DNA of 64,000 nt. It comes from Calditrichia bacterium. Its GTDB lineage: Bacteria > Calditrichota > Calditrichia > RBG-13-44-9 > J075. How positions within the stretch are numbered: position 1 is the stretch's first letter; every line of letters starts with the position of its first letter. Location of the stretch: assembly GCA_028284905.1 (NCBI GenBank), contig JANQQU010000084.1, positions 124,001 through 188,000 of the forward strand, in the 5' to 3' direction. This document shows positions 1 through 64,000 of the stretch, piece after piece. A program made the position numbers and the translations under genes. The notes under the pieces were generated by a model. That model was not told the origin of the DNA. It saw only the letters and a list, made by a program, of their open reading frames with translations, and searched no databases.

Positions 1-401
1 CGCCGTACTAATTCCCGAAAAGTAATATGCCCTTCATTTTCATGGAGCCCTTTTCTTTCCCAGTTTTCCCGGGGCAAGCTCTCGACGATTTGTTGAAGCG
101 CGGAACGCTGTTTGACAAATAGTGATTGTATTTCCGCGGGAGAAAAGCTTTTGTTTTTATTAAGCTTCTGGGGATTTATTACTGGCAGATACGGGTGTTG
201 TTCAGAAAGAATTTTCTTTAAACGAAATTCAATCACCTCATCCTGAATCTCAGTAAGTGTAAGGAAAATCGTGTTGATCTCTGCAAAAATCTCGGTATCA
301 GCAGCTTGCGGTTGATTGGAAAAGGGTGCGATCTTTTGTAAAATTGATTGGTATTGATTGAAATTGCCCACGATGGACTGAATTAAAACTTTAACATCCA
401 T
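1..401 (-). CDS. DinB-like protein, partial (3' end outside window)
   Basis: I translated this frame by hand: it opens at an ATG at 399-401 and stays open to the left edge, giving at least 133 residues and no stop. The visible C-terminal part contains W-E-R-K-G-L-H-E-N-E-G followed by I-T-F-R-E-L-V. This matches the region of DinB_2-type four-helix proteins that precedes the second metal-binding histidine block. DinB-fold proteins are often thiol transferases or metalloenzymes of unknown substrate; no reaction can be assigned here. The gene diverges from the M20 peptidase across a 237-base gap. The partial reading frame is well supported, the family call moderately. Confidence 0.6.
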   Translation of the reverse strand, partial: MDVKVLIQSIVGNFNQYQSILQKIAPFSNQPQAADTEIFAEINTIFLTLTEIQDEVIEFRLKKILSEQHPYLPVINPQKLNKNKSFSPAEIQSLFVKQRSALQQIVESLPRENWERKGLHENEGHITFRELVR

Positions 402-638
402 TGTTAAAAATCTTCCAAGGTTATTTTTCAGGAATTCTAAGCCCTTCTAATTAATGCCGAGCAGATATAAATGTGATGATTGGAATCACAAGCAGGGAAA
501 TATCTATAAATGAAAACTGCAATTTTCAACGATATAATGTTGATTTTTTTATGATTACGAAACCGCTAAGAATTGTTTCGTAATTTGCGCGAATTTGATT
601 ACATTTCGACTTTATTAACCTGTGTCTGAGGAGAGATT

Positions 639-1877
639 ATGAGCGAAAGCAATCTGGAAAAAATTTACCAACGCTTGGGCCATCTGGAAAATGATATGAT
701 TGAATTTCAGAAGTCTATAACTGCCATCCCGGCTTTGAGTCCCAAGAATGGGGGCAGTGGTGAATTGGAAAAAGTGTTGTTTATAAAACGTTTTTTAGAA
801 GAAAATGGCGTATCAGATATTACTCGTTTGGATGCACCGGACCCGGATGCGCAAGATGGTGTTCGGCCCAGTTTGATTGCCAGAATCAAAGGCCGCTCCA
901 ATGAAAAAACAATTTGGCTGATGGCGCATAGCGATGTTGTGCCGGAAGGCGATTTAAAACGCTGGGATTCAAATCCCTGGGAATGCGTGGTTGCCGATGG
1001 CAAAATTTATGGCAGAGGCACCGAAGATAATCAACAGGGGCTTACCAGCAGTATTTTTACATTGCTGGCTTTTTTACAGGAAGGCATTCAACCAGCTTAT
1101 GACCTATGTGTGATTGTCGCAGCTGATGAAGAAACCGGATCCGAGTTGGGGCTGGACTATATTTTAGAAAATCACGGAGAATTATTCCGGCCGGATGACC
1201 TCATAATAGTGCCGGATGCCGGTTTGCCGGATAGCACCATGATTGAAATCGCCGAGAAGTCGATCCTTTGGTTGCGCTTTGTAACCCATGGCAAACAATG
1301 CCATGCGAGTGAACCGGAAAAGGGGATCAACGCATTTAAAGCCGCTTCCCATCTGGTTACCCGGCTGGAGGAATTATATGAGCAATTCGACGACCGCGAT
1401 GAATTATTCGCACCACCGATTAGCACCTTTGAACCGACCCAAAAGGACGCAAATGTGCCGAATGTAAATACGATTCCCGGCGAAGATGTTTTTTACCTGG
1501 ATTGCCGTATTTTACCGCAATACCCGGTAGAGGCTGTAATGACAGCTGTGAAAAAGATTTGTGCAGGCGTCGAGAAAGATTTTTCCGTAAAGATCGATAT
1601 TTCAACGACGCAGGTCGCCGAAGCAGCACCGCCAACACCAGCGGATGCGGAAATTGTCTCTCTCGTAAAGAATGGCATTAAATCAGTTTATGGTGTAGAG
1701 GCGAAACCGATGGGAATTGGCGGGGGAACTGTGGCTACGTTTTTTCGTCGGAAGGGGTTAAACGCGGTCGTTTGGTCTACATTAGATGAAACCTGTCACC
1801 AGCCGAACGAGTATTGCGTCATTGAATATATGGTGAATGACGCCCGGGTTTTTGCGAACGTTTGCCTGGAAGCATAA
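639..1877 (+). CDS. M20 family metallopeptidase (ArgE/DapE-like)
   Basis: This 412-residue protein is a predicted cytoplasmic zinc-dependent amidohydrolase or dipeptidase. Metal-site residues of the M20 family are visible: H97-S-D99 in AHSDVVPEGD, the bridging Asp in GRGTEDN (D130), the catalytic Glu pair in ADEETGSE (E164-E165), D193 in VPDAG, and a late His in CHQPNEY (about 387). A dimerisation (lid) domain should lie between about residues 200 and 310. The start is supported by GAGGAGA seven bases upstream. The substrate is not predictable: acetyl-amino acids, dipeptides and succinyl-diaminopimelate are all used by relatives. The gene appears to be transcribed alone. Confidence 0.88.
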   Translation: MSESNLEKIYQRLGHLENDMIEFQKSITAIPALSPKNGGSGELEKVLFIKRFLEENGVSDITRLDAPDPDAQDGVRPSLIARIKGRSNEKTIWLMAHSDVVPEGDLKRWDSNPWECVVADGKIYGRGTEDNQQGLTSSIFTLLAFLQEGIQPAYDLCVIVAADEETGSELGLDYILENHGELFRPDDLIIVPDAGLPDSTMIEIAEKSILWLRFVTHGKQCHASEPEKGINAFKAASHLVTRLEELYEQFDDRDELFAPPISTFEPTQKDANVPNVNTIPGEDVFYLDCRILPQYPVEAVMTAVKKICAGVEKDFSVKIDISTTQVAEAAPPTPADAEIVSLVKNGIKSVYGVEAKPMGIGGGTVATFFRRKGLNAVVWSTLDETCHQPNEYCVIEYMVNDARVFANVCLEA

Positions 1878-2267
1878 GCGGCACATCGCTGCTTCTTCAC
1901 ATAGATGTCATATAATTGTTATGCTTATTGTTTAAGTTTTTTGTAGCAAATTCAAAGATTAAATTTTTTGGTTTTTGAATTTGCTTTAACTTATTGTTTT
2001 TAGTTTATTATACAGTCCCTTTCGAATACGACCATTCTCCAGTGGAACCCGGGAACAAATCATTTTATTGAATGTAACACACATATAACTGCATATTTAA
2101 CGCTAAAAAAGCGAATATAAGAATTACGTTAACCTTTATTCTCACGATCCGGAATGCTATTGCGCATACTGTGGTTGAAGTGATAATAAATGATGGCTGA
2201 AATTCCAAAGATATGCTTAATTCACTAGTCCTATTCAAACTGTAAACCGCTAAAGGGGTGGTTTTAA
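1878..2267. other. Intergenic region with one long hairpin
   Basis: This AT-rich 390-base gap lies between the peptidase and the HNH gene. The only clear structure is a hairpin at 1945-1985. I see no credible coding frame; an antisense frame reaching into the HNH gene lacks any family signature. Confidence 0.5.
1945..1985 (+). terminator. Putative terminator hairpin after M20 peptidase
   Basis: A perfect 12-base inverted repeat, AGCAAATTCAAA (1945-1956) and TTTGAATTTGCT (1974-1985), encloses a 17-base T-rich loop. It lies 68 bases after the peptidase stop and is followed by a T-rich stretch rather than a clean T-run. It may terminate transcription, but the low GC content of the stem makes this uncertain. 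Confidence 0.35.
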
Positions 2268-2771
2268 ATGTTATCCAGGAGTGTCTTACTCTTAAACCAG
2301 AACTACGAACCGTTATCCGTCTGTGATGCGAAGAAAGCAATCATACTGATATTTCTTCAGAAGGCAGAAGTGGTAGAACACGCCGACGAATGGATTCGCT
2401 CAGTCTATACCAAGATGCGTTTACCCAGCGTTATCCGTTTAAAGCGTTATGCCAGATCACCGCAGCGGAGAATTTTACTCAATCGCCGAAATCTATTAAT
2501 TCGCGATAATTACCGTTGTCAATACTGCGGCCGTACGGCCCCGCCTCTGACGATGGATCATATTATTCCGAAACAAGTCGGTGGAAAAGACACCTGGGAG
2601 AATTTGGTTATCGCCTGTTTACCCTGTAATAACCGGAAGGGGAATAAGACCCCGGAACAGGCCGGTATGCATCTGATGTCAACACCGAAAAAACCCAATC
2701 ATTATTTTTACTTCCAGCATTTCTTCGGCTGTAAGGATGATTTGTGGAAACCTTATCTGTTTCTGAAATAA
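2268..2771 (+). CDS. HNH endonuclease family protein
   Basis: This 167-residue protein has a C-terminal HNH nuclease core. A zinc ribbon is formed by C84-x2-C87 (CQYC) and C117-x2-C120 (CLPC), with M-D-H98-I-I-P supplying the catalytic His and N112/N121 the Asn positions. The N-terminal 75 residues (LLLNQNYEPLSVC...) are the conserved extension found in stand-alone HNH proteins common in Bacteroidota and many other bacteria. Their role is unknown; they are not tied to a restriction system. A GGGGTGG ribosome site precedes the ATG. A terminator follows directly, so the gene is probably monocistronic. Confidence 0.85.
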   Translation: MLSRSVLLLNQNYEPLSVCDAKKAIILIFLQKAEVVEHADEWIRSVYTKMRLPSVIRLKRYARSPQRRILLNRRNLLIRDNYRCQYCGRTAPPLTMDHIIPKQVGGKDTWENLVIACLPCNNRKGNKTPEQAGMHLMSTPKKPNHYFYFQHFFGCKDDLWKPYLFLK

Positions 2772-2780
2772 ACGGTACTA

Positions 2781-2812
2781 AGCGGACAAGCTATTAGCTG
2801 TCCGCTTTTTTT
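2781..2812 (+). terminator. Rho-independent terminator after HNH gene
   Basis: The inverted repeat AGCGGACA (2781-2788) and TGTCCGCT (2798-2805) forms a GC-rich 8-bp stem with a short loop. It is followed at once by a run of seven T. It lies nine bases after the HNH stop codon. Confidence 0.85.
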
Positions 2813-2982
2813 ATATTCCCGGCACACTATAAATGCTTTCTTCGACCGCAAATCCAACATCAAATATTCAGTAAATAATAAAGAATCTGCTTGCCTCATC
2901 AGAATTGCCGATGCATTTTTAGACCCTCTAAAAATTTTCACAACCGAGCAGTATCAATAGCGAAAACGAATGGGACTTGTTC

Positions 2983-3975
2983 ATGCAGACGCCTACGAAT
3001 AAACGAATTTTGAGTGGTATTCAACCGTCCGGTATTTTACATATTGGTAATTATTTTGGCGCGATTCGTCAGTACATCAACCTTCAGGAAAATAATGAAG
3101 GACTTTACTTTGTCGCCAATTATCATGCGATGACCTCACTACAAAATCGCCAGGATTTAATGGATTACAGTATGATGGTTGCAGTCGACTATCTTGCCCT
3201 GGGGCTGGATCCGGAAAAAGCGATTTTATTTATGCAGTCAGACGTGCCGGAAGTAACCGAACTTGCCTGGATGCTATCCACGGTAACGCCGATGGGACTG
3301 CTGGAAAGATCTCACGCTTATAAAGACAAGATCAACAAAGGATTAAGTGCAAATCATGGATTGTTTGCTTATCCGGTTTTAATGGCAGCCGATATTTTAA
3401 TATACGACTCGGATTTCGTGCCGGTGGGGAAAGACCAGAAGCAGCATTTGGAAATGACCCGGGATATGGCGGAGAAGTTCAATTTTGCCTACGGGGAAGA
3501 ATTGTTGAAATTGCCAGAAGAGTATATACTTTCCAGTGTGGCTGTTGTGCCTGGCGTGGATGGACAAAAAATGAGTAAGAGTTATGACAATACCATCGAG
3601 ATCTTTGCCAGCAAAAAGGCAATGAAGAAGAAGGTGATGGGCATTGTGACAGACTCGACACCTTTAGAAGATCCGAAAGACCCCGATAATTCAACTATTG
3701 TCGATCTTTACAAGCTTTTCGCAACACCGGCAGAAGTTGAAAAGATGCGGGAAAACTTCCTTGCCGGCGGTTATGGCTATGGACATGGTAAAAAAGAGCT
3801 CCTCAATAAAATCAATGAGCACTTTGAGCCACATCGCCAAAAACGGGAAGAGTTGATAAACAATCTCGACTATGTTGGCGAAGTGTTAAAAGAAGGTGCG
3901 CTAAAAGCACGGGAGAGAGCAACTGTTGTGATGGATCGGGTGCGAAATGCCAGCGGCGTGCAGCGGTTTTGTTAA
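2983..3975 (+). CDS. trpS: Tryptophanyl-tRNA synthetase
   Basis: This 330-residue class I aminoacyl-tRNA synthetase charges tRNA-Trp with tryptophan using ATP. The N-terminal SGIQPSGILHIGNYFGA block is the HIGH signature, and GQKMSKSYDN (around residue 196) is the KMSKS loop. The length agrees with bacterial TrpRS (about 330-340). An upstream TTG at 2977 is in frame, but I prefer the ATG at 2983, which gives the usual short N-terminus (MQTPTNKRILSG). No strong ribosome site is visible. The gene precedes scpA by 26 bases, so the two may be cotranscribed. Confidence 0.97.
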   Translation: MQTPTNKRILSGIQPSGILHIGNYFGAIRQYINLQENNEGLYFVANYHAMTSLQNRQDLMDYSMMVAVDYLALGLDPEKAILFMQSDVPEVTELAWMLSTVTPMGLLERSHAYKDKINKGLSANHGLFAYPVLMAADILIYDSDFVPVGKDQKQHLEMTRDMAEKFNFAYGEELLKLPEEYILSSVAVVPGVDGQKMSKSYDNTIEIFASKKAMKKKVMGIVTDSTPLEDPKDPDNSTIVDLYKLFATPAEVEKMRENFLAGGYGYGHGKKELLNKINEHFEPHRQKREELINNLDYVGEVLKEGALKARERATVVMDRVRNASGVQRFC

Positions 3976-4001
3976 TTATTTAAAATGAGTTAAGTTATTG
4001 T

Positions 4002-4799
4002 ATGTACAAAATAAAATTACCGGCATTTGAAGGACCCTTCGATCTCTTGCTGTATCTGATTCGCAAGCATGAGATCGATATCTACGATATCCCGATTTCG
4101 CAAATAACCCGCGAATACCTGGAATACATCGAGCTTATGAAAATGCTCGACCTGGAAATTGCCGGTGAGTTTATCGAGATGGTGGCAACACTTATTCTCA
4201 TTAAGACGCGCATGCTGCTTCCCCAGCAGGACCTCGATGAGGTTGAAGATGGAGAAGATCCCCGCCTGAAGCTGACTTTACAATTACTGGAATATAAGCG
4301 TTTTAAAGAAAAAGCGGAAGAGCTGGAGACCCTGGAAAAAGACCGCCGCCGCTATTTTCCCAGGAAAACAAACGCCCGAAAAAGAATCCGGAGTACCCAG
4401 TTCCAGGAAGAAGAATTTGTGCTGGATGCGACCTTATTCGATTTGATGACCGCTTTCAAGCGGGCGCTTGATAATATGCCGAAAGTTACCGTTCATCAGG
4501 TGAAAAAAATTAAAGTCACATTGGATGATCAGGTCAAGTTTATTATAGAGAAGTTCGAAGGAAAGAGTTATGTGTTGTTCAGTGAAATGGCTCGCGAGCT
4601 TCCGGAGAAGATTTACCTGGTGGTTACTTTTATGGCTATTCTGGATATGATGAAGCTGCGAATGGTATCCGCAAAACAGGCGGACATTTTCGATGACATT
4701 CGCCTGGTACCCCTGACTGAAATTTCCCTTTCCCGCTACCTCAGCCTGCGTGAAGAACTGGAGGTTGGTCCCTCATTCGATGAGGAACCGGTTGAATAA
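4002..4799 (+). CDS. scpA: Segregation and condensation protein A
   Basis: ScpA is the kleisin subunit of the bacterial Smc-ScpA-ScpB condensin. It bridges the SMC heads and supports chromosome organisation and segregation. The 265-residue product begins with the hallmark F-E-G-P-F-D-L-L-L-Y-L-I-R. A helical segment with E-F-I-E-M-V-A-T-L-I-L-I-K-T follows, and a C-terminal winged-helix region ends in LVPLTEISLSRYL. Its partner scpB follows after a 272-base gap, as in many genomes, though the gap is longer than usual. No smc gene lies in the window. Confidence 0.95.
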   Translation: MYKIKLPAFEGPFDLLLYLIRKHEIDIYDIPISQITREYLEYIELMKMLDLEIAGEFIEMVATLILIKTRMLLPQQDLDEVEDGEDPRLKLTLQLLEYKRFKEKAEELETLEKDRRRYFPRKTNARKRIRSTQFQEEEFVLDATLFDLMTAFKRALDNMPKVTVHQVKKIKVTLDDQVKFIIEKFEGKSYVLFSEMARELPEKIYLVVTFMAILDMMKLRMVSAKQADIFDDIRLVPLTEISLSRYLSLREELEVGPSFDEEPVE

Positions 4800-5071
4800 T
4801 ATTCCGGCTTTTAAAACCGCACAATCGATATGTAACATATGTCAAACTTAAATTTTCTCCATCGACGATATTAAAAAAGTGCCCTTTTTTGGATGAAAAA
4901 GGATGCTTTTTGTAGTTGACTTTATAGCATAACATGTTGTAAAGAATGATCTTGTCAAATTGTTTGCCGGGGATAATTATTCGCATCTTGCGCTTATGAA
5001 GCGGAAATGGTAATTTAGAAATTACATAAACTGGAAAAAGCATAAATCCTTAATATATTTGCAGAATTCAT

Positions 5072-5839
5072 ATGAGTGAGACAGAGAATAAAATTTCCCC
5101 CAAGACCCCTGAAAACGGCGATGCGGCCGCGATTCTGGAAGCATTATTGTTTTCCAGTGAAGAACCTTTGTCAGCTACAAAACTCCGGGATGTAGCGCCT
5201 GAATTACAGGAAATCGATATCAAAAAAACGGTTAAAAAACTGAATAAAGCTTATCAGAAAAATGGCCGGGCATTTCATATCGAAATTATTGCTGGCGGCT
5301 ATCAATTATATACACTGCCGAATTTTGCCGATTATGTCGAAAAGCTCCATGCGAAACGGATGCAAAACCGCCTTAGTGCAAAAGCATTGGAAACGCTGGC
5401 AATCGTTGCATATAAACAACCGATCACCCGTTTGGAGATTGAAGAAATTCGCGGGGTTAACGTTGATGGGGTAATGAAAACATTGTTATCACGAAATTTG
5501 GTAACGATTACCGGCACAGCCAGTACGCCGGGAAACCCGTTCTTATATAAAACGACGAAGCAATTTCTGGAATATTTCGGCTTGAAAAACATCAAGGAGC
5601 TCCCTCGTCTGAAGGAGTTGGATGAAATTGTAGAAGCTGATTCAGAAATTAAAGAAAAATTTGGTGAAGAATTTTTAAAAGAAATTGCCCCGGAAATTTT
5701 GGGTATTAAAGAAAGTGACAAAACGGATGAGCAGCAAGAAGGATCAGAATCAGACACAGCGGAAGAACCCAAGCCCGAAACCGAACAGTCAGACGACGCC
5801 AAAGAAGACGACAACACCGCCAAAGAAGAACGAGAATAG
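5072..5839 (+). CDS. scpB: Segregation and condensation protein B
   Basis: ScpB dimers bind the ScpA kleisin within the Smc condensin complex. This 255-residue protein has the two expected winged-helix domains. The first holds AILEALLFSSEEPLS (about residues 20-34). The second holds the family signature SAKALETLAIVAYKQPITR and GNPFLYKTT (about 100-160). The last 45 residues are a highly acidic, low-complexity tail that is absent from short homologues. The DNA of this tail also encodes, in another frame, the basic N-terminus of the next gene. A TATATTTG element at 5054-5061 lies just before the ATG, so a leaderless or very short-leader transcript is possible. Confidence 0.95.
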   Translation: MSETENKISPKTPENGDAAAILEALLFSSEEPLSATKLRDVAPELQEIDIKKTVKKLNKAYQKNGRAFHIEIIAGGYQLYTLPNFADYVEKLHAKRMQNRLSAKALETLAIVAYKQPITRLEIEEIRGVNVDGVMKTLLSRNLVTITGTASTPGNPFLYKTTKQFLEYFGLKNIKELPRLKELDEIVEADSEIKEKFGEEFLKEIAPEILGIKESDKTDEQQEGSESDTAEEPKPETEQSDDAKEDDNTAKEERE

Positions 5840-6605
5840 TGGACAGCTGATTCGGCTGAACCGCTTTCTGGCCATGGCTGGTATCGGTAGCCGAAGAACT
5901 TGCGATGCTTATATTCTCGAAGGGCGCGTCACGGTGAATAATGACGAGGTTGTTCGACTGGGAATGCGGATCGATCCTGCTGAAGATGTTGTGTACTTCG
6001 ATGGTAAAGCGGTGACGCCATCGCAGGAAAATGTCTACATTCTGATGAATAAGCCGCTGCGCACTGTAACGACGGCCAAAGATGATCGTAAACGCCGTAC
6101 AGTCATCGATTTAATCGGCGCCCCACAACGTCTTTTTCCGGTGGGACGACTGGACTACAATACCACCGGCGCATTATTGATCACCAATGATGGTGAACTT
6201 TCCTATTTCCTGATTCATCCCCGTTTTATGGTGAAAAAGAAATATCGCGTAATGCTGAACAAGGTGATCCGGCCTATCGATTTGCATCATTTTCAAAATG
6301 GTTTGATGCTGGACAATCGCAAGACCGCCCCCTGCAAAGCCCGTGAGATTCGCCGGATGGGGAACCGCAGCTTTCTGGAAGTTGAACTGCATGAGGGGCG
6401 AAATCGCCAAATACGCCGGATGTTTGAAGTGCTGGGCTATCATGTAGAGCAACTCAGCCGGGTCAGCTTTGCGGATTTACAAATCAGCGACCTCAATCCC
6501 GGAGAATGGCGCGAATTAACCCCAAAGGAAGTTGAAAAGCTTAAAAAACTTGTGGAAACACAAAAAGATACCGTTACCGGCAATGGTGGTGGATCTGAGG
6601 AATAA
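5727..6605 (+). CDS. rluB: 23S rRNA pseudouridine synthase, RluB/RsuA family
   Basis: The 292-residue protein has an S4 RNA-binding domain (LNRFLAMAGIGSRR, about residues 44-57, and GRVTVN). A RsuA/RluB pseudouridine synthase domain follows, with catalytic aspartate motif PVGRLDYNTTGALL and ending motif EGRNRQIRRMF. It should isomerise a uridine in 23S rRNA, or in 16S rRNA for RsuA relatives. Its start must lie inside scpB: between 5727 and the S4 core there is no ATG, GTG or TTG in this frame. ATG 5727 is preferred over TTG 5685. The first 40 residues are Lys/Pro/Thr-rich and basic. The overlap with scpB is 113 bases. Confidence 0.93.
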   Translation: MSSKKDQNQTQRKNPSPKPNSQTTPKKTTTPPKKNENSGQLIRLNRFLAMAGIGSRRTCDAYILEGRVTVNNDEVVRLGMRIDPAEDVVYFDGKAVTPSQENVYILMNKPLRTVTTAKDDRKRRTVIDLIGAPQRLFPVGRLDYNTTGALLITNDGELSYFLIHPRFMVKKKYRVMLNKVIRPIDLHHFQNGLMLDNRKTAPCKAREIRRMGNRSFLEVELHEGRNRQIRRMFEVLGYHVEQLSRVSFADLQISDLNPGEWRELTPKEVEKLKKLVETQKDTVTGNGGGSEE

Positions 6606-6640
6606 AATACCCCGCTACTGATCTTTTAGAAACTCAGTCA

Positions 6641-6736
6641 AACCTGGCTTAATCCAACCCGATTTAATCCTGAAAAATCGTGTCTTTCTAAACGGAAAGA
6701 TGCTACTCCCTTTTTGGCTTGTTCGCCAGGTTTTTT
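6641..6736 (+). ncRNA. Branched hairpin / possible terminator or leader upstream of cmk
   Basis: AACCTGGC (6641-6648) pairs with GCCAGGTT (6725-6732) and is followed by a T-run. Inside it two further hairpins can form: CGATTT/AAATCG (6660-6665 and 6675-6680) and TCTTTC/GAAAGA (6683-6688 and 6695-6700). The shape is a three-way junction ending in a terminator-like stem. It sits 36 bases after the rluB stop and 160 bases before cmk. It could be a terminator of the scp-rlu transcript or a structured leader for cmk. No known riboswitch class was recognised. Confidence 0.35.
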
Positions 6737-6892
6737 AATTGTAAATAGCTTAAAAATATTTCTCAAAATTTGCATTATTTGTGGTTTTCCATTTTTATGT
6801 TCGTATATTCAATGATTCATATCCGAACGCCTGAAACAGGCAATTCAAAAAGGTGTTTTCAGGGGGAACAATCTTGGCTACAGGGACATTTA

Positions 6893-7594
6893 ATGGGGCA
6901 TAGAAGAATTAAAATTGCAATTGACGGACCTGCTGCATCGGGTAAAAGTACAACCGCCCGGGAAGTTGCCAAAAGATTGGGGTACTTATATATCGATTCC
7001 GGCGCCATGTATCGGGCAGTGACATTGATGGCGCTACGTGCGGGAATTTCCACCAGCGAAGATGAGAAAGTTGCTGATATTGCGGCTGAGATTAAAATTT
7101 CCTTCCGGCCCAATGAAGAACGTACTGAAATCTATGTAAATGGAGAAGACGTTTCGAGAGATATTCGCACTCCTCGGATTACGGCAAACATTAATCCAGT
7201 TGCCGCAAATTTCCGGGTACGGGAAATACTCGTTGAAAAACAGCAGGAACTGGGGAAAAGCGGGGGCGTTGTAATGGATGGGCGAGATATTACAACGGTT
7301 GTATTCCCGGATGCGGAATTGAAAATATTTATGAATGCTTCCCCGGAGGAAAGAGCGAACCGACGCGTGTCTGAGCTGGCAGGGAAAAATCTTTCTGCCG
7401 ATTACAATGCGGTTTTAAGCAGCATAAAAGAAAGAGACACTGCGGATTTTACCAGGGCACACGGTCCTCTAAAGCAAGCGACAGATGCTGTCGTTATCGA
7501 TACCACGCTAAAGTCAATCGAAGATCAGTGCAGGGAAATCTACGACCTTGCCATGGCGATTATCGAGAAAAATAGTTCCCCTGAAAAAAACTGA
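6893..7594 (+). CDS. cmk: Cytidylate kinase
   Basis: Cmk phosphorylates CMP and dCMP to the diphosphates with ATP. The 233-residue product starts MGHRRIKIAIDGPAASGKST, which contains the P-loop (GPAASGKS). It also has the conserved YIDSGAMYRA and DGRDITTVVFPDA motifs and the NMP-binding insert. The frame is open upstream to 6770, but the extension would add 41 unrelated residues. ATG 6893 gives the normal Cmk length and has GGGACA just upstream. Confidence 0.94.
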   Translation: MGHRRIKIAIDGPAASGKSTTAREVAKRLGYLYIDSGAMYRAVTLMALRAGISTSEDEKVADIAAEIKISFRPNEERTEIYVNGEDVSRDIRTPRITANINPVAANFRVREILVEKQQELGKSGGVVMDGRDITTVVFPDAELKIFMNASPEERANRRVSELAGKNLSADYNAVLSSIKERDTADFTRAHGPLKQATDAVVIDTTLKSIEDQCREIYDLAMAIIEKNSSPEKN

Positions 7595-7636
7595 ATGCGC
7601 TACTCAATAAAGTAGCTTTGAAAGTGAACTTAAGAC

Positions 7637-7667
7637 TTGTTTAGATCATATACTCTAAATATATTTG
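7637..7667 (+). promoter_or_regulatory. Putative promoter of sprA-like gene
   Basis: TTG (7637-7639), 20 bases, then TATATTTG (7660-7667). This matches the primary-sigma promoter type described for Bacteroidota (TTTG, about 19 bases, TAnnTTTG). The element is about 80 bases before the sprA start. It could also be read as TTGTTT-N17-TATATT. Confidence 0.45.
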
Positions 7668-7749
7668 TCGCCTGACTAGAATGGAGGTGTGGATAGCGCA
7701 TACTGCTACTATTAAGTGACGGAAGTGTATCTAGCATTAACTTATTCTT

Positions 7750-10700
7750 ATGATGAAAAACCTGCGGTTGCTAAGGCACCTGGCATTAAGCATTTTTGCT
7801 TTGGCCTCCATTTTTTTCAGTGAATCACTGCATGCGCAAGGTCTGGTATTGAAAGATTCCCCTCCGGGAGTCGCTTCAATGTTTGACCCTGTTACTGCTG
7901 GCATGGAGCAATTCCATCGCGATTCCACTCTCTTCTACAAACCCTTTTCTACTTTCAAAAGAGAAGTGCGGTTTGACAGCTCACAAACATTTGTGATTGT
8001 TGAAGAAAAGCTGTTTGACCGTTTCTACAGCCTCCCCGTCAAAATGGATCTGGAAGATTACGTTGCTCGCCGCTTGAAATATGAGCGCCAGAAAATCTGG
8101 CGACAGGTAATCACCTCACGTTCCCAAATACAGCTTTCCAGCGGAGCCGGTGGTATCGAACTGAATGTACCGGTAAAAATTCGCAGTAAGCTCTTTAAAA
8201 CTATCTTTGGTGGGGACCGGGTTGGTTTACGTGTATCCGGGAATATCAGTTTTGAGCTTGCCGGAAGAACCGAAAGTCGCGAGGGGTCTGCAGTATCCTC
8301 CATCGAAGAGCGTGGTAACTTCTCTCCAAAATTTAAGCAGACCCAGCAATTCAGGGTCGAAGGCCGGGTAGGGGATAAGGTCACTGTTTCGGTAGATCAA
8401 AACTCGGAAGCGACGTTTGACTTCGAAAATACACTCAAGCTAACCTATGAGGGTGATGAGGACGAAATTGTCCAGAAAATCGAAGCTGGTAATGTCGCCC
8501 TTTCTCTGCCATCTACGAACTATGTTTCTACCGGTTCTAATCACCAGGGACTTTTTGGGATTAAGACCCAGATGCAGGTGGGGAATTTCAGCTTTACGGG
8601 AATTGCCAGTTTGGAACGCGGGGAAAATGAGACCCTTTCCGTCGATGGCGGCGCCCGGGAAAATACCTTCCGAATCCGTGACTATGAATATCTGAAAGAC
8701 CGCTTTTTCTTCATTGATGATTTCTACCAACAAAACTTTGAAGCCTCACTAGACGAAGAGAACATGATTCTTCGCCTCGATACTACCAACTTTATTCGCC
8801 AGATTGATGTTTGGAAAACAACCAGTGCGATCGGGAATACGCAATTCGATGAAACCTTCTTCGGTTATGCGGTGAATGATCTCGACTCAGTTGCTAATAT
8901 TCCGAATAGCCAGTTGACCCAAAGCCAGGGACAGGTTGAAGTTGGTCGTTTCCAGCGTTTGGTTGAAGGACAGGATTATAAGTTTGATTTCCAGCGTGGT
9001 TATTTTTGGCTTACCAGTCAGGTCTCGCAAAACGAAGTTATTGCGGTTGCTTATAGAAATCGCGGTGGGCAGAGTTTCGGAAACCTCTTTCAGGATATTG
9101 ATTCGCTGGCCAGTGATACGGTTCGCCTGCGACTCATTAAGGCGAAAGGGCAGGATGAGTCTTTCCCGACCTGGAACTTGTCTATGAAAAACGTCTATAA
9201 CCTCGGTGCTTCTGGTATTACCGCCGATGGTTTCGATGTAAAAGTCCTCTATTCTATTACCGGTGAAGATCAGGAAATCAATCCAACCGGTAAATCTTAT
9301 AACAACCTGATGGGCCTGGACCGCCTTAACGAACAGGGAATCGTTAGCGCCGGCGGGGATAAGAAGATTGATTACGAGAATCAATTTATATTTGACCTGC
9401 GAAACGGTTACCTGATTATGCCCTCGGTGGAACCGTTCAATCCTCCCAATAAATTTGCCTTCGAAGAAGATCGGCGGGTGGATATCTACAACACGACGAA
9501 TCCGACCCTGATCCAAAATGAAAGCAAGTTTGAAATTGAAGTGACAACAACCTCGGCGTCATCGACCTATGATCTCGGTTTCAATGTTTTAGAAGGCTCG
9601 GAAAAGGTGACGCTGAATGGCCGGCCACTCAACCGGGATAAAGATTATACTATCGACTATTTTACCGGTACCCTGGATATTACCGCACCGGAAGCCCGCC
9701 GGGCTGAAGCTCAAGTGAACATCGAGTATGAACGGGCGGCGCTTTTCCAATTGGATAAGAAAACGCTGCTGGGTGGTCGCCTGGAGTATCAATTTGGGGA
9801 ACGGAATTTTATCGGTCTTACCGGTCTCTATTACAGCAAATCTACCCTGGATCAACGGGTGCGCCTGGGGCAGGAACCACTGAAAAACTTCGTCTGGGAT
9901 ATCAATACTTCATTAAACTTCAAACCGAATTTCCTAACAAAAATTTTTGATGCTCTTCCGATTGTTGAAACCTCGGCTGAGTCGAAGTTGAAAGTGGAAG
10001 CGGAATATGCCCAGGTGAATCCAAATCCGAATACTTTCAACGAAAATAAGCTCGGTGATAGTGACGGTGTCGCTTACATAGATGACTTTGAAGGCAGTCG
10101 CCGGTTTACCTCATTAGGTATCCAATACAGAATTTGGAGCATGGCTTCGGTGCCGGCACATTTCTTCCGCTTTACCGATCCCCGGATCAGTTACGGGCCA
10201 GGTCCGTTTAACCCGGACCCGATCAATAACCGGGATTATATTCTCGCGATGGACAAAAATCGCATGCGTTTTAACTGGTATAACCCCTTTGATCAGATTC
10301 GTACTCAGAGCATCTGGCCGGATCGTGATGTAACCGCTGCTTCCGGAACAACAACGACGGTGATGACGCTGCGTTGGCAAAATAATGAAACCAGTCAGGA
10401 TAGTGCCTGGGCTGGTATTATGCGTAGCACAGCCTCTTTTCCGGATCAGCAGAAAACCAAGTTTATTGAGTTATGGGTGCGCGGTGAAAAAGGACAGCTG
10501 AACGTTGATCTCGGGCAGATTAGTGAAGACTACTGGGTACGTGGAAAAACCCCGAGTCTGAATGATCCCGACGTATTGATCGATTCGTATGCAACGCTCA
10601 ATACCGAAGACCGTAACAACAACGGTTTACTGGATCTTGATGACAATAATTATGAAGATACCGGTATCGATGGTATTCGCGGGGAAGACGGTAGTAATGT

Positions 10701-13700
10701 AGAAAATGATGCCGGCGATGATGACTGGGCAGATCCTCGCTCAACCTCACCAGGGTTCTTAACAATCAACGGTACAGAAAGAAACTCCGACGCAAAAGGT
10801 GCTCGTTTCCCGGATACGGAAGACCTTGACGGCGACGGTGTTGTAAACCTGTTCAACAACTACTTCAGCTATACCATTAATCTCGATACCACCCTGGACA
10901 AGCGCTACCTCGCCAGCCGCACCGAGTTTGATGATGGCTCTCCAACCGGGTGGAAGCTCTATCGCATTCCGATTCGCCAGTATGAGTTTGTTATCGGAGA
11001 TCCGGATACGACCTTCCAGCGTGTCTTCTCAGTACGTCTCTGGGTAAATGATATTGCACCCACCGTCAGCAATAACTTCGACTCTGTGCAGATTGCAACT
11101 TTCGACTTTGTCGGAAATGACTGGGAAGAAATCGGGTTCAAAGATCGTAACGAAACTCAATTTGAGATTGATGAAGAAAAATTTGGTATTACCGTTTACA
11201 ATACAGAAGAACATTCCGGTGAACCAACCTTTTATCGTAGTCCTCCCGGGGTAGAGGGAATTAAGGACCGAATAACCAACGCGATTTCGAAAGAACAGTC
11301 GTTGGTACTTCAGTTGAGAGATTTACCTGTTGGGGCCAGGGTTGAAGCGAAAAAGCAGTTCCGGGAAAAGATTAATCTGATTAATTACAAGCGCTTGAAG
11401 ATGTTCGTCCATGGAGATGAACGCCTGGATAATAATGATCTTGTTCCCCGAGACAGTTTGATCTTCTACATGCGTTTTGGGCCGACAGATAAAATTTATT
11501 ACGAATACCGCCAGGCGTTGTATCCGGGATGGGATGAGGAATTTCGTCGAAATGACATCCTGATAGACTTTGAAGAATTAGCGAGGACCAAAGACTTTCC
11601 CTTGTCGCCGGACTCCCTGGCGATCGTTTTCGGGCGAAATGACATACCGGATACCAGTACGGCGGATATCTTTTACCGGCCGGATCCCGGATTTCCTGGT
11701 AAAGAATTTATCGTTGTCGGAAATCCCGGCCTTCACAACATCAACTATTTCACTGTCGGGGTGATAAATGCCGGTAAGGACGATTTAGAGGACTATGAGG
11801 TCTGGCTAGATGAAATGCGCGTTACCGGGGTTGAAAGGGAAAGCGGCACCGCAATGCGTCTGCTCACGGACCTTACCGTTGCGGATATCGGTAGCATTCG
11901 CGCGCAATGGGAATTGATCGATGATGACTTCCGAAGGGTGGAGCAACAGTTTGCCAGTCCAAATGGCAAGGATCAGACCCAGGAGAAACAATCGTATTTT
12001 GCCCAGTTAAAGCTCCACAAATTTATGCCGGAGAGCTGGGGATTCGAAATACCGATCGATGCGAAACTAACCCGAAACAGAAGCGTGCCGAAATACTTCT
12101 TTAATAGTGACCAGCGAACGAATTATGATGTTGGTGGCTTCGGAAACCGTTTGAAGACATTCCTGGGAATGGCGGATGTGCCGGAACGTTTACAAAGAGA
12201 TATTACCTTTAGCGAGAACCGTTCGGTCGGTGCGACACTGAAACGGCGAAAAAAGACCCGGGATCCCTGGTTCCTGAAATATACCTTTAATGAGATGATC
12301 TTCGACGTGGATTATTCTGAGAAACAGGCATTTAATCCGAATAATGCTGTCGATAACAGCACGGCGCTCAGTGGGCGATTTACCTTTCAAATTCCTTTTG
12401 GCCGGGAGAATTCTTTCCGCCCGTTTGGTTGGATGGGGAAAAGCAAAATATTCTCGCCGTTGACTGGCATTAACCTATTCTATACACCCAGCTCTGCCAG
12501 CTTTAACTTTAATCTGACCGATAATGAAGATGTTCGCCAGTCCCGCATCGAGCAGGAGCTGGGAGATGATCCGATTACCAATGTAAATGTGCGGAATACC
12601 CGTAAATATTCCCTGGGGTATAAACTTACGGATAACATCACTTTTGATTATAACCGCGATTACCAGAGTGATGCGCGACTGGATTCGACAAAAGATCTTC
12701 GGGCAGGTGATTTACTGCAGCAAATTGTTCGTGAAGGGGATTTTGGCACAGACACTCGCATCACCCAGCGTTTTTCGGCCGCTTATAATCCGAGATTATT
12801 CTCCTGGTTATCCGGTAATTACCGCTATGCAGCAAACTTCATCTACTCTCTGGATCGTCCACAGATTCAGGCAAAGAGTTCAAACTTGACGGTTAATCAT
12901 AATGTCAATGTGGATTTTAAGTTCGGTCAGTTACTGGAGCGGATATGGAATCCCAAGAAAGCGCCAACCCGGCAACGGGCCAGCAATACGCAACGGGGCC
13001 GTCGTGGTGGACGAAATAGTCGGGGGCAAAATCAACAAAGCGACACTGAAGATGACGATGAAGATGACGACGATGACGATAAGGAAGAGAGTAAAGGGCC
13101 GAGCATTAAACCGCCCAACCCGATAAAGCTGATGTGGAGCTTCCTGACGGCCTTACGGACCATCTCGGTGGATTATCGTGAAGATGCGAATTATAACGAC
13201 TTTAACCTGACCGATGTGCCCGGCTGGCGCTATCAATTTGGTCTTGAATCGGAAGATCCAACCAATGGTATGCCGGATACAACATTTAATAAAGTGATTG
13301 TCGCTCGAGGCATCCGAAATACCAAGTCAATCGACGGTAGTACCCAAATAGATCTGTTCAACAGTTTAAAAACCAGCTTTAAGTATAATCGTCAGGAAGT
13401 AACCAACTTTAGTAGCGATCAGGAAACGGAAACTACCAGCAATACAGTATTTTTCACCGGTAATGACCCGGGTGGTCTCGATTCTACCGGCGCATCGAGT
13501 AAAACCAGTTGGTGGGATCTTATTCCGGATTGGCGGGTCAATTTAACCGGTGTTGAAAAGCTGCCGCTGTTTAAAGCTTTTGCCCGTACTGCCACCGTTG
13601 AACACGCCCGTAATGGTAAGTTTAGCGAGACGATTCGTCAGGGGCAGCTGGATCAGGCGAGTTATACCATGAACTGGCAGCCGTTTATTGGTTTGACGGT

Positions 13701-14127
13701 AAATACCATTTGGAATGTTACGGCATCACTACGTAGTAACCGCAGTGTTTCCATCGACTATCGTACGGCTGGTGCAACCACGCGCCGGGAGCAGTCCGGA
13801 ACGAATATCAGTGCGTCATATTCAGTAACACGCGGATTCCGATTGCCGCTGCCGTTCCTGAAAAATAAGAAACTGAATAATGAAATTCAGTTCTCACTGG
13901 CATTTGATCAATCGCGCAGTGCAAATTACTCAAAGAGTATTACCGATGATGATTTTCAGGAACTGGATATTTCTGATAGCTGGAAATTGCGCCCGGCCGT
14001 TACTTATCGTTTTAGCCAGAAAGTTAATGGTACCGCTTTTTATGAACAAAGCAGGTCTTCAAACAAACGAACCGGTACCACAACCTATAAAGAATTTGGC
14101 ATCAATGTAAATATTGCCATCCGTTAA
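7750..14127 (+). CDS. sprA: SprA-like T9SS outer-membrane translocon protein
   Basis: This very large protein (2125 residues) resembles SprA/Sov, the giant beta-barrel that forms the type IX secretion channel in the outer membrane. An N-terminal signal peptide ends near SESLHAQG (about residue 30). The N-terminal part holds the SprA-type block QTQQFRVEGRVGDKVTVSVD with SEATFDFENTLKLTYEGDED nearby (about 195-240). The remainder is repeated beta-strand sequence ending in an aromatic-poor barrel tail. An Asp/Glu-rich run (about 1760-1785) interrupts the C-terminal third. Known SprA proteins are about 2300-2500 residues, so this one is somewhat short. Two PorV-like proteins downstream (17.8 and 18.9 kb) could be partners, since PorV binds SprA in Flavobacterium. 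Family call strong, mechanism inferred. Confidence 0.88.
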   Translation: MMKNLRLLRHLALSIFALASIFFSESLHAQGLVLKDSPPGVASMFDPVTAGMEQFHRDSTLFYKPFSTFKREVRFDSSQTFVIVEEKLFDRFYSLPVKMDLEDYVARRLKYERQKIWRQVITSRSQIQLSSGAGGIELNVPVKIRSKLFKTIFGGDRVGLRVSGNISFELAGRTESREGSAVSSIEERGNFSPKFKQTQQFRVEGRVGDKVTVSVDQNSEATFDFENTLKLTYEGDEDEIVQKIEAGNVALSLPSTNYVSTGSNHQGLFGIKTQMQVGNFSFTGIASLERGENETLSVDGGARENTFRIRDYEYLKDRFFFIDDFYQQNFEASLDEENMILRLDTTNFIRQIDVWKTTSAIGNTQFDETFFGYAVNDLDSVANIPNSQLTQSQGQVEVGRFQRLVEGQDYKFDFQRGYFWLTSQVSQNEVIAVAYRNRGGQSFGNLFQDIDSLASDTVRLRLIKAKGQDESFPTWNLSMKNVYNLGASGITADGFDVKVLYSITGEDQEINPTGKSYNNLMGLDRLNEQGIVSAGGDKKIDYENQFIFDLRNGYLIMPSVEPFNPPNKFAFEEDRRVDIYNTTNPTLIQNESKFEIEVTTTSASSTYDLGFNVLEGSEKVTLNGRPLNRDKDYTIDYFTGTLDITAPEARRAEAQVNIEYERAALFQLDKKTLLGGRLEYQFGERNFIGLTGLYYSKSTLDQRVRLGQEPLKNFVWDINTSLNFKPNFLTKIFDALPIVETSAESKLKVEAEYAQVNPNPNTFNENKLGDSDGVAYIDDFEGSRRFTSLGIQYRIWSMASVPAHFFRFTDPRISYGPGPFNPDPINNRDYILAMDKNRMRFNWYNPFDQIRTQSIWPDRDVTAASGTTTTVMTLRWQNNETSQDSAWAGIMRSTASFPDQQKTKFIELWVRGEKGQLNVDLGQISEDYWVRGKTPSLNDPDVLIDSYATLNTEDRNNNGLLDLDDNNYEDTGIDGIRGEDGSNVENDAGDDDWADPRSTSPGFLTINGTERNSDAKGARFPDTEDLDGDGVVNLFNNYFSYTINLDTTLDKRYLASRTEFDDGSPTGWKLYRIPIRQYEFVIGDPDTTFQRVFSVRLWVNDIAPTVSNNFDSVQIATFDFVGNDWEEIGFKDRNETQFEIDEEKFGITVYNTEEHSGEPTFYRSPPGVEGIKDRITNAISKEQSLVLQLRDLPVGARVEAKKQFREKINLINYKRLKMFVHGDERLDNNDLVPRDSLIFYMRFGPTDKIYYEYRQALYPGWDEEFRRNDILIDFEELARTKDFPLSPDSLAIVFGRNDIPDTSTADIFYRPDPGFPGKEFIVVGNPGLHNINYFTVGVINAGKDDLEDYEVWLDEMRVTGVERESGTAMRLLTDLTVADIGSIRAQWELIDDDFRRVEQQFASPNGKDQTQEKQSYFAQLKLHKFMPESWGFEIPIDAKLTRNRSVPKYFFNSDQRTNYDVGGFGNRLKTFLGMADVPERLQRDITFSENRSVGATLKRRKKTRDPWFLKYTFNEMIFDVDYSEKQAFNPNNAVDNSTALSGRFTFQIPFGRENSFRPFGWMGKSKIFSPLTGINLFYTPSSASFNFNLTDNEDVRQSRIEQELGDDPITNVNVRNTRKYSLGYKLTDNITFDYNRDYQSDARLDSTKDLRAGDLLQQIVREGDFGTDTRITQRFSAAYNPRLFSWLSGNYRYAANFIYSLDRPQIQAKSSNLTVNHNVNVDFKFGQLLERIWNPKKAPTRQRASNTQRGRRGGRNSRGQNQQSDTEDDDEDDDDDDKEESKGPSIKPPNPIKLMWSFLTALRTISVDYREDANYNDFNLTDVPGWRYQFGLESEDPTNGMPDTTFNKVIVARGIRNTKSIDGSTQIDLFNSLKTSFKYNRQEVTNFSSDQETETTSNTVFFTGNDPGGLDSTGASSKTSWWDLIPDWRVNLTGVEKLPLFKAFARTATVEHARNGKFSETIRQGQLDQASYTMNWQPFIGLTVNTIWNVTASLRSNRSVSIDYRTAGATTRREQSGTNISASYSVTRGFRLPLPFLKNKKLNNEIQFSLAFDQSRSANYSKSITDDDFQELDISDSWKLRPAVTYRFSQKVNGTAFYEQSRSSNKRTGTTTYKEFGINVNIAIR

Positions 14128-14166
14128 AACGGTAAGCGGAATTCTCCGGAAAAAAGAGCGTTTCTG

Positions 14167-15027
14167 ATGGAAAAAACATATTACGAGCTGCATCTACCCA
14201 CTGCCGGATTTGACACCGATCAGCTCTCCGGCAGTGTCTTTGCCGCTGGAGCGCTGGGAGTTCTTGAAGAAAGTGATGACAACTGGATTGTATATTTACC
14301 GGAAGAATGGCAACCCGTTCAAATTGAGCAGTTCCTGGCCCGTCTGAAAAGTATAAATGCTGACTTCGATTTAGAAAAAGTCACTTTTGATAAACAGCTT
14401 TATCAGGATTGGAATGCGGAATGGCGCAAGCATTTTACGCCGTTGATGGTAACTGACAAGGTTTGTATCCGCCCACCCTGGCACGAAATTTCACCAGACC
14501 CTGATGTGCAGGAGTTGATCATCGATCCACAGATGGCTTTCGGAACCGGGCACCATGAGACAACCAAGTTGATGATTCAAGCGATGTCCGGTTTATCTAT
14601 GAAAAACCTTGAAGTGCTGGACCTGGGAACCGGATCGGGAATTTTAGCGATCTTTAGCCGGATGCTTGGTGCTAAAAAAGCGTTGGGTATTGATATCGAT
14701 CCGGATGCAATCGATAATGCCCGTCATAATACGGAATTGAACAAGGTTGACAATATAGATTATGCCGTAGGGGATATTTCCGATGTGGAAGGCCAGACAT
14801 TTTCGGTAATTCTGGCAAATATCCAATATCATGTGCTCAGTAAAATTGCCCTTCAGCTGTATAATGCATTGGAAGTTGGGGGGATTCTGGTTGTATCCGG
14901 TTTATTGATTGAGGATGTGAACCGATTGTCCTTTCTCTATAAACAAGCCGGATTGGTTGCCCTGGATCGCCTGAGTGAGAAAGAATGGTCTGCGATCATC
15001 TGGGAAAAAAAGCATGCGAAGTTTTAG
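14167..15027 (+). CDS. prmA: Ribosomal protein L11 methyltransferase
   Basis: PrmA is a cytoplasmic SAM-dependent enzyme that trimethylates ribosomal protein L11. The 286-residue product has an N-terminal substrate-recognition domain, the signature DPQMAFGTGHHETT (about 120-133), the SAM-binding loop VLDLGTGSGILAI (about 158-170), and ILANIQYHVL in the catalytic region. The length is normal. The gene follows sprA by 39 bases and precedes the lipoprotein gene by 30 bases, so it may be part of the same transcript. Confidence 0.93.
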   Translation: MEKTYYELHLPTAGFDTDQLSGSVFAAGALGVLEESDDNWIVYLPEEWQPVQIEQFLARLKSINADFDLEKVTFDKQLYQDWNAEWRKHFTPLMVTDKVCIRPPWHEISPDPDVQELIIDPQMAFGTGHHETTKLMIQAMSGLSMKNLEVLDLGTGSGILAIFSRMLGAKKALGIDIDPDAIDNARHNTELNKVDNIDYAVGDISDVEGQTFSVILANIQYHVLSKIALQLYNALEVGGILVVSGLLIEDVNRLSFLYKQAGLVALDRLSEKEWSAIIWEKKHAKF

Positions 15028-15057
15028 TAAGTATTGCCAACATTAGAGGAGTTTTCA

Positions 15058-16200
15058 ATGTCTCGGCTTTTCAAAAATTTAAGTTTTATTCTGATATTAC
15101 TGGCGATTTGGTCTTGTGAGGAAGAAATCGTACCGCCAGATTTGGCGCCGGCGTTTTCCATTGAGGCGGTGTCGGTGCCGGTACGCCTGAACACTGCCGG
15201 GGGCAAAATGCAGATGATTGCATTCAAGGTGACCCATCCGGAAGGCGTGGAGGCAATTGCCAGCGTTAATGCTGTGTTTTCCAATACCTCACAGGCGGAA
15301 CTGCTGACTTTACCGCTGCTGGATGATGGCGGAAACAACGCATCCGGAAGCATGGATGCTATTGCCCGTGATGGCGTATTTACCAACTTACTGATTCCAG
15401 ATGCGAATGTTTTTCCGAATGGCGGCGTGGTTATCCGGGTGGATGTTGTTGATGTTAACAGCGTTTCCTATCAATCGGACACTTTGCAATCTACTGCCTT
15501 CCCAAATTCCTTACCGCGGCTGATTACCTTTTCTGCGACGGATACGATTCGTGCCGGTAATCAACCGGTGTTGTTTTCTGCTGTTGCCCAGGATGATGAT
15601 AGTCTAAAGGATATCTCTGCGGTAGAGATGACCCTTTTCGATGGAGAGTTTGCCGTTAAACTGGTGGAATTTCCCCGCATCGATAGTCTGGGATTTGACC
15701 GCGGAAATTTTGGGGTATTCCTGGATTCTTCCTTTGCTGCCGCTTTACAGGGGGATTATGAATTACAGATAAAAGCCGAAGACCTTGCCGGGGAAAATTC
15801 TTCGACCATTTCCAGAAATATTCATATGATCAATCTTCCGCCGGTTATTTCCGCACCGAGCATTCGGGATACCATTCCCTTACCTGCACCGGGCAGCCCC
15901 GACACACTGCATGTGAAGCTAACGGTTCGGGATTCCCAGGGAGGCAACGATCTTTCTCAGGTCGCTTTCACCGTAACACTGCTGGGGGGAAATGCCAGTG
16001 ACCCGATTCCGATGTTTGATGATGGCAATCAGGGCGGCGCAGACCACGGTGATGATGTTCGTGGGGATGGGCGGTTTTCTGAAGTCATTCAGTTATTATC
16101 GACCAATCAACCGGGCACATATGTTTTTCAGTTTACAGCTACCGACCGTGTCGGGCATACGTCTAATGTACTGACGGATACTTTGATCGTTACACCATAA
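15058..16200 (+). CDS. Lipoprotein with repeated beta domains
   Basis: The 380-residue product starts MSRLFKNLSFILILLAIWSC, a lipoprotein signal with Cys20 as the likely acylated residue. AGAGGA precedes the ATG at 15058, so I chose it over an in-frame start at 15034. Two segments share the pattern F/L-DDG-(N)-A/H-...-RDG/GDG-x-F (around 95-110 and 325-345). This pattern is typical of extracellular immunoglobulin-like or choice-of-anchor domains with calcium-like Asp loops. No enzymatic motif is visible. It sits in the T9SS block and is probably an outer-membrane or surface lipoprotein of unknown role. Confidence 0.7.
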   Translation: MSRLFKNLSFILILLAIWSCEEEIVPPDLAPAFSIEAVSVPVRLNTAGGKMQMIAFKVTHPEGVEAIASVNAVFSNTSQAELLTLPLLDDGGNNASGSMDAIARDGVFTNLLIPDANVFPNGGVVIRVDVVDVNSVSYQSDTLQSTAFPNSLPRLITFSATDTIRAGNQPVLFSAVAQDDDSLKDISAVEMTLFDGEFAVKLVEFPRIDSLGFDRGNFGVFLDSSFAAALQGDYELQIKAEDLAGENSSTISRNIHMINLPPVISAPSIRDTIPLPAPGSPDTLHVKLTVRDSQGGNDLSQVAFTVTLLGGNASDPIPMFDDGNQGGADHGDDVRGDGRFSEVIQLLSTNQPGTYVFQFTATDRVGHTSNVLTDTLIVTP

Positions 16201-16243
16201 ATGATTGTAAATAAGTTGTTTATAAAAGAATTGTAGGTTTTCG

Positions 16244-17737
16244 ATGAAATATTACATCGGGATTTTTCTCAGCATTCTTCTTTTCTCCGGGATCGTCTCC
16301 GGACAAGTGGCAAAAAGCTTTTCATTGCAGGAAAGTGCCGCAGATCGCAGCGGATTGGTCGGAAACGGCATCACAGATTTAAAAAGTTTTGATGGCATAT
16401 TGCTGCTAGGTACCGGTTTTGGTTTGAGTGTTACCGCTGACGATGGTGAGAGTTGGATGAACTACACGCCGGATGATTACGGCGGCCGTGGCGGCATTTC
16501 CGCAATGGATGTGGGTGATGATGGCACAATTTGGGTCGCAACAGCATTCGATACTACCGTTGAAGAGGGAGACCTCTCCGCAGGTGGCGGTATTCGCTAC
16601 CTCGAGCCGGGCAGCAGCGAGTGGCAGTTTATCCCGCAGCCGGTAGATGCCGTTAACGATACTGCTGATGGTATGCGCCCGACAACAACGGTGATTCAAA
16701 ATGTAACTTTTGATCTCGCCGTTCGCGGCAGTGATGAAATCTGGATTACCAGTTTCGGTGGTGGCGTTCGCCGCTCCACTGACCGGGGGCAAACCTGGGA
16801 TGTGATTACCACTGATGGACTGCCGTTCGGAGCGCTGCAAAATCTCAATCACCGTGGCTTCTCAGCCGTTGTCGATACAGACAGCAATGTTTGGGTTGGC
16901 ACTGTTGGAGGTATTAGTAAATCTACCGACGGTGGAGATAGCTGGACACGCTTTACCAGTGCGAATCAAAGCGAAGGGATATCCGGGAACTGGATCATCG
17001 GTTTATTTAACAATCCGGCGGATAACAGCATTTGGGCAACCTCACTACGGGCAACTGCTGAAAATGAGGTAAATGCTGTCAGTGCGACTTTCAATGGCGG
17101 GGCATCCTGGAATCTCTTTCTGGTCGATGAATTATCCGATGGGACATTCCCCCGCTATATCGCTTTTTATGAAGAGAACATTTACGTTGCGACAGAAAAA
17201 GGGATTTATAAAAGCCCTGATAATGGCGAATCCTGGTTATTGTTTCCGGCAATCCGGGACCGGCAATCCGGCGAAGGATTATATACCAGCACCTTCTTTT
17301 CCGTGGCAACATCTCCTGCCGGACCGGATGAGCACCGCCTTTGGGTTGGTTCGCTGGATGGATTGGCCAGTACAACAAACAACGGTTTCGACTGGACGGT
17401 TTTTCGCAGCTTTGTCAGCACCCGGACGGAGAGAACTGATCCGGCAGTATATGCTTACCCGAATCCATATTCTCCGGTTCATTCCGATCGCCCTTGCAGA
17501 TTCCAGTTCGCCCTCGATGCTGAAGGCACTGTGACGGTAGATTTGTACAACTTTGCGATGGAAAAAATCACCACTCTGGAGAGCACCTTAAACAGCTCTG
17601 ACGTCCGCGGACCGGATGGCTCGATTACCTGGGATGGCAAGGACGATAATGGTCGGATGGTTGACAATGGCGTTTATTTTTTCCGGGCAAAAGTTGAAAA
17701 CCAGGTGTCCTGGGGAAAATTGGTGATAATAAATTAA
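16244..17737 (+). CDS. Secreted propeller protein with T9SS sorting tail
   Basis: The 497-residue product has a signal peptide (MKYYIGIFLSILLFSGIVSGQ). Repeated blades follow with motifs such as STDRGQTWD, STDGGDSWT and SPDNGESW, the Asp-box/BNR pattern of beta-propellers (about residues 50-390). The C-terminal 90 residues (YPNPYSP... VTVDLYN... GSITWDGKDDNGR... GVYFFR) are a FlgD-like/T9SS type A sorting domain. The protein should be carried across the outer membrane by T9SS and retained at the surface or released. The ligand is unknown. It lies directly upstream of two PorV-like genes. Confidence 0.85.
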   Translation: MKYYIGIFLSILLFSGIVSGQVAKSFSLQESAADRSGLVGNGITDLKSFDGILLLGTGFGLSVTADDGESWMNYTPDDYGGRGGISAMDVGDDGTIWVATAFDTTVEEGDLSAGGGIRYLEPGSSEWQFIPQPVDAVNDTADGMRPTTTVIQNVTFDLAVRGSDEIWITSFGGGVRRSTDRGQTWDVITTDGLPFGALQNLNHRGFSAVVDTDSNVWVGTVGGISKSTDGGDSWTRFTSANQSEGISGNWIIGLFNNPADNSIWATSLRATAENEVNAVSATFNGGASWNLFLVDELSDGTFPRYIAFYEENIYVATEKGIYKSPDNGESWLLFPAIRDRQSGEGLYTSTFFSVATSPAGPDEHRLWVGSLDGLASTTNNGFDWTVFRSFVSTRTERTDPAVYAYPNPYSPVHSDRPCRFQFALDAEGTVTVDLYNFAMEKITTLESTLNSSDVRGPDGSITWDGKDDNGRMVDNGVYFFRAKVENQVSWGKLVIIN

Positions 17738-17819
17738 TGCATTTTGTACAGGATTTACATCGTGAAATATCAGAATTATTAAAGCAGTGAATAAAATTTA
17801 TCTTAGAACAGGTTCTCCT

Positions 17820-18797
17820 ATGTTGCAAAAAATTTGCTTGTATATTAGCCTGCTGGCCTTTTGTTCAACGGCATTGATAGCGGAAGGGAACGGCAGTTTC
17901 TCCGGTGCATTTTTACGGATCGGACTGGGCGCCCGGGCGATGGCGATGGGAAATGCCCAGGTCGCCAATGCGACCAATGGTTACGGCATTTATTACAATC
18001 CCGCCGGATTGCCCCGCCTGGAAAAGAAAGAGCTGGCCCTTTCCTACAGCGATATGTCGCTGGATCGTAAATTAAATTATGTGGGATTTGCATTACCGCT
18101 TAAACCGTTTGCCGGCGCGGCAGTTGGCTGGATAAACAGTGGGGTGGGAAATCTGCGGTCTTACAATTCCAGCGGGGAAGATACCGGCGAACTGGACCAT
18201 GGATTAAACGCGATTTACGGCGCATTTTCCGTTAACATCATCTCTTTGGTGCAGGCGGATGGTAACTTGCAAAATGTTAAATCCGACCTGATCAGCATTG
18301 GTTTGGCAGTTAAGTTCCTGCGGGAAGCAATCGATGATAATGAAGGATTCGACTACAGCGGTTCCGGTTTTGGTATAGATGCCGGATTAATGATCAAACC
18401 GCATGATAAGTTTATGCTGGGATATCAATTAAAAGATCTAAACGCCAGCCTTGCCTCGAATACCAATGATATTTTCGAACGTGGCTCCGATATTGACAAC
18501 GCCTTTCCGGTTTCCCAACGCGTCGGAATGTTTTATGAAACGCCCTTCAAGGGATTGGCCATCGCTTACGATTTTGAGTGGAGCGATAAAGGGGAAGAGA
18601 AGCATCATGTTGGCGCGGAAATGGTTTTTAGCATGGGCGCCGGACGTATCGGATACGACAATGATCATTTTACCCTCGGTGGAGGATTGTCATTTGAAGG
18701 CCGGAAAGGCTGGGGAATGAAACTCGACTATGCCTATGTAGACAGCGTCATCGATGAAGGCATTAGTCATGTATTCTCCTGGCGTTTTCTTTTCTAA
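17820..18797 (+). CDS. PorV/PorQ-like outer-membrane protein (first copy)
   Basis: This 325-residue protein has a signal peptide (MLQKICLYISLLAFCSTALIA) and the family N-terminus GAFLRIGLGARAMAMGNAQVA followed by YGIYYNPAGLPR. That is the hallmark of the PorV/PorQ (UPF0164) barrel family, relatives of FadL. In T9SS organisms PorV shuttles substrates from the translocon to the attachment complex. The start at 17820 is chosen because it gives the signal peptide directly; the frame is open to 17787. It is followed by a hairpin pair that likely ends the transcript. Confidence 0.82.
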   Translation: MLQKICLYISLLAFCSTALIAEGNGSFSGAFLRIGLGARAMAMGNAQVANATNGYGIYYNPAGLPRLEKKELALSYSDMSLDRKLNYVGFALPLKPFAGAAVGWINSGVGNLRSYNSSGEDTGELDHGLNAIYGAFSVNIISLVQADGNLQNVKSDLISIGLAVKFLREAIDDNEGFDYSGSGFGIDAGLMIKPHDKFMLGYQLKDLNASLASNTNDIFERGSDIDNAFPVSQRVGMFYETPFKGLAIAYDFEWSDKGEEKHHVGAEMVFSMGAGRIGYDNDHFTLGGGLSFEGRKGWGMKLDYAYVDSVIDEGISHVFSWRFLF

Positions 18798-18838
18798 AGA
18801 CCCTGGTGAACAAGAAGGATTTGATACTTTCAAATTGG

Positions 18839-18860
18839 TATTCGCATTTTTGCGCGAATA
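18839..18860 (+). other. Small hairpin after first PorV-like gene
   Basis: TATTCGC (18839-18845) and GCGAATA (18854-18860) form a 7-bp stem just ahead of a stronger hairpin at 18878. It may stabilise the 3' end of the mRNA. Confidence 0.35.
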
Positions 18861-18877
18861 GCCTTAAGTTTTCAATT

Positions 18878-18900
18878 AACCGGTGCCTGGCGCCGGTTTT
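18878..18900 (+). terminator. Putative terminator between the PorV-like genes
   Basis: AACCGGTG (18878-18885) and CGCCGGTT (18891-18898), with loop CCTGG, form an 8-bp stem with one G-T pair. It is followed by TTTTAAAG. It lies 81 bases after the first PorV-like stop and 31 bases before the next start. Confidence 0.5.
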
Positions 18901-18930
18901 AAAGTTTCGCGAACTATATAGGAAAATTTC

Positions 18931-19839
18931 ATGAAATTTACTTTTAAGATTCTGTTTATATGGATGTTACTGCTGTTGCCTGTTTTGGCAGGAGAAGCCA
19001 ATGAGGGAAAAACCGGTTTGTCATTCCTCAAAATTGGCGTCGATGCCCGGGCGGCTGGTATGGGGGAAGCATATACTGCGGTAGCAAATAATGCGTATAC
19101 AACCTACTGGAATCCGGCCGGTTTATTAGGTGCGGATCATAGCAATGTTGTGTTTATGCACAGCAACTGGCTGCTTGATGTAAACAGTGAGTTTGGAGCG
19201 CTGCAATTTAATGGTAAAAAATCCAGTCTTGCATTCCATGTATATACGCTCAATATTGGCGGTATTGAAGTTCGCAGCACGCCAAGCCGTGAGCCAGTAG
19301 AAGAAACCGGAGCGCAATACGCATCGGTCGGTGTTTCCTATGCCCGGAATTTCAGCAGTAAGCTGGATATTGGTGTTACCGCAAAATACCTCTACGAAAA
19401 GATTCTCTTCAACACAGCAGGCGGTTATGCCCTCGATTTGGGACTCTCCTATGCTGCCAGCAGTAAACTGAAAGTTGCGGGCACTCTCCAGAATCTGGGT
19501 TCGATGAATGAATTTGCCCAGGCTTCTACCAAGCTTCCGGCTTTATTACGGGTCGGTGCAGCGTATCAGCTTGGGAAAGCTGTCGGCCCTGCTGAACTTT
19601 TAGTCGCCGGAGATGTTGTGCTGCCATTCGAGGAGAACCTGCGAATGCATTTTGGCCTGGAAGCAGCTTTATGGCAACAATTGATTTTGCGCGGTGGGCT
19701 GGTGAATGGCTATGAATCCCGCAGTTTTAGCTTTGGATTGGGCATTCGGAAATCAGCATTCCATTTCGACTATAGCTACTCCCCATTTAATGAAGATTTA
19801 GGAAACGCTCAGCGATTTTCAATCTACCTGGCAATATAA
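18931..19839 (+). CDS. PorV/PorQ-like outer-membrane protein (second copy)
   Basis: This 302-residue protein has signal peptide MKFTFKILFIWMLLLLPVLA and the motifs FLKIGVDARAAGMGEAYTAVA and YTTYWNPAGLLG, the same family as the preceding PorV-like gene. The two copies differ clearly in sequence, so this is not a recent duplication. The C-terminus (HFDYSYSPFNEDLGNAQRFS) is closest in pattern to PorV itself, whose family ends with similar strands. AGGA precedes the ATG. A role in T9SS substrate delivery is inferred. It overlaps no other gene and ends 10 bases before rnhA. Confidence 0.84.
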   Translation: MKFTFKILFIWMLLLLPVLAGEANEGKTGLSFLKIGVDARAAGMGEAYTAVANNAYTTYWNPAGLLGADHSNVVFMHSNWLLDVNSEFGALQFNGKKSSLAFHVYTLNIGGIEVRSTPSREPVEETGAQYASVGVSYARNFSSKLDIGVTAKYLYEKILFNTAGGYALDLGLSYAASSKLKVAGTLQNLGSMNEFAQASTKLPALLRVGAAYQLGKAVGPAELLVAGDVVLPFEENLRMHFGLEAALWQQLILRGGLVNGYESRSFSFGLGIRKSAFHFDYSYSPFNEDLGNAQRFSIYLAI

Positions 19840-19849
19840 GGAAACAGTG

Positions 19850-20332
19850 ATGGCAGAAAATATTATTATCTATTGTGATGGGGCTTGTTCAGGAAACCAG
19901 TATGATGAGAATGTTGGCGGCTGGGGCGCTGTCATTAAGCGCGAAGACGGTGTTAAGCGAATTTACGGGGGAGAGGTAAATACCACTAATAATCGGATGG
20001 AGTTAACTGCCTGTATTAAATCACTGGAAGATGTGCGGGAAGATGACTTACCAGTCGCGCTTTACTCTGATAGCGCTTATTTGGTGAATTGCATGAATCA
20101 AAAGTGGTATGTTAACTGGCAGCGAAATGGCTGGCGGAACGCTAAAAAGCAGCCGGTGGAAAATCAGGATTTGTGGGAAAGAATATTGACCCTAATCACC
20201 GCTGTAAAGGTGCGTTTTCATAAAGTAAAAGGACATGCCGGAATTGAATTGAATGAACTGGCCGATGGATTGGCCAATCGTGGAATGGATGAACTGGCGG
20301 ATAATGAACCCGGCTATTCAAAAGTCCTTTAG
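19850..20332 (+). CDS. rnhA: Ribonuclease HI
   Basis: RNase HI cleaves the RNA strand of RNA-DNA hybrids. The four acidic catalytic residues are present: D10 (YCDGACSGN), E51 (NRMELTA), D74 (YSDSAYL) and D139 (NELADGLA), with the helper H129 in KGHAG. The basic handle region WYVNWQRNGWRNAKKQPV matches the E. coli type. The 160-residue length is standard. The ATG at 19850 follows AAGGAAACAG at good spacing and is preferred over the GTG at 19847. Confidence 0.96.
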   Translation: MAENIIIYCDGACSGNQYDENVGGWGAVIKREDGVKRIYGGEVNTTNNRMELTACIKSLEDVREDDLPVALYSDSAYLVNCMNQKWYVNWQRNGWRNAKKQPVENQDLWERILTLITAVKVRFHKVKGHAGIELNELADGLANRGMDELADNEPGYSKVL

Positions 20333-20412
20333 CTTTCGCAGGGGCAAGCAAATTTTAAGCGAAACTTTCTATTAATGAACTGCTTCGAATCCTTCCACAA
20401 GGATTGTGGAAT

Positions 20413-21399
20413 ATGACAAAAAATAAATGGATTTACTGGATCAAATTACTGGTCAGCCTTATTCTGCTGGTAATCATATACCGAAAGGTCAACAATCACG
20501 ATGCTATCCTGGAGGCTTTCCAGGCAACGCGTTGGTGGCACCTGGCGATTTTTATCTCACTGGTGATTCCTAACTATTTCCTCCAATTTCTCAAGTGGCG
20601 ATTTTTATTACGGCGCCGTTTTCATGATGTCGAGAATAAAGCTGTTTTCGGGTCACTGCTTTTTGGCAGCACGTTGGGGCTGATCACTCCGGGACGTTTG
20701 GGAGAACTGGGACGGGGACTATTTTTTCCGAATAAAGATCGGTTGGCAATAACCGGGCTGAATGTGCTGGATAAATTTGCTAATCAACTGCTGGTGTTTA
20801 CCCTTGGTGGTATCTCGCTGGTGGTTATCAATTATCAAATCGAATTTCTGCAAGGAAGTAGTTATTGGGCAATATTGGTAGCCGGTGGCTTACTGCTTAT
20901 TGGCATTTGGAGTTTGGTTTTGCAGCCAACCCTGCTCAGTAAATTCGGACGCCGTTTGCTGGGGGGATTTAGCTGGCGGAAAAAACTGTTACCACTGGTG
21001 AATGCATTCGACAGCCTTCGCACCGGCGATGGACTAATTGTGATGGGCTATACTGCCCTGATCTATTCCCTGATCGTTTGTCAATATCATCTATTACTTC
21101 ACTCCTTTAATGGCATTACTTTCTGGCAGTCCTGCGTTGCTGTTATGGCAATGCTGTTCATCAAGACCCTTCTGCCCATATCGTTTGGTGATCTTGGCAC
21201 CCGGGAAATGTTGGCGATTTTCTTTTATGGCATTTTCCATGTTTCCGAAGCAGCCGCCTTTAATGCCTCCATTCTCATCTTCCTGATTAACGTTTTGCTG
21301 CCGGCTTTGGTGGGATTGTATTACGTTTTCCAGGTACGGGATTTACCCGGGAGCGCTACGGAAGAAGATCCGAATATTATCGCTTCGGAAAACCCCTAA
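20413..21399 (+). CDS. Flippase-like membrane protein (LPG synthase TM family)
   Basis: This 328-residue integral membrane protein has about seven to eight hydrophobic helices. It carries the family features of the lysylphosphatidylglycerol synthetase transmembrane region (UPF0104): an early PNYFLQFLKWRFLL, then FGSTLGLITPGRLGELGR, and a late LPISFGDLGTREM. Members include MprF flippase domains and proteins linked to glycolipid or glycan metabolism. No cytoplasmic synthetase domain is present. Its neighbours, a glycosyltransferase and a polysaccharide deacetylase, suggest envelope glycan work. Start ATG 20413 lies 9 bases after AAGGA. Confidence 0.8.
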   Translation: MTKNKWIYWIKLLVSLILLVIIYRKVNNHDAILEAFQATRWWHLAIFISLVIPNYFLQFLKWRFLLRRRFHDVENKAVFGSLLFGSTLGLITPGRLGELGRGLFFPNKDRLAITGLNVLDKFANQLLVFTLGGISLVVINYQIEFLQGSSYWAILVAGGLLLIGIWSLVLQPTLLSKFGRRLLGGFSWRKKLLPLVNAFDSLRTGDGLIVMGYTALIYSLIVCQYHLLLHSFNGITFWQSCVAVMAMLFIKTLLPISFGDLGTREMLAIFFYGIFHVSEAAAFNASILIFLINVLLPALVGLYYVFQVRDLPGSATEEDPNIIASENP

Positions 21400-21513
21400 G
21401 CATTTATTTTACTTACCATTATCATTTCCAGCGCAATTTTTGTAAACTGTTCTCTTTTGCTAAATTGGAGCGATAAGTAGCATTGCAGGCGCAGGATATT
21501 TTCCGGAGATGGT

Positions 21514-22638
21514 ATGATCATTGAGCAGCTGTTTTTAGGCTTAAGTGTATTTTATAGCAGTATAATCTGTTTTTTCTATATCGGCATCATACGGGAAAAG
21601 CGCCGTCAGGAGCGGCAGAGTAGTTATCAGCCAACGGTTTCCGTAGTTGTTCCGGCCAGGAATGAAGCTGCAGCTATCACCCAAACTTTGGAAAGCCTCG
21701 CCGCTCAGGATTATCCCAGTGAGAAGCTGGAAATCCTTATTGTCGACGACCACTCCCGGGACAACACAGATGCTATTGTCGAACAGTTCATCGAGAATAC
21801 CTCAGAAAAAAACTTTCGTCTGATTCGCCATCGGACCAATGGTGAAAAACCCACCTTTAAAAAAACCGCTATAGCATATGCCTTGCAGTTTGCCAGTGGG
21901 GAAATCATCATGACAACCGACGCGGATTGTGAGGTGCAACCTGGCTGGGTAACCTCCATGATCAGCCGCTTCGATGAAAATACCGGTTTAGTCGCCGGCC
22001 TCATCGCTTTTGGAAAACCCCACGAAAAAACTTTGTTTCATAAATTGCAGACGTTGGAATATGCCGGACTGGTTTTCTGCGGAGTAGGGGCCATCGGTAA
22101 TAATTACCCGATTATCTGTAATGGCAGTAATTTAAGTTATCGCCGCGCTGCTTTTGATGCCATTGGCGGATTTGAAGGACATGAGCATATTCCATCCGGC
22201 GATGATGATCTCTTTATGCAGAACATGCATCGCTATACGGATTGGAAGGTTAGATATAATCTCCATCCGGATTCGATCAACTATACACGCCCGGTGGATA
22301 CGTTTAAACAGTTTATGAACCAACGGGCAAGGTGGGCATCCAAAGGGAGCCATTATCCCGGTGTTAAAACTTTTCTCTTATTGTTGCTAATCTATCTATT
22401 TTATTTGATGCTGCTGCTTTTGATACCGGTCACGTTGCTGGGCTATTTTTCAGGGAAATTGTTTCTGGCCGGCCTGGGGTTGAAATTACTGCCGGAATTA
22501 ATGATTATTTATCAGTCGCTGGCGATCTTCCAACGGAAAGATTTATTGCCGCTGGCTTTATTGGGAGAAGCCGCGCAGATTCCCTATATTGTCTATGCCG
22601 GTTTTGCTGGCTTTTTTAATTTGTTTAAATGGAAGTAA
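21514..22638 (+). CDS. Membrane glycosyltransferase, family 2
   Basis: The 374-residue protein has an N-terminal membrane helix (about 5-25) and a GT-A domain with SVVVPARNEAAAI and VDDHSRDNTD (Asp 78-79). It also has the DxD-like MTTDADCE, an acidic SGDDDLFM, and the processive-type Q-R-A-R-W motif (about 270). Two or three C-terminal helices follow. It should transfer a sugar from a nucleotide donor at the inner face of the membrane. The Q/RxxRW box is shared with cellulose- and poly-GlcNAc-synthase-like enzymes. A polysaccharide deacetylase starts one base after its stop codon, which suggests a joint glycan function. GGAG precedes the ATG. Confidence 0.88.
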   Translation: MIIEQLFLGLSVFYSSIICFFYIGIIREKRRQERQSSYQPTVSVVVPARNEAAAITQTLESLAAQDYPSEKLEILIVDDHSRDNTDAIVEQFIENTSEKNFRLIRHRTNGEKPTFKKTAIAYALQFASGEIIMTTDADCEVQPGWVTSMISRFDENTGLVAGLIAFGKPHEKTLFHKLQTLEYAGLVFCGVGAIGNNYPIICNGSNLSYRRAAFDAIGGFEGHEHIPSGDDDLFMQNMHRYTDWKVRYNLHPDSINYTRPVDTFKQFMNQRARWASKGSHYPGVKTFLLLLLIYLFYLMLLLLIPVTLLGYFSGKLFLAGLGLKLLPELMIIYQSLAIFQRKDLLPLALLGEAAQIPYIVYAGFAGFFNLFKWK

Positions 22639-22639
22639 G

Positions 22640-23266
22640 ATGATTAGCCATAAAAGACTCGCGTCTGTATTCTTTAAACCTTTTCCGCAAATCACCTGGA
22701 AATATCCTCCCTACGAACATAAAATTTACCTGACCTTTGACGATGGGCCGTATCCCCCGCTAACAAAGCCCCTCTTAAACCTGCTGGAGCAAATGAAGGT
22801 GCCGGCGACATTCTTCTTATCCGGCGAAAACATTTACCGATATCGCCATCAGCTTTCCGAGCTTGATTATTCCGGGCATCAGCTGGGAAATCACCTCTTT
22901 CATCATGTGCCGCTGTTTGGAATGAAAACTGCGAAATTGGTCAGAGAGATTAATAAGACCGACGAGTTAATACTGGAAAATTGGCGTCGTATCGCAACTG
23001 CTTTTCGGCCTCCATATGGCGTTTTCAGCCCGCAATTATTTACTGCATTACAAAGCACATCTAAGAAGTTGGTGTTGTGGACAGTGATGGCATATGACTT
23101 TAAATGGGAAAAAGAGCGAATCCTCAAGCATCTACTCTATCAGACCCATGCCGGTGATATTATTGTTTTTCATGATTCTCCGAAAACCTCATCGGTTTTG
23201 TTGGAAGTTTTGCCCCCTTTCATTAACCACTGCCATTCCCGTGGATGGAGCTTTGAGTTAATCTGA
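22640..23266 (+). CDS. Polysaccharide deacetylase family protein
   Basis: This 208-residue NodB-homology (carbohydrate esterase 4) protein removes acetyl groups from N-acetyl sugars in a metal-dependent reaction. Motif 1 is TFDDGPYPP (D34-D35), motif 2 is GNHLFHH (H85, H89), motif 3 is RPPYG, and a late IIVFHDS carries the final His. The domain is complete and compact. There is no signal peptide, so it may act in the cytoplasm or be secreted without cleavage. ATG 22640 is one base after the glycosyltransferase stop, so the two genes are translationally close. Confidence 0.88.
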   Translation: MISHKRLASVFFKPFPQITWKYPPYEHKIYLTFDDGPYPPLTKPLLNLLEQMKVPATFFLSGENIYRYRHQLSELDYSGHQLGNHLFHHVPLFGMKTAKLVREINKTDELILENWRRIATAFRPPYGVFSPQLFTALQSTSKKLVLWTVMAYDFKWEKERILKHLLYQTHAGDIIVFHDSPKTSSVLLEVLPPFINHCHSRGWSFELI

Positions 23267-23386
23267 TCTTAAGAAGCGTCATCTATCTGCCTGATGGGCT
23301 TCTTCCGAAAATATCCCTCTAAAATACTCGTAAAAAATTGCACTAAAATCAGCTGACTTTTGCAGTATTCGAAAAAGAAAAAACTG

Positions 23387-23416
23387 TTGACATCATTGCA
23401 AAATTGATTATATTGG
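23387..23416 (+). promoter_or_regulatory. Putative promoter of arginine decarboxylase gene
   Basis: TTGACA (23387-23392), 16 bases, then TATATT (23409-23414). The same site reads as TTG-N19-TATATTGG, one mismatch from the Bacteroidota type TAnnTTTG. It lies about 70 bases before the ATG. Confidence 0.45.
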
Positions 23417-23483
23417 CGAGGCAATTTTGTTTAATATATTAAAGAAAAGATTTAATAATCTAAATTTTTGAAAGGGAGGCAAA

Positions 23484-24095
23484 ATGTACATTCCAGAAAA
23501 TACCTCCCCGGTTGCTGGTGCTGATCAGCTCGTCGCTGGCAACGCAGATATACTTCAAAACATTTTAGTTGGCAACCGTATTCCACAGGATTTTTTTGTT
23601 ACCCGGGGGCGTGGGGAAAGCGACATCACCATTCACGCCGGATCCTATCACCTCGCCTTAAAAGATGCCGGCATTGAACGATTGAATATCATGACATATT
23701 CTTCGATTCTTCCATCGATTGCCCGGGAAGTTAGCCGTCCGGCGAATATGACCCATGGTGCAGTGATGGAAACAATTATGGCCGCCGGTAGCTGCGAGGC
23801 AGGCGAACGGGTAAATGCCGGGATTATTTGGGGATGGCTAACCGATCGGAAAAACCGCCAGCGCTATGGGGGATTGGTTTGTGAACATTACGGTGATTAC
23901 AGTGATGAAGCATTGCGGAAGTTGCTGGCCGATAGCCTGGAAGAATTATACGTTAACGGGTTTGATGAGGAATTTGAATTGGGCGATATCCGAATTGAAT
24001 CCCAGTGTGCTACCCCTCGGAAAAAATTCGGAACCGCCCTGGTTGCCTTGTGTTTTACCAGCTACAGCGTTCCAATTCTGGAACGACCTTACTGA
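23484..24095 (+). CDS. pdaD: Pyruvoyl-dependent arginine decarboxylase
   Basis: The 203-residue protein belongs to the PvlArgDC family, which decarboxylates arginine to agmatine, the first step of polyamine synthesis by that route. Conserved blocks are IPQDFFVTRGRGESDITIHAGS and NIMTYSSILPSIA. In family members cleavage between two adjacent serines (here S73-S74) creates the beta chain and the pyruvoyl group on the alpha chain. GGGAGG precedes the ATG. No agmatinase or agmatine deiminase lies in the window. Its stop overlaps that of the convergent pirin gene by 7 bases. Confidence 0.9.
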   Translation: MYIPENTSPVAGADQLVAGNADILQNILVGNRIPQDFFVTRGRGESDITIHAGSYHLALKDAGIERLNIMTYSSILPSIAREVSRPANMTHGAVMETIMAAGSCEAGERVNAGIIWGWLTDRKNRQRYGGLVCEHYGDYSDEALRKLLADSLEELYVNGFDEEFELGDIRIESQCATPRKKFGTALVALCFTSYSVPILERPY

Positions 24096-24877
24096 CCATA
24101 TAGTGGATAATCAACTCTCGACGGTACTTCAATAACGACGAGGCGTAAACCATCCGTCTCGTCTGCTTTGACAAGCACTTCACTATCCTGACTGGCCTGG
24201 ATAACCGAAAAATCTCTGGATTGTATTTCCCGGCTAGCGGGATCATCCTCCGATATCCAACGACCCTTGCCTTTTACTGTCATTACTGCTAGTGTATTAC
24301 CGGCTGCAACCTGGAAGTGATAAGACTTCCCCGGCTGAATATCGATATCCTGCATTCGAACATCTGCATCTAATTGCACCGGGGCAGCGTTACCGATAAT
24401 TTCCTTGCGAATCGCGCCGTTGTCGGCAGTGCTGGGAAAATCCTCATGTTCGTATTGATTATAAGTAGGGGGTTTTCGGATGCTTTCCCGCAGATATGGT
24501 TCAAACCAAATCTGAAAGAATTCCGTTTGCTCCCCATACATTTCTTCCTGATGGTAAATGCCGCTGCCGGCCTGCATTACCTGGGCGCCACCGCTGCTAA
24601 CCCGGCTATTATTCTTTAAGCTGTCCGTATGACCGATTTCACCATCCAAAACATAGCTGATAATTTCGAAGGCCTGATGAGGGTGCATACCTATAACACC
24701 ATCGCCTTTTGCTGATGCCCACGCCCAGTAAAATAAAGGGCCAACTCTGGGTGCTTCCGAATTACCACCGGGAAAATCTACCGGTTTTATTTCGGTGATC
24801 TTGCCATTGTCAAATGAACCGCTACCTTGCCGGGCAGGCGGATATACTGTTATTTTTGTATGATTATCGAGCTGCAT
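24089..24877 (-). CDS. Pirin family protein
   Basis: The 262-residue bicupin has the pirin metal site in GMHPHQAFE (H65, H67) and GSGIYHQEE (H109, E111), with the SYVLDGEIGHTDS strand between them. Pirins bind Fe or Ni. Some have quercetin dioxygenase activity and others are transcription cofactors; neither role can be chosen here. The frame is open to 24991, but AAAGGAGAG directly precedes the ATG at 24877, which fixes the start. It overlaps the convergent arginine decarboxylase by 7 bases and diverges from the patatin gene. Confidence 0.9.
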   Translation of the reverse strand: MQLDNHTKITVYPPARQGSGSFDNGKITEIKPVDFPGGNSEAPRVGPLFYWAWASAKGDGVIGMHPHQAFEIISYVLDGEIGHTDSLKNNSRVSSGGAQVMQAGSGIYHQEEMYGEQTEFFQIWFEPYLRESIRKPPTYNQYEHEDFPSTADNGAIRKEIIGNAAPVQLDADVRMQDIDIQPGKSYHFQVAAGNTLAVMTVKGKGRWISEDDPASREIQSRDFSVIQASQDSEVLVKADETDGLRLVVIEVPSRVDYPLYGQ

Positions 24878-25070
24878 GTCGCTCTCCTTTGAAGCTTTTT
24901 TAAAAGTTGTTTTCATAAATTCATACTTTTGCAAAAGTGTAAGTAAGATTATTGTTCGGAGAGAAAAGTTACAATCTGCCACATGCGTCAATTGCTTGAA
25001 TATTATTCCGGATGTATATTATTACAAAAGCCTGAATAAATTGCCCGTATTATCAAAAGAAAGCTGCCCT

Positions 25071-27932
25071 ATGGCTGAGAAGAAAGCTGCTTTATCAAAA
25101 AAGTATACTGCGGATTTGGATGCGGTTATCCGGGATGAACTTAAGTTTATTGAAGAAAGCCGGAAGAAAAGAAGAGACGATAAGGAATATCAGCTGGACA
25201 ATTCCTTGCCTCCGGAAAAGCAAAACCTCTGGGGACTGGCGATTTCCGGCGGAGGCATTCGCGCTGCAACGACTGGATTGGGAATGCTGCAGCATCTAAT
25301 AAAGCGGGATTTGTTGAAGAAATTCGATTACCTCAGCACGGTGTCCGGTGGGGGATATATTGGCAGTTGTCTGACGACTCTCCTCTCCCGGGATGAAACG
25401 GACAGGGATGGACAGAAATATGGCGTGAGTGAAAGTGTTGGTATTAATCCGGATAATTCCCCTTTTGTTGGCTTGGATGATACCGGTGAGGACCGTGATG
25501 AAGCTAAAGTGAGAATGGGGGTACGCCATCAGATTCATCATCTGCGCAGCCATGGAGAATACCTGATCCGCAATAAGAGCATTCTGAGCCGGGATTTTCA
25601 ACGGGCAATCGGTACGTTCTTTTCCGGCTTCTCTCACCACCTGGTGATGTATCTATTGATGATTGCAGCATTGGTCGCCACGATCCACTTTACCATATTC
25701 ACCATCGTGCCGGAAAATGGAGAGACCCGGGCAAATACCCTTTTAACAGAACTGAATTACAGCGAAGTCGAAAACTACAAAATTTCAGAGCGTTCCCTGA
25801 AATACCTGGAAGTTAACGGCGTCTCAGAAGACGTAAGGAATAAACTCGCCTTACTCAAAGACCAGTTATTTTACCGTGGGGAAGACGCTTTCCTGGAAAA
25901 ACTGGATGAAACTGTTGGCAGCGCCGAACTGGATAGTTCAACCAAAAAACTGATTTTAACCTGCACAATCAACCGGGAGAGCAAAGGGCTGGAGTACGTC
26001 ACCAGTGAACTGCGAACCTGGGCATACAGCCGTATCGGCGTGCCGTTGGTTCGAATGTTTTACGGCGGTTTGGAAAATCGACCGTACGAGTATCTTTTCT
26101 TTGCACTACTGGGTGGAATTTGGGTAACGATTGCAGTTAGTCTCGGCAATTGGGGCAGTAAGAAAGTCACTCAAAACCAGGAGGTGATCGAATCGCTTCC
26201 TTCCGGATATGATGCGCATGATTTTTATGAGGCGCGATTTATCCGGCGCTTTAACTGGAGTTCGGTTTTCTCGGTAACTGCTCTGGTATGGGTTTACGGT
26301 ACAATGCTCAGTGCCGGCTGGCTGGATTCGCTGTTTGAACGATTTGATTGGCTGAATACAAATTGGAAGGATAACTCCCTGGCGATTTTGTTTATGCCAT
26401 TGGGATTCGCGATTGGTGGTAAAACTGCCGCGGTGCTGGTTATTCACCTGCGGGAGGTGTTCGGTAAAAATCATTCACGCAGCCGGCGTTCCTTGCATAA
26501 CGGCATCCATGGTGCGACGTTTTACGGGATTATCGTTTCGGTTGCGCTGCCAATCTTGCTGGTTTTCGTATTCTCCCTGGAGTACTTCGATTTTCGTTTT
26601 TGGTGGTCGCTTTTATCTTTGCTCGTTGGATATTTTTTACTACAGGGCGGCGTTAGCAAAGATAGTATGCTTATAAAATTTGCCGGTCGCTACTACCGGC
26701 AAATTTTGACATTAATGGTTGCTGTCATCATTACTATCAGTTTTAGCACAGCTTCGGAGGTGCTGCTGGCGAATGTCTATCCCGAGTTAGGCATGAGCTT
26801 TTTACAAGGGGCCGGCTGGGTGCTGCTAATAACCACCGGCATAATGATTTTTCTTGGAATGCTGGTAGATGCAAATCGGGTCTCGCCGCACTATTTTTAT
26901 CGGGATCGCCTCAGCGAAACTTACTTTAAAACAGATGCGCGGGTAAAACGGAACGATCTCTCTCACAAGCAGGGGATGCCGCAAGTTACCCTGCGAAATA
27001 ACGAACGCCTGAAGTTGAAGGATTTAGGAAACACTTACAAAGGGCCGTATCACTTGATTGTTGCAGCCTTAAACCTGCAGGGAACTCAGGAGCTGGTACG
27101 TAAAACAATGCAATCCGATCACTTCATTTTTTCCCCGCTGTATGTCGGCTCTTCCGCAACCGGGTATGTAAAAACTAAAGATTATCGTAGCGGGCGTACC
27201 AAGGTTGCCCGTGCAGTAGCCATCTCCGGCGCTGCGGCATCATCTGCAATGGGGCTTTACAGTTTCTGGGCACAGGCCTTTTTGGCAACGCTGTTTAATA
27301 TCCGCCTCGGTTTCTGGATGGCGAATCCCTGGTTCTATTGTAAAGATGACAAAATGATCAACCCGGAGAAAAATTTAACATTTTGGCCAAAGTTTTTATT
27401 CCGCGAACTTTTCGGATTATCCGACGCCCGGGACCGGCGGGTAAACGTCTCCGATGGCGGGCATACCGGTGATAATCTCGGCATTTTTCCACTGTTGCAA
27501 CGGCGCTGCAAAACAATCGTCGTTTGTGACTTTGAGGAGGATCGGAATTACAGTTTTGAATCATTCAATCATGCAGTGCGTATGGCTTTTGTCGAGGAAA
27601 ATATCCAGATTGACATCCGCCTGGAACCATTAAAACCGGTTGGCGGGGATGAGGAAAAAAGTGCTTACAGTGAAATCAGTGTGGTTAGTGGAAAGATTTT
27701 TTATCCGGAAGGAACCACGGGAGAATTAGTTTACATCAAAGCAGCACTGAGTGAGCCGGATAATATGAATTTGCCGGTGCACATTAAAAATTACCTGCAG
27801 GCAAATCCGCAATTCCCGCATCAATCAACCGTGGGCGATCAATTTTTTGATGATGCCCAATTTGAAGCATATCGGGCGCTGGGAGAATATATTACCGGAC
27901 AGGCAGTGGACTATCTGGTGAAAGCCGATTAA
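25071..27932 (+). CDS. Patatin-like phospholipase with multi-span membrane insert
   Basis: This 953-residue protein is an inferred membrane-bound lipid hydrolase. The oxyanion motif is SGGGIRAA (about 59-66). The nucleophile motif is STVSGGGYIGS, with Ser92 in a V-S-G-G context rather than classical GxSxG. The catalytic Asp lies in NVSDGGHTGDNLG (about 795). Between these halves, about residues 182-600, I count eight hydrophobic segments, so the catalytic domain is split by a membrane region. ATG 25071 is chosen because the open frame upstream encodes low-quality sequence. The gene ends 4 bases inside the convergent GCS2-CBS gene. Substrate unknown. Confidence 0.85.
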   Translation: MAEKKAALSKKYTADLDAVIRDELKFIEESRKKRRDDKEYQLDNSLPPEKQNLWGLAISGGGIRAATTGLGMLQHLIKRDLLKKFDYLSTVSGGGYIGSCLTTLLSRDETDRDGQKYGVSESVGINPDNSPFVGLDDTGEDRDEAKVRMGVRHQIHHLRSHGEYLIRNKSILSRDFQRAIGTFFSGFSHHLVMYLLMIAALVATIHFTIFTIVPENGETRANTLLTELNYSEVENYKISERSLKYLEVNGVSEDVRNKLALLKDQLFYRGEDAFLEKLDETVGSAELDSSTKKLILTCTINRESKGLEYVTSELRTWAYSRIGVPLVRMFYGGLENRPYEYLFFALLGGIWVTIAVSLGNWGSKKVTQNQEVIESLPSGYDAHDFYEARFIRRFNWSSVFSVTALVWVYGTMLSAGWLDSLFERFDWLNTNWKDNSLAILFMPLGFAIGGKTAAVLVIHLREVFGKNHSRSRRSLHNGIHGATFYGIIVSVALPILLVFVFSLEYFDFRFWWSLLSLLVGYFLLQGGVSKDSMLIKFAGRYYRQILTLMVAVIITISFSTASEVLLANVYPELGMSFLQGAGWVLLITTGIMIFLGMLVDANRVSPHYFYRDRLSETYFKTDARVKRNDLSHKQGMPQVTLRNNERLKLKDLGNTYKGPYHLIVAALNLQGTQELVRKTMQSDHFIFSPLYVGSSATGYVKTKDYRSGRTKVARAVAISGAAASSAMGLYSFWAQAFLATLFNIRLGFWMANPWFYCKDDKMINPEKNLTFWPKFLFRELFGLSDARDRRVNVSDGGHTGDNLGIFPLLQRRCKTIVVCDFEEDRNYSFESFNHAVRMAFVEENIQIDIRLEPLKPVGGDEEKSAYSEISVVSGKIFYPEGTTGELVYIKAALSEPDNMNLPVHIKNYLQANPQFPHQSTVGDQFFDDAQFEAYRALGEYITGQAVDYLVKAD

Positions 27933-29842
27933 CTACGCAATTTTTCGCTGAGCAACTCTCCGGCAATTTTAGTATAGTCGCCCTCGGTAAGCATGCCGAT
28001 TAAATTGCCGTTTTTTACCACCGGGAGGCAGCCGAGTTTTTTCTTTCGCATCAAGTCCATTGCTTCCAGCACCGGCGTGCGTGGATCAATTGTTAGTGGA
28101 TTTTCCACCATTAATTCCCGCGCAGCAATTGGCTGATCCGTTTTGGGGGATTTACCATTAAGCTGCATCTTCAAAATTGAGCGGTAAGAAATAATGCCCA
28201 GTAATTTATGAAGATCATCTTCCACCGCCACATGCCGCACGTAATTCCAGAGCATCAGGCTGGCTACCAGGTCCAGTGGATCTTCCGGACCAACAGTATG
28301 AAAATCGCGGGACATCACCTGCTCCACCCACTGATAGCTGCCTTTCCAATCCCCGGATTCGATCTGGGCGAGTGTCCACTCATGCACCGGTTTGCCTTCT
28401 TTTTCACGAACATTCATTTCTGCACTAACCGCGCTGAGCCGTTCGTCAACATTGCCCTTGGTTTTCAGGGCTGAGAAAGATTCAAGAATCCAGCGGGCGC
28501 CGGTTTTGCCACTTTGGCAGCGGTTTTCGATAATGCTCAGGTAACGATCGATGTCCTTGGCGACGATACCAGCCTTTTCCAGGCCATAAGCAGCAATCGG
28601 CAGCAGTTGATCGATGATCAGACGACTGGCCGGGATAATCTCGCCATCCAGCCAGGAAAACTGCGTTTCCAGTCCATAAGTCGCCGCGGCAAAGAAGTTT
28701 TCATAGACTACATCAAAATCCATCCGCTGGGTGATATCCTCATATTTTTCGACCATGCCGTTTACCAATCCCAGCCAAAGGGCGGCATTGGCAATTTCAT
28801 CGATAATTGTCGGTCCGGCAGGGAAACAACGATTTTCGATACGTAAATGCGCTTTCCCATCGGTGATGCCGTAACAGGGGCGATTCCAGCGATAGACCGA
28901 ACCATTAAATAGCTGTAGTGCTTTTAATTTCGGAGGAATGCCGGCATGGATTTTTTCAAAGGCGTCTTCTTCGTCATCGACGGTAAACACCGTTCGGTAA
29001 TTAGAGATATCTTCCTGGTAGATTTCTATGACGGATGATTTCACCCAGCGATTCCCAAAATGCACCCGCGGCTTCAACTCCCGGGGAAAAGACTGGGCAT
29101 TGCGGGTATCGAGCACCTGCTGAAATACGGCGATGCGTGTTTCCCGCCAAAGCCGTTTACCGAGCAACAGCGGGGAATTAACCGCAGAGGCCAGCACCGG
29201 TCCGGCAATTGCCTGGCAGATGTTGTAGTATTTGGCAAAATCTTCCGGGGTTACCTGAAAATGTACCTGGAAACTGGTATTGCAGGATTCCGTCATAATC
29301 GTATCGGATTCCATATTCAATTCATCAATTCCTTTAATTGCTACTTTTAGCGGATCTCCATTGCGCAGTTTCTTCAGCGCATTATCCAATTCAAAATAGC
29401 GGGCCCGTGGAGTCAGGTTATGATTGCCAAGATCTGTTTTCGCTAAAGAAGGAAGGATGCCGGTGATAATCACTTCCGCATCATATTTTTGAACGGTTTT
29501 ACGAATCCTTTTCAGGGTATGGACCAGTTGTTTCTCCAGCTTAAAGAGGCAATCGCCGGTAAACAATAACGGATCGCTATTATACTCCAAATTGAACATG
29601 GCCAGCTCGTTAACGACCCGGTCATCCTTAATTGCAGGAAGAACATCCAGGGCAATGGGTGCCGGTCGCCAGGCACGATCGACAAGCACCAATTCCTGTT
29701 CTGCACCAATACGTTGCGTATCGGACTCGATCAAGTTGTGCTTGAGCATATGATCGAGTGCACGCAACTCTTCGAGCACTTTTTGCATGTAGCGCCGTTG
29801 CTGCTCTGGTTTTAAGGGAACATCATTGACGTCTGCACCCAT
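27929..29842 (-). CDS. Glutamate-cysteine ligase family 2 (GCS2) domain fused to CBS pair
   Basis: The 637-residue protein has a carboxylate-amine ligase domain of the GCS2/YbdK type over about residues 25-480. Visible blocks are RIGAEQELVLVD, MESDTIMTESCNTSFQVHFQ and LRIENRCFPAGPT. A pair of CBS modules follows (about 505-637; VMSRDFHTVGPEDPL, GIISYRSIL, LMVENPLTIDPRTPVLEAM, LIGMLTEGDY). GCS2 enzymes join a carboxylate to an amine with ATP; CBS pairs usually sense adenine nucleotides. The reaction could be gamma-glutamylcysteine formation, but related proteins have other substrates. The SD and start codon lie in a hairpin (29841-29859). The gene is convergent with the patatin gene. Confidence 0.88.
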   Translation of the reverse strand: MGADVNDVPLKPEQQRRYMQKVLEELRALDHMLKHNLIESDTQRIGAEQELVLVDRAWRPAPIALDVLPAIKDDRVVNELAMFNLEYNSDPLLFTGDCLFKLEKQLVHTLKRIRKTVQKYDAEVIITGILPSLAKTDLGNHNLTPRARYFELDNALKKLRNGDPLKVAIKGIDELNMESDTIMTESCNTSFQVHFQVTPEDFAKYYNICQAIAGPVLASAVNSPLLLGKRLWRETRIAVFQQVLDTRNAQSFPRELKPRVHFGNRWVKSSVIEIYQEDISNYRTVFTVDDEEDAFEKIHAGIPPKLKALQLFNGSVYRWNRPCYGITDGKAHLRIENRCFPAGPTIIDEIANAALWLGLVNGMVEKYEDITQRMDFDVVYENFFAAATYGLETQFSWLDGEIIPASRLIIDQLLPIAAYGLEKAGIVAKDIDRYLSIIENRCQSGKTGARWILESFSALKTKGNVDERLSAVSAEMNVREKEGKPVHEWTLAQIESGDWKGSYQWVEQVMSRDFHTVGPEDPLDLVASLMLWNYVRHVAVEDDLHKLLGIISYRSILKMQLNGKSPKTDQPIAARELMVENPLTIDPRTPVLEAMDLMRKKKLGCLPVVKNGNLIGMLTEGDYTKIAGELLSEKLRS

Positions 29843-29859
29843 TGTAAGCTCCTTACAAT
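29841..29859 (-). promoter_or_regulatory. Hairpin covering SD and start of the GCS2-CBS gene
   Basis: ATTGTAAG (29841-29848), CTC, CTTACAAT (29852-29859) is a perfect 8-bp inverted repeat. On the mRNA its loop and 5' arm hold the AAGGAG ribosome site. The 3' arm ends inside the AUG. It could limit translation initiation; this is inferred from sequence only. Confidence 0.4.
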
Positions 29860-30131
29860 TGTATACGGGTCATCTCGACGGTTAGGTAAACGAGAAGTAA
29901 CTTAAGCAAGATATCGCAGATAGGCAATTTTAATTCTGGCGGGGAAAATTTTTCACTATACCGGCTCGATAGGCAGCCAACATGAACTCTGGAAAGATTT
30001 TCCGGCAAATGTCTCAAAAGTGTAAGTTTTTGTCCTGTCAGTGTAAGGTCGCAGTGGCACTTCTTTATTAGATTGAAGAGACCTGATTATTAACGGCTCT
30101 TTGGCAAAAAAGTAATTAAGAGAAGCGCAAA

Positions 30132-30374
30132 ATGGAAAATAGAAATGCGACCGGTGAAAAATCTTTTACACCTTTTCAAGTAACAGGCATTGCTCTGTTG
30201 GTCGGCATTTTTTCTATTTCAGCACAATACAGCGATTCACTGCAATTATTTACGGCTACCCAAATTCCGGAGTCATTGATCTGGGAAATATCCGGCGGGA
30301 TAGTCGTGATTCTCTCGCTGCTCGGTTTGAAGCGCCATTATGCAGATGACGAGAAAGTAACCAGTGAATCATAA
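30132..30374 (+). CDS. Small membrane protein of unknown function
   Basis: The 80-residue frame starts at an ATG preceded by AGAAG and ends 37 bases before the dockerin-like gene. It has two hydrophobic segments (about 17-32 and 51-65) separated by a short polar loop, and charged ends. I do not recognise a family. Its position right before a signal-peptide gene, in the same direction, suggests it is real, but coding evidence is limited to length, ribosome site and sensible composition. Confidence 0.5.
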   Translation: MENRNATGEKSFTPFQVTGIALLVGIFSISAQYSDSLQLFTATQIPESLIWEISGGIVVILSLLGLKRHYADDEKVTSES

Positions 30375-30411
30375 ACATGTTAAAAAATTTATTCAACCTT
30401 AAGGGGATAAT

Positions 30412-32079
30412 ATGAAAAAAATAGCTGCATTTTTCTGCACCCTTTTTATCTGGCAGGGGCTGCTCTATGGGCAGGTCTCAATTGTGGTTAGTAGTGGTGA
30501 CACACTGATTGTTGAGGGGAGTGGCAAGATCCTTGTTGATGGGAATTGGGTTAACAATGGCGTTTTTGTCGCCGGTAACGGAACTGTTGAACTAAATGGT
30601 AGTGGCGATCAAACAATCACTAATACGGATGGAGCATTCAATAATTTGTTCGTCAATAAAAGTGCGGGCAATTTACAATTGCTGGATAGCATTAATGTTG
30701 CTGATACCCTGCAATTGACCAACGGTGATCTGGATTTGAACGGAAAAGTTGCCGATTTAGGGACGAGTGGTATTCTTCGGGAAACATCTGGAAATACTGT
30801 TAAAGGGGATTCCGGATATATTGTTGCCACGCGGACTTTGAATAACCCAATGAGTGAAGATGTTGCCGGGTTGGGCGCGATGATTACCAGTAGCGCGAAT
30901 TTAGGTGATACCGAAGTGCGACGCGGGCATGCCGTGCAGAGCGGGAATAGTAATACAGGTATTTCCCGCTATTACGATATTTTTCCAGCGAATAACAGCA
31001 ACCTGGATGCAACATTAATGATCCACTATGACGATTCCGAATTGAACAGCTTAACTGAGGGAAAGCTGTCATTATATAGTTCTGCGGATAGCGGTGCAAA
31101 CTGGAGTCACGAAGCTGGCGCGCTTGATACGATTAGCAATACCATTACACAAACAGGATTTGAAACATTGCATCGTTGGACAGCCGCAGACAGTGCCGCA
31201 CCGCTGGTGCCGATCAAAGTTCTGGTAAACGCGAAACTTTTTCTGGAAGGCCCTTTCGCCAGTGATACGATGAACAGCTATCTCGGTGATAACGCTCTGC
31301 TGCCCCTGGAGCAGCCATATAACATTGCTCCCTGGAACTATAGCGGTGATGAGAAGGTGACCGTCATTCCTGATAGCATTGTCGACTGGATTTTGGTTGA
31401 GGTGCGTCATGCCGCAGATTCTACGCTGGTGGTGGCCACTCGCGCCGGATTTCTAAAGAGCAATGGGATGGTGACCGACCTGGATGGCAGCAGCGGCATT
31501 CGTTTTGATCTACCGGAAGGCAACTATTACCTGGCTCTGCGTCATCGCAACCATTTGGCTGTTATGACGGCGAGTTCAATCGTTGTAACGGAATCGAGTG
31601 CACCTTACGATTTTACCGATGCCCAATCGAAAGCGTTCGGAAGCGATGCGATGGCGGATATGGGGAACGGTGTCTACGCCATGCGCTCCGGAGATGGAAA
31701 CAGCGATGGCGGCGTCGATGCGCTGGACCGGAATCTCGTTTGGCGTCCGGATAATGGCAGCCCCTGGAGCTATGATAAAAAATCCGATTTTAATCTCGAC
31801 GGCGGCATTGATGCGCTGGACCGAAATCTTTACTGGCGGGTAAACAATGGCACAGCGACCCAGGTGCCGGCAGGCATTGTCATTCTGGCCGTTGGCGGTG
31901 GGGGAAAAGGTGGTCAATCCGCTGAATTGGAAAAGCAGTTATTGGAAGATGCCCGTTTATTGGAAAAAGCGCTGCAAGAGGCTGCTAGAAATATTGATGA
32001 CCGGGAAGTCGCTAAATCAGCGGATAAGCAGGGGGCATGGGAATCCCAGTCGCCGCATAAAAGCCGAAACGAGAAATGA
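30412..32079 (+). CDS. Secreted protein with dockerin-like repeats
   Basis: The 555-residue product has a signal peptide (MKKIAAFFCTLFIWQGLLYGQ). An N-terminal beta-rich part has repeated NGTVELNGSGDQTI-like strands. Near the C-terminus are two calcium-loop repeats: GDGNSDGGVDALDRN (about 427) and SDFNLDGGIDALDRN (about 462). The repeats have the Asp/Asn spacing of dockerin type I loops. A charged, Ala/Glu-rich coiled tail follows, and there is no T9SS sorting domain. The next gene encodes a cohesin-like protein, so a calcium-dependent pairing is plausible. AAGGGG precedes the ATG. Confidence 0.75.
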   Translation: MKKIAAFFCTLFIWQGLLYGQVSIVVSSGDTLIVEGSGKILVDGNWVNNGVFVAGNGTVELNGSGDQTITNTDGAFNNLFVNKSAGNLQLLDSINVADTLQLTNGDLDLNGKVADLGTSGILRETSGNTVKGDSGYIVATRTLNNPMSEDVAGLGAMITSSANLGDTEVRRGHAVQSGNSNTGISRYYDIFPANNSNLDATLMIHYDDSELNSLTEGKLSLYSSADSGANWSHEAGALDTISNTITQTGFETLHRWTAADSAAPLVPIKVLVNAKLFLEGPFASDTMNSYLGDNALLPLEQPYNIAPWNYSGDEKVTVIPDSIVDWILVEVRHAADSTLVVATRAGFLKSNGMVTDLDGSSGIRFDLPEGNYYLALRHRNHLAVMTASSIVVTESSAPYDFTDAQSKAFGSDAMADMGNGVYAMRSGDGNSDGGVDALDRNLVWRPDNGSPWSYDKKSDFNLDGGIDALDRNLYWRVNNGTATQVPAGIVILAVGGGGKGGQSAELEKQLLEDARLLEKALQEAARNIDDREVAKSADKQGAWESQSPHKSRNEK

Positions 32080-32091
32080 AAAAACTGAATC

Positions 32092-32124
32092 TTACTCCGG
32101 TGTATTTCTAATACCCCGGAGTAA
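32092..32124 (+). repeat. Hairpin between dockerin-like and cohesin-like genes
   Basis: TTACTCCGG (32092-32100) and CCGGAGTAA (32116-32124) form a 9-bp perfect stem. It can extend by GTAT/ATAC across one mismatch. No T-run follows, so it is not a standard terminator. It could be an mRNA processing or stability element that sets the ratio of the two products. Confidence 0.5.
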
Positions 32125-32142
32125 AAAATAATGGAGCAACCT

Positions 32143-33132
32143 ATGAAAAAGAGATTCGCGACTTTGGTGCTTGTAGCAGTCATTGCACTGTGGAGCAATG
32201 TGACTGCCCAAAAATCTTCCCCTTCGGAATCGCCGGTTGGAACAGGAAAAGAGAAAATTTCCGGGGATGAAAAAATCGGCGGCGGGAAAATTCAATCAAT
32301 AATTGAAACAACCAATACATATGATTTACGCTTTTTAGCAGGAGAAAATGAAGCGATAGCCGATGGCGCTTTTGAAGTAACCGTTCAGGTCCGAACCACA
32401 ACCGGTAGTGCGGGTTTCAAGATGGGAACCGGTAACATGGTTTTCGAATATGATCCGGAAGTGCTGACGGAACCGCTCTTGTTTGCCCGGCATAATTTTA
32501 ACGGCATGTTCTACCGGGAAATGAGTTTGACGGAACCGACGAAGGGACGTCTTTCTCTGAATGTGGAGTTATTGGCACCGGGATATGGCAGTGAGGTTAG
32601 CAAGGATTTTATGGATGTTGCCACGCTGAGATTTTCCCGGGTAGACTCTCTGAAAACGATCGTTTTTTCCTGGCGGAAGGCCGCGCCGAATGCAACGGTA
32701 CTTTTTCTTGATGATGAATTGACACTGCTGTCCAGTGGCAGACTACCGGACTTTAAGCATTCTCAACAACCGGAGACGCTTGATGGGAACGATCTCGCTA
32801 AAAATGGATTGACGACAGGGGAGGAGACACTGTTACTCCCAACGGAATTTGCAATTCATCAAAACTATCCCAACCCATTTAATCCGGAAACGACAATTCG
32901 TTTTGATGTTCCGGAAACGCGTGCGGGCGCAGAAAGAATATCTTTGATAATCTATAACAGTCTAGGTCAGAAAGTGCGGGTATTAGTTAATACTGCTATG
33001 GAAGCGGGATTTCACAAGATTGTTTGGGATGGACGTAATGACCATGGTAACCAGTTGGCATCCGGTGTATACTTCATGCGCTTTCAATCTGCAAAATTAG
33101 TTAAAACACGAAAAATGCTATTAGTGAGGTAA
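32143..33132 (+). CDS. Secreted cohesin-like protein with T9SS sorting tail
   Basis: The 329-residue product has a signal peptide (MKKRFATLVLVAVIALWSNVTAQ). A beta-sandwich domain follows (about 65-210; FKMGTGNMVFEYDPEVL and GRLSLNVELLAPG), resembling cohesin or carbohydrate-binding folds. A type A T9SS sorting domain closes it (IHQNYPNPFNPETTIRF... YNSLGQKVRVLVN... GVYFMRFQ). GGAG lies at the right distance from ATG 32143, preferred over ATG 32131. It would be displayed or released by T9SS. The cohesin assignment rests on pattern and on its dockerin-like neighbour. Confidence 0.72.
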   Translation: MKKRFATLVLVAVIALWSNVTAQKSSPSESPVGTGKEKISGDEKIGGGKIQSIIETTNTYDLRFLAGENEAIADGAFEVTVQVRTTTGSAGFKMGTGNMVFEYDPEVLTEPLLFARHNFNGMFYREMSLTEPTKGRLSLNVELLAPGYGSEVSKDFMDVATLRFSRVDSLKTIVFSWRKAAPNATVLFLDDELTLLSSGRLPDFKHSQQPETLDGNDLAKNGLTTGEETLLLPTEFAIHQNYPNPFNPETTIRFDVPETRAGAERISLIIYNSLGQKVRVLVNTAMEAGFHKIVWDGRNDHGNQLASGVYFMRFQSAKLVKTRKMLLVR

Positions 33133-33138
33133 GCAAAT

Positions 33139-33159
33139 CACAATCAGGGAATGATTGTG
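33139..33159 (+). other. Small hairpin after cohesin-like gene
   Basis: CACAATCA (33139-33146) and TGATTGTG (33152-33159) form an 8-bp stem with loop GGGAA, just before a stronger terminator. Confidence 0.45.
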
Positions 33160-33171
33160 TAAGCCCAAAAG

Positions 33172-33210
33172 GCTGCCTGGAAGCTCGGTTCCAGGCAGCT
33201 TTGCTTTTTT
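33172..33210 (+). terminator. Rho-independent terminator after cohesin-like gene
   Basis: GCTGCCTGGAA (33172-33182) and TTCCAGGCAGC (33189-33199) form a perfect 11-bp stem with a 6-base loop, followed by a T-rich run with six consecutive T. It lies between convergent genes and may partly serve both strands. Confidence 0.88.
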
Positions 33211-33239
33211 GTGGTAAATATAATTATCGAGAACAGTAT

Positions 33240-34673
33240 TTAGACTACAATTCCATCCGCAGCCACCCAGTCCACATAGCCGCCATCCAGCTGCACTGCA
33301 TTGTAGCCAAGGCTTTGCAAATAACCCACCGCATAGGAAGAACGCACCCCGGTTCGGCAATGTATCCAGATCGGGCGATCTTTCGGAATTTCCTGCTGGC
33401 GGGGTAATAGTCGGGTATGGGCGATATTGATGGTTCCGGCAAGATGCCCGGCATCAAACTCATCCTGACGACGAACGTCCAAAACCAGGAATGGTTCGTT
33501 GGTCGGGCATTTTTTCAGATCGGTAATTGGACGATGCTCGGTGCGCTCCAATTCGCCACCGGCAGCTGCATAGTCTTTCAATTGATCCGGGGTTGTGTAG
33601 CCGACAATGTTATCCAGGCCGATATTGGTAAGATCATGAATTGCTTCGCTGAGGTTGTTTTCTGCGACAACCAGGTAAATCGGCTGATCTTCTTCGACAT
33701 AAGATCCGGGAATCGTTGGAAAGGATTTATCCAGTGGGGTGAACATCGCACCGGGTAAATGCCCTTCAACGTAATTATTCCAAAGACGGGTATCGAGCAA
33801 AACCGCGCTATCTTTCCGGGCAGCCAGGAGTTTTGCGGGAGTCAAATTTTTCGGAGCCGGGCCATCGCCGAGGATTGCCGGGCCGACTTTATTGTCACGT
33901 TTCATCCGGGCAAAATAGTAGGGAGGCTCCGGTTGGCCATAGATAATTGATTCCACAAATTTCGCTTCATTTACCGCGCTGTTAATGGCAGCATTGAAAC
34001 GTTTTTCATAACCGACGGTAGATTGTGGTACTGCACCCAGTGCTTTTCCGCAGGCACTGCCGGCACCATGGCCCGGCCACAACTGCAGATAATCGGGATA
34101 GTCTTTGAATTTCTGGATAGACTTATAGAGGACTTTCGCGGACTGCTCTTTAGCACCGGCAACGCCAGCAGCTGTTTCGAGCAAATCCGGACGACCGACA
34201 TCACCAACGAATACAAAATCGCCGGTAGCGATGCCCATTGGCTCGCTGGCCCCGCCACCATGATCGGTGACCATAAAACTCATATGCTCGGGCGTGTGTC
34301 CAGGAGTGTGTAAGGCTTTAAATTCGATATTACCAATTTTGAAAGTATCCCCGTCTTTTAACAATTGATAATCGTAGCTGCCGCCCCCGCTTTTTTTATC
34401 CATCCAGGTATATTGCCAACCTTCGCCGCCTTCATCTGATAAATAAGCTTTTACGCCATGTTTCTCGGCCAATTCTCTTGCCCCGGAGAGAAAATCGGCA
34501 TGGATATGGGTTTCGGTGACGGCGGTAAGCTTCAAGCCTTCTTCAGCGGCAATTTTTTCATATTGCTCCACGTTACGCATTGGGTCGATAACAATTGCTT
34601 CACCGGTTCTCTGACAGCCAATCAGATATGCCGCCTGAGCCAGCTTTGAATCATAAATCATTCTGAAAAACAT
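33240..34673 (-). CDS. MBL-fold persulfide dioxygenase with two rhodanese domains (CstB-like)
   Basis: The 477-residue protein begins with a metallo-beta-lactamase domain carrying THIHADFLSG (H56, H58, D60) and HTPGHTPEHM, the persulfide dioxygenase type. A degenerate rhodanese domain follows (about 265-345; no active Cys in LVVAENNL). A C-terminal rhodanese domain has active-site HCRTGVRS (C439). This layout matches CstB of Staphylococcus, which turns persulfides plus sulfite into thiosulfate. AGGAGG sits six bases before the ATG at 34673; an ATG two codons earlier is too close to it. A role in sulfide detoxification is inferred. A TauE/SafE permease, sometimes a sulfite or thiosulfate exporter, lies 3 kb away. 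Confidence 0.87.
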   Translation of the reverse strand: MFFRMIYDSKLAQAAYLIGCQRTGEAIVIDPMRNVEQYEKIAAEEGLKLTAVTETHIHADFLSGARELAEKHGVKAYLSDEGGEGWQYTWMDKKSGGGSYDYQLLKDGDTFKIGNIEFKALHTPGHTPEHMSFMVTDHGGGASEPMGIATGDFVFVGDVGRPDLLETAAGVAGAKEQSAKVLYKSIQKFKDYPDYLQLWPGHGAGSACGKALGAVPQSTVGYEKRFNAAINSAVNEAKFVESIIYGQPEPPYYFARMKRDNKVGPAILGDGPAPKNLTPAKLLAARKDSAVLLDTRLWNNYVEGHLPGAMFTPLDKSFPTIPGSYVEEDQPIYLVVAENNLSEAIHDLTNIGLDNIVGYTTPDQLKDYAAAGGELERTEHRPITDLKKCPTNEPFLVLDVRRQDEFDAGHLAGTINIAHTRLLPRQQEIPKDRPIWIHCRTGVRSSYAVGYLQSLGYNAVQLDGGYVDWVAADGIVV

Positions 34674-34955
34674 GTTCATCCTCCTGGGTCGATTTTAAAA
34701 AGTTAAAACATAAACCGTTTTTATTACTATATCGCGCTGTAGTTATAAAGATACTTGAAACTACAAAAGGTTACAACAGAAATTTTGTTCTTCCAAACCC
34801 ATATTGATGTAGGTGGCATCTTGCATAAGGATTAATTACCGGGCAGATATTTAAAGGTTGGAGGAAGCGCTCATTTAACCATTCGCGGTTCATCCGTGCG
34901 AGATTGTTTAATAGACAATTCGCGCGCTGATATAGTTATTTTCCTGCAAACATTT

Positions 34956-34986
34956 CCCTGAAGGGTGCGTATTCATCCCTGGAGGG
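34956..34986 (+). promoter_or_regulatory. Twin palindromes upstream of PP2C promoter
   Basis: CCCTGAAGGG (34956-34965) and CCCTGGAGGG (34977-34986) are near-identical, 21 bases apart from start to start, about two turns of the helix. They lie 14 bases upstream of the -33 box. The layout suits a dimeric regulator, though similar CCCTGAAAGGG motifs appear in repeats elsewhere in the window (43557-43569). Confidence 0.45.
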
Positions 34987-35000
34987 TATACTAACAGCAT

Positions 35001-35031
35001 TTTGTAATCCGTACGACAATTTATATATTTG
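35001..35031 (+). promoter_or_regulatory. Bacteroidota-type promoter of the PP2C gene
   Basis: TTTG (35001-35004), exactly 19 bases, then TATATTTG (35024-35031). This agrees fully with the TTTG-N19-TAnnTTTG promoter known for the primary sigma factor of Bacteroidota. It is 42 bases before the ATG. Confidence 0.6.
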
Positions 35032-35072
35032 AATCAGGTAGAGTTTGGTAGGAAGTTACTAACCGGATAATC

Positions 35073-36170
35073 ATGGCCAGATCTTTAGAAGAAACATTTC
35101 GTCATTATTATAAACTTTACACCAGCGATTTAAGTTTGCAGGAAATCGAACGTCTGGTGAAACGGGATGCCCCCGGTATTTACGAATTTTATTCCCGCGA
35201 AGTGGATGCCCCGGATCAACGGGAACATCCGATTACCCGCTCTTTTAGTTTTGTCGGCAATATGTTTATGGCTTTTTTGCTGAAGCTAACCCCTGCCCGG
35301 CGAATGTTTTATACACTTCTTTTATTGCTTTTCATGTATGGCTTCGTCGTTGGCCAATGGACCTGGGCTTCGCTGGCATTCATCTGCCTGAATGTCCTTC
35401 TCGCTTTTGAATTGGCGGATAAACTAACTGCCAAAGACGAGCTGGAAATGGCCCGGGATATCCAGATGGGACTGATGCCGAAGCAAGCGCCCGCTTGCCA
35501 GCGGTTTGATATTGCCTGTTTCTCCGAGGCGGCCCGCGATGTCGGCGGTGATTATTACGATTTTATTCAGCCCGCTTCAATGGACGATACGACTTATATC
35601 GTTATTGGGGATGTGTCCGGGAAGGGGATGGGCGCTGCGTTGTACATGGTGCAGGTGCAGGCAATTTTACGTAATCTCGCCGAGCAGTTTAGCACACCCC
35701 GCGAAGTACTCGAATCTCTCAATCGCAATCTGAAAACGGTACTCCGTCCTGGCGCTTTTTTCACCATCAGCATGGCAAAAATGAATGCGAAAGAAGAACT
35801 GGTGCTCTGTCGGGCGGGCCATACGCCCTTATTGCACTATCGTCACAGCGACCAGACATGCCGGGAGATTATACCCGGCGGTATCGGCATTGGTTTGCCG
35901 GATGGGGGGAAATTTGGAGAATTATTGGAAGAGGTATCCGTAGATATCTCGCCCGGAGATATTCTTTTGTTCTACACCGACGGTGTTGTGGAAACGATGA
36001 ACAGTCGCCATAATCCGTTTGACGATAATCGTCTGCAGGAAGTAATCATCGCCAATGCCGATAAATCCGCCGCAGAAATTAAGGATAGTATATTAACTGC
36101 ACTTGCCCGTTTCCGTGGTGCAATTCTACCTCACGATGATGTAACCATGATTGTCATGAAAGCCCGTTGA
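35073..36170 (+). CDS. PP2C/SpoIIE-type phosphatase (RsbU-like) with membrane helices
   Basis: The 365-residue protein has two hydrophobic helices (about 85-120). A SpoIIE/RsbU phosphatase domain follows, with MARDIQMGLMP, DVGGDYYDF, GDVSGKGMGAALYM, GAFFTISM, FYTDGVVE and DDVTMIVMK. The metal-binding aspartates are present. Such phosphatases dephosphorylate anti-sigma-factor antagonists in partner-switching systems. No sensor domain is obvious beyond the N-terminal 85 residues, and no anti-sigma kinase or antagonist lies next to it. It is transcribed from the promoter at 35001-35031. Confidence 0.87.
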   Translation: MARSLEETFRHYYKLYTSDLSLQEIERLVKRDAPGIYEFYSREVDAPDQREHPITRSFSFVGNMFMAFLLKLTPARRMFYTLLLLLFMYGFVVGQWTWASLAFICLNVLLAFELADKLTAKDELEMARDIQMGLMPKQAPACQRFDIACFSEAARDVGGDYYDFIQPASMDDTTYIVIGDVSGKGMGAALYMVQVQAILRNLAEQFSTPREVLESLNRNLKTVLRPGAFFTISMAKMNAKEELVLCRAGHTPLLHYRHSDQTCREIIPGGIGIGLPDGGKFGELLEEVSVDISPGDILLFYTDGVVETMNSRHNPFDDNRLQEVIIANADKSAAEIKDSILTALARFRGAILPHDDVTMIVMKAR

Positions 36171-36194
36171 TTTTTTAGAAGACAGGAGTCTCTT

Positions 36195-37304
36195 ATGTAT
36201 CGTTCCGGTTTACTGATTTTATTAATATTTACCCTCAGCTGCGTAACGGCAGAGCCCATTGATTTTGAATCTGAGCGTTGGGAAATAGCTGCCCAGGAGA
36301 GCGAGGTCTTAGAATACCTGGGGAAGAAAGCGCTGCGTTTAAAGGGAGGAAAGGCATTATTGAATGATGCGAATTTTGAAGATGGTGTCATCTCGTTCGA
36401 AGTTGCATTCAGTGCCCAGCGCGGCTTTTCCGGAGGGATTTGGCGAGTGGCGGATTTATATAACTTTGAAGAATTTTATATGCGCCCGCATCAATCGGGC
36501 AACCCGGATGCAAATCAATATACACCGGTATTTAATGGCTCCTCTGGCTGGCAGCTTTATCATGGACCGGCCTATGCAACACCAATAGAATATGATTTCG
36601 ATCAATGGTTTCCGGTGAAGATTGTGGTTTCCGGCAATCAGGCGGAGGTTTATGTCTCCGATATGGACAAGCCGCTCCTTTTTATTCCGGAATTGAAGCG
36701 GGAAAAAATAGCCGGTGGGGTAGGGGTAAGCGCCAGCAATTTTTCCCCGGCCTATTTTAGCAATTTTCGGTATGAGAAAAAATCGGCACCCGCACTAAAA
36801 GGCAGCGCACCGGAAGAGAAGAAAACGCCGGAAAATACCGTTACTGCCTGGGATGTTTCCAGCACTTTCGATCGATCATTGCTCCGGGAAAAGCATCTGC
36901 TTACGGATGCAGAAAAATCTTCCCTGCAGTGGCAAACGCTTTCTGCCGAGAAAAGTGGATTGGCAAATCTTGCCAGAGTAGCGAAGAAGGGGGAAAAAGA
37001 CAATACCGTTTTTACCCGCCTACTTATTGACTCCGACCGTGAGCAGACCAAACAGTTGAGTTTGGGATACAGCGATATTGCCTGGGTTTATCTAAATGAT
37101 CGGTTGCTCTATGCCGGTAATAATTTTTATCGTACCCGCGACTATCGCTATCTTGGCACCATCGGATACTTTGATGCCGTCTTTCTACCGCTGCAGGAGG
37201 GCCGAAATGAGCTCTGGATCGCCGTCAGCGAAAATTTCGGTGGATGGGGTGTCCAGGCCGCTTTCGGAGATATGGAAGGCATTACCGTTGCTACAGGAAA
37301 GTAA
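36195..37304 (+). CDS. Secreted LamG/DUF1080-like protein
   Basis: The 369-residue product has an N-terminal export signal (MYRSGLLILLIFTLSCVTAE). The Cys could make it a lipoprotein, but the -3 position is Thr rather than Leu, so ordinary signal peptidase I cleavage after TA is as likely. Residues 25-195 form a concanavalin-like beta-sandwich of the 3-keto-disaccharide hydrolase (DUF1080) or LamG type (GVISFEVAFSAQRGFSGGIWRV, NFEEFYMRPHQSG, NQAEVYVSDM). The C-terminal part (about 215-369) has further beta strands. Catalytic residues are not evident. AGGAG precedes the ATG. Confidence 0.65.
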   Translation: MYRSGLLILLIFTLSCVTAEPIDFESERWEIAAQESEVLEYLGKKALRLKGGKALLNDANFEDGVISFEVAFSAQRGFSGGIWRVADLYNFEEFYMRPHQSGNPDANQYTPVFNGSSGWQLYHGPAYATPIEYDFDQWFPVKIVVSGNQAEVYVSDMDKPLLFIPELKREKIAGGVGVSASNFSPAYFSNFRYEKKSAPALKGSAPEEKKTPENTVTAWDVSSTFDRSLLREKHLLTDAEKSSLQWQTLSAEKSGLANLARVAKKGEKDNTVFTRLLIDSDREQTKQLSLGYSDIAWVYLNDRLLYAGNNFYRTRDYRYLGTIGYFDAVFLPLQEGRNELWIAVSENFGGWGVQAAFGDMEGITVATGK

Positions 37305-37315
37305 AAGGAGGCGCA

Positions 37316-37645
37316 ATGGAAAAATCTGAAATGCAATTCCGGATGATTACTGAAAAGATGAGCAGCAGTAAAGAGAATGTGCATGAGGGCAAAATGATGT
37401 CATCACCGGGCATTTGCTACAAAAAAAAGGTGTTTGCTTTTTTCCATCAATCGGAAATGACCTTTAAGCTCGGGAAAGGATTTGAGCCATCGACCGTCGG
37501 TGTCGATGAATTCAAATTCCTCAGTCCATTCAAAAACAAGCCGCCAATGACCGCCTGGTTTTCTATCGACCCCAAATATATGGATAAATGGGAAGCGCTC
37601 GCCGAAATAGCCCTGACCAATATTCAAAAAGAAGTCGACAAATAA
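37316..37645 (+). CDS. Small hypothetical protein, possibly TfoX/YjbR-like
   Basis: The 109-residue product follows the LamG-like gene by 11 bases and has AAAGGAGG at ideal spacing before ATG 37316. The frame is open to 37244 but that part is unrelated. Residues 20-70 (GKMMSSPGICYKKKVFAFFHQSEMTFKLG) recall the beta-sheet of TfoX N-terminal or MmcQ/YjbR domains, but the match is too weak to name it. It is cytoplasmic, with no signal or membrane helix. Confidence 0.6.
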   Translation: MEKSEMQFRMITEKMSSSKENVHEGKMMSSPGICYKKKVFAFFHQSEMTFKLGKGFEPSTVGVDEFKFLSPFKNKPPMTAWFSIDPKYMDKWEALAEIALTNIQKEVDK

Positions 37646-37660
37646 GCAGGATTTTGTTAT

Positions 37661-37683
37661 CTGTCCGGCCATAAATCGGACAG
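37661..37683 (+). other. Hairpin after 37316 gene
   Basis: CTGTCCG (37661-37667) and CGGACAG (37677-37683) make a 7-bp stem. No T-run follows on either strand, so termination is uncertain. Confidence 0.4.
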
Positions 37684-37875
37684 ACCGCCATTGTCAACAA
37701 TACAAAAACTCTGAACCCTGAACTTCAACAACTTTTCTCACCTTTGTAATTTCTTCTTAATTTGTTATCCGAAAAAAAATTCGTTATTTACCCGCAATTA
37801 AAATCTCGCTATTTGGGGATGCGGGATAGTTTGTAGCGAAAGTTGAATAGTAGGGTCTTTGGAAAGGGCTAGTGC

Positions 37876-38649
37876 GTGGAATATTTGATTGTTGCGGTTG
37901 TTGCATTAATAGCTTCCGGTTTAACATTGTTTTCGGGATTTGGATTGGGAAGTCTCTTGTTGCCGGCATTCGCTTTATTTTTTCCGGCAGAGATTGCCGT
38001 TGCTTTAACGGCGGTTGTGCACCTCTTGAATAACATCTTCAAACTGTTCCTGGTGGGAAAATTTACCGATCGTTCAGTATTGCTTAAATTTGGTCTCCCG
38101 GCAATTGTTGCCGCCTATTTTGGCGCGCGGGCTCTCCTTTGGCTGGCAGGACTGATGCCGTTGGCCGAATTTGATCTGTTTTCTTTTCCGGTAACAATAA
38201 TGCCGGTCAATCTGGCCGTAGGGGTGTTGATGATCCTTTTTGCGCTGGTGGAGCTGTTGCCTTCGATGAAGAATTTTTCTCTGGACCAAAATTATCTCCC
38301 ACTTGGCGGAACGCTCAGTGGATTCTTCGGAGGACTTTCCGGACATCAGGGCGCTTTGAGAACGATATTTCTGTTACGCTGTGGACTTACCAAAGAAACA
38401 TTCATTGGCACCGGGGTAACGATTGCCTGTTTAATTGACGTTGCTCGATTAGCAGTTTACAGCGAACGTTTTGCCGGAGGGGCGCTTAATGAGAATAGTG
38501 GTATGCTGATAACTGCCACCCTTGCCGCATTTGTCGGCGCCTATATCGGTAAAAAAATGATGGATAAAGTGACGATGCGCGGGATTCAGATTCTGGTATC
38601 GGTAATGCTGATAATATTAGCGGTGGGGATGATTTTCGGTATTATCTAA
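37876..38649 (+). CDS. TauE/SafE family permease
   Basis: The 257-residue integral membrane protein has the eight-helix pattern of the TauE/SafE (DUF81) family. The first repeat has GFGLGSLLLPAFALFFP, and the second repeat has LGGTLSGFFGGLSGHQGALR and GVTIACLIDVARL. Members export sulfite, sulfoacetate or related anions and other small molecules. The start is a GTG at 37876 with GGAAAGG about ten bases upstream. A CstB-like gene 3 kb upstream makes sulfur anions an attractive but unproven substrate. Confidence 0.82.
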   Translation: MEYLIVAVVALIASGLTLFSGFGLGSLLLPAFALFFPAEIAVALTAVVHLLNNIFKLFLVGKFTDRSVLLKFGLPAIVAAYFGARALLWLAGLMPLAEFDLFSFPVTIMPVNLAVGVLMILFALVELLPSMKNFSLDQNYLPLGGTLSGFFGGLSGHQGALRTIFLLRCGLTKETFIGTGVTIACLIDVARLAVYSERFAGGALNENSGMLITATLAAFVGAYIGKKMMDKVTMRGIQILVSVMLIILAVGMIFGII

Positions 38650-38672
38650 AGAACAGATGTTTATATTAGATT

Positions 38673-39221
38673 ATGAAAAAAGATCACATTCGTATTTCCA
38701 AATTTCTGAGTCTGGTGTTGCGCCATCGCCCGGAACGAATCGACATTCAGCTGGATGAACAGGGATGGATAGCTGTAGATGAATTACTGGCTGCGATACG
38801 AAAACATGCCTTTCCAATATCATTGGAAACGCTTCGTGAAGTTGTTGCCACTAATGACAAGCAGCGGTTCGCATTTAGTGAAGACGGCACTCGTATTCGC
38901 GCCAGCCAGGGACATTCGGTGAAAATCAATCTGGCCTACAAACCTTTGCAACCCCCGGAAATTTTATTCCATGGCACTGCCAAAAAATTTCTGCCACCGA
39001 TTCGCCAACATGGGCTGGTAAAGAAGCGCCGCCATCATGTCCATCTCTCTCCGGATCGGGAAACCGCTAGAAAAGTCGGTCAACGCCATGGGGAGCCGGT
39101 CATCCTGGAAATTAAAGCAGGGGAAATGCATCGGGCAGGCATCTCGTTTTATCAGTCGGAAAATGGCGTTTGGCTGGTAGAAGCTGTTGCCGTCGAGTAT
39201 TTGCAAATTCCGGAAAATTGA
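38673..39221 (+). CDS. kptA: RNA 2'-phosphotransferase
   Basis: The 182-residue protein is a KptA/Tpt1 homologue, which moves a 2'-phosphate from RNA to NAD. Motifs are SKFLSLVLRHRPE, ILFHGTAKKFLPPI, KKRRHHVHLSPD and the closing SENGVWLVEAV. The conserved Arg-His-Arg-Arg set of the family is visible (RHRPE; HGT; R in DRETARK). Bacterial copies lack a clear tRNA-splicing substrate. The gene follows the TauE gene by 23 bases and precedes the convergent fecR gene. Confidence 0.93.
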   Translation: MKKDHIRISKFLSLVLRHRPERIDIQLDEQGWIAVDELLAAIRKHAFPISLETLREVVATNDKQRFAFSEDGTRIRASQGHSVKINLAYKPLQPPEILFHGTAKKFLPPIRQHGLVKKRRHHVHLSPDRETARKVGQRHGEPVILEIKAGEMHRAGISFYQSENGVWLVEAVAVEYLQIPEN

Positions 39222-39245
39222 CATTCCATAATTCGAAAAAAGTTA

Positions 39246-40211
39246 TTAGCGGATCAAAAATTCATTGTCCGCCCGGACTGTGTAGCTTAATCCGGAAGTA
39301 AGGCAAACAATATCCAGTGCTTCGTTGATGGTTGTTCGCTCAAATTGCCCAGTAAAGGGGAGTCTGCTGAGATCTTTGGTGGAAATAATACGAACATCGA
39401 ACTGCCGCTCGATTTCCGCAAAAACTTCTGCCAGCGGTGTGCTGCTAAAGTAGAATTCGCCATTGCGCCAGCTGGACAGCGCGCCCGCTGCAATCTCCGT
39501 AGGTGGTTGAGGGCTTTCGTATTCCTCTACGGTCGTAGTATACCCCGGTGCTAAAATTACGGCAGCGCTGTCCACCAGTAAAGATGAAACGCTTACCCTG
39601 CCGGTTGCACAGGCGACGGCGACCTTTTTGTTTCTTGCCTTTACATTAAAACTGGTTCCCAACACTTCTGTGCTGGCAAATCCGGAAATTACCTGAAAAG
39701 ATTCACCCGGAGAGACCTGGAAAAAAGCTTCGCCGGTTAAAGTTATCCGTCGGTCTGTGGAATAGCTGTTTTTTTTATACTGGATAGAGGATTCGGCATT
39801 TAAAATAACCGTGGAGCCATCAGGGAAGGTATGTGTCAGTTGCTCTGCCCGGGGCACCGAGATTGTAGTTACCTGGGAAATTTGCCACCAGTAAAGACCG
39901 ATTAAGACCACAGCAGCGGCAGCCACAGCGCTAGCCCAGCGTGAAAAATTGCGGCGAAGTGGAGTGATATTGGGCGGCGCTTGCGCGGTTCTTTTGGCGA
40001 TGGTTTGCCAGTTTTCATCCGCATGTTTTACAGGTGCAATCTTAAACTGGGCCGAGGCCTGCCAGATTTCCCGCAATTCCGTGAAATGGGGCTTTTCGTC
40101 AGGATGCTCAGCCAGCCAGTTTTCAAAAGACTGCAGCTCATCCCGGGACAACTCTCCGGCGACCCAGCGCCCGAGAAATTCCCCTTGATAATATTGATTT
40201 TTCTCTGTCAT
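39246..40211 (-). CDS. FecR-family anti-sigma factor
   Basis: The 321-residue protein has an N-terminal cytoplasmic region (GEFLGRWVAGELSRDELQSFENWLAEHP, about 10-40), which in FecR binds an ECF sigma factor. One membrane helix follows (about 88-110), then a periplasmic FecR domain (VPRAEQLTHTFPDGSTVILNAESSI... GTSFNVKA) and a C-terminal DUF4974 segment (FSSTPLAEVFAEIERQFDV). FecR relays a signal from a TonB receptor to the sigma factor. The matching receptor with an STN domain is directly upstream (40612-43248), while the sigma gene is 10 kb away. The candidate sigma promoter at 40237-40269 lies 25 bases ahead of the ATG. Confidence 0.9.
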   Translation of the reverse strand: MTEKNQYYQGEFLGRWVAGELSRDELQSFENWLAEHPDEKPHFTELREIWQASAQFKIAPVKHADENWQTIAKRTAQAPPNITPLRRNFSRWASAVAAAAVVLIGLYWWQISQVTTISVPRAEQLTHTFPDGSTVILNAESSIQYKKNSYSTDRRITLTGEAFFQVSPGESFQVISGFASTEVLGTSFNVKARNKKVAVACATGRVSVSSLLVDSAAVILAPGYTTTVEEYESPQPPTEIAAGALSSWRNGEFYFSSTPLAEVFAEIERQFDVRIISTKDLSRLPFTGQFERTTINEALDIVCLTSGLSYTVRADNEFLIR

Positions 40212-40236
40212 CTCTTATCTCTCGTACCGTTCCTCT

Positions 40237-40269
40237 ACAATACTATCCCTATCTCAAATAAAACCCTGA
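40237..40269 (-). promoter_or_regulatory. Candidate ECF sigma promoter of fecR
   Basis: On the minus strand: TCAGGGT, 13 bases, then GGGATAGTATTGT. The same two blocks with the same 13-base spacer occur upstream of the DUF4249 gene at 50396-50428. The site lies 25 bases before the fecR start. Confidence 0.6.
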
Positions 40270-40313
40270 AAAGAAAATTAATTATTTAATTGATCTAAGG
40301 CCTGGTTATTTAT

Positions 40314-40592
40314 GTCGCCCCGCTGGGGATAAAAAAAAATGACAAAATTCATCGATCTATAAATATACCGCCCCGCTGGGGCTATAATCGAAATATTCTG
40401 TGTAATTTTCCATTAAGCTCGGTAGGAGCGAAATATTAATAGATATTTAAATCAATTAACATCTATAATTGTGCCCTCCTACCATCGGATCATAACATCA
40501 GGATATACTGCCAAAAAGCTCCGTAGGAGCGAAATATCTATAGGTCGAATTATCCATAAAAATTACCGTAAAGCTCCGTAGGAGCGAAATAT
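40314..40592. repeat. Cluster of short palindromic repeats
   Basis: This gap holds three copies of a 22-base unit with palindromic core GCTCC-GTA-GGAGC followed by GAAATAT: 40415-40437 (one mismatch in the core), 40516-40537 and 40571-40592. Two copies of a second palindrome, CCCC-GCT-GGGG, lie at about 40317-40328 and 40370-40382. They fill the 400-base gap between fecR and the STN-type TonB receptor. No spacers of uniform length exist, so it is not a CRISPR array. Confidence 0.7.
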
Positions 40593-40611
40593 TGAATACA
40601 TGTAACATCGT

Positions 40612-43248
40612 TTATTTAAAAGAGAAATTAATCCCGATGGTCGGCAATAGCGGCAGCATGTTTTGCGGAGAGATGGTATTGACATCATCTTCCAGATCAT
40701 AGTAAATAAACCAAACATTTTTCCGATTGCCGATATTGTAAATTTGCAGATATGGCGCCATTGACCAGCCATCGAACTGTCTTTTGTAAATCAAACTAAA
40801 ATCCATCCGTGCATAGTCCGGCAGGCGGAAAGCATTTATTTCGGTAGGGAAGTAAGCAACATCCGGCGTAAGTGCATTCGGGGATGAGCCGATAAGATAA
40901 CCGGAATTTGGCACCGTGATCGCCTGTCCGGTCGCATACACCAGGCTGGTGCCGATCGTCCATTGGGAACGGTCATTCTGTGGTTTTTTACTCTTTATGC
41001 CCCGGAAGGTATTGCGCAAATCCATGTTTAGCACCAGCTTGAAAGAAGAGCGTCGGTCGTGCCGTGGCGCAAAAGAGCGTCCGCTATTTATCGCCGGGAA
41101 TTTGAATCGGGTATCGGCATAAGTATAACCAATCCAACCGTTTATCGATCCGGCGTCTTTACGATAAATTAACTCGACGCCCCGGGAAAGTCCTTCTCCA
41201 GAGTGAAAAATATTAGCAGTACTTGTATATACGGGTTCACCATTCTCGTCGAAGTAATCTGCCTGATCGATGGCACTTAGATTATTGTTGAGGGTGTAGA
41301 TATCATCATAATTTTTTATATAAAATTCTAATTCCAGCTGTCCCTTCTTTGCGAATGATTTCTGGAAACCCAGGATATAATGAGTGGCGCTGGATGGCTT
41401 TTGAAATTGATTGGCGACCGTCCAGACATCAGCGATAATCGTGCGCGGCACCCGATGGAAATATTGATAGTAAGCGCCGGTGGCGGCTTTGAAACTGGCT
41501 GTTTCACTCAGGCGGAGTTTCGCCGAAAAACGTGGTGCCCAATGCTGGAAATTTTCATCATTCTTAAAAAAGTTGTAGCGCAGGCCGAGCTGGAAATCCC
41601 AACGATTCGTTGGCTGCCAGTTTACCTGTAGATAAGTCGTGTATTGTTGCGGTTTCTGGATGATTTCCGTTCTACCACTGGGAAAACGCTGACGAAATTC
41701 ACTCTTGATATTCTTTTGCTCAAACCCGAATTGCGTCTGCCAACGCTGCGAAAAGAAGTAGGTGAAATCCCCTTTCAGGGTAATGTCGGTAATAGCAAAA
41801 TCGTCCTGCGCGAACAGAAAAATATCGCCCAATGTAAATGTAGAGGAATAACGGGTGCCGGTTACCCAAAAGTTCGCCAGTAATTGCGGATTGAACACCC
41901 GCGTCCAGCGCAAACTGGCCGACTTATTTCCCCAATTGTATTTTAACAAGTTTTCCAGGCGGGGATTATCGGTTTCATGATCGGTGTTGGTTGCCAGGTT
42001 GATATCGAGAACATCGCGCCCGGCGTACCCGCTAATGGTGATTTTATTACGGTCGTCGATGTCAAAAAACGCTTTCAAATTGCCATCATAAAAATAATAG
42101 AGGGGCAGGGAGTCGATCGCTTCTCCCAATAACTGATCGATGTAAGTCCGACGGAATGATGCTGATACGGCGCCGATATCCCAAATCGGCATTTGCACGG
42201 TTGCCTTGGCGGAAAGCAGGCTGATTGTCCCGTTTCCTTCAATCTTTTCCCGGTTGCCATCAAGATTTGTCACATCCAGCACGGAGGATAAACGACCGCC
42301 GTAATTAGCGCCAAAACCTCCTTTGGAAAAGGCGACATGTTTGATTGCCTCGGTATTGAAGGTGGAAAAAATGCCGAAGACATGTTCCGGATTATAAATT
42401 TCCGCCCCATCAAGGAGATAGTGGTTTTGCCCGGGCGTGCCACCACGGACGTAAAGCGCCGCGGAAAGATCGGACTCCGGCACAATTCCCGGGAGCATCT
42501 GTAAGGCACGGAGTAGATCCGACTCGGCCACTTGTGGCACAGCATTTATCTCTCGGGGAGAAAGCTGCACGTTGGAAATCGGTTTTTGATAGAGCTGATT
42601 TCCTGGCGTAAGAGAATCGGCAATGACCTCTACCGCGGTGCCGGGCAATAGTGCCATACTAATCTGAAAATCGGCGACTTTTTTTTCGCCCGGCTGACTG
42701 CTGATTTTCTCGGTAAATCGTTGATAACCGAGATACTCGCAAATTAAGGTGTACTCGCCCGGAGGTATCTTAGGTATGCTGTAATAACCATCGGTATTAG
42801 TGCTGGCACCGACGTTGATTTCCGGGATGTAAACGTTTACACCAATTAATCGTTCACCATTGGCTGCATCGGAAACGAAACCGCTGATGGACATGGTTTC
42901 TGGCGGACGGGGGAGTGGTTTGGCGGGCTGGGGGAAAAGAGCGATTTGCTTCTCCGAATAGATCGTGAAGCCAATTTTACTTGAATTTAAGATCCGCTGA
43001 AGGGCTTCCTCCAGCGGCAGGTTCTGAAAAGAAATACTAACTTTGATATCTTCAACGGTTTTATCCAGGTAGGAAAAACGAATGCCGGTATTTTCGGAAA
43101 TGTCGGCCAAAACCTCCTTCAAAGGAGTGTGCTGATAATTCCCGGAAATGACAACCGGTGTCTTCTTCTGGCCGAATAACACGCCGAAGGCAAACACTGT
43201 TGCAATAATATAAACCAGGAAATTTCTTCTCAACGCTTCGTCCAACAA
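40612..43248 (-). CDS. TonB-dependent receptor with STN signalling domain
   Basis: The 878-residue outer-membrane receptor starts with a signal peptide (about 1-26, FGVLFGQ). An STN domain follows (about 30-105; GNYQHTPLKEVLADISENTGI... LEEALQRIL), used by transducing receptors to contact FecR. Next are a carboxypeptidase-like regulatory domain (about 118-200), a plug (QMLPGIVPESDLSAALYVRGGTPGQNHYLLDGAEIYNP) and a 22-strand-type barrel ending in INFSFK. The start appears to be TTG at 43248, because no ATG exists in the first 100 codons and a stop lies four codons upstream. Its partner fecR follows downstream. Substrate unknown. Confidence 0.92.
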   Translation of the reverse strand: MLDEALRRNFLVYIIATVFAFGVLFGQKKTPVVISGNYQHTPLKEVLADISENTGIRFSYLDKTVEDIKVSISFQNLPLEEALQRILNSSKIGFTIYSEKQIALFPQPAKPLPRPPETMSISGFVSDAANGERLIGVNVYIPEINVGASTNTDGYYSIPKIPPGEYTLICEYLGYQRFTEKISSQPGEKKVADFQISMALLPGTAVEVIADSLTPGNQLYQKPISNVQLSPREINAVPQVAESDLLRALQMLPGIVPESDLSAALYVRGGTPGQNHYLLDGAEIYNPEHVFGIFSTFNTEAIKHVAFSKGGFGANYGGRLSSVLDVTNLDGNREKIEGNGTISLLSAKATVQMPIWDIGAVSASFRRTYIDQLLGEAIDSLPLYYFYDGNLKAFFDIDDRNKITISGYAGRDVLDINLATNTDHETDNPRLENLLKYNWGNKSASLRWTRVFNPQLLANFWVTGTRYSSTFTLGDIFLFAQDDFAITDITLKGDFTYFFSQRWQTQFGFEQKNIKSEFRQRFPSGRTEIIQKPQQYTTYLQVNWQPTNRWDFQLGLRYNFFKNDENFQHWAPRFSAKLRLSETASFKAATGAYYQYFHRVPRTIIADVWTVANQFQKPSSATHYILGFQKSFAKKGQLELEFYIKNYDDIYTLNNNLSAIDQADYFDENGEPVYTSTANIFHSGEGLSRGVELIYRKDAGSINGWIGYTYADTRFKFPAINSGRSFAPRHDRRSSFKLVLNMDLRNTFRGIKSKKPQNDRSQWTIGTSLVYATGQAITVPNSGYLIGSSPNALTPDVAYFPTEINAFRLPDYARMDFSLIYKRQFDGWSMAPYLQIYNIGNRKNVWFIYYDLEDDVNTISPQNMLPLLPTIGINFSFK

Positions 43249-43386
43249 ATAAATCCGGATTCAAAATAGCTACGCTAAAATATAAACCTTTCGAATGTGC
43301 TTAACATACTGTTTTCTGGTGAAATATTCTGGGTTCTGTGGCATATTATGAAAATATATACTGTCAATGTTTGCGATAAAAAATTC

Positions 43387-43573
43387 TGTAACCCCTTCAG
43401 GGTTTGTAAAAAAGTTGCCTCAACCGGGGGCGTGCAGGTACCGCCCCCGGTTGAGATCTGTAACGCCTTCGGCGTATTTTTACCGCAAAGCGGTTACAGA
43501 TTAAAACCCCGGGCTGACGATTTTCCAGCCCTGGGTTTTAATGCTAATAAGGCTTTACCCTGAAAGGGTTACA
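43387..43573. repeat. Inverted-repeat-bounded block of hairpins
   Basis: This 187-base block begins with TGTAACCCCTTCAGGGT and ends with a near-complementary copy (43557-43573; 16 of 17 match). Inside are a perfect 14-bp stem (43419-43432 with 43442-43455), a pair of small hairpins (43463-43475 and 43482-43494) enclosed by TCTGTA/TACAGA, and a 16-base stem with one mismatch (43501-43516 with 43526-43541). It resembles a miniature palindromic element or a structured RNA. Confidence 0.6.
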
Positions 43574-43640
43574 TAAGAAGTGCTACCAATAAATACATAA
43601 ACTACGAAATATGGTAGATCCCCTGATTCTAAAGTAAATA

Positions 43641-44303
43641 TTACTGAACATCCACCAGCTGATTGTTGCTGAAGATCAGCTTCAGATCATCGTAAACCAT
43701 GACGGATTTGCCGGATAAATTGACCACGATATTCGGCTGACCCAGCTTACCAATCACATCGGCCTGCGACATGCCGCCGTTGATCTGGATACTTTCATCC
43801 GCACCAAGCAAGTCCGCTTCATTAGTGGTAAATCCCCGATTGAAAAGTTCCTGCGCTTCTGCCAGGGTATAACCGCGCTTTTCAAATTTCAATCGCAAAG
43901 CATGCTTGGAACCGCCGATCTCTTCAAATTCCACCTTCACTTCATCGTCCCGGGCTTTCACGGAGCGAATGGATATCCGGGAGCCACGATTGAGTACACG
44001 AACCTGGGGCGGATCATCTTCTTTTGCGCTGCGAATACGCACTTCTTCTGCAAAGTCTTCTGCTTTTTCAGATTGGGTTTGACGAGTGCCTACTGTTGCC
44101 CGATAGGAAATTTTTCCTCCGGGATAGATGTTAGTTGCATCGGTGCCATTAAACAAATACTGCACTTTTACAACGTCAATTTTCATGAAAAATTCCTGCC
44201 CTTTCAGGCTGGCTGCCCAATTTTTAACGTCGGGGCTTTGCGCATATCCAACAGTCGTTAGCGCTAGCAATACTGTTAACAATAATCCTGCAAGTCGTTT
44301 CAT
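43641..44303 (-). CDS. Exported protein, SmpA/OmlA-like C-terminus
   Basis: The 220-residue product has a signal peptide (MKRLAGLLLTVLLALTTVGYAQ). The last 45 residues (GGMSQADVIGKLGQPNIVVNLSGKSVMVYDDLKLIF) match the SmpA/OmlA-like motif, in which a G-M-x-x-x-x-V helix is followed by a G-x-P turn and a small beta sheet. The middle part has charged beta strands without a recognised domain. GGAG lies nine bases before ATG 44303; the frame is open to 44375. It is the last gene of the envelope run that starts at 50330. Confidence 0.65.
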   Translation of the reverse strand: MKRLAGLLLTVLLALTTVGYAQSPDVKNWAASLKGQEFFMKIDVVKVQYLFNGTDATNIYPGGKISYRATVGTRQTQSEKAEDFAEEVRIRSAKEDDPPQVRVLNRGSRISIRSVKARDDEVKVEFEEIGGSKHALRLKFEKRGYTLAEAQELFNRGFTTNEADLLGADESIQINGGMSQADVIGKLGQPNIVVNLSGKSVMVYDDLKLIFSNNQLVDVQ

Positions 44304-44386
44304 GATGTCTCCAATTAGATTTTTTCTGCCGGGATAATCCCGGGTTGATTGTCTTCCGTCCGATACTTCGGACATTTTCAGTTGAT

Positions 44387-45130
44387 TTAAAATACAAAGG
44401 CCAGGCCGATATTAAAGGTTAGTAAATCGGTTTGGGATCTGACCGGATCAAGAAAAACTTCGCCATCAATCCGTTCGATGCCGCCCTGGCGTAAATACTC
44501 CGCTTCCCCACCGTAGAGGTAGCGCAATCGTAAATCGAGCATAATTTCTGCCCGTTTATCATAGGGTTCAGCATCCGGATCAGGATCGTGCAGGCGAATC
44601 ATAATACCGCCTCCGCCGCCATAGCTAAAGGCGAAATCGTCGTAGTTGGTGGTCGCTGCGATTTCTTCTTCCTCGAAGAAGCTATTATCCTGAATCGATG
44701 TTCTGGTGAAAAGGTAGTTGAATCCCAGTAAACCATCCAGGTAAGGGCGGATGGCGCCCTTGTCGTTTTGTGCGCGGAGAAAGACAAAACTTTGCAAAAT
44801 GTTATTACTGGTTTCCACATCGACATAAACATCGGGGATGGTTTGGCTAAACGGGACATTGCGAGATTCGCTCCCGTAGATCAAATACCCGAATTCTGCC
44901 CCGAGGGAAAATGGGGATTCGCCAAGACGAAAAGCGAGAAGACCATCAACGCCAAACCCTTCATCGTTGAGGGTTTCTTCGAATTCGCTCTGTGGTAATC
45001 CGGCGGAAAAGGCGATGCCGAATTGTCCCCCCTGGGAAAAAGCGGATTGGCTGCTCAGTAATAAAATCAACACAGCTAACCCCAAATTCCGGGAAAAGGG
45101 GAGGAGAAGTTTCTTAAGTTGTACTGCCAT
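44387..45130 (-). CDS. Outer-membrane beta-barrel protein
   Basis: The 247-residue protein has a signal peptide (LGLAVLILLLSSQSAFSQG, ending near residue 33). Alternating beta strands follow with glycine and aromatic residues (FGIAFSAGLP, FSLGAEFGYLIYGSE, RPYLDGLLGFNY, FAFSYGGGGGIMIRL, LTFNIGLAFVF). The C-terminal Phe after a strand is typical of barrels folded by BAM. The fold matches the small OmpA/OmpX-like barrels (OMP_b-brl). Ligand unknown. It is in the same direction as its neighbours with 83-base and 29-base gaps. Confidence 0.72.
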   Translation of the reverse strand: MAVQLKKLLLPFSRNLGLAVLILLLSSQSAFSQGGQFGIAFSAGLPQSEFEETLNDEGFGVDGLLAFRLGESPFSLGAEFGYLIYGSESRNVPFSQTIPDVYVDVETSNNILQSFVFLRAQNDKGAIRPYLDGLLGFNYLFTRTSIQDNSFFEEEEIAATTNYDDFAFSYGGGGGIMIRLHDPDPDAEPYDKRAEIMLDLRLRYLYGGEAEYLRQGGIERIDGEVFLDPVRSQTDLLTFNIGLAFVF

Positions 45131-45159
45131 TTTTTAACTCCAATTATTCTTTCCAATAA

Positions 45160-45813
45160 TTAAAAATTTAGGGCTAACCCCAACCCTACAGATTGTTTCT
45201 TTAAATCAATTTGCGGCGCCAGGCCAAACTGCATCTGCTTACCATACTTATAACGCACCCGATCGCGTTTTTCTTCAATCGTGCGAATGCCGTGTATAAA
45301 ATCGTAAACAATGCTGCCAACCAGCAGCACGGCACCAGCGGCAATAAGGGCACCACCAGTGCCATCGGGCTCGCGGTAGATTTCCCGTAATTCATAATTT
45401 ATTTCGCCGCCTTCTATCTCTACGGGGATTTGTTCAAAACGACGCTCTTTATCTTCATCTCCGGCATTTAAGGTTAATACTTCAAAATCGGAATCGGGAA
45501 AATCGCCATCTTCCGCCATCGCTACCCCGGAAATAACACCACCGAGGCCTAAAACTGCGCCGCCAAGAATTTTCCAGCCGGTTTTTTTCTCCCCGGCGTA
45601 GAAGTGGATCATGCCGGGCACCGGGATTGCCGCCAGCGCCAAACCAACAGTGAGGCGCCGGTTCATGTCTTTATACTCTTCATAAGTCATCTCGGCCGGT
45701 AGCGGATGTAGGGGAGCCTCATTGAGAATATCGCCGCCTTGCACCTGGGCAAAAGTTTGTTGGGAATACATAGCCATTAAACAAATCAACACCAACCAAT
45801 ATAATCTTTTCAT
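45160..45813 (-). CDS. Exported membrane-associated protein (DUF5683-like)
   Basis: The 217-residue product has a signal peptide (MKRLYWLVLICLMAMYSQQTFAQ), chosen with ATG 45813 because AAGGAG lies just upstream. Two hydrophobic, glycine-rich segments follow: LAAIPVPGMIHFYAGEKKTGWKILGGAVLGLGG (about 57-90) and GGALIAAGAVLLVGSIVYDFIHG (about 152-174). The P-G-x-x-x-F-Y-x-G-x-x-x-x-G-W pattern recalls DUF5683/TM2-like proteins of Bacteroidota. Function unknown. Confidence 0.6.
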   Translation of the reverse strand: MKRLYWLVLICLMAMYSQQTFAQVQGGDILNEAPLHPLPAEMTYEEYKDMNRRLTVGLALAAIPVPGMIHFYAGEKKTGWKILGGAVLGLGGVISGVAMAEDGDFPDSDFEVLTLNAGDEDKERRFEQIPVEIEGGEINYELREIYREPDGTGGALIAAGAVLLVGSIVYDFIHGIRTIEEKRDRVRYKYGKQMQFGLAPQIDLKKQSVGLGLALNF

Positions 45814-45910
45814 TTTTACATCTCCTTCACAATCATTTTTAATACGTTTTAAATAAGTTAAACCCTTGGAAAAATTGGGTAAATGATATAAAAAAGTAAT
45901 GCTTTTTAAT

Positions 45911-46002
45911 CTGTCATTGCGAGGCAGCTTTTTGCCGAAGCAATCTTTATTGTCGCATCCACGAAAGAGATCGCGTCGTCGTTGCACTCCTCGCGATGAC
46001 AG
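45911..46002. repeat. Intergenic repeat, copy A (92 bp)
   Basis: The element begins CTGTCATTGCGAGG and ends CTCGCGATGACAG, so its ends are inverted. Inside it carry GAAGCAATCT and GAGATCGCGTCG. Copy B with the same order lies at 50477-50569. These resemble the common CATTGCGAGG...CTCGCAATGACG intergenic repeats seen in many bacteria. Confidence 0.75.
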
Positions 46003-46035
46003 CTTGCAGTAACTCCTCTAGCAATCTCATAATAC

Positions 46036-46974
46036 TCATTCTTCAATAATAATAATCAGCGTATCTGCCGCAGCAGCGCCGAAACAGCCCATTACCGGAT
46101 AGCCATTTTCATCCCGTAGATTGGAACGTTGCGGATCATTTAGCGGTAACTCGGAAAAAATGTAGCGGCCATATTCCGGGCTGAAAGCTTCGATCGTTAA
46201 TTTTAAAACGATCTCAAAATTTAATCCCCAGAGCAGATCTTTCCCGACGGAGACATTACTATATAATTCTGTCAGATCGTTGTCCCGCGATATAGTGTAC
46301 GACTCGTAATATTCCAGGCCATCTTCAGTAATTTCCTCAAAAGTCATATAGTAGGCAGTAACGGCCGGATCCGATGTCCAAAACAATTCCTTCTGATCGC
46401 TCACATTCATGGTGACGAAATTTTCGGCAAAGTTGTAGAGCGTATCAATAAACGTCACCGGCGGATAAACCGTGGTTACACCAGTAATGGTTTTCTGAAA
46501 ATCCCGGGATTGAATCTCGATGCTGTATTGAGCATAGTTCTCAATCTGAAAATTGGCCGATGCCGGCTTGTAGCCACCGTAAGGAATGCTGATAACTACA
46601 TTGTTGGAATCCACTCGAACGACGCTGTCTGCATTCGCAAAGTATTGAAAATCAGTAACTTCCCCGGAATTCAGATTGGTGACTTTCACCGTTGCAGAAG
46701 TATCCTGAATGAGGGGAATAATCTCATCATCTTCATCGACGATGCCGTCCCCATCATCATCAACACCGTTAAAAACATCTCTGTTGGTAACCGTGCTGGT
46801 TTGGATGATTCTAATGACCGAACTGGCGGGATCATCCTGCTGGAGCAATCCTTCCACTTTTAATTCCGGTTGATAATTGCCGAAGTCATCCCGGAATTCA
46901 CTGATGTCCAACTTCTTTTCGCAGGATAAGCAGAGAATCGCTAAAATGAATAATGAAAATTTAATGTATCGCAT
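46036..46974 (-). CDS. DUF4249 family lipoprotein
   Basis: The 312-residue protein starts with a lipoprotein signal (MRYIKFSLFILAILCLSC, Cys18 acylated). It has the DUF4249 opening PELKVEGLLQQDDPASSVIRI, the strands SATVKVTNLNSG and NYAQYSIEIQSRDFQKTITGVTTV, and a calcium-like loop NGVDDDGDGIVDEDDE. DUF4249 proteins are surface or periplasmic partners of TonB receptors in Bacteroidota; the receptor here is directly upstream. Substrate unknown. Confidence 0.85.
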   Translation of the reverse strand: MRYIKFSLFILAILCLSCEKKLDISEFRDDFGNYQPELKVEGLLQQDDPASSVIRIIQTSTVTNRDVFNGVDDDGDGIVDEDDEIIPLIQDTSATVKVTNLNSGEVTDFQYFANADSVVRVDSNNVVISIPYGGYKPASANFQIENYAQYSIEIQSRDFQKTITGVTTVYPPVTFIDTLYNFAENFVTMNVSDQKELFWTSDPAVTAYYMTFEEITEDGLEYYESYTISRDNDLTELYSNVSVGKDLLWGLNFEIVLKLTIEAFSPEYGRYIFSELPLNDPQRSNLRDENGYPVMGCFGAAAADTLIIIIEE

Positions 46975-46985
46975 TTTGATGACTC

Positions 46986-49355
46986 CTAAAGTTTGAATTC
47001 TATGCCGAATGAGGGTAAGATGGGAAACATGCCAACCGCGCGCACTTCCGAGGGAGATTTATCATGATCCCAGAGATAGGTGAGGACATTGAAGTTGTTG
47101 GTAATGTTCATCACCTGAAAATTGAATTTACCTTTCGCCCCGAAGAGAGAGATATTCCGGCTCCAGGCGATATCGCCACGCATATACATCGGAAAGCGGG
47201 AGGAATGCCTGCTGCCATTGATGTTGATGAGGCTGCCGAAAGGATCATTCGGCTCTCCATCGCCGTGGAATACTTTCGCAACCACCGGCGTATAGGGCTG
47301 ACCGCTGGATATTGTCCAGGACAAGGATAGATGATTATTCTTACTGGCCTGGTAATTGATCGCCAGGTTAAAAGAATGCGGCTTGGAGTAGATTGGGGCA
47401 TAAATTTCCGAAAACTCATTGGCGGTTTTTTCGATAACGCCGTCGCCGTTATAATCAAAGCGCCGTTCCAGGTTTGAGTAAGAATAGCCGAGCCAGCCTT
47501 TGAATCTACCGACTGTTTTCTTGAGGAGGAGCTCGATCCCCCAAACGCGGCCTTCCCCGGAAATGAATTCATCATTTTCGATGCCGGGATTATTATTGGG
47601 ATTATTCGTCAGCACGTTGGAATAGGGTTTATAATAAACCTCCAGTGAGCCGGTAAATCCCTGGCTGAACCACTTTTCGATACCGCCAATGAAGTGCTGA
47701 TTGCGAATCGCATCAAACTCTTCCGGCACTGGCTGCCAGAAATCGACGATGCGCAGCACTTCGTTTTCGTCATTGGTGGTAAAGAGGAACTGGCTGAAGC
47801 GCCCCCAGCTACCTTTAAGCGACAATTGATCAGAGAGCAAATATTTGAAGCCGAAACGGGGATCGAGATAAAGATCGTCATGCAATTGATACTTGGCACC
47901 GCGCAGGCCGAATTGCAGAGACAAGCGGTCGTTGACGGTCCATTTATCCTGCACAAAAGCACTGAAAACATTCGGCTTTTGGTCGATATCGAAAAATTTG
48001 ATTCTTTCCACTTCGAGGTCAAAATTCATCTTCAAGCGCTTCAGGCTCGCGCCGAGAGTCAGGGTATGAGATGGTGAAGCAAACCAGGTCAGTTTTTCCG
48101 TGGCGGAAATATCCCGGATATCATTTTGAATAAGGAAGTTGACATTGCTTACCCGCCCGGTGGCGCTGTCGACTTCGGCGATTTTCAGATCGACATCGAA
48201 ATCAAAACTGGAGCTGGTCAGGGTGAACTCGGAAAGAAATTTCGGTCCGGGAATATAACGCCATTGCAGGCTGTGGGAGTTGTTGCCCCAATCCCAGTCA
48301 AAATCGATGTTGGTGTCAAAATCTTCTTCATCAAAGACGAAGTTGAGGACATCCCGGCCGTTAAAGGTGGAATAGGTAATACGATTTTTTTTGTTTATAT
48401 CGCTGAACACTTTAAACTGATTATCCCAGAAATAATAATCCCAGTCATCGCCTTTATTTCCCAAATCCGCGATCAGGTCGAAGTAGGTTCTTCGGCCTGA
48501 TAGAATCCAGCCGCCTTTGTAGAAAGGGCCTTCTGCCAAGGCTTTACTGCTCAGTAAAGAGATCGATCCCTTTACACTACTAAGGTCCCAGTATTTCCCG
48601 AAAGGCTTGTCTTTAAAGAACTTACCCTGCTTGGAGTTCCCTTCCTTGGAAGTGATGCTCAAAATGGATGAGAGGCGCCCGGGATAATCTGCCGGGTAGC
48701 CGCCGGCAAGAAATTCCGCATCGGAAATAACGTCGGCATTAAAGGTGGAGAAGAGTCCGCCGAGGTGAAAGGGATTGTAGATTTCCGCACCATCGACCAT
48801 AATCAGGTTTTCGTCCGGGCTGCCGCCACGCACGATCAGGGCGGAATTAAAATCGTTTTGGGAAGTAACGCTGGGCAGCTGCTGGATGGCCCGAAAAACA
48901 TCTGCTTCCACAAAAGAGGGAATGCTTTGAATTTCCCGGAAACTGATATTGGTGCGGCTGATTTCCACATCCTTTTCGAAGCGCAATTTCTCCGCTGTTA
49001 CTACGACCTCGCCGCTTTCCACTGCCTGGGGGGAGACTTCAAAATCAAACCGGGTTTCCCCATTTGGTTTAATCAGGATGTCTCTTTCCGCCTTTTCGTA
49101 GCCGATCATGGAAACGACCATTTTGTATTCCCCATGGGGAATGCCAAGGATGACGTAATAGCCATGCACATCGGTGGCAGAACCATATTGACCGCCTTCC
49201 AGATAGACGTTGGCGTAGGGGAGGGGCTCACCGGTATCCTTATCGCGAATATAGCCGGTGATGTTCTTTTCATTGCTCTGTGCAAAAATGGGCGTCCCTG
49301 CCAAGAGGAAACAAAAAAGTATGAGTGTTAATGTTCTGAGTTTGGTTAAAAGCAT
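46986..49355 (-). CDS. TonB-dependent receptor with carboxypeptidase-like domain
   Basis: The 789-residue outer-membrane transporter has a signal peptide (LILFCFLLAGTPIFAQ). A carboxypeptidase-regulatory-like domain (about 30-110; ITGYIRDKDTGEPLPYANVYLEGG) and a plug follow (QQLPSVTSQNDFNSALIVRGGSPDENLIMVDGAEIYNP). The barrel ends in FGIEFKL. There is no STN domain, so it is probably a plain transporter. It is flanked by two DUF4249 genes and is likely in one operon from 50330. Energy comes from TonB-ExbBD; the substrate is unknown. Confidence 0.93.
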   Translation of the reverse strand: MLLTKLRTLTLILFCFLLAGTPIFAQSNEKNITGYIRDKDTGEPLPYANVYLEGGQYGSATDVHGYYVILGIPHGEYKMVVSMIGYEKAERDILIKPNGETRFDFEVSPQAVESGEVVVTAEKLRFEKDVEISRTNISFREIQSIPSFVEADVFRAIQQLPSVTSQNDFNSALIVRGGSPDENLIMVDGAEIYNPFHLGGLFSTFNADVISDAEFLAGGYPADYPGRLSSILSITSKEGNSKQGKFFKDKPFGKYWDLSSVKGSISLLSSKALAEGPFYKGGWILSGRRTYFDLIADLGNKGDDWDYYFWDNQFKVFSDINKKNRITYSTFNGRDVLNFVFDEEDFDTNIDFDWDWGNNSHSLQWRYIPGPKFLSEFTLTSSSFDFDVDLKIAEVDSATGRVSNVNFLIQNDIRDISATEKLTWFASPSHTLTLGASLKRLKMNFDLEVERIKFFDIDQKPNVFSAFVQDKWTVNDRLSLQFGLRGAKYQLHDDLYLDPRFGFKYLLSDQLSLKGSWGRFSQFLFTTNDENEVLRIVDFWQPVPEEFDAIRNQHFIGGIEKWFSQGFTGSLEVYYKPYSNVLTNNPNNNPGIENDEFISGEGRVWGIELLLKKTVGRFKGWLGYSYSNLERRFDYNGDGVIEKTANEFSEIYAPIYSKPHSFNLAINYQASKNNHLSLSWTISSGQPYTPVVAKVFHGDGEPNDPFGSLININGSRHSSRFPMYMRGDIAWSRNISLFGAKGKFNFQVMNITNNFNVLTYLWDHDKSPSEVRAVGMFPILPSFGIEFKL

Positions 49356-49418
49356 TTATTTTCTCCAGTGATTCATGTAATGATTGCTTCCGGAATTCGC
49401 ATGTAGTTCACAATAATT

Positions 49419-50330
49419 TTACTGACCATCCAGCACCTTGAGGTAAACCGTATCCGCGATGATTGAACCAAAGACACCGACGCCATCGCCCGCGATCGGC
49501 AGCAGCGGTTCGTGAAAATTGCCGCCGATCTCTTCGATGTTATCGTAGGTGTTATAAAAATTTCGATAGTTGTCATCTGCAGCAAAAACAATGATTTGGT
49601 GTTCACCATAAAAGTTGAATGCCCACCAAAAGAGCGATAGACCGCTGATACCGGCAGTCATCGGCGTATCTTGTAACTCGATCTCGCTGAAGCGGTAATC
49701 GTTGATATTTTCGAGAACGTCGACAGTATCGGTGCCGAGCGGATTATCGAAAATGAAAGTGCTGGTATCGGCGGCATCCAATGCGAGGACATTAGCCGCA
49801 TAGAAATCCACGCCGGGGGAGCGATTGAAGGTGGCGACAAAATCGATGAGATTATCCTGATTATCCCGTTGCCGATACAGCAGGCTGTCATGGTTTAGTC
49901 CGATGATGGAAAATCCTGACTGGGGAACGGTGGTGATTGAACTGGCTTGCAGATTTTTCCCGTCAATTGTTGCGGCGACATTGATGCGATAGCTGTTTCC
50001 GAATACAATTTCCAGCGCGGCGTTTTCATCCTGAAAAGATTGTAATGCGCTGTTGTAAGTGAGTGGATAGCTGTTACCACTGGTCAGGTCAGTAATCGTC
50101 ACCGCTGCCTCAGATAGATATAGCTGCAGATTGTTCAGATTGGCACCGACAGGAAAATTACGACGGATGATGATATTGCTTACCGCCTGCCCGGGCCGCA
50201 GGTAACCTTCAATGACGATCTTTGGCTGATATTGATCGCTCTCTATAGAAATTGAGCCTTCACCGCAAGAGAGTAGTGTTGCGGCAATTAGCAGATAAGA
50301 AAATACAGGTAAAAATTTATATCTTAACAT
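49419..50330 (-). CDS. DUF4249 family lipoprotein (upstream copy)
   Basis: The 303-residue protein starts with a lipoprotein signal (FSYLLIAATLLSC, Cys22) and the DUF4249 opening PKIVIEGYLRPGQAVSNIIIRR. Strands typical of the family follow (AAVTITDLTSGNSYPLTYN). It is the first gene of the DUF4249-TonB-DUF4249 trio. The candidate ECF promoter lies 66 bases upstream. It is clearly diverged from the second DUF4249 copy. Confidence 0.85.
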   Translation of the reverse strand: MLRYKFLPVFSYLLIAATLLSCGEGSISIESDQYQPKIVIEGYLRPGQAVSNIIIRRNFPVGANLNNLQLYLSEAAVTITDLTSGNSYPLTYNSALQSFQDENAALEIVFGNSYRINVAATIDGKNLQASSITTVPQSGFSIIGLNHDSLLYRQRDNQDNLIDFVATFNRSPGVDFYAANVLALDAADTSTFIFDNPLGTDTVDVLENINDYRFSEIELQDTPMTAGISGLSLFWWAFNFYGEHQIIVFAADDNYRNFYNTYDNIEEIGGNFHEPLLPIAGDGVGVFGSIIADTVYLKVLDGQ

Positions 50331-50395
50331 CTTTCATTTCCTTCGATTTCATCCCGGTTCAATAGTAAATCCATCGGTCGTTTTCGCCTGATACA

Positions 50396-50428
50396 ACAAT
50401 AGTATCCCTTCCCAGAAAAATACCCTGA
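50396..50428 (-). promoter_or_regulatory. Candidate ECF sigma promoter of the DUF4249 operon
   Basis: On the minus strand: TCAGGGT, 13 bases, then GGGATACTATTGT. It matches the site upstream of fecR in both blocks (one substitution in the second) and in spacing. It is 66 bases ahead of the DUF4249 start at 50330. Confidence 0.6.
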
Positions 50429-50476
50429 TGGATTTTTTTGATTTTTTTTAATATGGATGAAAGATATGATATTGGA

Positions 50477-50569
50477 CTGTTATTGCGATCCCGGATTGCC
50501 GGGAGAAGCAATCTCAATAGTGCATGCAACAAAGAGATCGCGTCGGCATAAAGCGCCTCGCGATGACAG
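50477..50569. repeat. Intergenic repeat, copy B (93 bp)
   Basis: Second copy of the element at 45911-46002, in the same orientation: CTGTTATTGCGATC at the start, AGAAGCAATCTC and AAAGAGATCGCGTCG inside, and CTCGCGATGACAG at the end. It lies in the gap between the sigma gene and the first DUF4249 gene. Confidence 0.75.
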
Positions 50570-50623
50570 CCAAGACACTTTATGTATTTACTTGGCTAAC
50601 ATTGTTTTTTTGTTGATGGTAAT

Positions 50624-51217
50624 TTACCCGGAAGCGAGCAGGCGGCGCAGGGTTTTCAGTGAATTGCCGATATGCGATTCCACTGTCTTTATGCTAATGT
50701 CCAGACGTTCAGCGATTTCCTTGTAGGAAAGATTTTCTACCCGGCTCATCAAGTAGACTGTGCGCGGCTTCTCCGGTAATTGGCGGATGGCAGACTGCAG
50801 CCGTTCGGAAAGCTCTTTTTTCTCCAGTTGGGTATGCGGCGATTCGACTTCGTGAGAACGCGTCTGTTCTTCCTGCTCATGCTTGCGCACCACTTTTTCA
50901 TGGCGAAAGTGTTTCAACGCCTGATTGCCGGCGACTTTATAGAGATAAGATTTGAAAGAGCGATTTTCGTCCAGCTGTTCGCGGTTTTCCCAGATTTTGA
51001 TGAACACATCCTGAATAATATCCCGGGCGACTTCGTCATCATTCAGCTTGAATTGAAGAAAGCGGTAAATGGCCGGATAAAACAGATCGTAGATAGATTT
51101 AAACGCCGCACTGTCAGACTCACGTAGGCGGCGAACCAACTGCTTAAGTTCATCAATATGGATAGCTGCGGCAGCGAGAAATGTTAGGAAAAGCAATATA
51201 TAAAAGAAGACAACCAT
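50624..51217 (-). CDS. ECF-type RNA polymerase sigma factor
   Basis: The 197-residue protein (from ATG 51217) has sigma region 2 (SDSAAFKSIYDLFYPAIYRFLQFKLN... DIIQDVFIKIWENRE) and region 4 (LPEKPRTVYLMSRVENLSYKEIAERLDISIKTVESH). It lacks region 3, as in ECF sigma factors of the FecI-like group of Bacteroidota. The N-terminus before DELKQLV is hydrophobic (VVFFYILLFLTFLAAAA), which is unusual. The true start could be a non-ATG codon closer to the sigma domain. It probably drives the motif at 50396-50428 and 40237-40269, held in check by FecR. Confidence 0.88.
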   Translation of the reverse strand: MVVFFYILLFLTFLAAAAIHIDELKQLVRRLRESDSAAFKSIYDLFYPAIYRFLQFKLNDDEVARDIIQDVFIKIWENREQLDENRSFKSYLYKVAGNQALKHFRHEKVVRKHEQEEQTRSHEVESPHTQLEKKELSERLQSAIRQLPEKPRTVYLMSRVENLSYKEIAERLDISIKTVESHIGNSLKTLRRLLASG

Positions 51218-51284
51218 ATGATTCCGAGATGCGATATTTATCAATTCATTTGCGAATTAGATTAGAAAAATTGCCACTGCCAAC

Positions 51285-53303
51285 TTAAAGTTTTTCCGCC
51301 AACCCCTCATACGCTTTCTGAAACGGCAACATCGGCGCATTGAGTACGCCGGCGCCAATCTGCCCCACACCGGGATCTTTGTGGGCAACGCCAGTATCAA
51401 TAAAGGGGAGAATGTTTTTCTCTACCACCTGAATCGCATCAATCCCAGTCGGCGTGCCGCGGAAGTTGAGGTAGGGGATTTGAAAGACGTTATTCTCGGC
51501 AGCGGAAATTTCATACATCTTTAAAGAATAGCTGACTGCATCTGCGGCACTACCGCCGACAAACTGCACAATTGCCGGGGAAGCGGCGATTGCGAATCCG
51601 CCCAGTCCACCGGTTTCGGTGATGGCGCTATCCCCGATATCCGGATTTGCATCCTCCTTGCTGTAGCCGGGGAAAAAGAGGGCATCCGGCAAGGCCGCTG
51701 GTCCGGTAAACCATTGATCCCCGGTGCCGGCGAGTTGAATTCCGAAATCGGTGCCATTGCGCGCCATAACCGTTAATACGCTACTATCGGGAATGCCACG
51801 GGCGGCATCGAGCATCGCTTTGCAAGCGGGCATTGAAAGATTGAGGAAGAAATGATCGTTGCCGTTGATGAAACCAAGCACATCGGCGGCTGTTTTTCGA
51901 TCCGTCGCTGTTTCCACGATTGAAGGCGCTATCGTTCGATAAAACAAGGACGTCGCGGCGCGATTGCGATTATGAACCTCATCACCCATGTGCAATGCCT
52001 GCGCGATGAGATTTTTCAGGTCGATGCTGCCGTGCTTTGCGACCGCTTTCTGCAACGCCGGGTAAAGCACTTTTTCCATCCAGCGGAGTTTCTCGATCAC
52101 TGCTTCACTAAACGCGCCATATCTTAACACTTTCCCCAAACCTTCATTCATCGTGCAAAAAGCCTGATTTCCAGAGGCTTGATTTTCGACGATAAATACC
52201 GGCATGGAAGGTGTGATTAGTCCGGCCATCGGTCCAACCGATTGATGCTCGTGGCAGGGGGCAAATTCGATTTCTCCGGAAGCGCCGAGTTTTTCTGCTT
52301 CCGCCGGTGTTTTGGCCAACCCTTCGTAAATCAGGCCGCCGATTACCGCACCGCGCATTGGGCCGCACATGCGTTCCCAGCTTACCGGCGGACCGGCATG
52401 GAGAAACAGTTTCTTGTGCATACCGGGAATCACAGCCAGTGCCGTTGAAAGCCCAGTTAAATGGGGCATACCGTTAAGAATTTTTTCCATCGCCTGTTTA
52501 TTTGCTTTGGCAATCCTCTCACGATTTTCGTCGATCTGTTTTCGAGCGTTGTCATTCATTTCTGCGGGAGGTTGCCAATCGAGCTGCACTGCTGGTGTGG
52601 CGGTTTCGTCCAGACCCTTTTTGAGCGCTGGCAGGCCGATGTTGATAACTTGTAATTGCTGCTGAAAAAGTTTTTCGATGGACATTTTAGTGCTCCGCTC
52701 TTCCGGGAAATGTTTTGAAGCAGATTCCGGAGATTTAAATTTTTTGTATACTTCAGCAAATGATTCGATCGGGTGCAATTTGTCAATCCGGATGTGATGA
52801 CAGTGATAGCCGCCATCGCCGCCAAACTTGGAGCCGAAATCCCGCTTCGGCGCAGCGTCGACTTCGGCGGCTGTCGCATATCCACAAACATATGCCCGGG
52901 TGCCGGGGGAAATCTCCGCTGCCGTTCGTGTATCGACATCGATGATAATCTGCACGTAAAATGCCGGCTTGCGTTTTTTCGCATAATCTTCCCGAACCAG
53001 CAAATTTAACTTTTCACTAAAAGGGAAAGCCGAGGTCTTGATTTCGATATCTTCAAAATCGGACTCGCCCCGGTTCTGGCCAACGCGATGCTGCTGCCAA
53101 TCCTGATAGAGATATTTGGCAAAAACGAATTCTCCCAGGTGACCGGTCAGCGTATCAATCCGCGAGGCGATGGTGCGACGAACGCGGGTCGCCGGGATGA
53201 GCCGCTGTGCTTCGGCAAGCATTTCTTCTGTGATCAGTGTAAACGGGTAACGGGGCATGGGTTCATTGTTCGTTGTTCGTTTGGCGTTGTTGAGAAAATT
53301 CAT
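51285..53303 (-). CDS. PD-(D/E)XK nuclease-like domain fused to DUF1116 (YahG/YlbE-like) protein
   Basis: One uninterrupted frame of 672 residues. Residues about 40-190 look like a restriction-type nuclease fold: GHLGE58, then ESDFED85-I-E87-I-K89-TS, the core of PD-(D/E)XK. Residues 207-672 are a complete DUF1116 protein (about 466 residues, near the 470 of E. coli YahG) with HEHQSVGPMAGLITPSMPVF and ETGGLGGFAIAASPAIVQFVGG. DUF1116 proteins work with FdrA in ureide/oxamate-type metabolism. An internal ATG at 52685 with its own GGAG could yield DUF1116 alone. The first ATG (53303) lies in a palindrome; ATG 53258 is an alternative. Confidence 0.75.
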   Translation of the reverse strand: MNFLNNAKRTTNNEPMPRYPFTLITEEMLAEAQRLIPATRVRRTIASRIDTLTGHLGEFVFAKYLYQDWQQHRVGQNRGESDFEDIEIKTSAFPFSEKLNLLVREDYAKKRKPAFYVQIIIDVDTRTAAEISPGTRAYVCGYATAAEVDAAPKRDFGSKFGGDGGYHCHHIRIDKLHPIESFAEVYKKFKSPESASKHFPEERSTKMSIEKLFQQQLQVINIGLPALKKGLDETATPAVQLDWQPPAEMNDNARKQIDENRERIAKANKQAMEKILNGMPHLTGLSTALAVIPGMHKKLFLHAGPPVSWERMCGPMRGAVIGGLIYEGLAKTPAEAEKLGASGEIEFAPCHEHQSVGPMAGLITPSMPVFIVENQASGNQAFCTMNEGLGKVLRYGAFSEAVIEKLRWMEKVLYPALQKAVAKHGSIDLKNLIAQALHMGDEVHNRNRAATSLFYRTIAPSIVETATDRKTAADVLGFINGNDHFFLNLSMPACKAMLDAARGIPDSSVLTVMARNGTDFGIQLAGTGDQWFTGPAALPDALFFPGYSKEDANPDIGDSAITETGGLGGFAIAASPAIVQFVGGSAADAVSYSLKMYEISAAENNVFQIPYLNFRGTPTGIDAIQVVEKNILPFIDTGVAHKDPGVGQIGAGVLNAPMLPFQKAYEGLAEKL
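52683..52696 (-). promoter_or_regulatory. Internal ribosome site before the DUF1116 part
   Basis: On the minus strand GGAGCACTAAAATG places a GGAG eight bases before an in-frame ATG (residue 207). This ATG is exactly where DUF1116 homology begins, so a separate DUF1116 product is likely, or this is a remnant of a formerly separate gene start. Confidence 0.55.
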
Positions 53304-53378
53304 GAATTTTCTTTACTTGATTTTTTTGGCTCATGATTTTCTTTACTTGATTTTTTAGCTCGTGAATTTTCTTTACTT
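53300..53378. repeat. Tandem repeat, 2.6 units of about 30 bp
   Basis: Three successive units beginning TCATGAATTTTCTTTACTTG (53300-53330), TCATGATTTTCTTTACTTG (53331-53359) and TCGTGAATTTTCTTTACTT (53360-53378) fill the gap between fdrA and the fusion gene and touch both ends. On the minus strand each unit contains AAAGAAAA(T)TCATGA, so the start region of the fusion gene is itself repeat sequence. Confidence 0.75.
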
Positions 53379-54899
53379 TCGTTGTTGGCGGACCAGGCCG
53401 GCCAGTTGTGCAGCCGCCGCACTGGAAGGGGCGACAATGGCGCCAGCTTTTTCCAGGGTGGCAATGGTGCCGTGATAATTTTGTGGATCCAATTCTGTGC
53501 CGGTCACTGATGCGATTACCAATACATCTCCGGAAACTGCGGAAACTACATCCTTCAATTCCGAGGCGGGATCGGGATTGGCGCCATGCCCGAGGACAAT
53601 ATCGAGCAAAATGATCGCCGTTTCCGGATCGGCGGCTTCCCGTTGTATCCTGGCATTACGCTCACTGAAATCCAGCATGGGATGCGGTTTTCCGACGGTG
53701 AATTCATCTTCACCCATATCCAGTAGCATGTCTCCCTGGCTTTGCTGAATGTTTTCAAGGCGCTGACTGCTGCCAAACGGCACATTTAAATAGATTGGAG
53801 ATAAATTTTCCTGTAAAACAACCTGCGCTTCGCTACAAATCGTGCCACCGCTAAACAGACCGCGAATAAATTTTCTGCCCGGGGCGATGTTGCCAGCGAG
53901 TTTCGGGGCGATATCTCTCAACTGTTTTAATGTTTCCTCCTGGCAAGACTGATATTCCGCCGCTGAATCTCCGCGAGAAAGTGCGACAGCCTGCAACGCT
54001 GCCGCCTCCAGAGTCTTTGGTTGATCTTCCCCGGAGGATGCGCCTAAAAACAGAGTGACAATCGGCTTTGAGATTGAAGGGATTAAATCATTCAATTTTT
54101 CCTGCACGGAAAGATGCGGCGGTTTTGACACCAATAGAATGACTTCTGTTGCCGGATCTGCTGCCAATGCGATCAGTGCAGACTGACACATCAGTCCACC
54201 GATTTCAGCTTTGACATCGCGGCCACCAGTGCCGATTGCCTGGGAGATGCCTGCCCCGGCGTTGGAGATGGTGCAGGTAACCGCCTGTAATCCCGTGCCT
54301 GCTGCAGCAACAACACCGATATTGCCGGGACGAACCGCGTTTGCAAACCCAAGCGGCACTCCGTTTATGATTGCAGTGCCACAATCCGGCCCCATCATTA
54401 ACAACCCTTTTTCACGGGCGGTTTGCTTCAGGGAAAGCTCGTCTGCAATCGAGACATTATCGGAAAACAACATGACATGAAGGCCCTTTTCCAGTGCCTG
54501 CCGCGCTTCCCGGGCAGCATACAGTCCAGGAACGGAAATCAGGACGAGGTTGGCGTCGGGCAGTTGGGAGAGCGCGCCGGAAAGACTGCCAGGTTGGTAG
54601 TCGGCACTAGTGTTGTTTTGTTGACTGGCATTTGTCAGTAAATCGTCTACAGCTGTGAGGGCTTTTGCGGCCTGACCTGCATCATTAGCTTTGACAGCAA
54701 CAAGCAGATCATTGCCGCTACAGTTCTGAAATTCAGGAATCATCATGGCAGCAGCCTGGAGTATCTCCCGATTTTCTTTGGTGCCCATGACGACGGCAGC
54801 ATCTTCGATTTTAGCGGAGGTCCGCAAGGCCTTGGCGATATTCATCAGGGTGACGGAATCGAAATATTTTCCCTGGATGGTTTTTCCATAAATTTTCAT
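53373..54899 (-). CDS. fdrA: FdrA-like acyl-CoA synthetase family protein
   Basis: The 508-residue protein belongs to the FdrA family, built like succinyl-CoA synthetase. It has an N-terminal domain, a nucleotide/CoA-binding domain with KGLLMMGPDCGTAIINGVPLGFANAV (about 165-190) and GNIGVVAAAGTGLQAV, and a C-terminal ligase-like domain (RGLFSGGTICSEAQVVL; LDIVLGHGANPDP). In E. coli fdrA and a DUF1116 gene are neighbours and have been linked to oxamate transcarbamoylation in allantoin breakdown. Here the DUF1116 gene lies directly downstream. The third partner (DUF2877) and a carbamate kinase are not in the window. Confidence 0.87.
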   Translation of the reverse strand: MKIYGKTIQGKYFDSVTLMNIAKALRTSAKIEDAAVVMGTKENREILQAAAMMIPEFQNCSGNDLLVAVKANDAGQAAKALTAVDDLLTNASQQNNTSADYQPGSLSGALSQLPDANLVLISVPGLYAAREARQALEKGLHVMLFSDNVSIADELSLKQTAREKGLLMMGPDCGTAIINGVPLGFANAVRPGNIGVVAAAGTGLQAVTCTISNAGAGISQAIGTGGRDVKAEIGGLMCQSALIALAADPATEVILLVSKPPHLSVQEKLNDLIPSISKPIVTLFLGASSGEDQPKTLEAAALQAVALSRGDSAAEYQSCQEETLKQLRDIAPKLAGNIAPGRKFIRGLFSGGTICSEAQVVLQENLSPIYLNVPFGSSQRLENIQQSQGDMLLDMGEDEFTVGKPHPMLDFSERNARIQREAADPETAIILLDIVLGHGANPDPASELKDVVSAVSGDVLVIASVTGTELDPQNYHGTIATLEKAGAIVAPSSAAAAQLAGLVRQQRK

Positions 54900-54930
54900 A
54901 ACATTCCTGCGATTTTCCTGATGCTGTGTA

Positions 54931-54958
54931 GTAGAGGGAATTCATGAATTCCCTCTAC
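54931..54958. repeat. Perfect 28-bp palindrome upstream of fdrA
   Basis: GTAGAGGGAATTCA (54931-54944) is followed at once by its exact reverse complement (54945-54958). The centre AATTCATGAATT recurs in the palindrome at the start of the fusion gene (53297-53308). It lies 32 bases before the fdrA ATG. It could be an operator, a cruciform site or a dispersed repeat. Confidence 0.7.
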
Positions 54959-54980
54959 GATGACGAACAAATGCAACAAA

Positions 54981-55445
54981 TTATTCCTCAAAAGAAGGTT
55001 TTTCCAAGGATGGCGGCGCCTGCTGCTGCACACCCACACCATGGAAATAAACCATCTCTCCACCCAATAAACCGGTGCGAAAGAGGAAAGTGACTGCGAA
55101 AATTGCCAGTAAATAATAAACCCATTTAACTGGTTTTTGAAATAATGAGAATCGAATAAAGGTAAAGCGAACGATTGCCAAAACGATAAATCCCCACATG
55201 GCTATAGTGCCGGTATCCCGATGAGAATGGACCAAAGCTTCGACATTCTCACTGATTTGCACCTGGTCGTAAGCGAGGTTACCGGTGATGACTGCGAGAA
55301 TGGCAAAAACAGTTCCGGCAATCAACATTTGCCCGGCCAACTGCCAATGATTCTCTTTTTTGCTCAGCAGAAAAAGGAATTCCATAACAACTGCTATCGA
55401 TAATAAAGCAATCGCAAAATGCACAACAATCGGATGAAATAGCAT
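54981..55445 (-). CDS. DUF2231 family membrane protein
   Basis: The 154-residue protein has four hydrophobic helices (about 8-28, 38-58, 80-100, 108-125). It begins LFHPIVVHFAIALL, the H-P-x-x-V-H-F signature of DUF2231, followed by a His in ALVHSHRD. The histidines suggest heme or metal binding in the membrane; the role is unknown. It lies between recG and fdrA on the same strand. Confidence 0.8.
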   Translation of the reverse strand: MLFHPIVVHFAIALLSIAVVMEFLFLLSKKENHWQLAGQMLIAGTVFAILAVITGNLAYDQVQISENVEALVHSHRDTGTIAMWGFIVLAIVRFTFIRFSLFQKPVKWVYYLLAIFAVTFLFRTGLLGGEMVYFHGVGVQQQAPPSLEKPSFEE

Positions 55446-55472
55446 GGGTCTACCCGTTACAATGAAAGGTTA

Positions 55473-57560
55473 TCAGGCAATATTGGTCATTTGAAATTTA
55501 TCTGCAAATTGTTTTTTAAAATGGATGCGCACCGGCGCGTGGAAAGTTTTACGCAAATGGGGGTCCAATTTAACCATGGAAAATGCATCATTGCGAGCGA
55601 CCTGTATTATTTTCTGATCATGAACAAGATCGGCATAACGCAGGTCCGGCATTCCATGTTGGCGGGTGCCGAAAAATTCGCCGCTGCCGCGCAGACGTAA
55701 ATCTTCTTCGGCGATTTCGAAACCGTTATTGGTTTTCACCATTACCTGCATGCGTTGCCGGGCGACATCATTAACCTCAATCGGCGTGGAGAGTACGCAA
55801 TACGATTGCTGGCTGCCACGCCCGACACGTCCCCGCAACTGATGGAGCTGGCTAAGGCCAAAACGCTCGGCATGTTCGATCAGCATAATAGTCGCATTGG
55901 CAACGTCGACGCCCACTTCGATGACAGTTGTGGAAATTAATATGTCGGTCTCGCCGGCTTTGAAGGTTTGCATTACCGCTTCTTTTTCATCCATCTTTAA
56001 ACGACCATGCAGCAATGCCAGGCGAAATTCCGGAAACACTTCTTTTTGTAAATATTGATAAGAATCGGTGGCCGCTTTCAGGTCAAGTTTTTCCGATTCT
56101 TCCACTAGTGGATAAACGACATACACCTGTTGGCCGCTATTAACCTGTTTTCGAATGAAGCTATGCACCTGCGGCAAACTATTGTCAGTTCGCCAGTAAG
56201 TGAGAATGCTTTGCCTTCCGGGGGGAAGTTCATCGATGGTGGAAACATCCAGATCGCCATAAATCGTTAGGGCAAGCGTGCGAGGAATCGGCGTTGCCGT
56301 CATTACCAGCACATGCGGCGTGCGTCCCTTGCTGATCAATTCGCCCCGTTGTAACACCCCAAAACGGTGTTGCTCGTCGATGACGGTAAGCCCGAGGTTG
56401 TGAAAGTTGACGCCTTCCTGAATCAGGGCGTGTGTGCCGATCACCAGATCAACCTCACCATCGGCAATGCGTTGATGCATCTCCCTTTTTTCCTTTGCCT
56501 TCATGCTGCCGGTCAGTAGGGCAACGCGGATATCTTCCTGGCTGAGCAGGCTGGTGATGTTAAAAAAATGCTGTTGAGCGAGAATTTCCGTCGGGGCCAT
56601 TAATGCACTTTGATAGCCGCTGGAGATTGCCATATACATAGCGAGTAACCCAACGATTGTTTTCCCGGAGCCAACATCACCCTGCACCAGGCGATTCATC
56701 GGATAGCCGCTGGCAAGATCCTGACGAATTTCCCCCATAACCCGTTGCTGGGCATTGGTGAGGGTGAAAGGCAAAGAAGCGATCAACTGATCATAGGCTT
56801 CGCTTTCGATGTCAATTTTCAACCCGCTTTTTGGTGCGGCGTAAAAATGCTTTCGCAAAGCCATGAGTAATTGTAGATAGAATAGCTCTTCATATTTGAA
56901 GCGTCGGCCGACCTGGTACAGCGTATCCTTGGAGGCGGGGAAATGCATTTGCCGATAAGCATCCTGCCGGGAATATAAACGATACTGCTTTACAATATGC
57001 ACCGGCAAAGTTTCCGTGATGCTGTTGCCGTATTTCTGCAAGGCGGTATGGATAATCCGACGGAAACTGAAACTGGTTAAGCCCACCTTTTTAAATTCCT
57101 GCCCGGAGGGATAAATCGGAATAATTTGCCCGGTATGAAGTTGCTCCCGGTCATCACTGATGATATCAAAACTGGGGTGGGCGATCTGCCAGGTGCGATA
57201 GCGGGCGACCTTTCCACTAAAGGAAACCAGCTGATCTGCTTTAAAAACTCTCGCAAAACTATCTGCTTGCTGGAACCAAACACCTTCCAGCACGCCGGTG
57301 CCGTCTTCGATACGCACAATCAGCCGTTTTTTTCCACGACGGATGATCTGCGAGGAAATCACCGTGCCAATGACGGTAGCTTCTTCATCAGGAAGGATAT
57401 CTTTGATTTGTTTTAATTCGCTGCGATCGAGATAACGACGGGGGCGGAATTCGAGGAGATCCTGAAGCGTAAAGATGCCGGCATTGTTCAGCACTTCAGC
57501 CCGTTTCGGGCCGACGCCTTTCATGTATTCTACAGCAATGTCCAGCACGTCATTGTTCAT
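55473..57560 (-). CDS. recG: ATP-dependent DNA helicase RecG
   Basis: RecG remodels stalled replication forks and branched DNA. The 695-residue product has an N-terminal wedge/OB region (about 60-150), a helicase core with Walker A LVQGDVGSGKT (about 285-295), the D-E-Q-H box VIDEQHRFGVLQRGEL, VMTATPIPRTLAL, and motifs V-VI STTVIEVGVDVANATIM and QLRGRVGRGSQQS. The length matches RecG (about 690). The N-terminus has the helix-hairpin-helix-like GVGPKRAEVLNNAGI. Likely monocistronic or in a run with DUF2231. Confidence 0.97.
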   Translation of the reverse strand: MNNDVLDIAVEYMKGVGPKRAEVLNNAGIFTLQDLLEFRPRRYLDRSELKQIKDILPDEEATVIGTVISSQIIRRGKKRLIVRIEDGTGVLEGVWFQQADSFARVFKADQLVSFSGKVARYRTWQIAHPSFDIISDDREQLHTGQIIPIYPSGQEFKKVGLTSFSFRRIIHTALQKYGNSITETLPVHIVKQYRLYSRQDAYRQMHFPASKDTLYQVGRRFKYEELFYLQLLMALRKHFYAAPKSGLKIDIESEAYDQLIASLPFTLTNAQQRVMGEIRQDLASGYPMNRLVQGDVGSGKTIVGLLAMYMAISSGYQSALMAPTEILAQQHFFNITSLLSQEDIRVALLTGSMKAKEKREMHQRIADGEVDLVIGTHALIQEGVNFHNLGLTVIDEQHRFGVLQRGELISKGRTPHVLVMTATPIPRTLALTIYGDLDVSTIDELPPGRQSILTYWRTDNSLPQVHSFIRKQVNSGQQVYVVYPLVEESEKLDLKAATDSYQYLQKEVFPEFRLALLHGRLKMDEKEAVMQTFKAGETDILISTTVIEVGVDVANATIMLIEHAERFGLSQLHQLRGRVGRGSQQSYCVLSTPIEVNDVARQRMQVMVKTNNGFEIAEEDLRLRGSGEFFGTRQHGMPDLRYADLVHDQKIIQVARNDAFSMVKLDPHLRKTFHAPVRIHFKKQFADKFQMTNIA

Positions 57561-57651
57561 ATCATTGCAAGCGGCGTTAGGTAATTGTAATGTGTCAGTT
57601 ACTTAATGCTAATTGAAAGATGTACAAAGAAAAAGCGAATGTCCAATGTTG

Positions 57652-57741
57652 AATGTCCAATTTTCAATTTCGAAGTATGCTGCAGTGTTGTCTCGGTCGT
57701 TTCCTTCAAAATTGGAAATTTAGGGTTGGATTTTGGACATT
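57652..57741. repeat. Inverted repeat between recG and lolD
   Basis: AATGTCCAA (57652-57660) and TTGGACATT (57733-57741) enclose a region with a second imperfect pair (TTTTCAATTT near 57661 and AAATTGGAAA near 57709). A direct copy GAATGTCCAA lies just before at 57638-57647. It looks like a dispersed intergenic repeat; no gene is present. Confidence 0.5.
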
Positions 57742-57773
57742 GATAAGCCATTTCTCAATCGGCATTTGCAATT

Positions 57774-58472
57774 TTAATTCTCTCTCAAAGTATCCGTTCC
57801 CACCTGACCATCTTCCAGCTCTATGATACGATGTGCCTGCCGTGCAAGCGTCTCATCGTGAGTGACAATAACAAATGTTTGCTGATATTTTTCGTTTAAT
57901 TCACGAATTAAGTTGAATAGCGACTGGCTGTTCTTTCGATCGAGATCGCCGGTTGGTTCATCCGCGAGGATGAGGCGGGGGCGATTCATTAATGCACGGG
58001 CGATGGCGACGCGTTGCTGCTCGCCGCCGGAAAGTTGGCTGGGGCGATGAGTAAGGCGATGAGAAAGGCCGACATCTACCAGCAACTGACGGGCAAAGTC
58101 TTCGTCGGCTTTCCAATCGCTCCCTTTAATCATGCGCGGAATAAGCACGTTTTCCTGTGCATTGAACTCCGCCAGCAGGTGATGAAATTGGAAGATGAAA
58201 CCAATGTGCTCGTTGCGGAATTTAGAGAGCTGTTTTTCCTTGAACTTAAAAACGTCTTCGCCACCAATAAGCACTTTGCCGTTCGTTGGTTGATCCAGGG
58301 TGCCGATGACATTTAAAAGCGTGCTCTTGCCAACCCCGGAAGTGCCCATGATAACTACGATTTCCCCGGTAAAAATTTTCAGGTTGATGTTTTTAAGCAC
58401 GTCCACAACCACCGGGCCGTTGTGGTAGCTTTTGCTCAGTTCCCGGGTTTCCAGGATTGCTGCTTGACTCAC
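57774..58472 (-). CDS. lolD: Lipoprotein-release ABC transporter ATP-binding protein
   Basis: The 232-residue ATPase (from GTG 58472) powers lipoprotein extraction from the inner membrane with the LolC/E permease encoded directly upstream. Motifs are Walker [11 protein letters not shown], the Q-loop [12 protein letters not shown], signature [15 protein letters not shown], Walker [13 protein letters not shown] and the H-loop VTHD. This is the LolD/MacB family. AAGGAG sits seven bases before the GTG, just after the lolC stop. An ATG at 58493 would overlap lolC but has no such ribosome site. Confidence 0.92.
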
Positions 58473-58485
58473 TGCCGTCTCCTTC

Positions 58486-59724
58486 TTATTCATAGCGGAT
58501 TGCATCGACCGGTTTCAGGCGGGAAGCTTTATAAGCCGGATAAACAGCTGCGAGAATACATAGCAGGAGTCCGATAATCGATACAACAACAAAGTCCATC
58601 GCATGGATTTCAACCGGAAGGCGGTCAATAATATAAACTTCCGGGGGCATGGTGAAAAAACCGAATTTCTGTTGTGCCACCAGCAAGGTATAGGCGATAA
58701 TATTGCCGAGAATTACCCCAAGGACGCCAATGATTATGCCTTCCATCAGGAATATTTTCATAATGCCTCCTGAGGAGGCACCCATCCCTTTCAGAATACC
58801 GATTTCCCGGGTCTTCTCCATAACGATCATAATCAGCGAGCTGATGATGTTAAACGCCGCAACCATAATGATTAAACTCAGCAAACCGGTAAACAAACGC
58901 TTTTCAATGGTCATCCAGCTGTATAAACTGCGATTTTGCTCGAACCAGGTTGTTGTGGTAAATGGGTAATTCCCGACTGTCTCTTCAATGACCGGTGCAA
59001 CGACATCCGCCTGGGTGTAGTCATCAAGCTTGACATCGATGCGGGAGACCCCGCCGGGCATCTTAAAAAGCTGTTGAGCGGATTCGATTGAAATGTAACA
59101 GAGCACTTTATCATATTCATAAAATCCCAACTCACAGATGCCGGTAACCACAAACTCCCGGGCTTTCATACTGCTCAGGATGCTGGCCTGTTTTGGGAGC
59201 GCCCACATGATTACCCGCTCGCCCGGCTCAAAAATGAAAAGACTTTCGGCGAGATAGCGGCCGAGAATGATGCCCGGTAACTCCCGGTCTTCATAAGGTT
59301 GCATCCCCAGCTCAAAATCGCCGGCCACCATGCTCGATGGCACTGCACTGACCTGCGCTGCCGTTTCCTGGTCCAGCGCGCGGACGGCAATCGGTTGGTT
59401 CGTCTGTTTATAGCTGAGAATACTTTCCCGGACAATCATCGGAGAAGCGCCGCTAACACCGGGGACCTGCCGCACTGTTTCGGCCAGGTCTTTATAGTCC
59501 TCAATGGCGTGGCTGTAAAATTTACGGAGGTGAATGTGGGAGTCAGCGTTGATCAGACGCGTGCGCACTTCGCTCTCAAAGCCATTGAAAGCAGAGAGAA
59601 CGCAGTCCAGTGCCGCGACGCCAATGGCGACGCCCATGAGGGAGATGTAAGTAATAATTGATATGAAGCCGGTCTTTCGTTTCGCCCGAAAGTAGCGTAG
59701 TGCGATAAAGGATTCGTAATTCAT
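58486..59724 (-). CDS. lolC: Lipoprotein-release ABC transporter permease (LolC/E family)
   Basis: The 412-residue inner-membrane protein has an N-terminal helix (about 19-45; KTGFISIITYISLMGVAIGVAAL). A large periplasmic domain follows (about 50-270), then three C-terminal helices with the FtsX-type region KTREIGILKGMGASSGGIMKIFLMEG. It is the permease partner of LolD, which follows. Having one permease gene is normal for groups that use a LolCD-type (LolF-like) set. LolC, LolE and LolF cannot be distinguished here. Confidence 0.9.
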   Translation of the reverse strand: MNYESFIALRYFRAKRKTGFISIITYISLMGVAIGVAALDCVLSAFNGFESEVRTRLINADSHIHLRKFYSHAIEDYKDLAETVRQVPGVSGASPMIVRESILSYKQTNQPIAVRALDQETAAQVSAVPSSMVAGDFELGMQPYEDRELPGIILGRYLAESLFIFEPGERVIMWALPKQASILSSMKAREFVVTGICELGFYEYDKVLCYISIESAQQLFKMPGGVSRIDVKLDDYTQADVVAPVIEETVGNYPFTTTTWFEQNRSLYSWMTIEKRLFTGLLSLIIMVAAFNIISSLIMIVMEKTREIGILKGMGASSGGIMKIFLMEGIIIGVLGVILGNIIAYTLLVAQQKFGFFTMPPEVYIIDRLPVEIHAMDFVVVSIIGLLLCILAAVYPAYKASRLKPVDAIRYE

Positions 59725-59753
59725 TCTTGTTGGTTTCTCCGGGCTTTTTTATT

Positions 59754-59785
59754 CCCTGATATGCCTGCTTCGCAGGATATCAGGG
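59754..59785. repeat. Hairpin between lysS and lolC
   Basis: CCCTGATAT (59754-59762) and ATATCAGGG (59777-59785) form the outer 9-bp stem. CCTGC/GCAGG extends it with one bulged G. A small hairpin ACCGC-TTC-GCGGT lies nearby (about 59797-59809), similar to one at 43482-43494. No T-run follows on the minus strand. It may be a repeat or an mRNA element between the two genes. Confidence 0.55.
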
Positions 59786-59814
59786 TTTGATATGGAACCG
59801 CTTCGCGGTAAAAA

Positions 59815-61338
59815 TTATTCTGGGCGCATCATTGGGAAAAGTAGGACGTCGCGGATGGATGCGGAATCGGTGAGCAGCATTACCAGACGATCGATGCCGA
59901 TGCCCAGTCCCGCAGTAGGGGGCATGGCGTATTCCAGGGCACGCAGGTAGTCTTCATCAAGCATTTGCGCTTCGTCGTCGCCACGCTCGCGCAGCTTCAT
60001 TTGGTTTTCAAAACGCTCACGCTGATCATCCGGGTCATTTAATTCGCTAAAAGCATTCCCGATCTCTTTACCGGCAACCACCGGTTCGAAACGTTCCACC
60101 AGTCCTTTGTGAGTGCGATGCTTTTTCGCCAGTGGCGACAATTCAACCGGATGATCGGTGATGAAAGTCGGTTGAATCAGATTGCCTTCCACAAATTCTC
60201 CGAAAATTTCGTCGATGATTTTTCCGCTGCCCCATTCTTTTTCCAGGTGAATGTCCAGCGACTTCGAGGCTCTGCGAAGTTCAGCTTCGTCCATCCCGTA
60301 AAGATCGAGGCCGGTTGCCTCTTTAATGCCCTCAAACAATGGCAGGCGCTTCCAGGGGGGCGTCAGGTCGATTTCATGTCCCTGAAAGGTGACTTTCATC
60401 GTGCCAAGCACCTTCTGGGCGATGCTACTGATCATCGTCTCGACAAGTTCCATCATCCAGTGATAATCTTTATAGGCGACATAAAGTTCCATCTGGGTAA
60501 ATTCCGGATTATGAAAGCGATCCATCCCTTCATTACGGAAATCTTTTGCAAATTCATAAACGCCATCAAATCCACCGACAATCAGGCGTTTTAGATAGAG
60601 CTCATTCGCAATTCGCAAATAAAGCGGCATTTTCAGGGCGTTTAGTGTTGTCGTAAAAGGACGTGCCGAGGCCCCGCCGTAAATCGGCTGCAGAATCGGC
60701 GTTTCAACTTCCAGGTAGCCGCGTTCATTTAAAAATTCCCGCATGGCGGTGACAATTTTCGAGCGCTTGATAAACACTTCCTTTACCTGCGGATTAACGA
60801 CCAGATCGACATAACGCTGGCGATAGCGGGTTTCTTTATCAACAAATGCATCGTATACCACTTTCTCGCCGTCTTCTTCTTTTTCTTTTGCAATAGGCAG
60901 CGGGCGCAGTGACTTACTCAGAAGCTCATAGGATTCAACCATCACAGAAATTTCACCGGTGCGGGTTTTAAATACCTTCCCGGAAAGTCCAATGATGTCG
61001 CCGATGTCGAGGGTTTTAAAAACATCAAACGCTTCATCGCCCAGGGCTTTCTGACTAAGAAACACCTGAATACGGCCATCCATGTCCATGATATCGGAAA
61101 ATGCTGCTTTACCCATCAGGCGATTGGCCATAATCCTGCCGGCGATACTTACCACTTCACCTTCATTTTCGGGAAATCCGGATTTTATCTCTTCGGAGGA
61201 ATGGGTTTTATCATATTTATAGGGATAGGGATTGATGTTGTTTTCACGAAGGTTCTCCAGCTTTTGCCGGCGCTGTTCGGTTAAGTTGCTTCCTTGTTCC
61301 AAAATAATGTCTCCTGACGGTTTGGATAGTTGGTTCAT
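59815..61338 (-). CDS. lysS: Lysyl-tRNA synthetase, class II
   Basis: The 507-residue enzyme charges tRNA-Lys. It has an N-terminal OB-fold anticodon-binding domain (about 60-160; [18 protein letters not shown]). The class II core follows, with motif 2 [20 protein letters not shown] (about 268-287) and motif 3 [13 protein letters not shown] (about 480-492). The ATG at 61338 has no clear ribosome site. An in-frame TTG at 61302 lies eight bases after AGGAG and gives a more usual N-terminus; the two cannot be separated here. Confidence 0.96.
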
Positions 61339-61990
61339 GCATTGTAAATGGGAAGTTCTGAAAAAGGTAAGCCGGTTATAACTACAAAAAACTGTATTTT
61401 TTTCAGGACTGGAGGGCAGCCATGCTACCGGACGATCCCTGTCTCTTCAATGCATTATTTCTCTGTAACAATCGCGCTGCTGTCTGATTCCTTTAGCAGC
61501 AGTTTCGCAAGAATATTCGCTTTAAATTCAAAAGTTAAAGAAAATTCGTTTGTATCACAATCATTTCTTCAAAATCATTTAATTAATCCCGACCTTAAGC
61601 ACGTCTCTTTGTGTTCCGATTAACGGTTGTTTTTCAGGTGTATTGGTTACCGAAAATTGTATCATTTTAAAACAATTTGTAAAAAACAATCAAAAGTTAT
61701 CGGGGGAAAATGAGAGAATATTAGCCTGATTCAGGCAATTTTAAAATAGCAGCTGACATATTATGATGTACAGCAATGACAAGGGGACAGAAACAATTTT
61801 ATATTCATTTTGACGCTGATAAGCAGGTTATTTTTCTTGACATCAATGGGAAAAGATACTAATTTCATTAAAATATTACAATTTACCGATTGAATTTCTA
61901 CTGTTCAGGAAGAATAAAGCCTTCAAAAAGTGTCAATGAAAGAGGATTACCTTATTCAATTTTTGTCAATTCAAGCACAGGAGCAAAAAG
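61339..61990. other. 652-base intergenic region
   Basis: This AT-rich gap separates lysS from the divergent chemosensory-like genes. One promoter-like site is listed separately. A + strand frame at 61348-61623 has no recognisable domain and overlaps the lysS leader, so I do not count it. No tRNA, riboswitch or repeat is evident. Confidence 0.5.
61837..61865 (+). promoter_or_regulatory. Possible promoter of response regulator gene
   Basis: TTGACA (61837-61842), 17 bases, then TAATTT (61860-61865), about 125 bases before the GTG start. The -35 match is perfect and the -10 weak. It does not fit the Bacteroidota TAnnTTTG type. Confidence 0.3.
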
Positions 61991-63010
61991 GTGAGTCAAG
62001 TTTTTGTAAGATCCAATGAATTAAAAGATTTGATATTTGATGCAAAATTACGAATCAATGAATGGAAGATACTTTTTGCGATTGACGGCGAGAAAGATTA
62101 TCAGGCAATTGCGAACTTTTTAGAATTACCGGCATCCGATGTCAGCACTACTCTGGACAAGCTGAAGGATATGCAATTTGTTGCACCATTGGATATTGCA
62201 GCTACTGCGCTTGAAGATACTGCTGCACCGGAAACTGTTGTTGCAGAGCCGGTGGTCGAAGAAGTTATTGAGATGCCAGAGCCGGAAGTGGAAGCTGCAC
62301 CGGAAGTTGAAGAAGCAGTGGAAACAGAAGTCGCTGTCGAAGAAGCTGCAGCGCAGGAAACTGCAGAAGTTAGCGATGAGACGGACGATCTCGACGAGTT
62401 GATCGGCAATCTGTTAGACGAAGAAGCGCAAAGCGCCGGAGAAACAAGCAGCGAAGACGTTCTTGAAGCACTGGATGGTGCGGAAAGTGAAGCGCCGGTT
62501 GTTGAAGATGATTTTGATCTCGGCAGCATTTTCCAGGAAGATGAAAACGGTGCCGCACCGTCGTTCGACGATCTGGTTAGCGAAGCAACTGCGGAAGCAG
62601 TGGAAGAAGTTGCACCGCCCGCAGACGAAGCAACCGCCGTTGATGTGGCAACAGCCCCGACGATTCTGGTTGTCGATGACAGTGTCGTGATTCGTAAAAT
62701 GGTTGAAATTGCATTAGAAAATGAAAGCTACAACATTATTTCCGTTGCTACCGGTAAAGAAGCACTTTCTTACCTGGATGAAAACACACCGGACATTATT
62801 ATTCTCGACATCATGCTTTCTGATGTAAACGGTTTGGACGTGTTGAAAGCCATTAAAGCAAGTAAGCAGATTCCAGTGGTGATGCTCTCCGCAAAAGACA
62901 CCCCGCGGGAAACCAGCAAAGCGAAGCAGCTAGGGGCGGATGATTTCATTCCGAAGCCTTTTAAAGATGAAGAACTTGTCGGAAAAATCAAAGAATTGAT
63001 CAAGCAGTAA
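61991..63010 (+). CDS. Response regulator with N-terminal helical domain and acidic linker
   Basis: The 339-residue protein has three parts. Residues 1-65 form a winged-helix-like domain (FDAKLRINEWKILFAIDGEKDYQAIANFLEL). Residues about 70-220 are a Glu/Ala/Pro-rich low-complexity linker. Residues 222-339 are a receiver domain with ILVVDDS, the phospho-acceptor Asp in ILDIMLSD, LSAKD and IPKPF. The GTG at 61991 follows AGGAG seven bases upstream. It is followed by cheW and a membrane sensor, so it likely works in a chemosensory pathway without CheY-like simplicity. Confidence 0.86.
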   Translation: MSQVFVRSNELKDLIFDAKLRINEWKILFAIDGEKDYQAIANFLELPASDVSTTLDKLKDMQFVAPLDIAATALEDTAAPETVVAEPVVEEVIEMPEPEVEAAPEVEEAVETEVAVEEAAAQETAEVSDETDDLDELIGNLLDEEAQSAGETSSEDVLEALDGAESEAPVVEDDFDLGSIFQEDENGAAPSFDDLVSEATAEAVEEVAPPADEATAVDVATAPTILVVDDSVVIRKMVEIALENESYNIISVATGKEALSYLDENTPDIIILDIMLSDVNGLDVLKAIKASKQIPVVMLSAKDTPRETSKAKQLGADDFIPKPFKDEELVGKIKELIKQ

Positions 63011-63035
63011 GGGTGATTGCTGGTAGAAAGGCAAA

Positions 63036-63515
63036 ATGTCTATTCAAAACGGCCGAAGCGCACAGGAAATGGAACGCCTCTCGGTTTTCGAGTTGGCAGG
63101 GCAGTTATACGGTTTGGATATTATGAAATCTCGCGAGGTGATCTCGCTGCCACGATACACACCATTGCCAAATAGTGTAGAGATTTACAGTGGCGTTTTT
63201 AACCTCCGAGGCGAAATATTTCCATTGGTCGATGTTTCCCCAATCCTGGGACTTCCCTCAAAGCATATACAACCCGATGATATGGTTATTTTACTGGATG
63301 ATATCGCGGAATTTGCCATTGGCGTTCTTGTCGATAAAATCCATAGTGTTGTACCGTATTTCCCCGGTGAAATTAAAATGGCCCGGGGGCTGGTCTCAAA
63401 ACAAATGGAAAAATACCTACAGGGTGTGCTGAATTATAAAGGCAAAGAGAATTTGATCCATATTCTGGATCTCGATAGTGTGTTCAAGACAAAACAAATT
63501 TTAGCTCATTCTTAA
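63036..63515 (+). CDS. cheW: CheW-like adaptor protein
   Basis: The 159-residue CheW domain (LSVFELAGQLYGLDIMKSREVISLPRYTPLPN... GVFNLRGEIFPLVDVSPILGL... IAEFAIGVLVDKIHSVV) couples receptors to a CheA kinase. It lies 25 bases after the response regulator and 16 bases before a membrane sensor gene. The function may be motility or another chemosensory output; no CheA is visible in this window. Confidence 0.88.
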   Translation: MSIQNGRSAQEMERLSVFELAGQLYGLDIMKSREVISLPRYTPLPNSVEIYSGVFNLRGEIFPLVDVSPILGLPSKHIQPDDMVILLDDIAEFAIGVLVDKIHSVVPYFPGEIKMARGLVSKQMEKYLQGVLNYKGKENLIHILDLDSVFKTKQILAHS

Positions 63516-63531
63516 TTAAGGTGACTTAATA

Positions 63532-64000
63532 ATGAAACGCAATTATATAGGACTTCAGTGGAAGTTCTTTTTCCGGCTCTTTACAATCTGTTTTCTGGTA
63601 TTGGGCATTGTTGCGTTTCAGTCGTACCGATCTGAAGTAAATGCAGTAAAAGAGCGTTTTGTCCAGCAATTGCTGGAAATTGGCAATGTTATATCGGAGT
63701 TACCACTGGGAGAGAACATCCGAAAAGTATTGTCAGTAAATTCGGATTTCAATGAAGAAGCCGATTTGCTGAAAGAGCAGATAGAGGGAATCTATAATGT
63801 TTTTGCCCCGGGCGATGGCCGCGAATTTGGGGTAAAGACTATTTGGGTCCTCATGCGAAACAACAATTGGCAGGTATTTTACAATACCGACGACCCACCG
63901 CCAAGCTATGGCACCAACGCAAATTTGAATCAAACCATGAAAGACGGTTTGTTACAGTTGTTAACCAACCCCGATCAACCGGTTTATATACCGGAGTTCG
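63532..64000 (+). CDS. Membrane sensor protein, partial (runs off window)
   Basis: Hand translation from ATG 63532 gives 156 residues with no stop before the window end. A membrane helix (about 11-29; FFFRLFTICFLVLGIVAF) is followed by an extracytoplasmic region (VKERFVQQLLEIGNVISELP... TIWVLMRNNNWQVFYNTDDPPP). The layout fits the start of a methyl-accepting protein or a sensor kinase. Its position after cheW favours a chemoreceptor, but the signalling domain is outside the window. Confidence 0.7.
   Translation, partial: MKRNYIGLQWKFFFRLFTICFLVLGIVAFQSYRSEVNAVKERFVQQLLEIGNVISELPLGENIRKVLSVNSDFNEEADLLKEQIEGIYNVFAPGDGREFGVKTIWVLMRNNNWQVFYNTDDPPPSYGTNANLNQTMKDGLLQLLTNPDQPVYIPEF

Follow-up and report, generated by a model that had tools for sequence, protein, structure and literature searches.

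A putative type II restriction endonuclease joined in frame to the oxamic transcarbamylase subunit AllG in a Calditrichia genome

A minus-strand open reading frame of 672 amino acids (51285–53303) in the window, i.e. the whole 64,000-nucleotide stretch of DNA analysed here, joins a nuclease-like domain to a complete AllG (DUF1116) protein. Judged by sequence comparison, residues 16–191 are probably a restriction endonuclease (REase) belonging to a type II restriction-modification system of the separated kind; its gene was probably acquired alone and then joined to allG by the loss of its stop codon. The same genome encodes a methyltransferase of the presumably cognate family on contig 20, while the window is part of contig 7 (8.55-Mb near-complete genome, 93 contigs, completeness 100).

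Organization of the fused gene

The open frame spans 675 codons and is stop-free inside; all features described below are on the minus strand. The first 15 codons (MNFLNNAKRTTNNEP; 53259–53303) lie outside the homologous region, contain a dispersed GAACAAC repeat and probably did not belong to the gene in its ancestral form. As the homologues start at 53258 and the repeat lies upstream, the nuclease start is probably 53258. The putative restriction endonuclease domain (52731–53258), which is 37–68% identical to its stand-alone homologues, is followed by a junction of 15 codons (PESASKHFPEERSTK; 52686–52730), which has no homologue and is of low confidence in the predicted model, and then by the 466-residue AllG with its own ATG (51285–52685). 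The GAACAAC repeat, with about 20 near-copies genome-wide, stands beside a 30-bp tandem repeat (53300–53378; 2.6 copies) that extends over the stop codon of fdrA and the spacer between it and the nuclease, and the two repeats may be a trace of the arrival of a foreign gene.

The AllG part comprises residues 207–672 and is complete. It is matched by PF06545 over residues 345–559 (E 1.5e-102; 342 bits against a curated cut-off of 27), with profile positions 1–215 of 215 covered, and by PDB 3CLQ over 408 of the 466 residues (E 4.8e-125). The preliminary description of a nuclease-type domain running without a stop into a full-length DUF1116 protein thus holds, as does its report of a separate ATG and GGAG for the latter. 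The ATG at 52685 coincides with the natural start of homologues (M..LF..VINIGL), as seen when AllG here (MSIEKLFQQQLQVINIGL) is set beside G051 (MNVENILKLF..LRVINLGL) and a separate module of G052 (MRKISDLFKQELKVINIGL). The Shine-Dalgarno-like GGAG (52693–52696; GGAGCACTAAAATG) lies 7 bases 5' of this ATG, a combination that chance alone would give about 7 times in 64 kb, so that it is weak evidence by itself.

AllG (YlbE, DUF1116) is a subunit of the oxamic transcarbamylase AllFGH (PMC11326118). Directly upstream of the fused gene lies fdrA (allF; 53373–54899), which encodes 508 amino acids (PRK06091, E 1.3e-136, model positions 7–490 of 555) and lacks the C-terminal module of about 50 residues. 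AllG is intact and single-copy in this genome, and allH is found on another contig (C12:5422–5739), so that allF, allG and allH are all present. The allH locus (contig 12:5404–6219) is a cluster with amidase-like, CoA-transferase-like and cyclase-like genes, apart from fdrA-allG. The module of about 50 residues (LF..VINIGL..V..DW.PPA) changes its host protein between species (loci L019, L020, L021 and L022): G003 and the PRK06091 model (497–545 of 555) have it as the FdrA C-terminus, G052 and G057 have it as a small gene of its own, and it forms the AllG N-terminus in G051 and here (52530–52685), where it is missing from the FdrA C-terminus (53373).

The junction and its products

As the 15 junction codons are spacer-like, the fusion is most simply explained by a lost stop codon. 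Two neighbouring genes share a frame with a chance of 1/3, and 16 spacer codons are stop-free with a chance of about 41%; the joint chance is about 0.14, so that one lost stop is enough and nothing else unusual is needed. The preliminary description had offered either two genes fused by stop loss or two products of one frame; the former is the simplest account. As AllG retains its start and GGAG, the cell could plausibly make free AllG as well as the 672-aa fusion. Any nuclease that is made must have AllG attached to it, unless cleavage releases it. Only one genome has the fusion, which is probably an accident, and no paper on a fusion of DUF1116 with a restriction enzyme was found in a literature search.

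The explanation that competes best with the favoured one is that the fusion is due to an artefact, or to a trivial mutation private to this genome, and that the real stop lies near codon 180 between two ordinary neighbouring genes. This is a possibility to be taken seriously, if an unlikely one. A run of six A (52740–52745) stands exactly at the end of the nuclease homology, and one extra base in it would end the nuclease two codons on as YKKI*, where the relatives end; a sequencing error or a one-base mutation is thus a serious rival. The absence of the fusion from every other genome searched, the joint chance given above, under which a single lost stop suffices, and the start and GGAG retained by AllG all agree with it. 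However, chance alone often puts a nearby stop into one of the remaining two frames, which makes the run weak evidence, and an isolated consensus error is a priori rare in a near-complete genome with long intact genes around the site. Programmed frameshifting at the run was rejected, as the run is short and no stimulator was sought or is known.

The nuclease-like domain and its relatives

Residues 16–191 have no match in Pfam, NCBIfam, PHROG, PADLOC or the PDB sequences, and no relative was found in phage and plasmid collections; the family, for which Pfam, NCBIfam, PHROG and PADLOC have no model, appears to be uncatalogued. Scanning GTDB genome contigs gave ten first relatives, 52–68% identical, in metagenome-assembled genomes labelled Bacteroidota, Ignavibacteriales, Chlorobiota and Chloroflexi, while four further relatives come from viral contigs and two (G269 and G788) from wider genome searches. 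All 16 are separate, stop-terminated genes of about 170–190 amino acids, and none is fused; the search for the same fusion in other genomes, proposed at the outset, thus returned the N-terminal region only as a gene of its own, which is one half of what the preliminary description named as refuting it. The homology runs from MPRYP (53258) to YKKFKS (52731), where it fades out; the junction has no counterpart. A chance open frame was rejected, as other phyla have separate genes to which the domain is 65–68% identical. So was a role in ureide metabolism, as the relatives lie beside methyltransferases or unrelated genes and never beside fdrA or allG; the methyltransferase linkage strengthens the preliminary view of a nuclease-type domain unrelated to that pathway.

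Three of the four core residues first named, E58 (53130–53132; in an invariant GE, on a helix in the predicted model), E87 and K89 (E87-I-K89, 53037–53045; an invariant E-x-K on a predicted strand), are invariant in all 14 aligned sequences. The fourth, D85, is replaced by other residues in 6 of the 14, and D82 (53058–53060), which is D in 12 and N in two, is the better candidate for the first acidic metal ligand. The domain contains a conserved acidic residue together with (D/E)-x-K, as PD-(D/E)XK enzymes do, and its spacing between the acidic residue and ExK is shorter than in known examples. Two AlphaFold models of the domain (pLDDT 80 and 84, pTM 0.77 and 0.82) place a helix (E58), a strand (E87 and K89), a strand, a helix and a strand in succession, and this predicted alpha-beta-beta-alpha-beta order is the general order of PD-(D/E)XK enzymes. 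Support for the proposed fold is indirect: with neither model did the fold search of the PDB return a significant match, the weak top hits including Sau3AI-C, MutH and EcoRV. The lack of a significant match to any solved nuclease and the N at position 82 in two relatives count against the REase reading. In a viral library, the fold search gave 43 matches at E < 1e-3, two of which are annotated as restriction endonuclease; these annotations count for little, as they are automatic.

The partner methyltransferase

Most relatives adjoin a gene for a DNA methyltransferase, which in the usual case belongs to a single type II family. The METHYLTRANSFERASE link, in which the nuclease gene follows a DNA methyltransferase gene of about 390–430 codons, is found in L009, L012, L013, L016, G269 and G788 and in the viral contigs (L024–L027), with a methyltransferase of one family throughout. 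In L017 the nuclease adjoins a different methyltransferase. A contig break separates the two genes in G065, with the methyltransferase ending 24 bases short of one contig end and the nuclease starting 24 bases into another contig; the two are thus probably adjacent. The partner methyltransferase occurs in nine of the ten first nuclease genomes, being unlinked in four (L010, L011, L015 and L018), and a mirror-tree comparison of nuclease and methyltransferase gave a correlation of r 0.68, which partly reflects shared ancestry. The common partner gives a full-length match to the PADLOC type II methyltransferase PDLC03325 (485–508 bits). Its DPFxGRGTT and SPPF motifs, together with hits to N4-cytosine enzymes in the PDB, suggest an amino-methyltransferase. 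Three of the viral loci (L025, L026 and L027) carry the methyltransferase-nuclease pair followed by an unassigned gene of about 160 codons and an apparent phage portal gene, and the pair there looks like a phage-borne restriction-modification system. At a further locus (L080; G201 C1:3395895–3396038), a short nuclease remnant with an internal TGA lies in the same neighbourhood as the complete methyltransferase-nuclease pair of L013, an apparent case of system loss.

The genome of the window encodes a methyltransferase of the partner family on contig 20 (C20:78507–79700; 60% identical, E 8e-163), which is its only PF01555 match over the cut-off. It is not adjacent to the nuclease gene, both genes lying in the interior of their contigs (7 and 20), and the two were therefore filed as a candidate separated system. 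No nuclease remnant was found beside the contig-20 methyltransferase, where only about 90 bp separate it from the next downstream gene. Type II REases are toxic when unprotected, so a protecting methyltransferase is to be expected. Linkage and co-occurrence with the methyltransferase, the present genome included, thus make the domain most likely the REase of a separated type II system; from the linkage in other genomes, the nuclease and the methyltransferase would recognize the same site. There are precedents for separated type II systems, and 57 separated restriction-modification systems have been predicted across Types I and II (PMC3488263); comparative genomics gives no proof, however, that R and M genes at separate loci work together (PMC4176335).

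It is also conceivable, though doubtful, that the domain is a methyltransferase-associated nuclease other than a conventional REase, such as a nicking or repair enzyme like Vsr or MutH, or a methylation-dependent nuclease. Its small size and the presence of MutH and Sau3AI-C among the weak structural hits are consistent with such an enzyme, and the methyltransferase can occur without the nuclease, as six related genomes show. However, several type II REases, e.g. PvuII, are equally small, and the gene pairs in viruses and bacteria have the usual type II layout. Vsr accompanies m5C methyltransferases, whereas the partner here has an SPPF motif and similarity of the N4/N6 type.

Origin of the nuclease gene

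The nuclease was found in none of 39 other genomes examined of the phylum, and it was therefore probably gained by transfer, landing between fdrA and allG. The partner methyltransferase is present in all six other members examined of the family, mostly with the same peptidase gene as its neighbour, and the copies of the family form one tree group with moderate support (75/86). The simplest history is that the methyltransferase was inherited and that the nuclease arrived later and alone in a lineage already protected; the alternative is that the nuclease was lost from the six relatives instead of gained here. With a GC content of 0.51 against 0.52 in its neighbours, the nuclease gene either did not arrive very recently or came from a similar donor. 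The retention of the solitary methyltransferase in all family members examined, mostly beside the DPP4-like peptidase, may point to a housekeeping role there.

The lost stop and the position in a foreign operon would also suit a nuclease part that is a dying pseudogene, surviving only as an N-terminal tail of AllG. This is improbable, as the domain retains 44 of the 45 columns otherwise invariant in the family, together with all catalytic candidates, and contains no frameshift.

Proposed sequence of events and function

In the favoured reading, the REase of a separated type II system, its gene would have entered, by horizontal transfer, a lineage in which the cognate-family methyltransferase was already present and whose DNA was thus probably already protected. 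The gene would then have been placed between fdrA and allG, and the later loss of its stop codon would have joined it in frame to the intact allG through 15 codons of former spacer. The 672-aa REase-AllG protein would be translated from 53258 (or 53303), while free AllG would probably arise from internal initiation at 52685. With E58, D82, E87 and K89, the nuclease would cut incoming DNA in which the shared site is unmethylated, and AllG would keep working with FdrA.

The fusion itself might be adaptive, with the predicted AllG homodimer joining two nuclease domains or with the nuclease tied to nitrogen metabolism; an equally remote form of this idea is a working bifunctional enzyme, in which AllG would scaffold the nuclease dimer or nitrogen control would set the amount of REase, while the resident methyltransferase protects from another locus. 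An AllG homodimer has been predicted by AlphaFold-multimer (PMC11326118), and the intact, single-copy AllG, the dimeric action common among type II REases and a nuclease without sign of decay fit this idea, but an adaptive fusion is very improbable given its occurrence in one genome only, stand-alone relatives that need no AllG, a spacer-like linker and an AllG with its own start.

If the REase reading is correct, the family, apparently uncatalogued so far, would add nucleases with bacterial and viral representatives to a known type II methyltransferase family, and the present genome would be a concrete case of a REase gene arriving alone where a methyltransferase of the matching family is already resident. 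The resident methyltransferase would explain the gain of a normally toxic gene without its antidote, and the fusion would be a clean natural test of the tolerance of a REase for a large foreign C-terminal partner.

Comparison with known systems

The domain resembles PD-(D/E)XK nucleases of the MutH, Sau3AI and EcoRV type in its helix with a conserved E and its D-F-x3-E-x-K, followed by a strand, a helix and a strand; the Foldseek hits to all three are weak, with no significant structural or sequence match. As in the separated type II systems with solitary restriction endonucleases (PMC3488263), the putative REase has no adjacent methyltransferase, and a distant solitary methyltransferase belongs to the family that partners orthologous REases elsewhere; unlike them, the REase here is in frame with an unrelated metabolic protein, and its cleavage and specificity are putative. 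The fusion shares with Type IIC enzymes, which carry REase and methyltransferase in one polypeptide (PMC4176335), the in-frame joining of a REase to another enzyme, whereas AllG, its partner here, is no methyltransferase and is not known to be connected with DNA. The metabolic side resembles the AllFGH oxamic transcarbamylase in that a full-length AllG adjoins fdrA/allF and allH is present in the same genome, and differs from it in that allH lies on another contig, the VINIGL module is carried by AllG and not by FdrA, and a nuclease stands at the AllG N-terminus.
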